Shown: piece after piece, positions 1 to 34,626 of the stretch
How positions within the stretch are numbered: position 1 is the stretch's first letter
Layout: the number at the start of each line of letters is the position of its first letter
Source of the DNA: Thermodesulfovibrionia bacterium
GTDB lineage: Bacteria; Nitrospirota; Thermodesulfovibrionia; UBA6902
Assembly (NCBI GenBank): GCA_947259645.1
Contig: CAMYND010000024.1
Span: forward strand, 1 to 34,626
Direction of reading: 5' to 3'
Length of the DNA stretch: 34,626 nt
Program-made: the position numbers and the translations under genes
The notes under the pieces: generated by a model
What the model saw: the letters and a program-made list of their open reading frames with translations, nothing else
Told to the model about the DNA's origin: nothing
Databases searched by the model: none

Positions 1-410
1 ACCGCAGGCTGTAATTTAAGGATATCAGCAGGCTTTCTGAATAACATAAGGTTATTCATTTCCAGGTAATTGATGTATTCCTCGTTCATTGTTCCCGAAA
101 AGAACAGAAACGAGTTCTTATAAAGCGTCTCCAGATTTTTGTATAGTTCAATCCCGTTCATGAACGGCATCTCGATGTCAGATATCACAACATCGAAATG
201 ATGCCCGGCACACTTTGAGAGAGCATCAAGTCCGTTAATGGCTGTATAGACAATCCCCTCTTCGTGAAGGACTATAGATAGCATTTCCCTGATAGCCTCA
301 CTATCATCCACGACAAGAATGCTCTTGATACTATCAAACCCTGTAACAGATCTCTCACCAGACCCGGGGCTCTGCCTGCCCGGAAATAGCGCGGTATTTA
401 TTGCTTCCAT
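1..410 (-). CDS. Response regulator receiver protein (N-terminal part, runs off window edge)
   Basis: The visible 136 residues form a CheY-like receiver domain after a 29-residue N-terminal extension. Seen: ILVVDDSE carries the acidic pair D35/D36, VVISDIEMP carries the probable phospho-acceptor D78, S105 lies in LFFSGT, and K126 lies in FRKPAD. All catalytic receiver residues are therefore present, unlike in the activator at 1452. The frame stays open through base 1, so the output domain, if any, is outside the window. The start at 410 has GGGAGG about 10 nt upstream; an in-frame ATG at 428 overlaps that Shine-Dalgarno sequence and is less likely. A cognate kinase is not visible. Family assignment is firm; the pathway is unknown. 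Confidence 0.9.
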   Translation of the reverse strand, partial: MEAINTALFPGRQSPGSGERSVTGFDSIKSILVVDDSEAIREMLSIVLHEEGIVYTAINGLDALSKCAGHHFDVVISDIEMPFMNGIELYKNLETLYKNSFLFFSGTMNEEYINYLEMNNLMLFRKPADILKLQPA

Positions 411-495
411 GCTGACTGCGCCTCCCATGATTTCTTATTCCAGATTTATCTTCCGTCTTATTGTTACGTCTAAACAATAAACGCATTCAGGGAAT

Positions 496-544
496 CCGGG
501 GGATATGAAAGTATCTGATAACCCTCATAGATCATCTCCCCCGG
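496..544. repeat. Inverted repeat between response regulator and small-gene cluster
   Basis: Arms CCGGGGGATATGA (496-508) and TCATCTCCCCCGG (532-544) are complementary with one mismatch around a 23-nt loop. It lies just downstream of the 33-aa gene on the minus strand and upstream of the response regulator. It has no following T-run, so it is either a factor-dependent end of the small-gene transcript or a structured leader. No gene was recognised in the rest of 411-562. Confidence 0.45.
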
Positions 545-562
545 CCTGCTGCTGAACCCTGA

Positions 563-664
563 CTACTTTGTTTTGCCCTTCTTCATGGAATAGTTGATTG
601 TCTTTGCATCCTTTTTCTTTTTCTTCTCTGGCTGGGATTTAGGTTTTTCAAAGTTTTTTTTCAT
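563..664 (-). CDS. Small lysine-rich protein, 33 aa
   Basis: Unrecognised short gene. It encodes 33 residues, 14 of them lysine, with a KKKKK run at residues 14-18. It has no signal peptide or hydrophobic segment, so it is probably cytoplasmic and may bind nucleic acid or an acidic partner. Support for translation is an AAAGGAGG Shine-Dalgarno sequence about 7 nt before the ATG and the co-oriented 56-aa gene ending 21 nt upstream. No family is recognised. A lysine-rich low-complexity peptide can arise by chance, so the ribosome-binding site and cluster context carry most of the weight. Confidence 0.5.
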   Translation of the reverse strand: MKKNFEKPKSQPEKKKKKDAKTINYSMKKGKTK

Positions 665-685
665 CGCGTTCCTCCTTTTCTGAAA

Positions 686-856
686 TTACCGGGAATTTAT
701 CAATTCCCAGTTGTCCTGGTATTGTTCCTCATAGAAGAAATGCTTCACCTGTTTCTTACTCTTTCCGTATGCATGAGCGGGAGCAATTTTCTTGCGATTT
801 TTTTGCAATAACCTTTTTTTCCTCTTTTCTTTTTGGTAGATTATTCCTTCAATCAT
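686..856 (-). CDS. Small basic protein, 56 aa
   Basis: Unrecognised short gene. The product is strongly basic in its first 40 residues (KEKRKKR at 9-15, NRKK at 20-23, GKSKK at 31-35) and ends in a more acidic, aromatic segment (FFYEEQY, DNW). No membrane segment is visible. The ATG at 856 is preceded by GAGG with 7-nt spacing; a nearby ATG at 861 reads straight into a stop. The gene sits 53 nt after the acidic exported protein and 21 nt before the 33-aa gene, all on the same strand, suggesting one transcript. It resembles small RNA- or ribosome-binding proteins in composition only, and no function is claimed. Confidence 0.55.
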   Translation of the reverse strand: MIEGIIYQKEKRKKRLLQKNRKKIAPAHAYGKSKKQVKHFFYEEQYQDNWELINSR

Positions 857-909
857 TTCATCACCTCACGGTATGGTTATGCGTTGTCTTTCATGTTCAC
901 CCAGACATA

Positions 910-1191
910 CTACCCGCGATCTTCTTCGTATTTTTCATCAGGATAGTTTTCTTCTTCCGGATCAGGCAGGTCTTCTCCTTCCTGATCATATTCTTCTAGC
1001 AGTTCTTCACCTTCCTGATCATATTCTTCCAGCAGTTCTTGCTTTTCATCATCCATTTCATCTTCCGTGTCTCCATGAAGCAACTCTTCTGCAGCCTCCT
1101 CTTCAGTAGCAGCGAACAGGCTGTCTGATCCGGAGAAGAATATTCCCCCGACAAACAGGACTGCCATCAGCAAAGCCAAAACTTTCTTCAT
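910..1191 (-). CDS. Exported, extremely acidic small protein with tandem repeat, 93 aa
   Basis: The first 27 residues are a clear Sec signal peptide: MKK, a hydrophobic core, then SDSLFA. The predicted 66-residue mature part has 34 Asp/Glu and only three Lys/Arg. It contains two consecutive 11-residue units, LLEEYDQEGEE and LLEEYDQEGED, then a Pro/Glu/Tyr-rich tail. There is no cysteine, so it is not a lipoprotein. The start at 1191 is chosen because GGGAGG lies about 9 nt upstream and the signal peptide begins there; an upstream ATG at 1224 would only add a charged leader. Low-affinity metal binding or pairing with a basic partner is plausible but inferred. No family is recognised. It is the first gene after the sigma-54-like promoter at 1256-1270. 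Confidence 0.75.
   Translation of the reverse strand: MKKVLALLMAVLFVGGIFFSGSDSLFAATEEEAAEELLHGDTEDEMDDEKQELLEEYDQEGEELLEEYDQEGEDLPDPEEENYPDEKYEEDRG
971..1036 (-). repeat. 33-bp direct tandem repeat, two copies, inside the acidic protein gene
   Basis: Units at 971-1003 and 1004-1036 differ at only two positions and together encode the duplicated 11-residue acidic block. The near identity points to a recent in-frame duplication. Confidence 0.85.
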
Positions 1192-1255
1192 AATACGAAC
1201 CTCCCATTTGTGTGCCTCATTCAAGACACTCTGTTAACAGTTAATACAACTCATA

Positions 1256-1270
1256 TCAAAGATCGTGCCA
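1256..1270 (-). promoter_or_regulatory. Putative sigma-54 promoter for the small-protein cluster
   Basis: On the minus strand the sequence reads TGGCACG, four bases, then TTGA. The -24 GG is perfect and the G of the -12 element lies exactly 12 nt downstream; the final C of the -12 GC is A. Transcription would start near 1244, leaving a leader of about 50 nt before the ATG at 1191. The divergent neighbour is a sigma-54 activator, which strengthens the call. It rests on one imperfect match. Confidence 0.45.
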
Positions 1271-1451
1271 GATTCAAATAAAGAGAAATATACATATAAA
1301 TCAAGTAGTTTCACATCAGACCACAGGCATTTACTTTTTATGCACGATGTTTCTATACTAAAAGTGTCATTTTGTCGTATTAGTTTCTTATTTCGTTATA
1401 AATGAGGTCATATTGTCATAGTTTTTTACTGTTTTCAGGGGCGATACAATT

Positions 1452-2819
1452 ATGGTTAAACAGGACCGGAAGCTGAATGCTACCATCCTCTTTGCCGGTG
1501 AACAGGGAGACAGGAGATGGGATCCTTTGAACTCGTATTTAAAGAGAAAGGGAGCGCATATCATATGCACATATTCTTCAAGAGAAACATACGACATGCT
1601 GAAAAAAACTCCGGTAAACATCATAATCGCGGACTATGATCATTCTGATATTAAGGCTCTTGCCTTTCTGAGAAAGGCAAAGCGGATAAAAACGCATATT
1701 GAACTGATATTTCTCTCGGAAAAGGCGAGTTTATCAAAAGCTATAGAGGCCATGAGAGAAGGAGCATATGATTTTTATGAATTTCCTGCTAACACGAGAT
1801 TAATACTCGCGGTAATAGAGAAGGCCATTGAAAAGCAGACTCTCTCGATTGAAAAAACAGAGCTCGAGCAAAAGGTTAAGGACAAATTCGATTCCGGAAA
1901 GATCATCGGCAGGAGCAGGGCCATGCAGCATGTCCTTGACATTGTGGGCTCGATATCCGCAAAAAATGTTGCTGTCCTTCTCACAGGAGAAACCGGCTCG
2001 GGAAAAGAGATTATTGCCAAAGCGATACATTACAACAGCCCCCGCTCTGCTCAACCATTTATAGGCATCAACTGCGCAGCACTGAGTGAAGGAGTTCTTG
2101 AGTCAGAGCTCTTCGGCCATGAAAAGGGCTCTTTTACCGGCGCGGTTTCCAGAAGAATAGGAAGGTTTGAACTTGCTGACGGAGGGACTGTGTTTCTTGA
2201 TGAAGTCGGTGACCTGCCGTCCAGTATGCAGGTAAAACTTCTCAGAGTATTGCAGGAGAAGTCCTTTGAAAGGGTCGGAGGCAATGACCAGATAAAAGTG
2301 GATGTCAGGGTAATAGCAGCAACCCATAGAAATTTATATCAGCTTATCGATGAGGGGAAATTCAGGAAAGATCTTTTCTACCGTTTAAATGTTGTACACA
2401 TTGAACTCCCCCCCTTGAGAGACAGGAAAGACGATATACCCCGTCTCGTAAGTTCATTTATTGAGAAGTTCAATGATGAAAAGGATTACGGTATAAAGGG
2501 CGTTTCCCGGGAAGCAATGCAGATTCTATTGAATTACAAATGGCCGGGAAACGTCAGAGAACTTGAAAACGCGATCGAGTCAGCTATGGCACTCTCGACT
2601 ACTGAGGTCATCGAGTCTAAATACCTTCCATCATTCCTCCTCGTAACCAAGCCTCAGGACATTGACTTCTATCAAATCTCTCAAAACCTCACTCTGCAGG
2701 AACTGGAGGAAGAAATTATCTCACAGACTCTGGCAAAGACAGGCGGCAACAAGACAAAGGCCGCGAAGCTCCTTGGTATTTCCGTTAGAACGCTCCAGAG
2801 GAAAGTCAAGAACAAATAG
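1452..2819 (+). CDS. Sigma-54-dependent transcriptional activator with degenerate receiver domain
   Basis: NtrC-type bacterial enhancer-binding protein, 455 aa. Residues 10-125 have a receiver-like fold (IIIADYD with D61), but the usual acidic pair after strand 1 is absent (ILFAGEQ) and the conserved Lys-Pro is replaced in FYEFP. Normal phosphorylation is therefore doubtful. The central AAA+ domain is complete: Walker A GETGSGKE (179-186), sigma-54 contact loop GSFTGA (226-231), Walker B VFLDEVGD (247-254) and arginine-finger region FRKDLFYR (304-311). A Fis-type helix-turn-helix is at 424-452 ([13 protein letters not shown]). It hydrolyses ATP to remodel RNA polymerase-sigma-54. AGGGG lies 10 nt before the ATG. 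It is divergent from the small-protein cluster and ends 7 nt from the convergent tamB. Target genes are unknown. Confidence 0.93.
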
Positions 2820-2826
2820 TGCTTTT

Positions 2827-5800
2827 TTACCGCTCAATTGTATAGAACATGTCGCCGCTGCTTTCGATCCCGTATTCTGTCTGAACCTGCAGCTGCTTTG
2901 TCAGGTCATAACGGAGCCGGATAGTGCTTACAGGTTCGAACAGGCCGATCCCATAACTGAGATACAGCCTTGGCGACAGGTATTTGCCTATAAAGAGCGT
3001 TGCCTGTTCAGGAGCATCACCTTTTTCAATTTCAACATCCTCAATCCCGAATGCTGCCCCGATTTTCTTTGCAACAAATCCACCGGCGCTCAGACCGGCC
3101 GAGAGCGCTGCCCCGTACAGCTGGTTCCCTTCAGAGCCGGACAACTGCTTCATGGGCCGACCGAACAGAATGTATGAGAGAGCGTCCGATTCATCCATGG
3201 CGGGAGAAGAGTAGACTTGCAGCTCAGGGGCCCTGAGCGTACCCTGAATATTTACACCGGCGGTCACATCTTTTACCTTTCTAAATGCCCTTATATCAAG
3301 TCCGGGATCATCCATGATCCCGGCAAATACCAGGCGGCCATTATCGATTGCAAGGTCCTGACCGTATGCCCTGTATTGGCCCTCAACTATCTGAAATTCA
3401 CCCCGTCCCTGGGTCACCATACCAGGCTGCTCAGTCAAATCAATGCCTCCCGTTACCCTGCTGGTAAGTCCGAAACCCTTGAAGGTGACCTTGTCACCAA
3501 GGGACAGCTTAAGCCTGCCGGTAACTGACCACCCAGCCTTTTGTTCAGCCACCGGCATGTCTACTACTGTTACATCTTTTGAAGGTAAAACAGCACCGGA
3601 TATGTCCGGCGGCTCAACTCTGGCCTCGGGGATGATCAGCGAGCCTGAAAAATCAATACTGTTCTCCCGGACCTTCAGGTTAATATCAGGTGAGACAAGT
3701 ATCCATGCTCCGGGCACCTTAACAGCTTCGAAGTTTTCACCCTGAACCTGTATATCAGCTGAAGGCCCTTTCTCTCTGTGCAGATCTACTGTTCCCTGAA
3801 TAGCAGCATACCCGCTTCCGGATGAGAGTTTTCCCTTGATGTTCAACACCCCACTTTCATTGCCCGTAACTGTCAAGTAAATGTCCCTCAACTGAATGCC
3901 GAGGTCAGGAATTTCGATGTTTCCGTCCTTCATGATCGTTTCTCCTGTTACAACTGTCTCCGCAAGTGTTCCGGAAATGCTGATCTGTGCCGCAGCTGAG
4001 CCGGAAGCTTTGGGTATCTGCTCAATGAAGACCGGCACCAGATCAAGGTTGTTCAGGTCTGCTGTGAAATTTCCCACGATGCGCTGGCTGGCCGGCTCTG
4101 TTATCCCCGGTATAAAACCCGGAAGAGTGATTGCCCCTTTAATGTGTCCCCTCTCAGGTAATAACAACTCAATGTCTGCATCAAGCGCGCTCTTGTCAAG
4201 ATTAAAGTCTATCCTTGATTCTCCAAGTGATATATCTACGGGTTTATCATTTCCCTGATAGGACAGTTTCCCGCCGGGCATTGTGAGAGAACCTTTCCCC
4301 GACAACACGCCCTCAGGCAGATAAGCAAAGTCTCCTGTTCCGTGAATGAACCCTTCTGCTTCAACAGCGCGGGGAAGCTGGGATTTAAGCGCTGACAAGG
4401 GGAGGTTGTTTACTGTTATCCTCCCTTCGGCACCCTTTGCTCCGGTCCATGACGCCTGGAGACAGAGATCAGTAGTGCTGCTGACAAGACAGAGCGGTTC
4501 CGCAGCGGCTCTCTCTCTTGAGAGAGAAACAGATACAGGCTCCCTCAAAGACCAGGTGCCGGCTCTGCCTGCTTCAAGTAGAAGTTCTGTTAACAGCCCG
4601 CTCCATGTTTTGTCCTTATACCCTCCCGTCATTGCCAGGGCCATGGTTTGAGTGTCCATACCAGCCTTCATTGCAATTGAATGGGAGGCAACCATACCGC
4701 TGCTGTTCAATGTTATCGTATTGAATTTCTGACCTCCTGCAGAGAGGTTTTTGGCGTTTATATCCACTCGCGACGCTCGTTCATCCTTCATATCGAGATC
4801 AACAAAAACCTTGACGCTCTCCGCGGTGTACGTATCGAATGCCAGAGATGTGCCGCTGATATCCCCTTTAATGACGGGGTGTGACCTGCTGCCAGTCACA
4901 GAACCGGTCCCCTGAATGACTCCCTGTAACCCGGGAGCAAAATCTCCTGCATCAAGTATGCGTGAGTCCCACTTCAATGACCACGAATCAGCAACCGTTC
5001 CCGACGCTGAGAATAGTGATTTACTGGATCTGATTTCCAGTCCGGAGAATGCTATGACATCTTCAGACAGGGACAGCTCAGCACGTACATCCAGCGGCCT
5101 GTTTCTCAGGCTCCCCTGAGCGCTGACATGAGATGGGTTTACGGTCAGCACGCCCTTTTCATAGTGCCCTGATGACTGCACAGCAACCTTCAGTGCTCCC
5201 TGCCATTTCGGCCACTGTGCTCCGGGGTTGAGCCGTTCTGAATCGATCTTTACAACCCAGCGCATCTCAGGTTTCCAGCTCAGAGAACCGCTGCCTTTCA
5301 ATTCACCCTCGAGGAGATGAACAGAAAAGGAAGATATGTCTCCATGCTTCATCGACCCGGAGCCGGTGACCGTCCCGGAAAGATCAAGCTCAGGCCATGT
5401 TTTGTTGAGTTTCGCAGGATTAAGTTTTTTAAATGATACGTCTCCCTCCCAGCCCGGGTCTGTTAACAGATTGCTGATAGTCATATCCATGCTCAAAGGA
5501 GATGGACGTGTCAGGTCCTGCAGTACCCTCAGATGCTTGAGAGTGCCGGCAACTTCTCCCTGCCCTGAGATCTCTTCAAAGTCAGTCAGGCGAAGCGCCC
5601 ATGATGCGGTGATCCTTAGCGGATAGTCACCACGGGGGTCAATGTCACCGTTCGCGGTCAGGCTGAGTTCCGGCATTTCCATATCCAGCTGCCTGATACT
5701 GACTCCCGTATCGTCAACCCGTGCCTGCATTGAGATACGGTGTATCGTTACAAAATCCCCCGCGCCCTTCTCCGTAATAACTATGTTGCTTATGTCAGCT

Positions 5801-6192
5801 TGGTCAAGTATGATCTTCAGCGGAACATTGAGCTCGGGAAGTGAAGAAGCCGCTTCACCATCACTGTCTTGTCCGGGGGGCAGCGTTATTCTGACACCAT
5901 CTGCCTTCAGGCTGGATATTCGGGCTTCCAAGTGCATGAGTCGGGCCGGATCCCAGTCAAGGGAAAGGTCATCTACCTCAAAAGATTGTTGGTCCGCTTT
6001 ATACTGTATACCATGAATCTTAAAAGGGCCGGAAAGCCTGCCCTGGGCAGAGTTTATGGATAAACCGGAAACAGAATGTACTGCCCTCGTTACAAGCCAT
6101 TGTAATCCTGCCTCAGTATACAGGAGGAATGTTATTCCTGTAAGAATTAACAGGGCAATGAATATGCCGGCCATGAGTATTTTCCGTCTCAT
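2827..6192 (-). CDS. tamB: TamB-like translocation and assembly module protein (DUF490)
   Basis: Large AsmA-superfamily protein of 1121 aa. An N-terminal inner-membrane anchor (about residues 6-25) is followed by a long stretch of amphipathic beta repeats expected to span the periplasm, then the C-terminal TamB domain. Family hallmarks near the C-terminus include ALSYILFGRP, GRLVFAGIMDDPGL and a terminal beta strand region. TamB works with the Omp85 protein TamA in outer-membrane protein insertion, and TamB relatives are also implicated in phospholipid transport to the outer membrane. Its start codon overlaps the tamA stop in ATGA, so the two are translationally coupled. Length is within the family range (about 1000-1400 aa). 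No internal disruption was seen. Confidence 0.93.
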   Translation of the reverse strand: MRRKILMAGIFIALLILTGITFLLYTEAGLQWLVTRAVHSVSGLSINSAQGRLSGPFKIHGIQYKADQQSFEVDDLSLDWDPARLMHLEARISSLKADGVRITLPPGQDSDGEAASSLPELNVPLKIILDQADISNIVITEKGAGDFVTIHRISMQARVDDTGVSIRQLDMEMPELSLTANGDIDPRGDYPLRITASWALRLTDFEEISGQGEVAGTLKHLRVLQDLTRPSPLSMDMTISNLLTDPGWEGDVSFKKLNPAKLNKTWPELDLSGTVTGSGSMKHGDISSFSVHLLEGELKGSGSLSWKPEMRWVVKIDSERLNPGAQWPKWQGALKVAVQSSGHYEKGVLTVNPSHVSAQGSLRNRPLDVRAELSLSEDVIAFSGLEIRSSKSLFSASGTVADSWSLKWDSRILDAGDFAPGLQGVIQGTGSVTGSRSHPVIKGDISGTSLAFDTYTAESVKVFVDLDMKDERASRVDINAKNLSAGGQKFNTITLNSSGMVASHSIAMKAGMDTQTMALAMTGGYKDKTWSGLLTELLLEAGRAGTWSLREPVSVSLSRERAAAEPLCLVSSTTDLCLQASWTGAKGAEGRITVNNLPLSALKSQLPRAVEAEGFIHGTGDFAYLPEGVLSGKGSLTMPGGKLSYQGNDKPVDISLGESRIDFNLDKSALDADIELLLPERGHIKGAITLPGFIPGITEPASQRIVGNFTADLNNLDLVPVFIEQIPKASGSAAAQISISGTLAETVVTGETIMKDGNIEIPDLGIQLRDIYLTVTGNESGVLNIKGKLSSGSGYAAIQGTVDLHREKGPSADIQVQGENFEAVKVPGAWILVSPDINLKVRENSIDFSGSLIIPEARVEPPDISGAVLPSKDVTVVDMPVAEQKAGWSVTGRLKLSLGDKVTFKGFGLTSRVTGGIDLTEQPGMVTQGRGEFQIVEGQYRAYGQDLAIDNGRLVFAGIMDDPGLDIRAFRKVKDVTAGVNIQGTLRAPELQVYSSPAMDESDALSYILFGRPMKQLSGSEGNQLYGAALSAGLSAGGFVAKKIGAAFGIEDVEIEKGDAPEQATLFIGKYLSPRLYLSYGIGLFEPVSTIRLRYDLTKQLQVQTEYGIESSGDMFYTIER

Positions 6193-7931
6193 AGATCAGG
6201 CCCCACAACTAAATGAATGCGCCAGTCCTTGTCTGATCCTGACAGCGGGAAGGCCAGGTCAACTCTCACCGGTCCCACCGGAGACTGCCAGCGAACACCA
6301 AATCCTGCTCCTGACTCAATGGGGTCTGATATTGAATCAATTGCATTCCCCGCATCGTAGAACAGGGCAGCGCTCCAGTCCCCTGAAACGTTCTGCTCAT
6401 ACTCAATGCTCCCGGCAATGAGATGCCTGCCGCCGACAACATCACCGCTTTCATCTTCCGGGCCGAGTGAATTGTACGCATAACCGCGCACGCTTTGATC
6501 TCCCCCGGCAAAGAACCGGACTGATGCAGGCAGTTCTGAAAACTCACTTACTACGGAAACTCCTCCTTCGGCACGCATAATGATTCTACTGCCTGCCCAC
6601 AGTCGCCGTATGTATTTCATTTGTGAGCGAATTTGGAGGAAAGAGTTGTCTGACAGTATTGATTCATGGGCGCCCCTGGCGTCAAGAAATATCCTGAGCC
6701 CGCGTTTTGTCTGAACAGGATTATCAGACCAGACCTTTGTCCAGCCAATTCCCGGAATGAGAAGGGTGGAACGTCCCTCATCTCCGGCAATAGTAAAGAG
6801 CTCCTCTTCATAGTCAAGGGATAGGGACTCCTTCCAGCCCGCCCTCACGTGATTAAAACGAATGCCTCCAAACAATTTCTCACTGAAGCTTGTCTGCGTG
6901 TCTTCCCGTGAATATCCGGCTGTAAAGGCAAGACTGTCTGTTCGGGGGTCTCTGAGAGGAACAGTATACTCCCCGACAATACCTGATTTGATTTCTGATA
7001 CCTTTAGTGTAATGCCGAACCGGTGACCGGTATCGTTTATTCTGCTTATCTCCCAGCCGGCTGTTCCCCTGAGTCCGGTGTCTGTTCCATAACCCAGACC
7101 AAATTTATATTTATGCCGCCTGCGTGGAACGAGATTAACCTCGATGGGCACTTCGATCTCTTCCGGGCTCCCAGCCCGGGGAGCTATCTCCACTGACTCA
7201 AAATAGTCACTATTGTTCAGGGCGCTCTGGAAATCAAGGATCTTCGATACGAGATACGGTTCACCCTGTCTGAAGGGCATGAAACGGTCCAGAAATTCCT
7301 GACTTAATCCGTTCTGCGCAAAGGTAACTTTACCGAAACGATATTGAGGCCCCGTATCAAAATGTATGATGATATTTGAGACTGCCTGCCCTGCATGCAC
7401 CTCAACAGTGCTCTTCAGCATTTTGGCCCCCAGGAATCCGAAATTCATTGCTGTATCGTGAAGGAGGCGTTTGGCCTTTTCATAGTCTGGATGGTTCAGA
7501 ACAGCATTTTTTCTGACCGGGAAACTGCCTGCAAGCTTCTTGAACCGTTCATGGTCCCTGCCAGGGCCAGTAATCAATAATTCTACATTGTCAATAATGA
7601 CCGGATTACCGGGTGTAATACTGTATACAGCGTTCCAGCCTGACTCTTTACGCACAAGATCCGCCTTAATATCGGGCCCGTAATATCCAAATGGCTGAAG
7701 TGCCACCCTGATTTCATCTGGAGCCTGTTTGTGGAGTTTCCACAGCTGGTTCTCTGTCAGGTCGGGATGGTTCTTCTGATACTCAATACTTAACAGTGCG
7801 CGGACGTTTTCTTTCAGTTCCCCTTCAATGCCTTCTATTACAACGCTGACATTCAATGCCGCCTCTGCAGGCTGAATGTAAAAGACAGCGATGATAAGCG
7901 CAAGACCATGATGAATGATTTTTTTTATCAT
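6189..7931 (-). CDS. tamA: TamA-like Omp85 outer-membrane protein
   Basis: BamA/TamA-family protein, 580 aa from the chosen ATG. A signal peptide ends at QPAEA. POTRA-type repeats follow (GDxx-like turns, DTGPQYRFGKVTF), then a C-terminal 16-strand barrel starting near KFGLGYGTD. The conserved strand motif GGDQSVRGY, carrying the RGY of the Omp85 lid-lock loop, is present, as is a late YDAGNA strand. Length matches TamA (about 580 aa) rather than BamA (about 800 aa), in keeping with the directly following tamB. An upstream in-frame GTG at 7943 is possible but lacks a Shine-Dalgarno sequence; the ATG at 7931 has only a weak GGA. The barrel sits in the outer membrane with POTRA domains in the periplasm. 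Confidence 0.93.
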   Translation of the reverse strand: MIKKIIHHGLALIIAVFYIQPAEAALNVSVVIEGIEGELKENVRALLSIEYQKNHPDLTENQLWKLHKQAPDEIRVALQPFGYYGPDIKADLVRKESGWNAVYSITPGNPVIIDNVELLITGPGRDHERFKKLAGSFPVRKNAVLNHPDYEKAKRLLHDTAMNFGFLGAKMLKSTVEVHAGQAVSNIIIHFDTGPQYRFGKVTFAQNGLSQEFLDRFMPFRQGEPYLVSKILDFQSALNNSDYFESVEIAPRAGSPEEIEVPIEVNLVPRRRHKYKFGLGYGTDTGLRGTAGWEISRINDTGHRFGITLKVSEIKSGIVGEYTVPLRDPRTDSLAFTAGYSREDTQTSFSEKLFGGIRFNHVRAGWKESLSLDYEEELFTIAGDEGRSTLLIPGIGWTKVWSDNPVQTKRGLRIFLDARGAHESILSDNSFLQIRSQMKYIRRLWAGSRIIMRAEGGVSVVSEFSELPASVRFFAGGDQSVRGYAYNSLGPEDESGDVVGGRHLIAGSIEYEQNVSGDWSAALFYDAGNAIDSISDPIESGAGFGVRWQSPVGPVRVDLAFPLSGSDKDWRIHLVVGPDL

Positions 7932-7999
7932 CTTGTTTTCCACGTATTAATAAATCCGGTTATTGCGGCCTTCTGCAGGACGTTCCCATGAATACAGTA

Positions 8000-8028
8000 A
8001 TGTTAATGCAACTTTCCGGCAGAGTCAA
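8000..8028 (-). promoter_or_regulatory. Sigma-70-like promoter for tamA-tamB
   Basis: On the minus strand TTGACT (8028-8023), a 17-bp spacer and TAACAT (8005-8000) lie 69 bp upstream of the tamA ATG. The -35 is strong and the -10 matches four of six positions. It lies in the divergent gap shared with the glycosidase gene. Confidence 0.5.
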
Positions 8029-8090
8029 TCGTTCCCGTCTTTCACAGCCACAGTTTGACATTTCACCTGCATATCCATAGATTACAGGGG

Positions 8091-9287
8091 ATGAAAAGTA
8101 ATAACTCCTCTCATGACCATCCCGGGATAGTTCACGAGTGCATTGAGCGCTCTGTTGAGCTCCTGAAGAATAATTCCGGAGCTCACGGAATACATGCCGC
8201 GTCACGCTCAAAAAAAGCTGAAGGAAGAAATTACGCAAGTGTCTTTGGCAGGGATGCCGCAATCTGCTCTTTTGGAATGATTGCTTCAGGCGACTCAGGG
8301 TTAATCAGGAGCGCGAGGGACAGTTTACTGACCCTTGCAAAATACCAGGCCCCGAACGGGCAGATACCAAAGTATGTCAAACCTGAAATCGAGGAGGCAG
8401 ATTTCTGGTATGCCGGATGTATTGACGCAACATTATGGTGGCTGATTGCCGTTGATTTTTATGATCGCTCTTTCCCTGATAAAAAGTTTAAAAGGCGCCT
8501 TGAGAAAAAAATAGACCTTGCCGTTTACTGGCTACGCTGCCAGGAGCATCAGAGCCTCTACCTTCTTCAGCAGAATGAGGCGAGCGACTGGGCTGACATC
8601 ATGCCCAGATCAGGGTTTGTGCTCTACAGCAACGCACTGTGGTACCACGTTAAAAAAATCTATGATATCCCTCACCTGAAGAAGACACGTCAATATTTCA
8701 GGTATATTTTCTACCCTTTTGACAAGCCGGCCACTGACAACCGGCGGGCCCGTATTCTCGCGCACTATGTAAGGCAAACTGAAAAAATAAACATGTTCTA
8801 CCTGAGCTTTGTTAACCTCTCGTTCTGGGGGACTGATATCGATGTGTACGGCAATATCTTGAGCATGCTCCTGGGCCTTTCACCGGATGTAAAATCAACA
8901 GCGCGGGTCAATGAGCTTATCTCACTGAAAGCACAGGAGCCGCATCCTGTAAAATCTGTCGTCTTTCCAATCCGGCAAAACAGTCAACTCTGGCGCACCT
9001 ACATGGAACGTCATGAGCAGAATTATCCATATCAATACCACAACGGCGGAATATGGCCCTATGTTTCCGGATTCTGGATAGTACTTCTCTGCCGGCTCAA
9101 CAAAAATAAGCTTGCCATGAAGGAGCTTGAGAGATACGCCCAGGTAAACAGCATAAATAACTGGGAGTTCAATGAATGGTTTCACGGGAAAACCGGCAAG
9201 CCAATGGGCATGGCCGGTCAGTCCTGGAACGCTGCGATGTTTTTATTTGCTTATCATTACCTGAACGGCCGTATTAAAATCTTTTAA
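8091..9287 (+). CDS. (alpha/alpha)6-barrel glycoside hydrolase, GH100 / amylo-alpha-1,6-glucosidase-like
   Basis: Soluble 398-aa protein without signal peptide. Motifs resemble the alkaline invertase/glycogen-debranching superfamily: VFGRDAAI (51-58), CIDATLWW (110-117) and SDWADIMPRSG (165-175), where an Asp probably acts as acid. YHNGGIWP (316-323) and WEFNEW (358-363) follow, with E362 a candidate base, and then AGQSWNAAMFLFAY near the C-terminus. YHNGG-WP followed by a Trp/Glu motif and the terminal S-W motif is the typical order in GH100. The exact substrate is not deducible; sucrose, an alpha-1,6-glucan or a small glucoside such as glucosylglycerate are options. The start is uncertain: the ATG at 8091 has GGGG directly against it, and the in-frame TTG at 8055 has no Shine-Dalgarno sequence. 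Confidence 0.75.
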   Translation: MKSNNSSHDHPGIVHECIERSVELLKNNSGAHGIHAASRSKKAEGRNYASVFGRDAAICSFGMIASGDSGLIRSARDSLLTLAKYQAPNGQIPKYVKPEIEEADFWYAGCIDATLWWLIAVDFYDRSFPDKKFKRRLEKKIDLAVYWLRCQEHQSLYLLQQNEASDWADIMPRSGFVLYSNALWYHVKKIYDIPHLKKTRQYFRYIFYPFDKPATDNRRARILAHYVRQTEKINMFYLSFVNLSFWGTDIDVYGNILSMLLGLSPDVKSTARVNELISLKAQEPHPVKSVVFPIRQNSQLWRTYMERHEQNYPYQYHNGGIWPYVSGFWIVLLCRLNKNKLAMKELERYAQVNSINNWEFNEWFHGKTGKPMGMAGQSWNAAMFLFAYHYLNGRIKIF

Positions 9288-9390
9288 TCAAACGCTGCCA
9301 GGTAATGCAGACAGCAAGAAAGCGATACTCGCATCATTGCTTATAGAAGGGCCCTGTGGTAAGGTATTTTGAGGGTCAGACCAGCCTCAT

Positions 9391-9416
9391 GAGCAACACG
9401 GAAAATTGCTCTTTTT
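9391..9416 (+). terminator. Possible weak terminator after the glycosidase gene
   Basis: GAGCAA (9391-9396) and TTGCTC (9406-9411) form a 6-bp stem with a 9-nt loop, followed by TTTTTC. The stem is weak, and it lies about 100 bp after the glycosidase stop and 55 bp before the stress protein ATG. The rest of 9288-9470 holds nothing recognisable. Confidence 0.3.
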
Positions 9417-9470
9417 CTGAAATAAATGCATGTTCTATCATGCACAAATCTTAGAATTGAAGGAGGACAT

Positions 9471-9920
9471 ATGATAACAAAGATTCTCGTTGCCATTGAT
9501 GGATCCAAAATCTCACAAAAAATTGTTAAATACTCAATCGATCTCGCAAAGCAGACCGGTGCATCCATTGTCCTGCTCACTGTTATTGATGACAGCGGCC
9601 TTATTTCCCAGTCTGTGCCGGCCAATCTTTCACCCTCGAAAGTTATAGAACCGTTATCCCATTATTTAAATCGAGCTGCTGAAAAGTTTATTAACCAGGC
9701 AAAAAGTCTCTGCTCAAAAAGCAAAATCTCCTGTGAAAGCCGTATTCGACAGGGGCATCCGGTTAAAGAAATATTACTGGAAGCCAGGAAGTCTAAAGTG
9801 GATATCATCGTGCTTGGATCGCTCGGGAAAAGCGCCCTGGAGTCAGCTGTTCTCGGAAGCGTTACCTATGGGGTGATGCATAATAATACTAAATACCCGG
9901 TGCTTGTAATAAGAAAATAA
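9471..9920 (+). CDS. Universal stress protein, single UspA domain
   Basis: Cytoplasmic 149-aa UspA-family protein. The N-terminal strand ITKILVAIDGS and the ATP-binding signature near the C-terminus (GSLGKSALESAVLGS, fitting G-2x-G-9x-G-S) are intact, so this member probably binds ATP. The ATG at 9471 is chosen because AGGAGG lies just upstream and the family fold begins there; an ATG at 9426 only adds an unrelated leader. It stands alone between the glycosidase and a convergent MscS gene. It is one of three proteins here with Usp domains, together carrying four domains (others at 21825 and fused to the permease at 32802). Its partner or stress signal is unknown. Confidence 0.93.
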   Translation: MITKILVAIDGSKISQKIVKYSIDLAKQTGASIVLLTVIDDSGLISQSVPANLSPSKVIEPLSHYLNRAAEKFINQAKSLCSKSKISCESRIRQGHPVKEILLEARKSKVDIIVLGSLGKSALESAVLGSVTYGVMHNNTKYPVLVIRK

Positions 9921-9948
9921 GAGGTGTATCCTGTCCTCTGCTGTCAAG

Positions 9949-9992
9949 GCCGGGATCCAGCACCTGTCTGCTCTCGTGCCCGGCTTCTTTTC
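9949..9992. terminator. Terminator hairpin between convergent genes
   Basis: GCCGGG (9949-9954) pairs with CCCGGC (9979-9984) across a 24-nt loop and is followed by TTCTTTTC on the plus strand. It sits between the stress protein gene and the oppositely oriented MscS gene. The stem is G/C-rich but the loop is long. Confidence 0.5.
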
Positions 9993-10028
9993 AAATGAAA
10001 TCCCAATGGATCATGATTTTAAAATACC

Positions 10029-10946
10029 CTAGGCATTTGAATCCTTCGGCCCGGGAGGTTTGTTGCTGTCATCCTGAGACTGCAAAGGGACAGGCAAAGG
10101 CGAGCGAATATGAAGGTCTCTCTGGGGAAAAGGAATTTCCACTCCTGTTTCCCTGAATTTCCGGACAATTGCGCAGTTAATGTCTGAACGAATGCGGTAA
10201 TAGTCTTCGGGGTCACGAATCCAGACGCCAAGAAACATGTTCCATGATGAGTCCCCGAACTCACGCAGCCGTACAACAGGCGCGGGGCTTTTCAGCACAT
10301 CTTTGTTTTCGTTAGCGACATCGTTGAGGGCATTCAGTACAGTGTCAAGATTTGAGGCGTATGAGACCCCTACGGTGATATCCACACGGACTTTTTTATC
10401 ACCATGAGACCAGTTGATGACCTGGGCCGACACGAATTCAGAGTTGGGAACGATAATTGATATATTACTGAGGGACCTGATTATGGTTGATCTCATTTTA
10501 ATTTCCACAACATCTCCTTCTGTAGCCCCGACAGTTACCCGATCCCCTATCTTTATGGGACGCTCAAAAAGGAGGATCAAGCCGGATATAAAATTCGAGG
10601 TAATGTTCTGAAGGCCAAAACCTATACCGACTGACAGGAAACCGAAAACAACAACAAGCCCGCTGAAATCAATCCCAATAAACTGGAAGGAAAAAGCCGC
10701 GCTCGCCACAAGAAACGCGTAATAAAAGACGCGGGATGCATTGTATATAATGCTCTCTTCAAGATGTAAGCGGGGAAGGACCCTTGAGCGGAGCAGTCGT
10801 GTGAGATAGCCGGATAAAATCATAAGGAAGGTGAATGTCGCGAAAAAAATGACTAACGACATTATAGTAACCGGTGTCTGGTTCAGCGTGAAGAGCCTGA
10901 ACTGCATCAGTCCCTTTATCATCTGAAGAATATCATCAATTTGCAC
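10029..10946 (-). CDS. MscS-family mechanosensitive channel
   Basis: Inner-membrane channel, 305 aa. Hydrophobic segments are at about 26-48, 70-90 and 94-126. The third contains the pore-helix pattern VVVFGFLSVGIGFGLQNI, then FERPIKIGDRVTV marks the entry into the MscS beta domain (about 127-185). The alpha/beta C-terminal domain follows (FRETGVEIPFPQRDLHI near 265-281) with a polar tail rich in Pro, Asp and Asn. These are the full MscS elements, so it should open under membrane tension and release solutes on hypo-osmotic shock. A GGGAGGAG ribosome site precedes the ATG. The exported EF-hand gene lies 128 bp upstream on the same strand. This is the first of three MscS-related genes in the window. 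Confidence 0.92.
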   Translation of the reverse strand: MQIDDILQMIKGLMQFRLFTLNQTPVTIMSLVIFFATFTFLMILSGYLTRLLRSRVLPRLHLEESIIYNASRVFYYAFLVASAAFSFQFIGIDFSGLVVVFGFLSVGIGFGLQNITSNFISGLILLFERPIKIGDRVTVGATEGDVVEIKMRSTIIRSLSNISIIVPNSEFVSAQVINWSHGDKKVRVDITVGVSYASNLDTVLNALNDVANENKDVLKSPAPVVRLREFGDSSWNMFLGVWIRDPEDYYRIRSDINCAIVRKFRETGVEIPFPQRDLHIRSPLPVPLQSQDDSNKPPGPKDSNA

Positions 10947-10977
10947 ACTACTCCTCCCTATAAAGACTTAGAGTAAT

Positions 10978-11016
10978 CTGCCTGGCGGCTGTGATTACGA
11001 AAGGCTGCCAGGGCAG
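10978..11016. repeat. Imperfect stem-loop between EF-hand and MscS genes
   Basis: CTGCCTGGCGGC (10978-10989) pairs with GCTGCCAGGGCAG (11004-11016) with one bulge and a G-T pair. A smaller perfect hairpin GCTGCC-AG-GGCAGC is nested at 11004-11017. No T-run follows on the minus strand. It may attenuate read-through from the EF-hand gene or structure the MscS leader. Confidence 0.4.
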
Positions 11017-11074
11017 CAGAGACTATCAGTATCCCGTTTCCTAATACTTAAAAAAAGGAAGGGAGCTGATTATC

Positions 11075-11524
11075 TTAAAACCTGATCGTCAGCATTTTAA
11101 ACAGGGGCCGGACAGTAATTTCATCCGGAGAAAGGCTGTTACTGCCGTCCTTGTCAAGGCCTATGAATGCTTTTTCTAAATTTGAATGTTTCTCCGCATA
11201 ATCTGAGAATTCAAAAAAAGTGATTCTTTTATCTTTGTCTCTATCGATTCGTTGAAACAGTTCCTGGTGTTTTTCCGTTTCTAACACGCCATCAATGCTC
11301 AGCCACTCTTCGTTAGACACCGCGTTGTTATTGTTATTATCAATTTCTTCAAAGACATACTCTTTCATGTCTTTCGAAAATTCCTTCTTGTTAATTTTTC
11401 CATCCGCATTTTCATCAATACTTTTAAATAACTCATGTACAGCATCGCTTTTAGAAACGCCCGCAGATAACAATAGCAGAGCCGCAATAAAAACTATCCA
11501 CATGTATTGAATTCGTCCTTTCAT
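11075..11524 (-). CDS. Exported calcium-binding protein with four EF-hand loops
   Basis: 149-aa protein with an N-terminal signal peptide or anchor (hydrophobic about residues 8-22, GVSKSDA thereafter) and four 12-residue EF-hand loops. Loop 1 is D37-E48 (DENADGKINKKE), loop 2 D62-E73 (DNNNNNAVSNEE), loop 3 D94-E105 (DRDKDKRITFFE) and loop 4 D124-E135 (DKDGSNSLSPDE). Loops 1 and 4 are closest to canonical; loops 2 and 3 lack the usual Gly at position 6, so their Ca2+ affinity may be reduced. It probably acts in the periplasm as a Ca2+ sensor or buffer. GAGG lies 8 nt before the ATG. The nearest co-oriented gene is MscS, 128 bp downstream. No enzymatic domain is present. Confidence 0.88.
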   Translation of the reverse strand: MKGRIQYMWIVFIAALLLLSAGVSKSDAVHELFKSIDENADGKINKKEFSKDMKEYVFEEIDNNNNNAVSNEEWLSIDGVLETEKHQELFQRIDRDKDKRITFFEFSDYAEKHSNLEKAFIGLDKDGSNSLSPDEITVRPLFKMLTIRF

Positions 11525-11553
11525 TCAATCCTCACGATTCAGTTTATGAGTAA

Positions 11554-11562
11554 ATAATACCA
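11554..11562 (-). promoter_or_regulatory. Extended -10 promoter for the EF-hand gene
   Basis: On the minus strand TGG-TATTAT is an extended -10 element about 30 bp before the ATG. No good -35 is visible, which extended -10 promoters tolerate. The rest of 11525-11807 shows no gene. Confidence 0.4.
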
Positions 11563-11807
11563 CATTACTTGCGGCATTTATCAGGGCAATTCATATAAGA
11601 TAACAAAAGATGCAACCCGACTCAATTGCCGGTTCAGCATTTTTCTGTTACAATTAATCGAGTCTTCAGATGCTATTTTTTATCAATCAGTAGCGGAGAA
11701 ATATAGTTTTCTGGATTGAGTGAGGCTGTGCGAGCAGGGTGGTCGAACTCGTATAGAAGTAGAGTGGCAATATTGACGTCGTTTTAATGACAAATGAGGG
11801 TTTATTG

Positions 11808-13652
11808 ATGGATCTTCCCGCGCCTCCCAATTTACATGCAATGGCAGTGATTGTTGTCACAGTTCTTGCGCTTATTTTATTTACTCGCAAAAAAATACCG
11901 CTCGAATCATCCAGTTTCATGGTTCTTATTGGTCTGGCCGTGGGGTTTGAGCTTTTTCCTTTCCAGTCAGAGGGTAAAGCCTTACGCGCCGTGGATTTTT
12001 TCCATGGGTTCGGGCATGAGGCGCTGGTTGCAGTATGTGCCCTGATGATAGCCGGTCAGGGTATTTCACGGACCGGGGCACTTGAACCCGTGGTCAGGGC
12101 ATTAGTCCGCTTATGGAAGATCAGTCCCGGTTTGTCCCTGTTGTTAACGCTCCTTATCAGTGCCTTTATCAGTGCTTTTATCAACAATGTTCCTGTTGTC
12201 GTGCTGTTTCTTCCTATCCTGATAAGTATCTCAATCAAAACCGATACGAAGGCCTCGTCGGTTCTAATGCCCATGGGGTTCGCTACCCTGCTGGGCGGTA
12301 CCTGCACCACTATTGGCACGTCCACAAACCTGCTCGTCGTCTCTGTTGCTGCGGAAATGGGTTTGAAACGGCTTGAGATGTTTGATTTTCTGGTGCCTGC
12401 AGTAGTGGCCGGGAGCGTTGGGATTACCTATCTCTGGCTTGTGGCGCCCCGCATTATTCCCGACAGGAAACTGGCTTTGACGGACACGTCTCCACGGGTG
12501 TTCACTGCCCATCTGGAGATATTGGAAGGGAGCCCTGTTGAGGGGAAAACGCTTAGTGAGGCCCGAAAGAAAGTTGACGGTGCCATGAAGGTCTCGAGTA
12601 TCGAGCGGGGCCCCAACAACTTCATGATTCCATTGCCCAGCGTGGTGCTTAAGGCCGGCGATCACCTCATTGTGCGTGATACTCCCGATCACCTCAAAGA
12701 GTTCGAAAAAGTGCTTGAGGGAACGCTCTATCAGGATGATGAGAGAGGGGAGAATCCAATTAATGATGAACACCCTCTTAAAGCCGAGGACCAACAGATC
12801 GCGGAAATTGTAGTCATAGAGGGATCGTTTCTTCATGGCAATACTATCAGAAATTTACGATTCTTAGACCGTTATGGAATTATTATTCTGGCCATCAGCA
12901 GGGCCGGAAAGCAACTGGAAAAAGTATACAATGAAATCGGCGATATCCGGCTGATGTCTGGTGACATCCTTCTGGTTCAGGGACCCACGGAACAGGTTGC
13001 CGGTCTCAAAAAGGAAAAGGACTTCCTGGTGCTTGATGCCACCACAGATCTGCCCATCTCCAAAAAGGCCCCGATAGCGCTGATCATTATGTCAGGGATC
13101 GTGGTAACGGCAGCCCTGGGGATACTCCCGATTGCTGTCAGTGCGTCATTCGGTGCACTTTTAATGATTCTCTTCGGATGTCTCGGGTGGAAAGATGCCA
13201 CAAGTGCTCTCAGTGTGCAGGTCATCCTGATAGTAGTCGCCAGTCTTGCCCTTGGGGTTGCATTGCTGAAAACCGGGGGGGCGGATTATCTTGCTCAGCT
13301 TTTTATGTCCCTGGTCGGTAGTAATTCACCAACCTTTGTAATCAGCGGGCTTATCCTTGTGATGGGAATCCTCACCAACATTGTCTCAAACAACGCTGCA
13401 GCGGTTATCGGCACCCCTATTGCCATTTCCATTGCCGCTCAAATGGGGCAACCTGCCGAGCCGTTTGTGCTTGCCGTATTATTTGGCGCGAATCTGAGTT
13501 ATGCAACCCCCATGGCCTACAAAACAAATCTGCTCATCATGAATGCAGGGGAATACACCTTCAACGATTTCCTTAAGGTCGGGATTCCACTGGTTTTAAT
13601 ATTGTGGTTGTCATATTCCTGGCTGCTTCCGACTATGTACGGTATAGAATAA
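11808..13652 (+). CDS. SLC13/DASS-family anion permease with two RCK_C domains
   Basis: 614-aa inner-membrane carrier of the SLC13 (Na+/sulfate, phosphate or dicarboxylate) family. Two membrane halves carry the inverted-repeat signatures: FINNVPVVV and GTSTNLLV in the first, IVSNNAAAV and YKTNLLIM in the second. Between them, residues about 232-304 and 330-405 form two RCK_C (TrkA-C) domains, with VEGKTLSEA and LHGNTIRNL as domain starts. RCK_C domains bind small ligands, so transport may be allosterically gated. This architecture is common among bacterial SLC13 proteins annotated as sulfate permeases, but the substrate cannot be read from sequence. The ATG at 11808 is preferred over 11787 because GAGGG lies 7 nt upstream. 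It appears monocistronic. Confidence 0.9.
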   Translation: MDLPAPPNLHAMAVIVVTVLALILFTRKKIPLESSSFMVLIGLAVGFELFPFQSEGKALRAVDFFHGFGHEALVAVCALMIAGQGISRTGALEPVVRALVRLWKISPGLSLLLTLLISAFISAFINNVPVVVLFLPILISISIKTDTKASSVLMPMGFATLLGGTCTTIGTSTNLLVVSVAAEMGLKRLEMFDFLVPAVVAGSVGITYLWLVAPRIIPDRKLALTDTSPRVFTAHLEILEGSPVEGKTLSEARKKVDGAMKVSSIERGPNNFMIPLPSVVLKAGDHLIVRDTPDHLKEFEKVLEGTLYQDDERGENPINDEHPLKAEDQQIAEIVVIEGSFLHGNTIRNLRFLDRYGIIILAISRAGKQLEKVYNEIGDIRLMSGDILLVQGPTEQVAGLKKEKDFLVLDATTDLPISKKAPIALIIMSGIVVTAALGILPIAVSASFGALLMILFGCLGWKDATSALSVQVILIVVASLALGVALLKTGGADYLAQLFMSLVGSNSPTFVISGLILVMGILTNIVSNNAAAVIGTPIAISIAAQMGQPAEPFVLAVLFGANLSYATPMAYKTNLLIMNAGEYTFNDFLKVGIPLVLILWLSYSWLLPTMYGIE

Positions 13653-13660
13653 ATCTCTCT

Positions 13661-13709
13661 CAGCTCTCAGCTCTCAGCAATCAGCAATCAGCTTTCAGCT
13701 TTCAGCTCA
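13661..13709 (+). repeat. Heptameric tandem repeat CAGCNNN, seven units
   Basis: Seven consecutive 7-bp units begin 9 bp after the permease stop: CAGCTCT twice, CAGCAAT twice, CAGCTTT twice and CAGCTCA once. CAGC is invariant while the last three bases change in pairs. It lies outside any gene. Confidence 0.9.
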
Positions 13710-13715
13710 AGAAAA

Positions 13716-13725
13716 GATAATTATC
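13716..13725. repeat. Palindrome GATAATTATC upstream of the phosphoketolase promoter
   Basis: A perfect 10-bp palindrome with a related half (AGATAATTA) 17 bp further on. It lies about 60 bp upstream of the phosphoketolase -35 and could be an operator, but no regulator is identified. Confidence 0.3.
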
Positions 13726-13777
13726 GAACTCAGAGATAATTAGTATTTATTATGAGAGAATGAGCATGATAAAAAGC

Positions 13778-13806
13778 TTGACTATCACCTGAAAACAGTA
13801 TATAAG
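13778..13806 (+). promoter_or_regulatory. Sigma-70-like promoter for phosphoketolase
   Basis: TTGACT (13778-13783), exactly 17 bp, then TATAAG (13801-13806); each box matches five of six consensus positions. Transcription would start near 13813, giving a leader of about 45 nt. Confidence 0.65.
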
Positions 13807-13856
13807 TTTATGTATTCAATACTATTTCAAATATATTTTCCATTATGGAGGGAATG

Positions 13857-16226
13857 ATGGCGGTTGCTTTGACAAATGAAGAATCAAAAAACATAAATGC
13901 CTACTGGCGAGCTGCCAACTATCTTTCAGTAGGTCAAATTTATCTATTCGCAAATCCTTTATTGAAGGAACCTCTGAAGCTGGAGCATGTGAAGCCGAGA
14001 CTGCTCGGCCACTGGGGAACAACTCCGGGACTTAATTTTATCTATGTGCATCTCAATCGCGTTATAAAGAAAAATGACCTGAATATGATATATATATGCG
14101 GTCCCGGACACGGGGGGCCCGGTATGGTGGCCAATACATATCTTGAAGGCACGTACAGCGAAGTATATCCGAACATTTCTCAGGACGAAGACGGGATGAG
14201 AAGACTGTTCAGGCAGTTCTCTTTTCCAGGCGGAATACCGAGCCACGCGGCCCCTGAAACTCCCGGCTCCATCCATGAAGGAGGAGAGCTTGGCTACGCG
14301 GTTTCACATGCCTATGGAGCGGCCTTTGACAATCCTGATTTGATTGTCGCATGCGTAGTCGGTGACGGCGAAGCTGAGACCGGTCCTCTTGCCGCCTCGT
14401 GGCATTCCAACAAATTTCTTAATCCGATACACGACGGAGCGGTACTGCCAATTCTTCATCTGAACGGCTACAAGATTGCCAATCCGACACTGCTTGCGAG
14501 GATAAGCAGAAAAGAGATTGAAAATCTTTTTACGGGATATGGCTATAAGCCATATTTTGTCGAAGGTTCAGAGCCTGATACAATGCATCAGTTAATGGCG
14601 AAAACAATGGATAAAATAATCAGTGAGATCCGGTCAATACAGAAAAAAGCGAGAAAAAACGGAAACACGAAACGCCCTCAATGGCCTATGATAATTTTAC
14701 GCACCCCAAAAGGCTGGACCGGCCCTAAGGAAGTGGACGGCAAAAAGACTGAAGACTTCTGGAGGTCTCACCAGGTGCCTTTCTCCGAGATGGTGGACAG
14801 GCCTGACCACGTAGCGCTTCTTGAGGACTGGATGAAGAGTTATAAGCCTGAAGAGTTATTTGATGAAAACGGTACGTTTAAAAAGAAACTGGCAGAGCTT
14901 GCACCAAAGCATAACTACCGCATGGGCGCCAATCCGCACGCTAACGGCGGTGTACTCATGAAGAACCTGAAGATGCCTGATTTCCGCGATTATGCCGTAA
15001 AAGTAGAAAAACCGGGGCAGGCCATTGGAGAAGCAACGAGAGTTCTCGGCAACTTTTTGCGGGATGTTATGAAACTTAATATGAAGAGCCATAATTTCCG
15101 GGTCTTCGGTCCTGATGAAACCGCTTCTAACCGCCTTGGCGCCCTGTTCGAAGTAACCGGAAAAACATGGATGGATGAAACTATTCCCGAAGATGATAAT
15201 CTTTCTCCTGACGGACGCGTCATGGAAATACTCAGCGAGCATACCTGTCAGGGATGGCTTGAGGGATATCTGCTGACAGGCCGTCACGGCTTCTTTTCCT
15301 GCTATGAGGCATTTATTCACATTATTGACTCGATGTTTAACCAACATGCAAAATGGCTTAAAATCACAAGTGATGAGATCCCCTGGAGAAGGCCGATCGC
15401 TTCCTTAAATTATCTGCTGACCTCCCATGTATGGAGGCAGGACCATAACGGCTTCAGCCACCAGGACCCCGGATTTATCGATCACGTCGTAAATAAAAAG
15501 GCTGAGGTTATCCGTGTATATCTTCCTCCAGACGCGAATACACTTCTTTGTGTCAGCGACCATTGCCTTCGAAGCCGGGATTACGTAAATGTAATTGTTG
15601 CAGGTAAACAGCCGGCACTACAATATCTGAGTATGGATGAGGCTATAAAACATTGTAATGCCGGTGTCAGCATATGGGAATGGGCAAGTAATGACAAAGG
15701 TGCAGAGCCGGATGTTGTCATGGCATGCGCCGGAGACATTCCTACTCTTGAGACACTCGCGGCTGTAGAGATACTGCGGGAACAGGCCCCTGATTTAAAA
15801 ATACGGGTAGTAAATATTGTAAACCTGATGAAACTGCAACCACAAAACGAGCACCCCCACGGCCTCTCAGACAAGGAATTTGATACGGTTTTCACAACTG
15901 ATAAGCCGATCATTTTTGCTTTTCACGGGTATCCCTGGCTTATACACCGCCTCACATATCGCAGGACTAACCACCGGAACCTTCATGTAAGAGGCTATAA
16001 GGAGGAAGGCACGACAACTACTCCTTTTGATATGTGTGTGCTCAATGATATTGACCGCTTCGACCTTGTAGCCGACGTTATAGACCGCGTTCCCACGTTG
16101 GGTTATCATGCCGCATATATCAAACAATACGTGCGTGACAAACTGATCGATCATGAGGAATATATCAAAAAATATGGTCAGGACATGTCTGAGATCAGTG
16201 AATGGAAATGGGGGGGGACTGATTGA
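13857..16226 (+). CDS. xfp: Phosphoketolase (xylulose 5-phosphate / fructose 6-phosphate)
   Basis: Thiamine-diphosphate enzyme of 789 aa that cleaves xylulose 5-phosphate (and often fructose 6-phosphate) with phosphate to acetyl phosphate plus glyceraldehyde 3-phosphate or erythrose 4-phosphate. Family signatures are intact: GPGHGGPG (82-89), [13 protein letters not shown], the diphosphate-binding VGDGEAETG (168-176), the phosphate-contact region [11 protein letters not shown], and [17 protein letters not shown] in the C-terminal half. Length fits the family (about 790-830 aa). Of ATGs at 13845, 13854 and 13857 the last is preferred because GGAGGG at 13847-13852 serves it with normal spacing. 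Acetate kinase, which consumes its product, is encoded convergently 97 bp away. Whether it prefers the five- or six-carbon substrate cannot be read here. Confidence 0.97.
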
Positions 16227-16235
16227 TCATTTGCA

Positions 16236-16257
16236 GGGGCACGCAGCCGCGTGCCCT
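16236..16257. terminator. GC-rich hairpin after phosphoketolase
   Basis: GGGCACGC (16237-16244) and GCGTGCCC (16249-16256) form a perfect 8-bp stem with a 4-nt loop, extended by one G-T pair. No T-run follows. It lies 10 bp after the phosphoketolase stop and may protect the 3' end or terminate with a factor. Confidence 0.5.
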
Positions 16258-16299
16258 GGACACAGCCAATAATATCGCACAGTTATGAGCGAGGCAACA

Positions 16300-16324
16300 A
16301 GGGGCGAGGCAACGCCTGGCCCCT
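16300..16324. repeat. REP-like palindrome overlapping the acetate kinase stop codon
   Basis: AGGGGC-G-AGGC, loop AAC, GCCT-G-GCCCCT: ten paired positions with one central G-G mismatch. The right arm overlaps the ackA stop codon at 16323-16325. A partial copy, GCGAGGCAAC, precedes it at 16289-16298. The form resembles repetitive extragenic palindromes at convergent gene ends. Confidence 0.55.
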
Positions 16325-17420
16325 ACATTAGTTGAACAGCTTCCTGTGCAAGAATTTCAGCCTCATTAACTGGAATAACAATCACATCAACCGTGCTTTT
16401 ATCTGAACTTATGAGGCCCTCTTTTCCTCTTGTTTCTTCATTAGCGTGTCTATCAAGCACAATGCCGCACCACTCCATATCTTTAAGGATCATTCTCCTG
16501 ATCTGCGGAGCATTCTCGCCAACTCCACCTCCGAATAGAATTGCGTCAACACCTCCTAAAGCAGCAGCATATGCCCCTATATACTTCTTAACGCGATAAC
16601 AGTAAAGTTCAATGGCATAGCGTGCAGCCTGATCGTCTGTATCCAGGAGGGTTTTCATATCGCCGCTCAACCCTGATACGCCGAGAAGGCCTGAGGATTT
16701 ATTGAGCATATTGTCAATTTGATTGACTGAAAGACCTGCATTATTTTTCAAATACACAATAATGCCGGAGTCAATATCTCCGGAACGGGTTGACATGACA
16801 AGACCCTCGTTTGGTGAAAAGCCCATTGAGGTGTCAACCGCCTTCCCCTTTTTGACTGCTGTTATTGAACAGCCTGAACCAAGCTGGATAGATATCACAT
16901 TACCATCATTTCCCTTGACCGGCCTGATTATTTTCAGTCTCTCAAGCATGGCCCTGTGCGCTATCCCGTGAAAGCCATATCTTCTGATGCCATGCTTGCC
17001 GCACAGGTCGTGCGGCAGGGCATATTTCTTTGCTACATCAGGCATGTCCGTGTAGAAAGCAGTGTCAAACACCGCTATTTGAGGAGTATTGTGAGCAATG
17101 ACAGCCCGGCATGCTTTTATCCAGTTCAACGCTATCGGATTATGCAGCGGAGCAAGTATTGAAATTCGTTCAATTTCTTTTTCGACCTTTTCACTTATCA
17201 AGCATGATTTAGTTAACGTTGATCCACCGTGAACTATGCGGTAAACTGCTGCGCTAATCATGCGTAACCGTTCACGCAGGAAGCTTTTTAGCAGATTTTC
17301 TGGTGCATCCTCAACAGACTTTACGTGCCTTTCGTCAATTCTGGTTAATTTTTTTTCAGTTTTTTCAAACAATCCGAGGCGGACTGATGAACTACCGGTG
17401 TTAACGGTTAAGATAATCAT
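16323..17420 (-). CDS. ackA: Acetate kinase
   Basis: Converts acetyl phosphate and ADP to acetate and ATP in the cytoplasm. Seen: VNTGSSS with N7, RIVHGG with R61, FDTAF with D119, RRYGFHG with H151, LGSGCSI, and FSPNEGLVMSTRSGDID with R212, matching the catalytic Asn, Arg, Asp, His and Arg of the family. NEAE at the C-terminus supplies the Mg-binding Glu. At 365 aa it is shorter than the usual roughly 400 aa. The normally conserved His after FDTAF is Tyr (AFYTDMP), so a propionate/butyrate-type relative cannot be fully excluded. Its ATG overlaps the stop of the upstream P-type ATPase (ATGA), so pump and kinase are co-translated. The phosphoketolase that makes its substrate is convergent. Confidence 0.93.
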   Translation of the reverse strand: MIILTVNTGSSSVRLGLFEKTEKKLTRIDERHVKSVEDAPENLLKSFLRERLRMISAAVYRIVHGGSTLTKSCLISEKVEKEIERISILAPLHNPIALNWIKACRAVIAHNTPQIAVFDTAFYTDMPDVAKKYALPHDLCGKHGIRRYGFHGIAHRAMLERLKIIRPVKGNDGNVISIQLGSGCSITAVKKGKAVDTSMGFSPNEGLVMSTRSGDIDSGIIVYLKNNAGLSVNQIDNMLNKSSGLLGVSGLSGDMKTLLDTDDQAARYAIELYCYRVKKYIGAYAAALGGVDAILFGGGVGENAPQIRRMILKDMEWCGIVLDRHANEETRGKEGLISSDKSTVDVIVIPVNEAEILAQEAVQLM

Positions 17421-20155
17421 AGAGGTCTGATCAACTTTTCATCGACCTTCTTTTTGACCTTCTGCCTCTGTAACACATATTTCTCTATTTCAACAAGAAC
17501 AAATACGGAAAAAGAAACTGCTGCTATAGTAATCCAATCAGTTAATTTGATGCTTCTTGTTTCAAACAGGTTCTGCATAAAAGGAACATACGTAAACACA
17601 ACCTGGGCCAGCAGCACCGCTCCGATTGCTATGTAAATATATTTATTGCCTGAAAAGCCGCCCTTCCGCAGCACAGGAACTTTTAAAAACCTCGTGTTCA
17701 GGAGATAGAAGATTTCGAACACGACAAGGGTATTGACAGCGACGGTCCTTGCGTATTCGACAGATCCATTTTGAAATTTGTACAACAGGAAAAGCCCGAA
17801 TGTACCTACAACAATTATGGTTGTCACAAACAGGATACGCCATATCAGAAAGCCCGAGAGAATCGGTTCCTTAGGATTGCGGGGCATTCGCTTCATCACA
17901 TTAGCTTCAGACGGTTCAAAGGCAAGTGATAACGCGAGCGTCACAGCTGTAATCATGTTCACCCAGAGGATTTGTACCGGTGTGAGAGGCAGCATTCCAC
18001 CGGACAAAATCGCGGCAATAATAATACCCGCCTCACCTCCGTTTGTGGGCAAAATAAAGGTGATTGATTTCCTTATATTGTCATAGACTGTCCGTCCTTC
18101 CACTACCGCGTACGCGATGGACTCAAAATTATCATCCATTAAAACCATTTCAGAAGCCTCTTTCGCTACTTCCGTACCCTTGATCCCCATGGATACTCCA
18201 ACATCTGCACGCTTCAGAGCAGGAGCATCATTCACCCCGTCTCCTGTCATGGCACAAATCTCTCCGTTTGCCTGAAGGGCCTGAACAAGACGCAACTTGT
18301 GTTCGGGGCTTACCCTGGCAAACACATCCACCTTTTGAACAGTAAGACGAAGCTGCTCATCGTCCATTGTGTCCAGCTCTATTCCGGTCACTGCGGACAG
18401 GCCGTCACCGATGCCCATCTGTACGGCAATTGCCCTGGCAGTAACAACATGATCGCCTGTAATCATTTTCACCCTTATTCCCGCATTCCTGCACATTTCA
18501 ATAGCATCTATCGCTTCGGAACGGGGCGGATCGATAATTCCATAAAGACCGAGCAGAGTCAACCCTCCCTGCACATCAGAGAAGCTCAATGTACGCTGCC
18601 CGCTGTCCACTGTCTTATATGCAACAGCAAGCAGCCTCTGACCGCGGGAGGCTGTTTCTTCAATGCGTTTGTGCCAGTAATGTAAATCAAGCGGCCTGTC
18701 TTCACCAAAGCTGCGCTCTCTGTTGCACATTTCAAATATCCGTTCAGGCGCGCCTTTCACATAAATGAAACCGTGTCCTGCGTGGTCGTGATGAAGTGTC
18801 GCCATAAACCGGTGTTCTGATTCAAAAGGGACTGAATCCGTCCTCGGGAACTCCTCAGCTTCAAGAGAGAGGTCAAAGCCGCCTTTTCTTGCCAATGCTA
18901 TGAGCGCACCCTCCGTCGGGTCACCTTCCACAGTCCATTTCCCGTCTGTTTCGCGAAGCTGGGAATCATTGCAATGCTGTCCAGCCCTCAGTATTTCTTT
19001 TAATATCGGATAATCTGAAAAGACGACATCTTTTCCGTCAATTGAAAATCCGCCATGAGGATCATAACCCTCGCCGCTCACATTGAAGAGATAATTAGCG
19101 GTCACAATGGTCTTGGCAGTCATTTCATTCCGCGTAAGTGTCCCGGTCTTGTCAGAGCAGATCACGGTAACTGACCCCAGTGTCTCGACAGCCGGCAGAC
19201 GCCGGATAATTGCCTTTCTTTTCGTCATGCGCTGTACACCGATAGCTAGAGTAATTGTGATGATTGCCGGCAGCCCTTCAGGTATGGCCGCGACAGCGAG
19301 ACCCACAACAGCAAGAAACATTTCGCTGATTTCATATTTCCGTACAAATACACCGAACGCAAACGTCACTGCGGAAAATGCCATGATGGCAATTGTCAGG
19401 AAATGGCTGAACTCGGCTATCTGCCTCAGGAGTTTTGTTGTAAGAGGGCGGACCTTCTTGAGCATCATATTGATCCTGCCTATTTCCGTAACGTCTCCTG
19501 TGGCAATTACAACGCCTGTTCCCTGGCCATAGGTTACCAGGGTGCCCGAATATGCGATACATTTCCGGTCACCAACGGTCGCGGTTTCCTCCACAGGGGA
19601 GGTCGATTTTTCAACCGGCAATGATTCGCCTGTGAGAGCTGCTTCATCAATACGCAGCTCCTTGATTTTGAAAAGTCGTATATCACTCGGCACCTTGTCA
19701 CCGGTCTGCAAATATACAATATCGCCCGGCACGAGTTCCTCGGCAGGAAGATTAAGCCTTTTGCCGTCTCTCAGAACTGTTGCGTGTGAAGACAACATCG
19801 TCCGTATCGCCTCAAGTGCTTTCTCCGCTTTACCCTCCTGAATGAACCCGATGACCGCGTTTATCAATACAACGCCGATAATTACCCCTGAATCTATCCA
19901 GTGGCCAATCAGGGCCGTAATGATACCCGCGGCAAGCAGGACATAAATCAGGACATTGTGAAATTGGAGCATAAACCGTGTAAAGGAAGACCGTTTTTTG
20001 GGGGGGCTTAGCTTATTCAGGCCGTATTGAGAGAAACGCTTTTCAACCTCCTCCCCTGACAGACCCTGCGGACCGCCAGGAAGCTGCTGAAATACACTGT
20101 CTATCTCCAGCGCATGCCAATGGGCTGCATTTGTAAAAGTACTATTCTTATCCAT
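17417..20155 (-). CDS. P2-type cation-transporting ATPase (CtpF / Ca2+-pump-like)
   Basis: Inner-membrane pump, 912 aa from the chosen ATG. Domain order is complete: N-terminal cation ATPase domain, actuator motif TGES (175-178), TM4 motif PEGLP (292-296), phosphorylation site DKTGTLT (D335), nucleotide domain with KGAPE, MITGDH and TGDGVNDAP hinge, then six C-terminal helices. In TM5 the acidic ligand is kept (NGGE, E708). In TM6 the WVN Asn is present (N733) but the Asp four residues later in SERCA is Ala (A737). That pattern is shared with mycobacterial CtpF-type ATPases, so ion choice (Ca2+, Na+ or another cation) is open. An in-frame GTG at 20170 is an alternative start. First gene of an operon with ackA. 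Confidence 0.93.
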   Translation of the reverse strand: MDKNSTFTNAAHWHALEIDSVFQQLPGGPQGLSGEEVEKRFSQYGLNKLSPPKKRSSFTRFMLQFHNVLIYVLLAAGIITALIGHWIDSGVIIGVVLINAVIGFIQEGKAEKALEAIRTMLSSHATVLRDGKRLNLPAEELVPGDIVYLQTGDKVPSDIRLFKIKELRIDEAALTGESLPVEKSTSPVEETATVGDRKCIAYSGTLVTYGQGTGVVIATGDVTEIGRINMMLKKVRPLTTKLLRQIAEFSHFLTIAIMAFSAVTFAFGVFVRKYEISEMFLAVVGLAVAAIPEGLPAIITITLAIGVQRMTKRKAIIRRLPAVETLGSVTVICSDKTGTLTRNEMTAKTIVTANYLFNVSGEGYDPHGGFSIDGKDVVFSDYPILKEILRAGQHCNDSQLRETDGKWTVEGDPTEGALIALARKGGFDLSLEAEEFPRTDSVPFESEHRFMATLHHDHAGHGFIYVKGAPERIFEMCNRERSFGEDRPLDLHYWHKRIEETASRGQRLLAVAYKTVDSGQRTLSFSDVQGGLTLLGLYGIIDPPRSEAIDAIEMCRNAGIRVKMITGDHVVTARAIAVQMGIGDGLSAVTGIELDTMDDEQLRLTVQKVDVFARVSPEHKLRLVQALQANGEICAMTGDGVNDAPALKRADVGVSMGIKGTEVAKEASEMVLMDDNFESIAYAVVEGRTVYDNIRKSITFILPTNGGEAGIIIAAILSGGMLPLTPVQILWVNMITAVTLALSLAFEPSEANVMKRMPRNPKEPILSGFLIWRILFVTTIIVVGTFGLFLLYKFQNGSVEYARTVAVNTLVVFEIFYLLNTRFLKVPVLRKGGFSGNKYIYIAIGAVLLAQVVFTYVPFMQNLFETRSIKLTDWITIAAVSFSVFVLVEIEKYVLQRQKVKKKVDEKLIRPL

Positions 20156-20193
20156 AATGGGACACTTCACATGATATTATCTGCATCGGAAAA

Positions 20194-20222
20194 ATCATAT
20201 CATACTTATATATGATGTACAA
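20194..20222 (-). promoter_or_regulatory. Sigma-70-like promoter for the ATPase-ackA operon
   Basis: On the minus strand TTGTAC (20222-20217), a 17-bp spacer and TATGAT (20199-20194), about 40 bp before the ATG. It lies back to back with the pyruvate kinase promoter. Confidence 0.55.
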
Positions 20223-20253
20223 CTGGCATATTCACTGAAACCCCTATTTTTTA

Positions 20254-20262
20254 TGATATAAT
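20254..20262 (+). promoter_or_regulatory. Extended -10 promoter for pyruvate kinase
   Basis: TGA-TATAAT is a perfect -10 with the TG extension. No -35 stands at 17 bp (TTCACT lies at 20 bp). Transcription would begin near 20269, so the AGGAG at 20272-20276 would lie at the very 5' end of the message, too far from the ATG at 20311 to serve it. Confidence 0.5.
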
Positions 20263-20310
20263 TTGATAATCAGGAGAAAGAAGAGTACGTTTTTTCCGGA
20301 TATATGTTCT

Positions 20311-21750
20311 ATGAATAAAACAAAAATTATATGCACAATAGGTCCTGCCACAGCCTCTAAGAAAACTCTTGCTCAGCTCATAAAATCAGGCATGGATGTT
20401 GCGCGCCTTAACTTCTCCCACGGGACCTATGATGAGCACAGTAAATACATCCGGTCCATCAGAACATTAAGTCAGGAGCTTCACAAACCCATAATGATAC
20501 TTCAGGACCTGCAGGGGATAAAGATCAGAATCGGAACAGTCGCAAATGAAGCTATAAAAATACGGAAAGGCCAGAAGATCGCGCTGAAACCAGGGAGTGA
20601 TACTTCTACTGAGGATACGCTCTATATTTCATATGATGCCCTCCTGAGTGATCTCAAGAAGGGGCAAAAAGTCCTTCTTGATGATGGACTGATACAACTC
20701 GTGGTTAGAGAGAAAAAGGAAGGTTCAGTGATTGCAACTGTAAAAGAGGGAGGAACTCTCACCTCAAACAAGGGGATTAATATTCCTGATACAGCAATTT
20801 CTCTTACAACATTTACAGAGAAAGACAGGGATGACCTTGAGTTCGGCATAAGAAACGAAGTTGATGCTATCGCCCTTTCTTTTGTACTGAATCATAGCGA
20901 CATAATAACTGTTAAAGAATGGATGCATAATAAAAACGTGAACATCCCTGTTATAGCAAAGATAGAAAAACCTGAAGCTCTTCTCAATATTGATTCGATA
21001 CTCGAAGCTTCAGACGGCATAATGGTAGCACGCGGTGATCTCGGAGTTGAGGTTCCACAGGAAGAAATCCCCGTTATTCAAAAAAACCTGATCAAAAAAG
21101 CAAATGAACGGAGAAAGCCCGTTATCACGGCAACACAGATGCTCGAATCCATGAGGGAACACGCGAGACCAACACGGGCGGAGGTAACTGATGTAGCGAA
21201 TGCCGTAATTGACGGATCAGATGCTCTTATGCTTTCGGCTGAAACAGCTACCGGCAAGTACCCGGTGGGCGCGGTAAGAATAATGAGAAAGATAATAAAG
21301 ACAACGGGAAATAAAGTCATAACCGGAATTGTTTCTCCCAAACTCTTTCATAACACTACGGAAGACAGATTAAGCAACGCGGTTGCGGACGCCGCGGTCA
21401 GAGCTGCAGATGATATCGGCGCAAAGTGCATAGCCGCTTTTACCCGTTCTGGCTTTACCGCACTGCTATTGTCAAAGTTCAGACCCACCGCCCCAATAAT
21501 TGCGTTTACTCCTGACGAAGCAGTAATGAGGAAAATGTCGCTCTACTGGGGCGTGCAGCCTCTTTTCATGAGACTGCTCAAAAATACAGATGAAATGATT
21601 CGGGAAGTAGAAAAAACACTTATTAATCTGAAAGTGACAAAAGCTGGTGACCATATAGTAATTACCGCAAGCTCACCGATTGAGACGTACGGAAAAACTA
21701 ACTTCCTGAAACTTCACCGGATTGGTCATGGAATGAACAGGTCATCATGA
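20311..21750 (+). CDS. pyk: Pyruvate kinase
   Basis: Glycolytic enzyme of 479 aa transferring phosphate from phosphoenolpyruvate to ADP. Seen: the N-terminal KIICTIGPAT strand, R32/N34/S36/H37 in ARLNFSHGTY, active-site KIEKPEAL with K217 and E219, metal ligand D243 in MVARGDLGVE, and the TATQMLESM and GSDALMLSAETATGKYP signatures. The C-terminal allosteric domain ends at LKLHRIG. Length matches bacterial type enzymes, and no extra PEP-utiliser domain is attached. The ATG at 20311 is chosen because the family begins two or three residues before KI-CTIGP; an in-frame TTG at 20263 would add an unrelated leader. The gene is divergent from the ATPase-ackA operon and followed 74 bp later by a tandem stress protein. 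Confidence 0.97.
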   Translation: MNKTKIICTIGPATASKKTLAQLIKSGMDVARLNFSHGTYDEHSKYIRSIRTLSQELHKPIMILQDLQGIKIRIGTVANEAIKIRKGQKIALKPGSDTSTEDTLYISYDALLSDLKKGQKVLLDDGLIQLVVREKKEGSVIATVKEGGTLTSNKGINIPDTAISLTTFTEKDRDDLEFGIRNEVDAIALSFVLNHSDIITVKEWMHNKNVNIPVIAKIEKPEALLNIDSILEASDGIMVARGDLGVEVPQEEIPVIQKNLIKKANERRKPVITATQMLESMREHARPTRAEVTDVANAVIDGSDALMLSAETATGKYPVGAVRIMRKIIKTTGNKVITGIVSPKLFHNTTEDRLSNAVADAAVRAADDIGAKCIAAFTRSGFTALLLSKFRPTAPIIAFTPDEAVMRKMSLYWGVQPLFMRLLKNTDEMIREVEKTLINLKVTKAGDHIVITASSPIETYGKTNFLKLHRIGHGMNRSS

Positions 21751-21824
21751 ATTTCAAATTCATATTATGATATATCAAGAATTTCATGTAACATGTATAT
21801 GTACGCTGTCAAGAGGAGGGAATT

Positions 21825-22754
21825 ATGGAACGCTTCAAAAACATTCTGCTTGTTGTGAACAGCCAGGCAAAAAATCCGGCTGCGCTGTCCTGCGCTTTTT
21901 CATTGGCAAAAAATAACAGTGCAAAACTTAAAATCATTGATGTTGTGAACGAGATACCTAGCTATCGGCCGATGGTTCCTGAATCGATTAAAAACATAAA
22001 TATTTACGACCTGCTCGCTGAGGAGAAAAGAGAGTATCTGGATCGGTTATTAAGGCCTTTTGAGAAAGAAGGAGTTGAAAGATCCGTCAAAATTCTTACG
22101 GGGACACCTTTTCTCGAGATTATTCGTGAGGTAATACGGGAAAGTCATGACCTTGTCATCGTTACCCCTGAGGGTAAAAGTGAATTCAAGGACATGCTTT
22201 TCGGGACCACCACTATGCACTTAATGCGTAAGTGCCCCTGTCCAGTCTGGGCTATTAAGCCATCATCGGATGTTCCGTTCCCCAGAATTCTTGCGGCAGT
22301 TGATCCCGATCCTGAAGACAAAGAAGAAATATCTCTCAACAAAATGATCCTTGAAATGTCTTCCTCTCTTGCCAGGATGCAGGAGAGCGAGCTGCATATC
22401 GTTCATGTATGGGATTTTCTTGTAAGAAGTGTAATGATCCCGAAAAATACAACGGATGAGATGGCTGATGAAATGAGAACTATTCACAAATCATGGTTCG
22501 ATGATTTAGTGGAGAAACATGCGCCTGATCTTCCGGAAGATCAGATTCATCTGGTTAAGGGTGAAGCTGGAATCCAGATTTCCAGACTGGCAAAAGAAAA
22601 AGACATTGATCTCATTGTTATGGGAACATTAAGCAGGGCAGGAATCCCCGGGCTTTTCATAGGCAATACAGCTGAGAAAATCCTTTACCGGGTTGATTGC
22701 TCCGTCCTTGCGGTCAAGCCGGAAGGTTTTGTTTCACCGGTTCTTGCAGATTAG
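21825..22754 (+). CDS. Tandem universal stress protein (UspE-like, two domains)
   Basis: 309-aa cytoplasmic protein with two Usp domains, residues about 4-148 and 152-300. Domain 2 ends with the UspE-type pattern GTLSRAGIPGLFIGNTAEKIL split over the last helix and strand, followed by CSVLAVKP. In domain 1 the equivalent glycine loop is degenerate (EGKSEFKDMLFGTT), so its nucleotide binding is uncertain. AGAGGAGGGA lies 5 nt before the ATG. It follows pyruvate kinase on the same strand and may be co-expressed with it. UspE-type proteins act in stress survival, and some bind lipid-like ligands rather than ATP; which applies here is unknown. Confidence 0.92.
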   Translation: MERFKNILLVVNSQAKNPAALSCAFSLAKNNSAKLKIIDVVNEIPSYRPMVPESIKNINIYDLLAEEKREYLDRLLRPFEKEGVERSVKILTGTPFLEIIREVIRESHDLVIVTPEGKSEFKDMLFGTTTMHLMRKCPCPVWAIKPSSDVPFPRILAAVDPDPEDKEEISLNKMILEMSSSLARMQESELHIVHVWDFLVRSVMIPKNTTDEMADEMRTIHKSWFDDLVEKHAPDLPEDQIHLVKGEAGIQISRLAKEKDIDLIVMGTLSRAGIPGLFIGNTAEKILYRVDCSVLAVKPEGFVSPVLAD

Positions 22755-22822
22755 GTTAAGGAGCATAGTTGATATTGGACAGAAACGCCATTCATTGATA
22801 TCCCCGGGAGGGCGGGACCTTT

Positions 22823-23269
22823 TTAGCTCTCACCGCTTGGCTTTCTTCCCACCTTTCCGTGTGCCTTTCTGATCAGATAATATCCAATGGCGAGAGCGAG
22901 CACTAGGGAAGCTATACCGATGAGCAGGAGTGGTGAAAGCTTTGTCATTTCCAGCGTAATAACTTTACGGGCCACGGCTATCAGGGCGATTGTAAATATG
23001 ACCTCTACATGTATCTGCTCTTCAGTAATATATGCCCGCAGGGATTCAAGCAGTTCCAGTCCGATAAGGATCATGAGAAAAAAGCCGAATACGGTGAATA
23101 GCTGGTCTATGTTAAGGAGAAGAAAGGGCGGGTTAATCAATTCCTCTATAATTTTCCACCCCAGCCGAATCGTTGACAGGGCAACAACAAAGACCATCAT
23201 GATGACAAGGACATACATTATGCCCCGTTCAAAAGTCCTGAGTTTATCAAGTAGTTGAAACTTAATCAC
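22823..23269 (-). CDS. psiE: PsiE-family membrane protein
   Basis: 148-aa protein with four predicted membrane helices (about 14-36, 48-72, 84-104 and 110-133) and a short basic tail. The pattern of TITEEQ-like loop (AYITEEQIHVEVIF) followed by ALIAVARKVI matches the phosphate-starvation-inducible PsiE family. The biochemical role of this family is unknown. The start is GTG at 23269 with GAGGA upstream. It lies 174 bp after the DHH phosphoesterase gene on the same strand and could be the last gene of that operon, or separate. It converges on the stress protein gene with a 68-bp gap in which no clear terminator was found. Confidence 0.85.
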   Translation of the reverse strand: MIKFQLLDKLRTFERGIMYVLVIMMVFVVALSTIRLGWKIIEELINPPFLLLNIDQLFTVFGFFLMILIGLELLESLRAYITEEQIHVEVIFTIALIAVARKVITLEMTKLSPLLLIGIASLVLALAIGYYLIRKAHGKVGRKPSGES

Positions 23270-23443
23270 GATGTACTATCCTCTTAGATTATTAGTAACC
23301 GGCCATATTAATTAAAATGGAACCAGCTGTTCATTGTCAAGCGGTGGCCACTGTTTTTATTACATTCCCGGTTTATTGAAGAGAACTGCATGTTTATTCT
23401 TGCAGAGGCGCCTCATCGCCTGTACACTAGTTCTTTTCCTGCT

Positions 23444-24511
23444 TTAATTTTCTGTTCCCATTGGAGAATCTACCTTAAATGTATAATGAAATCTACTGCC
23501 TTTTTTGAGGTTCAGCTGTTTTACTATATTAGCCTGGAGACGCTTCTCTTCCCTGTTCCATACGGTGTCATCCTTACTTTTGATTCTCATGCTTCCGCCT
23601 GCTATCTGGTCGTGACCTCCGGCATCGTCGGGGTCCTTGAAGCAGCTCCGTAATATCCCTGCTGCTGGTTTATCTTTCACCTTTGTCCTGAGCGAAGCAT
23701 GAAGTTTTCCTTTAAAGCGGCCGGTAATAAAGGTCCACTCTGCCCGCCTGTAGCATAACAGAAAATCCGCAACCTCAGACACGGCATCCGGATTGCTTAC
23801 CCATCCGAGATGGCATATCATCAGACCCTGACGCATTTTTGTACGGCTTATAGCGTGACTTAATGTTTCAAAATAATCCTTGCCGTGAACAGGCACCTGA
23901 ATTCGTGCAAGCACGTGCATGTCCGCAAACGGAAGAATACCAAGGTAGGCCTCTAATATGTCACGCCTTCTAGCCCGGTAGAGATTAAGTGTATCAGTAG
24001 TAATCCCATAAGCCAGGGCTGTGGCCAGCCTTTTGGGAATATCACTCTTTAGTGACAAAAGGGCTTTAGCCAGGATTACACTGGTTGCTCCGCAACTGGT
24101 ATCTATAAGGGTGCATTCACTCTGAGGGCGGTTAACCGGGGGATGCTGATCTATGATCAGGGTGGCTTTCCTGCTATTCGGGAATGGGTTATTCTCGAAT
24201 TCCGGCTGTGTGTCTATTAATGCTATGTGGGCATGGTTATCAATATCCCGGGGCCTTAATTTATGAACAGGAAGCCTGAGCAAACTGACCATATTCCGGT
24301 TCTCTATCCGCCCGATAATACCTCGGTACACAATTCGTGACATAATGCCGAAACTGTGTTCAGCGAGATACTTTAATGCATAAGCCCCGGCAAGGGCATC
24401 GGGATCAGGATAGTCATGAGTCAGAATTAAAAGAGGAGATATTGTTTTTTTTCTTTCCGCAAGGAAAGAAAGGAGCTTTTGTTCACTGTGCAAATTATCT
24501 CTCTTGTTCAA
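23444..24511 (-). CDS. DHH-DHHA1 family phosphoesterase (NrnA-like)
   Basis: 355-aa soluble protein. DHH domain: motif I HDYPDPDA (H32, D36, D38), motif II LIDTQ (D100), the DHH signature itself reading DQHPP (121-125), then YGITTDT with D173. The DHHA1 domain carries FKDPDDAGGHDQIAGG (GGH 298-300), the substrate-binding glycine motif. Relatives degrade nanoRNA, pAp or cyclic di-AMP with Mn2+. Substitution of the first His of DHH by Gln removes a usual metal ligand, so activity or metal use may be altered. The start is a TTG (24511, or in-frame TTG at 24493 with GAGAG nearby). It follows rimK by 20 nt, so co-transcription is likely. Confidence 0.88.
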   Translation of the reverse strand: MNKRDNLHSEQKLLSFLAERKKTISPLLILTHDYPDPDALAGAYALKYLAEHSFGIMSRIVYRGIIGRIENRNMVSLLRLPVHKLRPRDIDNHAHIALIDTQPEFENNPFPNSRKATLIIDQHPPVNRPQSECTLIDTSCGATSVILAKALLSLKSDIPKRLATALAYGITTDTLNLYRARRRDILEAYLGILPFADMHVLARIQVPVHGKDYFETLSHAISRTKMRQGLMICHLGWVSNPDAVSEVADFLLCYRRAEWTFITGRFKGKLHASLRTKVKDKPAAGILRSCFKDPDDAGGHDQIAGGSMRIKSKDDTVWNREEKRLQANIVKQLNLKKGSRFHYTFKVDSPMGTEN

Positions 24512-24531
24512 TATATTTTTTCAGGCCCGAG

Positions 24532-25710
24532 CTACTTGGTTTTTTTCGCGCCATTAGGCCTCCGCCTTCTTTTACGTGCTTTCTTAATGAGTGATTTCAT
24601 GTTTTCAAGTTTACCAAAACAGAGCAGCGTGTCTTCCTCGAATATTTCCCGTGTAGCTTTTGGGTTAGAAATTGTTGTACGGCCCCGCATGATACTCATA
24701 ACAATAATATCTTTTTCTCTGAATCCCGCGTCTTTTACTGTTTTCCCTATGATTTCAGAGTTCTTCAGTATCTGAATTTCTGCAACACCATACCCTTTGT
24801 CCATAGTCAAACGCTGTCTCAGATCAATTTCAGGGATGTTGCACTGCTCCTCCAGGAATTCAACCATAGCACCTGCCACATCGATGCCGGTCGCTCTCTC
24901 AATCCCTTCAAGCCCGGGTGAAGAGTTTACCTCCATTAATTTAGGCCCCCTTTCTCCCTCCAGCATATCAACCCCGGCCACATTGAGTCCCGTAAGCTGC
25001 GCAGCACGAATAGCCGTATGCCTATACTTATCATCCAGTTCAACCGGTTCAACTCTTCCTCCGCGATGAACATTGCTCCTGAACTCATCCCCTTTGGCGA
25101 CACGCCGCATCGCAGCAACAACTTTATTGCCGACCACGATGGCCCGGATGTCCCGCCCTTTACTTTCCTCTACAAATTTCTGGATCAACACATTTTGCCG
25201 TGTGCTCTGAAGGGTCTCAACAATCGCCTCGGCGACCTTGTTTGTATCAGCAAGGATAACCCCGATTCCCTGGGTCCCTTCTATCAGTTTAATCACAACA
25301 GGCGCCCCCCCGATCTTTTCAATACCCGGAACAATAGCATCTCTACTCCGGACAAAAAGCGTCTGGGGAATACCGAGGTTATGGCGGGCAAGCAGTTGAA
25401 TGGAAAAGAGCTTATCTCTGGAAGTGATGATCCCAAGAGAGGAATTGAGACAGCATACGCCCATCTGCTCAAACTGACGGACGATTGCTGTTCCAAAAAA
25501 TGTTATGGAAGCGCCGATTCTCGGGATAACAGCGTCAAAGTGAGGAAGCCTCCTGTTTTTATACAGAAGATCAGGGTAACCTTCTTCCACATTTATTGCA
25601 AAGTCCATGGAATTCAGGACCTTGGCTTCATGGCCGCGGTCTTTGCACGCCTGTCGCAAGCGCTTGGTACTATAAAGCCTTGATCCTCTCGATAAGATTG
25701 CAAATTTCAT
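24532..25710 (-). CDS. rimK: RimK-type ATP-grasp ligase fused to an RCK_C domain
   Basis: 392-aa fusion. Residues 1-295 are a RimK-type alpha-L-glutamate ligase: N-terminal strand MKFAILSRG, PRIGAS, ATP-grasp lysine segment VVIKLIEGTQGIGV (138-151), and the Mg-binding MEVNSSPGLEGIE (259-271). RimK enzymes add glutamates to a carboxyl terminus (ribosomal protein S6 in E. coli) or make related glutamate conjugates. Residues about 308-376 form an RCK_C (TrkA-C) domain beginning AEIQILKNSEIIGKTV, absent from the roughly 300-aa E. coli enzyme. A basic tail (KKARKRRRR) follows. RCK_C domains bind small ligands including cyclic di-AMP in K+ transport proteins, suggesting allosteric control. Its ATG overlaps the stop of the RimB-like gene. 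Confidence 0.88.
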   Translation of the reverse strand: MKFAILSRGSRLYSTKRLRQACKDRGHEAKVLNSMDFAINVEEGYPDLLYKNRRLPHFDAVIPRIGASITFFGTAIVRQFEQMGVCCLNSSLGIITSRDKLFSIQLLARHNLGIPQTLFVRSRDAIVPGIEKIGGAPVVIKLIEGTQGIGVILADTNKVAEAIVETLQSTRQNVLIQKFVEESKGRDIRAIVVGNKVVAAMRRVAKGDEFRSNVHRGGRVEPVELDDKYRHTAIRAAQLTGLNVAGVDMLEGERGPKLMEVNSSPGLEGIERATGIDVAGAMVEFLEEQCNIPEIDLRQRLTMDKGYGVAEIQILKNSEIIGKTVKDAGFREKDIIVMSIMRGRTTISNPKATREIFEEDTLLCFGKLENMKSLIKKARKRRRRPNGAKKTK

Positions 25711-26171
25711 TTCTTGGCACCTTTCTTTTTCACTTTCAATAAAAAAGACCTGTCGACATCCACGAGAAAATCCTCATCTATCGCTGTTCTTCCAAGCAGC
25801 ATACGAAAGTTCATGCCCTTGCGGTCAATGAGATTAACTACGATTTCACGTTCGATCCCGCCAAACCTGATTCTTGTTTTTACGTACCAGCGCCTTGTCC
25901 TGTCTCCTGTGCTGGACTTTACGTGACCCTGTTTGAACTTCTCCGCAATGATATGCTTTTTTCTTGACCGGTTCTTTTCACAGGGAATAACAACAAAGCT
26001 GATCCGGTCATCTTTCAGCAGCTTTATGTCTTCCACGTGCAGAGAACTGGTCCTCGCTCCGGTGTCTACCTTGGCACGCACATTATGAATTCTCCAATCA
26101 GGCAAATCAACGTACTCCCGCCAACCTATTATTATTTTTTCTTTCACGTGTTGTTGGTTATCTTTAGTCAA
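25707..26171 (-). CDS. RimB-like retropepsin-fold protease (Pfam Zn_protease / DUF785 type)
   Basis: 154-aa protein of the family annotated as ATP-dependent zinc protease, whose fold is retropepsin-like. Seen: the aspartic-protease-type AKVDTGARTSSLH (D36), the mid-strand KTRIRFGGIEREI, and MLLGRTAI near residues 124-131, the flap-partner motif. Members encoded beside rimK (RimB) are thought to trim glutamates added by RimK. The stop overlaps the rimK ATG by ATGA, giving strong translational coupling and supporting the partner role. The start is TTG at 26171, with GAGG about 13 nt upstream and no better candidate. No signal peptide, so cytoplasmic. Confidence 0.85.
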   Translation of the reverse strand: MTKDNQQHVKEKIIIGWREYVDLPDWRIHNVRAKVDTGARTSSLHVEDIKLLKDDRISFVVIPCEKNRSRKKHIIAEKFKQGHVKSSTGDRTRRWYVKTRIRFGGIEREIVVNLIDRKGMNFRMLLGRTAIDEDFLVDVDRSFLLKVKKKGAKK

Positions 26172-26228
26172 GGCTGCAGTAACCTCACTAAATCATGTAC
26201 TGCAGATAAAAGGAGAGTACAGAAACAT

Positions 26229-26915
26229 TCAGATATGGGTAATATCATCTTCTTCACTTTTTTCTGTCAGCATTTTGTCGATATAGCCTTTTGCAGCATC
26301 TCTGCCGCCCAGCCCGAATGCAACTGCTAATGCGAGCACCACGCCCCCGAATACAACAGCGAAAGCGATAAGCACTGTATCTTCACCAATTCCGAGAAGC
26401 TCCAGGGCCATGGTCGCCGCCATGATAAACACCGTGAATTTGACAAACTTTCCGATGAGCCCTGAGATGGCAAAACCTTCATTGACAGCAGCAATAAGAG
26501 CCGCTCTTCCCAGGAAATTTCCGAGCAGATATCCGGCTACCAGAATAATAGCAGCAGCAATCACGTTCGGCACATAAAGCCAGAATTCCTGAAGGAGATT
26601 TTCTACAGCAGGGATTTTGAGCGCATCAAGACCCATAATCACAAAAGATATAAGAATCAGCCAATATATGGCATTGCCCACCAGCCAGGAAACGGGTTCC
26701 TTAATCCCGCTTTTCTGGAGCATTTGCGCCAAACCAACTTTCTCCGAGAGCCTGTCCATTTTCAGCAATCTGGACAATCGGCTGATTATTGCCCTCAGGA
26801 TTGCGGCAATAAGAAACCCGATAATTATGAGAATTAATCCAATAAAGAGATTGGGAAGAAATCCTGCAATCTTGGATAAGAACTTTTCTAGCGGTTCCAT
26901 TAAAATATTATCCAT
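26229..26915 (-). CDS. MscS-like membrane protein lacking the beta domain (TM-helix type)
   Basis: 228-aa inner-membrane protein with about five hydrophobic helices (18-44, 75-98, 115-137, 153-173, 181-203). It carries conserved TM-helix repeats, PNLFIGLILIIIGFLIA and PNVIAAAIILVAGYLLG. The last helix ends AFGLGGRDAAKGYIDKM, the usual end of an MscS pore helix, but the chain stops 20 residues later without the beta barrel and C-terminal cage of classical MscS. This short form is a recurring type. It may be a gating or accessory subunit; channel activity alone is uncertain. AAGGGGGA lies just before the ATG. It lies 9 nt after the glycosyltransferase gene and 57 nt before the RimB-like gene, so it belongs to the same operon. 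Confidence 0.87.
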   Translation of the reverse strand: MDNILMEPLEKFLSKIAGFLPNLFIGLILIIIGFLIAAILRAIISRLSRLLKMDRLSEKVGLAQMLQKSGIKEPVSWLVGNAIYWLILISFVIMGLDALKIPAVENLLQEFWLYVPNVIAAAIILVAGYLLGNFLGRAALIAAVNEGFAISGLIGKFVKFTVFIMAATMALELLGIGEDTVLIAFAVVFGGVVLALAVAFGLGGRDAAKGYIDKMLTEKSEEDDITHI

Positions 26916-26924
26916 AATTCCCCC

Positions 26925-28178
26925 TTAATCCCATCCTTCAATGAGATATGGCTTTGTTTTTTCAAATGCACGACACAGTGTTTCAAGTCGCTCCTCAACC
27001 TCAATGGCATTACTCTCTGCCATGTCCTGCACAAGGGAGGCTACTTTACCAAGGTAGAGCGGCGTTAATGTCTTGAGAATATGGTCAGCGCTCATTATTT
27101 TTCTATGGCACGCAATTGCATAGTCATATATAATTCTTGCCCACAAATCATCGTTAAACACAAAAGGCTCCGAAGTAACTGTTTCCACCAGTTCTAACAT
27201 GCTGCCGATAGAAAGGATTTCCTTTAACAGATCGTTCAGCTCCTTGACACCAAGGGAGAACATCTCAATCATCCGGCTGACATTCACGTTGACCGGTTCC
27301 AGACCCACAGAAAATTCAAACCCGAAAAGCGGCACCGGAACGGATGATTTTACTTCCTTCCATTTATCAGGATACTCCTCCATGAGCATGAAGAGCGCAC
27401 TGACGACCTGGGTCAGCATCGCGGACAGATCCGATGAAGGGTCTTTGGCCGCATGAATTTTTGCCCCGAGAAATGACTGACAAACCCTGAAACCGTTAGC
27501 CACCGCAGTAGTAGTCATCCAGATATCGATCCCGAACCTCGCTACATCGGACTCCCATACATCCTTTGTCAGGTAAAATTCAGCCAGCTTCCCTGAAAAG
27601 CCGAAGTCACCGCCGATAGGCTGTCTGATATGCCTGCCGTATAAGGCTCTCGTAACCGGATAAATAATGCTGTTTGTTATAGTACCATCATACTTGTGTC
27701 TGAGATAGTACGGAGTTACAAAATCAAAGTTCCGTTCAAGCACCGGACTTATCAGTAAATCAATCCACTCCGGAGTAATGCTCCTCAGGTCTGAATCCAC
27801 CACTGCACAGGCCTTGACGCCCAGTTCCTTCGCTACCTGAAAAATTGTCCTGAAAGCGCTGCCTTTGCCCGGAATGCCGTGATACGGTGTTGATATTTTT
27901 GAAAGGAGGCTCTGCCGCTGATCTATGAGGAGGGGCTGAAAATCATCAATGGCAGTTTTCTCAACGATCTCATGAGTAGCGTCTGTAGAGCCGCCGTCCG
28001 AATTGATAAGAATGGCTTTCTGGTCAGGGAAATATTTGGCAAAGCCCGCCTGAACCGCCCTGACAACATGTCCGATCGTGTCAGCATTGTTAAAGCTCGG
28101 GATGCCAACCAGGATATCTGCCTCTCCGATTTCCCTGAGCTTTTCGCTGACCTCATCTCTTAAAACAACTGTTTCTAT
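26925..28178 (-). CDS. Glycosyltransferase, mannosylglycerate/glucosylglycerate synthase-like, with ATA start
   Basis: 417-aa GT-A fold enzyme. Seen: ILVGIPSFNNADTIG (22-36), INSDGGSTD, PGKGSAFRT, the metal-binding DSD (128-130), QPIGGD (186-191) and FGID before the C-terminal helical half. QP-GG and the GID motif resemble mannosylglycerate synthase (GT78) and glucosylglycerate synthases, which glycosylate glycerate directly. Sugar and acceptor are inferred. No ATG, GTG or TTG exists in frame between the preceding stop near 28207 and residue 126, yet the coding signature continues through that stretch. The ATA at 28178 sits 7 nt after AGGAG and would start MET-VVLRDE. It is either a true AUA start or a G-to-A change or error. 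The gene lies 113 nt after gpgS. Confidence 0.82.
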   Translation of the reverse strand: METVVLRDEVSEKLREIGEADILVGIPSFNNADTIGHVVRAVQAGFAKYFPDQKAILINSDGGSTDATHEIVEKTAIDDFQPLLIDQRQSLLSKISTPYHGIPGKGSAFRTIFQVAKELGVKACAVVDSDLRSITPEWIDLLISPVLERNFDFVTPYYLRHKYDGTITNSIIYPVTRALYGRHIRQPIGGDFGFSGKLAEFYLTKDVWESDVARFGIDIWMTTTAVANGFRVCQSFLGAKIHAAKDPSSDLSAMLTQVVSALFMLMEEYPDKWKEVKSSVPVPLFGFEFSVGLEPVNVNVSRMIEMFSLGVKELNDLLKEILSIGSMLELVETVTSEPFVFNDDLWARIIYDYAIACHRKIMSADHILKTLTPLYLGKVASLVQDMAESNAIEVEERLETLCRAFEKTKPYLIEGWD

Positions 28179-28190
28179 CTCATCTCTCCT
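28176..28190 (-). promoter_or_regulatory. Shine-Dalgarno sequence defining a non-canonical ATA start
   Basis: AGGAG (28190-28186) is followed by 7 nt and ATA (28178-28176). The ATG at 28183 within the spacer reads ATG-AGA-TAG and stops at once, so it cannot start the glycosyltransferase. Spacing to ATA is ideal. Confidence 0.55.
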
Positions 28191-28291
28191 GAAAGCTGAA
28201 AAAGTTTACTTTGATGATGCTGCCTTTGTCAACAAGAAAATACAGCCCCCTGATATGCTATTTGATCCCAAGGCACAGCACGATAAAATTG

Positions 28292-29554
28292 TCATTCATT
28301 GTCTTTATCCACAGCTTCAAGAAGATGTGCATAGATATCAGGAATACTGTATGTCACGCGGTTCCATGAGGGAATCAACGGAGCTTCCGTAGGTCCCCGG
28401 CTCTGCTCCCATGCTGTCCAGAGATGGCCGCGAAACTGTTGAGCTGTCATTTCTTCATTGTATCGGTCCAAAAACAGGTTGTTCATCTCTGCGTCATCAC
28501 TATAGCACTTGATAAATTTCAGGGCATTGCCGTAATAGGTATGGAGCATCATGTCCACAAAGGAATCGTCAAGTGCAATGCCATGAGCCCTCATGTAATG
28601 CAGATAAAATTTTGCTATGTCTATCACCATTCGGGAAAGCCCTGTTGTAACATCTTCAGGTGAAAGCTCCTGGTGTTTGTGCTCATAATTAGTTACCAGG
28701 TCTGCCTGTGCTACTTTACCATCCTTGACCCGGTGATATACCTCCGACAAGGTAGCAACCTCCAGGGACCAGTCATATGCGATATTCATTTCCCGCGCCA
28801 GCCGTGATGTATAGCTGAATTCACCGGAAAGTGGATATTTAAACATTCTGTGGTAACTGAAAAACCTGCCCAGTTCACGGTATCCCCGCTCGTACATAAC
28901 GTTCATCATGGCATCCACAAAAGGCGTAACAAAAAGTCGTGTCACTCGTCCTTTCATCACCTTTTCAGAAGGCGATATCCGTACATAATATCCTTTACAG
29001 AACTCATAATCCTTGTGAGGATTTGCTGTAGGCTCAATGAGTCGGCCCAGGAGCAGCCGGTCATAGGTTACAATGTCAAGGTCGTGGAGAGCTATCACAT
29101 CTGAATCTCCACGGGCAAGTACGTAGCCAAGGGCCATCCAGACAGATTGTCCCTTTCCCTGAACGCCGGTCATAATGTCCTTTTCCCTTATTCTGTCAAA
29201 CACCTCCTGTACTCTCGGACCGTTAATCCATACAACGGGAACACTTCTTTTTGACGTGCGAAGTGAGTCAAAGTATTCCTTCGCTTCAATGAATTTCCCC
29301 TCTTCCTCTGTACCGTTAAATGAAATAACTACATTTTTCAGATACTTTACTTTCTTTATTTTTTCAACTATTTTATCAAGGACTTCACGATTTTCAAGTT
29401 CAGTAAAAAAACATGGCAGAAGAAGTGTTATCCTTGTCTTGCCGGCATACTTTTCAAGACGCTCTTCGAGATTGATCAGATACTCATCTGCATCAAACAC
29501 CTTGTACAAGTCATGGAATGTGGTAATTTCTCCCTCTTGATGAAAGTCTGTCAT
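28292..29554 (-). CDS. gpgS: Glucosyl-3-phosphoglycerate synthase (GT81)
   Basis: 420-aa GT-A enzyme predicted to join NDP-glucose and 3-phosphoglycerate into glucosyl-3-phosphoglycerate, precursor of glucosylglycerate. Seen: TLLLPCFFTE (43-52), GVQGKGQSVWMAL (130-142), metal motif HDLD (D158, D160), KGRVTRLFVTPF (201-212), and the acceptor-loop PLSGEFSYTSR (241-251) then WSLEVATLSEVY. PLSGE and KGRVT are hallmarks of GpgS. Length fits the bacterial form of about 400-420 aa rather than the shorter mycobacterial one. No GpgP phosphatase gene is visible in the window. GAGAGG lies about 5 nt before the ATG. First gene of the minus-strand operon, with a good promoter at 29605-29633. Confidence 0.87.
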   Translation of the reverse strand: MTDFHQEGEITTFHDLYKVFDADEYLINLEERLEKYAGKTRITLLLPCFFTELENREVLDKIVEKIKKVKYLKNVVISFNGTEEEGKFIEAKEYFDSLRTSKRSVPVVWINGPRVQEVFDRIREKDIMTGVQGKGQSVWMALGYVLARGDSDVIALHDLDIVTYDRLLLGRLIEPTANPHKDYEFCKGYYVRISPSEKVMKGRVTRLFVTPFVDAMMNVMYERGYRELGRFFSYHRMFKYPLSGEFSYTSRLAREMNIAYDWSLEVATLSEVYHRVKDGKVAQADLVTNYEHKHQELSPEDVTTGLSRMVIDIAKFYLHYMRAHGIALDDSFVDMMLHTYYGNALKFIKCYSDDAEMNNLFLDRYNEEMTAQQFRGHLWTAWEQSRGPTEAPLIPSWNRVTYSIPDIYAHLLEAVDKDNE

Positions 29555-29604
29555 AATGCCTCTCTCTGATTCATGTTATAAGCAGCAAAAGTTAACTTAA
29601 TACA

Positions 29605-29633
29605 ATTATATATCGAAATGGGCTTCTGGACAA
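29605..29633 (-). promoter_or_regulatory. Sigma-70 promoter for the gpgS operon
   Basis: On the minus strand TTGTCC (29633-29628), 17 bp, then a perfect TATAAT (29610-29605), 51 bp before the gpgS ATG. It is divergent from the promoter at 29646-29674, and the two -35 boxes are only 12 bp apart. Confidence 0.65.
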
Positions 29634-29645
29634 ATTATTTTTTTC

Positions 29646-29674
29646 TTGAATAGCAAGGATATCGAGGTTATGAT
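29646..29674 (+). promoter_or_regulatory. Sigma-70 promoter for the mscS-mgtE operon
   Basis: TTGAAT (29646-29651), 17 bp, then TATGAT (29669-29674). Transcription would start near 29681, leaving a leader of about 100 nt that contains two stem-loops. Confidence 0.6.
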
Positions 29675-29705
29675 ATGGTCATGGTGTATTTGCATCATTT
29701 ATCAG

Positions 29706-29758
29706 TATGGTAACTAAGGATTACTTAATACCATAAATGCCGGCCTGATTTGGCTGGC
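29706..29758 (+). promoter_or_regulatory. Structured leader: two stem-loops upstream of the mscS-mgtE operon
   Basis: First element: TATGGTA (29706-29712) and TACCATA (29729-29735), perfect 7-bp arms around 16 nt. Second: GCCGGCC (29739-29745) and GGCTGGC (29752-29758), a 7-bp stem with one G-T pair and a 6-nt loop. No T-run follows, so it is not a simple terminator. It could be an operator, an RNA thermosensor or a cation-responsive leader. It does not match a known Mg2+ riboswitch as far as can be judged by eye. Confidence 0.4.
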
Positions 29759-29784
29759 ACGGTTGAAATAAAGAATTTCAGGCT

Positions 29785-30621
29785 ATGAAGATGATAAACT
29801 ATTCTGCGCTGGTTGATACGCTTACCACAACTTTTTCAACTATCACAGCAAATGTTGTTGCCTACCTTCCGCGACTCCTCACTGCTGCCGCTCTTCTCAT
29901 CATTGGATGGCTGATTGCCAGCCTGGTCCGTGCCGTTATTGTCCGCCTTATGAGCGGGCTCGACAGTTTATGGCGGAGGATAATTGCCAAAAGCGATCTG
30001 GCAAAGGGGCAGAGCCGGTATTCGCCGACAAAAGTCGTCGGTGAAATTTCATTCTGGGCGATTATTCTTCTCTTTGTGTCACTTGCAGCGGATATACTGG
30101 GATTGACCGCATTTGTATCCTGGATTGCCAAGGTTGTATCGTTTTTCCCCTTAATCATCGCCGGTCTCGTTATTATTGTCGCGGGAGTTATCCTGAGTTC
30201 TCTTGTTCGGGACCTCGTTGCGAGCACAGCCTCTGCGGCAGGGACCATGCAGGCCAACCTCCTCGGCCGCACTGCCCAGGTCATGATACTCTTGATCGCC
30301 GTTGTCATCGGCGTTGATCAGATCGGCATTGATATTACATTTATAACGATAATAGCCGGGATAATCCTGGCAACGACGCTCGGGGCTGTGGCTCTGGCGT
30401 TCGGAATAGGCGCCAAAGAGCATGTGGCAAACATCATAGCAGGCTATCATACGCGGCAGCGCTATCGGACCGGCGATACAGTCAGAATTCTTGACATAGA
30501 GGGGAGAATAGTCAAGATCAGTTCAACAAGGGTGGTAATTGACGCTGCAGATGGCCAGGTATCGGTGCCTGCCCGGAAGTTTAATTCCGAAACTTCAGTA
30601 CTTATAGAGCGGGAAGACTGA
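29785..30621 (+). CDS. MscS-family mechanosensitive channel with TM-helix repeats
   Basis: 278-aa inner-membrane protein. Hydrophobic helices are at about 28-50, 88-108, 120-142, 165-182 and 186-207, with TM-helix repeat motifs PRLLTAAALLIIGWLIA and FPLIIAGLVIIVAGVI. The pore helix ends AFGIGAKEHVANIIAGY, then YRTGDTVRILDIEGRIVKIS opens a short beta domain (228-275) with the VP-A-KF motif. Unlike the 26229 gene it keeps the beta domain, but it lacks the C-terminal cage of the 10029 channel. Start at 29785 (or 29791, better spaced from AGG). Its stop lies one base before the next ATG at 30623, so it is the first gene of an operon with the two mgtE-like genes. Confidence 0.88.
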   Translation: MKMINYSALVDTLTTTFSTITANVVAYLPRLLTAAALLIIGWLIASLVRAVIVRLMSGLDSLWRRIIAKSDLAKGQSRYSPTKVVGEISFWAIILLFVSLAADILGLTAFVSWIAKVVSFFPLIIAGLVIIVAGVILSSLVRDLVASTASAAGTMQANLLGRTAQVMILLIAVVIGVDQIGIDITFITIIAGIILATTLGAVALAFGIGAKEHVANIIAGYHTRQRYRTGDTVRILDIEGRIVKISSTRVVIDAADGQVSVPARKFNSETSVLIERED

Positions 30622-30622
30622 C

Positions 30623-31480
30623 ATGCCACGGACAAAAGTACTTGCAATGGAGTTTCTTGACAGGCACCCTGCTGACTGCGCGCGCATCCTTGAGAATATT
30701 CCCGTCCGCTCGGTCTGCGCTTTTATCAGCTCTATCCGGCCCGGACCTGCCGCCGCGGTTATAGAGAAAATGGTTACCTCGCATGGGACAGAGTGTGTCC
30801 AGTACCTGGACAGCAAAACTGCGGCTTCAGTCATGAGTGAAATGAAGCCGCCCCAGGCGGCAAGACTGTTGCGGGCAATGAGTCCTCAGGCACAAGAAAA
30901 AATTCTTGAAATGGTTCCTTCCTATTCCAGAAAGCTTATACAGAAGGCTTTCAGGTATCCGGAACAGACCGTTGGCAGACTGATGGACTCCAACCCTTTC
31001 TGCCTTGCCGAGTCTGTTTCACTATCTGAAGCTGTTAAAAAAGTCAAAAATCTGAAGAATCATGCCCTTCATGAAGTGTTTATCGTTGACAATGATCACA
31101 AGCTGACAGGCGTGCTCTCTGTTTCCGCACTTCTGTCTTCTGATCGATCATCACCGGTTCAGAAAGTTATGACCCTCAGCGTTCCCTACCTTTCCGCCCG
31201 TTCAAGTCTTTCATCCGCTGCCCGCTATTCCGGGTGGAAAATCTATGGATCGCTGCCTGTTGTTGAAGAGGACCATACACTTGTGGGAGTTCTCAAAATC
31301 AGTACAATCATGGACCATCTGGAGAAGCACCGTATGGATACTCAGCAGGATGATATCATGAGTGAAATGTTTTCAATGACAAAAATGTACTGGATTGTAA
31401 TGGCAGAGTTAATGGGCTCAGTCTCAGGAGAGGAACCGAACAGTGAAAAAGCAGAGGGAATGAATGTCAAAGGAAATTGA
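30623..31480 (+). CDS. MgtE intracellular-domain protein (MgtE N + CBS pair) without membrane domain
   Basis: 285-aa soluble protein. Residues about 5-120 match the MgtE N superhelical domain (FLDRHPADCARIL, MKPPQAARLL, YPEQTVGRLMD). Residues about 125-240 hold two CBS motifs (HEVFIVDNDHKLTGVLSVSALL and SLPVVEEDHTLVGVLKIST). The chain then ends in a polar tail with no membrane helices, so it corresponds to the Mg2+-sensing cytosolic half of MgtE alone. The next gene overlaps by 17 bp and encodes a complete MgtE. It could modulate that channel by forming mixed dimers or act as an independent Mg2+ or nucleotide sensor; both are inferences. No frameshift links it to a lost membrane part, because the following gene has its own N and CBS domains. 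Confidence 0.87.
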   Translation: MPRTKVLAMEFLDRHPADCARILENIPVRSVCAFISSIRPGPAAAVIEKMVTSHGTECVQYLDSKTAASVMSEMKPPQAARLLRAMSPQAQEKILEMVPSYSRKLIQKAFRYPEQTVGRLMDSNPFCLAESVSLSEAVKKVKNLKNHALHEVFIVDNDHKLTGVLSVSALLSSDRSSPVQKVMTLSVPYLSARSSLSSAARYSGWKIYGSLPVVEEDHTLVGVLKISTIMDHLEKHRMDTQQDDIMSEMFSMTKMYWIVMAELMGSVSGEEPNSEKAEGMNVKGN

Positions 31481-32771
31481 AAGTGTAATCCAGACATTAA
31501 ACAGGGAATATCTGACACGGTACCCTGCAGAAGCCGTAAATGTCATGGGGAGGCTGAAAGGTGATGAAATTGCTTCGCTGCTTGAAGCACAGCAGCCCCG
31601 TCAGGCGGCGGGGGTGTGGGAGAAGCTTTCCCCTGAAATAGCGGCTGATGTCATTTCAAGAGTCAGGGAATCTTCTGCCCTTGAAATACTGTCCATTGCT
31701 GACCCTACAATTACGGCACGCATACTTATGCGCGCTGCCAAAGAAGCACGGCATCGTTTTCTTAATCTGTTTGATGAGGGGAAAAAGAGCCAGCTTATAG
31801 AGCTGATGCAATACCCTGAAGGCTCTGCCGGTTCCCTGATGGACACGCGTTTCGCGGTACTTCACGAAGAAATGACAGCAAAAGAAGTGTTGCAGCTTCT
31901 GAAAAAAAACAAACCCCGCTTCACCCGTCATCTTTTCCTTCTCACTGACGATGGTCAACTGAAAAGCATGCTGGACATTCAGGAACTCGCACTTGCCCCG
32001 CAAAATCAGCACCTGGCCTCTTTTGCTCAACCTGTATCAGCGGCAGTTCTGCCTGTGGCGAGCCGTGAAGAAGTTGTTAACAACCTGGAAAAATACAAGC
32101 TTGCAGACCTTCCTGTGGTTGATGTTGATGGAAAGCTATTAGGGGTAATCCGTTACAGCGCCCTCATGAATGCCGTGAGGGAAGAAACAAGTGCTGACAT
32201 CCTCACCATGGTTGGTGTCAGCAAGAATGAACGGGCTCTTTCAAAAGCGGGATATGTTGTAAAAAAACGACTGCCCTGGCTGCAGATAAACCTCCTGACC
32301 GCATTTCTGGCAGCATCGGTCGTCGGAATATTTGAAGGAACTATTGCGAAATTTACCGCCCTCGCGGTTCTGCTTCCCGTTGTGGCAGGGCAGTCCGGAA
32401 ATGCCGGCGCGCAGGCTCTGGCAGTTACCATGCGCGGTCTTGCTCTGCGCGAGATCGGCACCAGTCACTGGCGTCGTGTAGCAGTAAAAGAAATCAGTGC
32501 AGGATTTTTTAATGGGATTGCCATTGCCCTGACAACCGCGACCGGTGTCTATTTCTGGAGCAAGTCTCCCGGTCTCTCAATGGTAATCGCAATTTCCATG
32601 GTAATATCCATGATGGCTGCGGCTGTCTCGGGAGTTGTAATCCCAATGGTGCTTTCTGCAGCCGGACAGGACCCGGCTCAATCTTCATCCATAATTCTGA
32701 CAACAGTAACAGACGTGGTAGGCTTTTTTTCGTTCCTCGGGATTGCGACTTTGCTGTCGACCATGCTGTAG
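31464..32771 (+). CDS. mgtE: MgtE Mg2+ channel
   Basis: 435-aa complete MgtE: N domain (about 10-115, YPAEAVNVMGRL), CBS pair (118-235, LPVVDVDGKLLGVIR), then five membrane helices from about 272. The pore and Mg2+-site motifs are kept: LLPVVAGQSGNAGAQALAV (303-321) and TTVTDVVGFF with D417, equivalent to the key pore aspartate of the family. It conducts Mg2+ into the cell and closes when cytosolic Mg2+ binds the N-CBS region. The start at 31464 overlaps the preceding gene by 17 bp with GAGGG just upstream, suggesting coupled translation. Family membership is firm; transport of other divalent ions is possible. Confidence 0.93.
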   Translation: MSKEIESVIQTLNREYLTRYPAEAVNVMGRLKGDEIASLLEAQQPRQAAGVWEKLSPEIAADVISRVRESSALEILSIADPTITARILMRAAKEARHRFLNLFDEGKKSQLIELMQYPEGSAGSLMDTRFAVLHEEMTAKEVLQLLKKNKPRFTRHLFLLTDDGQLKSMLDIQELALAPQNQHLASFAQPVSAAVLPVASREEVVNNLEKYKLADLPVVDVDGKLLGVIRYSALMNAVREETSADILTMVGVSKNERALSKAGYVVKKRLPWLQINLLTAFLAASVVGIFEGTIAKFTALAVLLPVVAGQSGNAGAQALAVTMRGLALREIGTSHWRRVAVKEISAGFFNGIAIALTTATGVYFWSKSPGLSMVIAISMVISMMAAAVSGVVIPMVLSAAGQDPAQSSSIILTTVTDVVGFFSFLGIATLLSTML

Positions 32772-32801
32772 CCAATGCTATAAGTTTACTTCAGGAGATG
32801 T

Positions 32802-34626
32802 GTGAGCGGAAATATTTCGTATAAACTAAAAAATTCACTTCAGGGCGCACTGGCGGGAGGGGGAGATCCGGCCACTTCACCGCTGTATGTATTTGGCCCA
32901 TTCCTGAGCCTTATCGTTGGCGCGGGAGTGGCTTCGATCACGTTCGGTGCCTCTGTCTGGATGGCTGTTTTCACCGTCATTGCCGTCTCCGCCATGTATC
33001 GCTATGTGATGATCTGGGTGATCGATGGCAGCGGAGGAAGCGGACTGACAGAGGAGGAATTCGGGGGCTGGGCGGTTAAGACCAATGCCGCTATAACCAT
33101 AATAGAATATACGCTTACCTTTCTGGTAAGTATTGCTGCCCTGGTGACCTTCATTGCTGACCGTTTTCCTGTTCTCAACACTCAGTTGTTTTCAATTGAT
33201 GCAAGAGCTGTTGTAGCTATTTTTTTTACCCTTCTGGTAGGATTTCTCGTAAATCGGGGGCCCACACTCTCTGCCCGCTTCTTTGGTCCTGCCACAGCTG
33301 CAGTCCTTGTACTGCTCTGGGGTATGATCTTTTCCGTTATCTACCAGAGGGGGCTTCAGTTGCCGGATTTAAACCTGAAAGCCTTCTCCGGAGAATATGT
33401 TCACTTTACCCTGGGAGGCTATGCCCGAATACTGGCGCTCATGACAGGCATTGAGATCTTTGCCAATCTGGTAGCTGCCTACGACGGGACAGCTCGTGAA
33501 AAAAGCAGGAAAGCCTTCGGTAGTCTCCTCATTGTCATGGGTACAACCGCCTTAACCATGCTCATTGTGGGACCGGCTATCCTGGCGCTCTCTGATCCGG
33601 CAAACCCGGATGTTTCTGTCTTTACCCAGACCATGGACGCGATCCTGCCCGCCCCTCTGGCTTATCTGGGCAGTCTGATCGGGATAGCCGTACTGCTTTC
33701 AGCGGCAGCAGCCAGTGCCCAGGGGGTTCAAAACCTTTCGCTCGGCCTCAAGAACCGTCATTACATCCCCGGCTACTGGGGAATAAGAAACCGTTTTGAT
33801 GTGCCGACAGTTCCGGTATGGTTTCAGGTATTCTTAGTCGTAATCTGTTTCCTCTTATTCGGCACCAGAGAGGAAACATATCTTGCCCTGTATGCTGCAG
33901 GGGTCTTTATCCTTCTCAGCATGACCGGATGGGCCACGGCAAAGAGACTGATGGGCAGATTGAAATCAGGACCGACCTTCAATGAGGTCGTTGCATTCCT
34001 TCTGACCCTCTTTGCCTCTGTGCTCTCCACTCTGGCGACCCTCATTATTTTTGAAGAACGATTTGTTGAGGGTGCGTGGCTGTATTTTATCAGTTATTTC
34101 AGAAACAGGCTCGGTGAACCTTCAGGGGTGCAGGACCGTCTCAAGTTCATCCTTGAATCCTCGCCGCTCAATCCTATGCGGAGAATGGTACCCATGACTG
34201 TTTATAGCCTGAAGAAGATCATAGTACCCCTTGACGGTACGGAAAATGCCGAGTCAAGTCTTCCGTCGGCTGTGAAGCTGTCCAGGGAATATGGCGCCTC
34301 AATCACCCTTGTAACAGTGGTCGGTGAGGATAATACAGGAATGAACGCTGCTGAAGCAGAAGGGTATCTCGGTGATGTTGCCAAACAGATCGCCCTGCCT
34401 GGAAAAGAGGTAAAATTTCAGGTTGTTAAAGGCGATCCGGCAAAGAAGATTGCACGTCTCAGTATTGACGATGATTATGATCTTCTGGTGATGACCACCG
34501 TCGGCAAAACTCCTGCGGAAAGACTGCTGACGTCGCCGGTGACCTATAGTGTCATGTTTGAAACGACTCCACCGCTCCTCCTCGTGCGGCCCACCGACGA
34601 CTGGCGCTGCCGCCGGAGCGACTTCA
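32802..34626 (+). CDS. APC-superfamily permease with C-terminal universal stress domain (3' end beyond window)
   Basis: At least 608 residues, open at the window end. Residues 1-430 contain about 12 hydrophobic helices. An N-terminal GGGDPATSPLYVFGP resembles the substrate-binding loop of APC/KUP-type carriers, and SGLTEEEFGGW, MTGIEIFANL and VPTVPVWFQV follow. From about residue 467 a cytoplasmic UspA-like domain begins (SLKKIIVPLDGTENAE), with VVKGDPAKKIAR and MTTVGKTPAERLLTSPVTYSV carrying the late glycine loop. The substrate is unknown: an amino acid is likely for APC, while K+ is possible given the GGGD-SPLY loop. The start is GTG at 32802 with AGGAG 4 nt upstream. It lies 30 bp after mgtE and is probably in the same operon. 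Confidence 0.85.
   Translation, partial: MSGNISYKLKNSLQGALAGGGDPATSPLYVFGPFLSLIVGAGVASITFGASVWMAVFTVIAVSAMYRYVMIWVIDGSGGSGLTEEEFGGWAVKTNAAITIIEYTLTFLVSIAALVTFIADRFPVLNTQLFSIDARAVVAIFFTLLVGFLVNRGPTLSARFFGPATAAVLVLLWGMIFSVIYQRGLQLPDLNLKAFSGEYVHFTLGGYARILALMTGIEIFANLVAAYDGTAREKSRKAFGSLLIVMGTTALTMLIVGPAILALSDPANPDVSVFTQTMDAILPAPLAYLGSLIGIAVLLSAAAASAQGVQNLSLGLKNRHYIPGYWGIRNRFDVPTVPVWFQVFLVVICFLLFGTREETYLALYAAGVFILLSMTGWATAKRLMGRLKSGPTFNEVVAFLLTLFASVLSTLATLIIFEERFVEGAWLYFISYFRNRLGEPSGVQDRLKFILESSPLNPMRRMVPMTVYSLKKIIVPLDGTENAESSLPSAVKLSREYGASITLVTVVGEDNTGMNAAEAEGYLGDVAKQIALPGKEVKFQVVKGDPAKKIARLSIDDDYDLLVMTTVGKTPAERLLTSPVTYSVMFETTPPLLLVRPTDDWRCRRSDF

Follow-up and report, generated by a model that had tools for sequence, protein, structure and literature searches.

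The stretch of DNA analysed here (the window) is one whole contig of 34,626 nucleotides (G000:C24) from a genome whose relatives are Nitrospirota. Near its start, three small genes lie on the minus strand: they encode an acidic protein of 93 aa (1191..910), consisting of a signal peptide (MKKVLALLMAVLFVGGIFFSGSDSLFA) and a mature part of 66 aa, a basic protein of 56 aa (856..686) and a Lys-rich protein of 33 aa (664..563). All three have a Shine-Dalgarno sequence (GGGAGGT, GAGGTG, AAGGAGG). More than half of the mature acidic protein is Asp or Glu (34 of 66 residues; net charge -31), with the sequence ELLEEYDQEGE present in two copies. The 56-aa protein (net charge +9) has a Lys/Arg-rich N-terminal half and a tail of the type YEEQY-DN, the net charge of the 33-aa protein is +11, and both basic proteins are without a signal peptide. 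These data bear out an earlier note on this DNA, which had claimed three co-oriented genes each with a Shine-Dalgarno sequence, one for an exported protein with 34 acidic residues in 66 and two for basic proteins of 56 and 33 aa, with no known family: searches of Pfam and NCBIfam with the three proteins gave no match above cut-off. The Pfam family Trypan_PARP matched the acidic protein with 18 bits (cut-off 100) and was discarded as low-complexity. The C-terminus of the acidic protein (NYPDEKYEEDRG; NYPDEKYQEDRG in its homologue in a second genome, G013) was tested for a PEP-CTERM segment with Pfam and NCBIfam, and no such segment was found. AlphaFold predicts helices for the 56-aa protein at low confidence only (mean pLDDT 67).

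Just after the 33-aa gene lies a stem-loop on the same strand (CCGGGGGA...TCCCCCGG, 496..544), which is conserved in G013 (L002 1813-1861). It has no T-run and a z of -3.3 in the window and -1.9 in G013, and may serve in 3' processing or termination; a search of positions 1-2000 against Rfam gave no match. The next gene, truncated by the contig end, encodes a single-domain response regulator of the FLFF type (3..428, minus strand) that probably belongs downstream of the small genes in the same direction.

G013, which matches CP070632.1 (Nitrospiraceae bin97), belongs to another genus within the family of the window genome. It has all three genes in the same order, next to counterparts of the window's divergent activator (79% identical) and of its TamA/TamB-like pair; it differs in that a gene for a CBM48-type protein of 130 aa separates the acidic gene from the 56-aa gene. 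Each basic protein is as long in G013 as in the window, and identity is 64% for the 56-aa and 79% for the 33-aa protein. Between the two genomes, pN/pS (NG86) is 0.31/0.95 for the acidic gene, 0.22/0.85 for the 56-aa gene and 0.11/0.67 for the 33-aa gene, and the excess of synonymous changes has Fisher p values of 3e-18, 3e-10 and 4e-6. Conservation of the three frames, proposed as a check in the earlier note, is thereby established for G013: both basic frames are kept, and the sequence comparison confirms all three as real genes under purifying selection. Simple composition, small size and the lack of a database family might suggest low-complexity frames that arose by chance in AT- or purine-rich DNA, next to a coincidental promoter; the pN/pS and synonymous-excess tests refute this, the promoter geometry and the Shine-Dalgarno sites are conserved along with gene order and lengths, and we give the idea practically no credence. 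By sequence, relatives are confined to these two genomes: a scan of the window genome's contigs with the 56-aa protein found none, an HMM of this protein found only G000 and G013 among 396 genomes of the phylum, the 33-aa protein was found in the same two among 200 genomes of the class, and within the family the acidic protein was found, weakly, in G013 only. The complete three-gene set is present in 2 of the 396 phylum genomes.

Upstream of the acidic gene, the TGGCACG-N4-TTGA element that the earlier note had read as sigma-54-like is found at 1270..1256 of the minus strand (TGGCACG-ATCT-TTGA), with a predicted transcription start near 1245. The -24 sequence TGGCAC and the spacing, for which the consensus has 10 bp between the GG and the GC, are those of a sigma-54 promoter, but the -12 sequence is TTGA instead of the consensus TTGC (GA, not GC). 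The spacing is shared with 13 further promoters, and the -12 is TTGA or TTGT at all 14. RpoN is encoded in the genome (PF04552 on G000:C14, 1.1e-60). Another Nitrospirota genome has two TGGCAC-N5-TTGA elements (L086, 6397 and 4257, both minus strand), the first just before glnK-amtB-like genes, suggesting that a -12 TTGA may be commoner in Nitrospirota.

The divergent gene (1452..2819, plus strand) encodes, as the earlier note had it, a sigma-54 activator. It is of the NtrC type, with a degenerate receiver (weak match), an AAA+ domain (Sigma54_activat, 6.4e-72) and a Fis-type helix-turn-helix (HTH_8, 4.4e-14). The loop that contacts sigma-54 is GSFTGA, not GAFTGA, in four activators (window, L083, L086 and L094), all with TTGA or TTGT promoters. 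Within the receiver, Asp61 is nearly invariant, the acidic pair is degraded in the window copy, and the conserved Lys is replaced by Glu in 15 of 15 aligned members (DFYEFP or DFHEFP), so that the domain may receive its input by something other than ordinary phosphorylation. The activator family comprises 14 named loci and occurs in 15 of the 396 phylum genomes.

When intergenic regions were compared, two palindromes with a consensus of about TGCGTCAnnnTGACGCA became apparent upstream of the window promoter, 41 bp apart: a proximal candidate activator site (TACGACAAAATGACACT, 1363..1379, minus strand) whose core lies 106 bp from the -24, and a distal one (TATGACAATATGACCTC, 1404..1420, minus strand) at 147 bp. 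The pair is arranged as expected if the divergent activator, being of the NtrC type, binds there. Of 300 first-order random sequences as long as the window, none had a match to promoter plus upstream sites. Combined patterns (sigma-54 element, 88-112 bp, palindrome core; TTGA and TTGT versions) were searched in 37 genomes of the family and matched the window locus, three loci of G013 and three others, the latter about the level of the reversed-pattern control; the patterns are near-specific to genomes with this activator. Matches in G019, G022 and G006 were put down to chance, the controls having given similar counts, and two palindrome matches in G013 (L055, L057) were rejected as chance because they lie in coding or transposase DNA. 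In four genomes, a conserved TATACT borders the proximal palindrome on the side that faces the activator gene (window 1354-1363; intergenic regions of L002, L038 and L039); judged from this position, the activator probably also represses its own sigma-70 promoter.

In Nitrospirota and Nitrospinota together, the layout was seen at 14 promoters: 11 have the strict palindrome pair, one has the proximal palindrome only and two have no strict match, and the distances from core to -24 are 105-113 and 145-155. At all 12 activator loci with such a sigma-54 promoter, the first divergent gene encodes a small low-complexity protein. It is an exported acidic protein in G000, G013 and the Nitrospinota locus L096, an Ala/Pro/Asn-rich lipoprotein at L086/L135, L093/L139, L094, L136, L137 and L140, a mixed-charge protein at L141 and L143, where the ORFs are from single genomes and have only their ribosome sites, composition and promoter position as support, and a Lys-rich protein of 42 aa at L142. 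The charged members have a charge fraction of 0.38-0.62 and a GRAVY of -1.2 to -2.3, and all are disordered by the Uversky rule; the lipoprotein members are uncharged and score as ordered or borderline, so the term polyelectrolyte does not fit every target.

L142 is in G093, a genome of the same class but of another family, and here the gene of the Lys-rich protein comes before one for an exported acidic protein with repeats, behind the same layout; the last 20 residues of the 33-aa window protein align to this Lys-rich protein free of gaps (shuffle p 0.0005), which suggests common descent. A second locus of G013 (L058) has the layout before another exported acidic protein (MKSLLISFVMLLLTGGLLFAAPGHLGSAEETEPD...) and a single-domain response regulator, and at L056 of the same genome the promoter leads to another regulator of the FLFF subfamily; no such promoter was found at two further regulators of this type, L127 (the fourth in G013) and L128 (G000:C67). 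The acidic member occurs without basic partners at L096 and at L058. A kinase-like gene follows the activator of G093 and shares 61% identity with a gene next to the second acidic gene of G013, which connects these loci. Together with this kinase-like gene, the surroundings of the G093 activator (L144 3677-12429) contain genes for a methyltransferase-ATP-grasp fusion, a D-Ala-ligase-like protein of 716 aa and a gamma-glutamyltransferase. The claim of the earlier note that the genes form a small regulated unit under sigma-54 and the 1452 activator is supported by the tandem palindromes and by the layout at 14 promoters, and the sequence data support the window unit as one instance of a wider regulon and no isolated oddity. 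We regard the regulatory module as very probably real.

In G007, G018 and the Magnetominusculus group, a divergent promoter of the window type was not found. Here the activator is followed by genes for a KamA/AblA-like aminomutase, two ATP-grasp ligases and a GNAT behind TGGYAT-N5-TTGC, and in G018 the palindrome pair is seen at this promoter. Loci with this operon (kamA/AblA-like, ATP-grasp, ATP-grasp, GNAT) are L038 (10460-14791), L039, L084, L088-L092 and L095; it was not seen in the examined stretches of the window's own genome. The operons look like ones for the synthesis of a small molecule or peptide, similar to a compatible solute, and the product is possibly a beta-amino-acid peptide or an osmolyte. 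They resemble the ablA/ablB operon for N-acetyl-beta-lysine in having a KamA/AblA-like enzyme and a GNAT, here beside the activator family, but differ by the two extra ATP-grasp ligases and by the score of the KamA protein (503; AblA cut-off 525).

Positions 8055-32771 of the window encode a GH100/MGH-like protein, two Usp proteins, MscS-type channels, an exported-looking EF-hand protein, RimK together with PF05618, MgtE, and a protein similar to glucosyl-3-phosphoglycerate synthase (GpgS-like), as well as what we take from sequence to be a phosphoketolase, an acetate kinase and a P-type cation ATPase; the window also encodes a protein similar to mannosylglycerate synthase. By its predicted gene content, this region looks like an osmotic/energy-stress island. 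A gene for MscS is also near the activator in G013 and G093, and in Anammoxibacter genes for GH13 and a nucleotidyltransferase are near it. Osmotic or envelope stress is favoured by the MscS-type channels, MgtE, the GpgS-like and mannosylglycerate synthase-like proteins, Usp and RimK/PF05618; the KamA/AblA-like, ATP-grasp and GNAT genes under a promoter with upstream sites in G018 were counted for the osmotic context too. Secreted RimB-like (RloA) proteases have been linked to osmotic tolerance and to poly-glutamate cleavage (PMC12239564), and a link to the Glu-rich protein is possible.

From these comparisons we infer binding by the activator, dependence on sigma-54, the type of signal and a protective role. 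Oligomers of the activator would bind the two palindromes (1363-1379 and 1404-1420) and loop to an RNA polymerase-sigma-54 complex waiting at 1256-1270. Transcription would start near 1245, and the transcript would encode, in this order, the exported acidic polyelectrolyte, the two cytoplasmic Lys/Arg-rich proteins and perhaps the single-domain response regulator. The small proteins would be abundant, disordered polyelectrolytes: the exported acidic forms and the lipoproteins would protect the envelope, and the Lys-rich forms the cytoplasm, under osmotic or related envelope stress. Taken as a whole, a sigma-54 operon under the 1452 activator that produces disordered polyelectrolytes for stress protection is the explanation we consider likely, if by no means strongly so. 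The protective role itself, osmotic or envelope, is held tentatively, with the osmotic link resting on gene neighbourhoods. An envelope role fits the argument that the bacterial exterior is the main realm of sigma-54 (PMC3162934).

The opposite net charges (-31 against +9 and +11) and the co-occurrence in three genomes could also point to a charge-held binding pair, such as a toxin and its antitoxin or a bacteriocin and its immunity protein. However, a signal peptide is present on the acidic protein alone, and contact would require export of a basic protein or retention of the acidic one; it would moreover be unusual for such pairs to be under tight sigma-54 control by a dedicated activator. 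Opposite charge by itself implies no complex when one protein is exported and the others have no signal peptide: the acidic and basic proteins are probably in different compartments and not a binding pair, and we consider this alternative very improbable. Less improbable, if still unlikely, is that the acidic protein buffers divalent cations (Ca/Mg) or is a component of a surface polymer, with the basic proteins as unrelated passengers that bind, for example, RNA or ribosomes. Its 34 acidic residues, the EF-hand protein, the presumed P-type cation ATPase and the MgtE-type transporters in the window, and the acidic members that occur without basic partners would all agree with this, but a metal-binding motif is not recognisable, and the order of acidic and basic genes kept in G000 and G013, together with the Lys-rich partner in G093, argues that the pairing is not random.

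Another system has a similar layout: a conserved upstream site and a sigma-54 promoter before PEP-CTERM genes, with a cognate Fis-type activator (PMC1569441). The window activator matches the corresponding model TIGR02915, and the unit might be read as a variant of this PrsR/PEP-CTERM scheme, with surface proteins tied to exopolysaccharide. Against this, the match (378.1 bits) is below the cut-off of 502.6 and lower than those to the ntrC and AtoC models, no target has a PEP-CTERM segment, and no exopolysaccharide locus was seen in the 34.6-kb window; such a variant is highly implausible.

The favoured reading, a sigma-54 operon for stress protection, may extend to a general scheme: a dedicated family of enhancer-binding proteins in Nitrospirota, also seen in Nitrospinota, would act on a non-consensus promoter class (-12 TTGA/TTGT, tandem sites at fixed spacing) with disordered or low-complexity output, the exported acidic and the cytoplasmic Lys-rich proteins forming a two-compartment stress programme that is elsewhere coupled to small-molecule synthesis. 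We propose this with considerable reserve. That exported acidic proteins and Lys-rich ones are co-controlled in distant families points to a programme under selection and not to a one-genome curiosity. Small disordered proteins change too quickly to be traced by homology; here they are found by their promoter architecture, which offers a starting point for discovering and testing such genes in poorly studied phyla. The circuit also poses a testable question: by what mechanism sigma-54 and its activator function where the -12 of the promoter consistently has no C.

A literature search that covered few subscription journals found no description of this circuit, and we regard a control circuit driving small low-complexity proteins, in Nitrospirota and beyond, as previously undescribed. 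Hydrophilins are defined by a Gly content above 6% and high hydrophilicity. Like these and other LEA-like stress proteins, the charged proteins are small, very hydrophilic and predicted to be disordered; unlike them, they have no LEA match in Pfam, and Gly exceeds 6% in few members; it is 6.1% in the mature acidic protein, 3.6% in the 56-aa protein and 3.0% in the 33-aa protein. As the basic proteins miss the Gly criterion, we do not class the charged proteins as hydrophilins. With PrsR/PEP-CTERM the circuit shares an activator site and a sigma-54 promoter before genes of exported proteins and a phylogenetically matching activator, and it differs in that some targets are cytoplasmic. The closest likeness is to the regulons of NtrC-type enhancer-binding proteins, which have the same AAA+ activator with a Fis-type helix-turn-helix, a -24/-12 promoter and tandem palindromic sites upstream, in the general layout about 100-150 bp from the promoter (PMC7057263). 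Unlike in these regulons, the targets here are small low-complexity proteins, the -12 is not TTGC at any of the 14 promoters and the receiver has Glu for the conserved Lys. Judged from sequence, the circuit is sigma-54 regulation by an enhancer-binding protein in every tested feature but the C of the -12.
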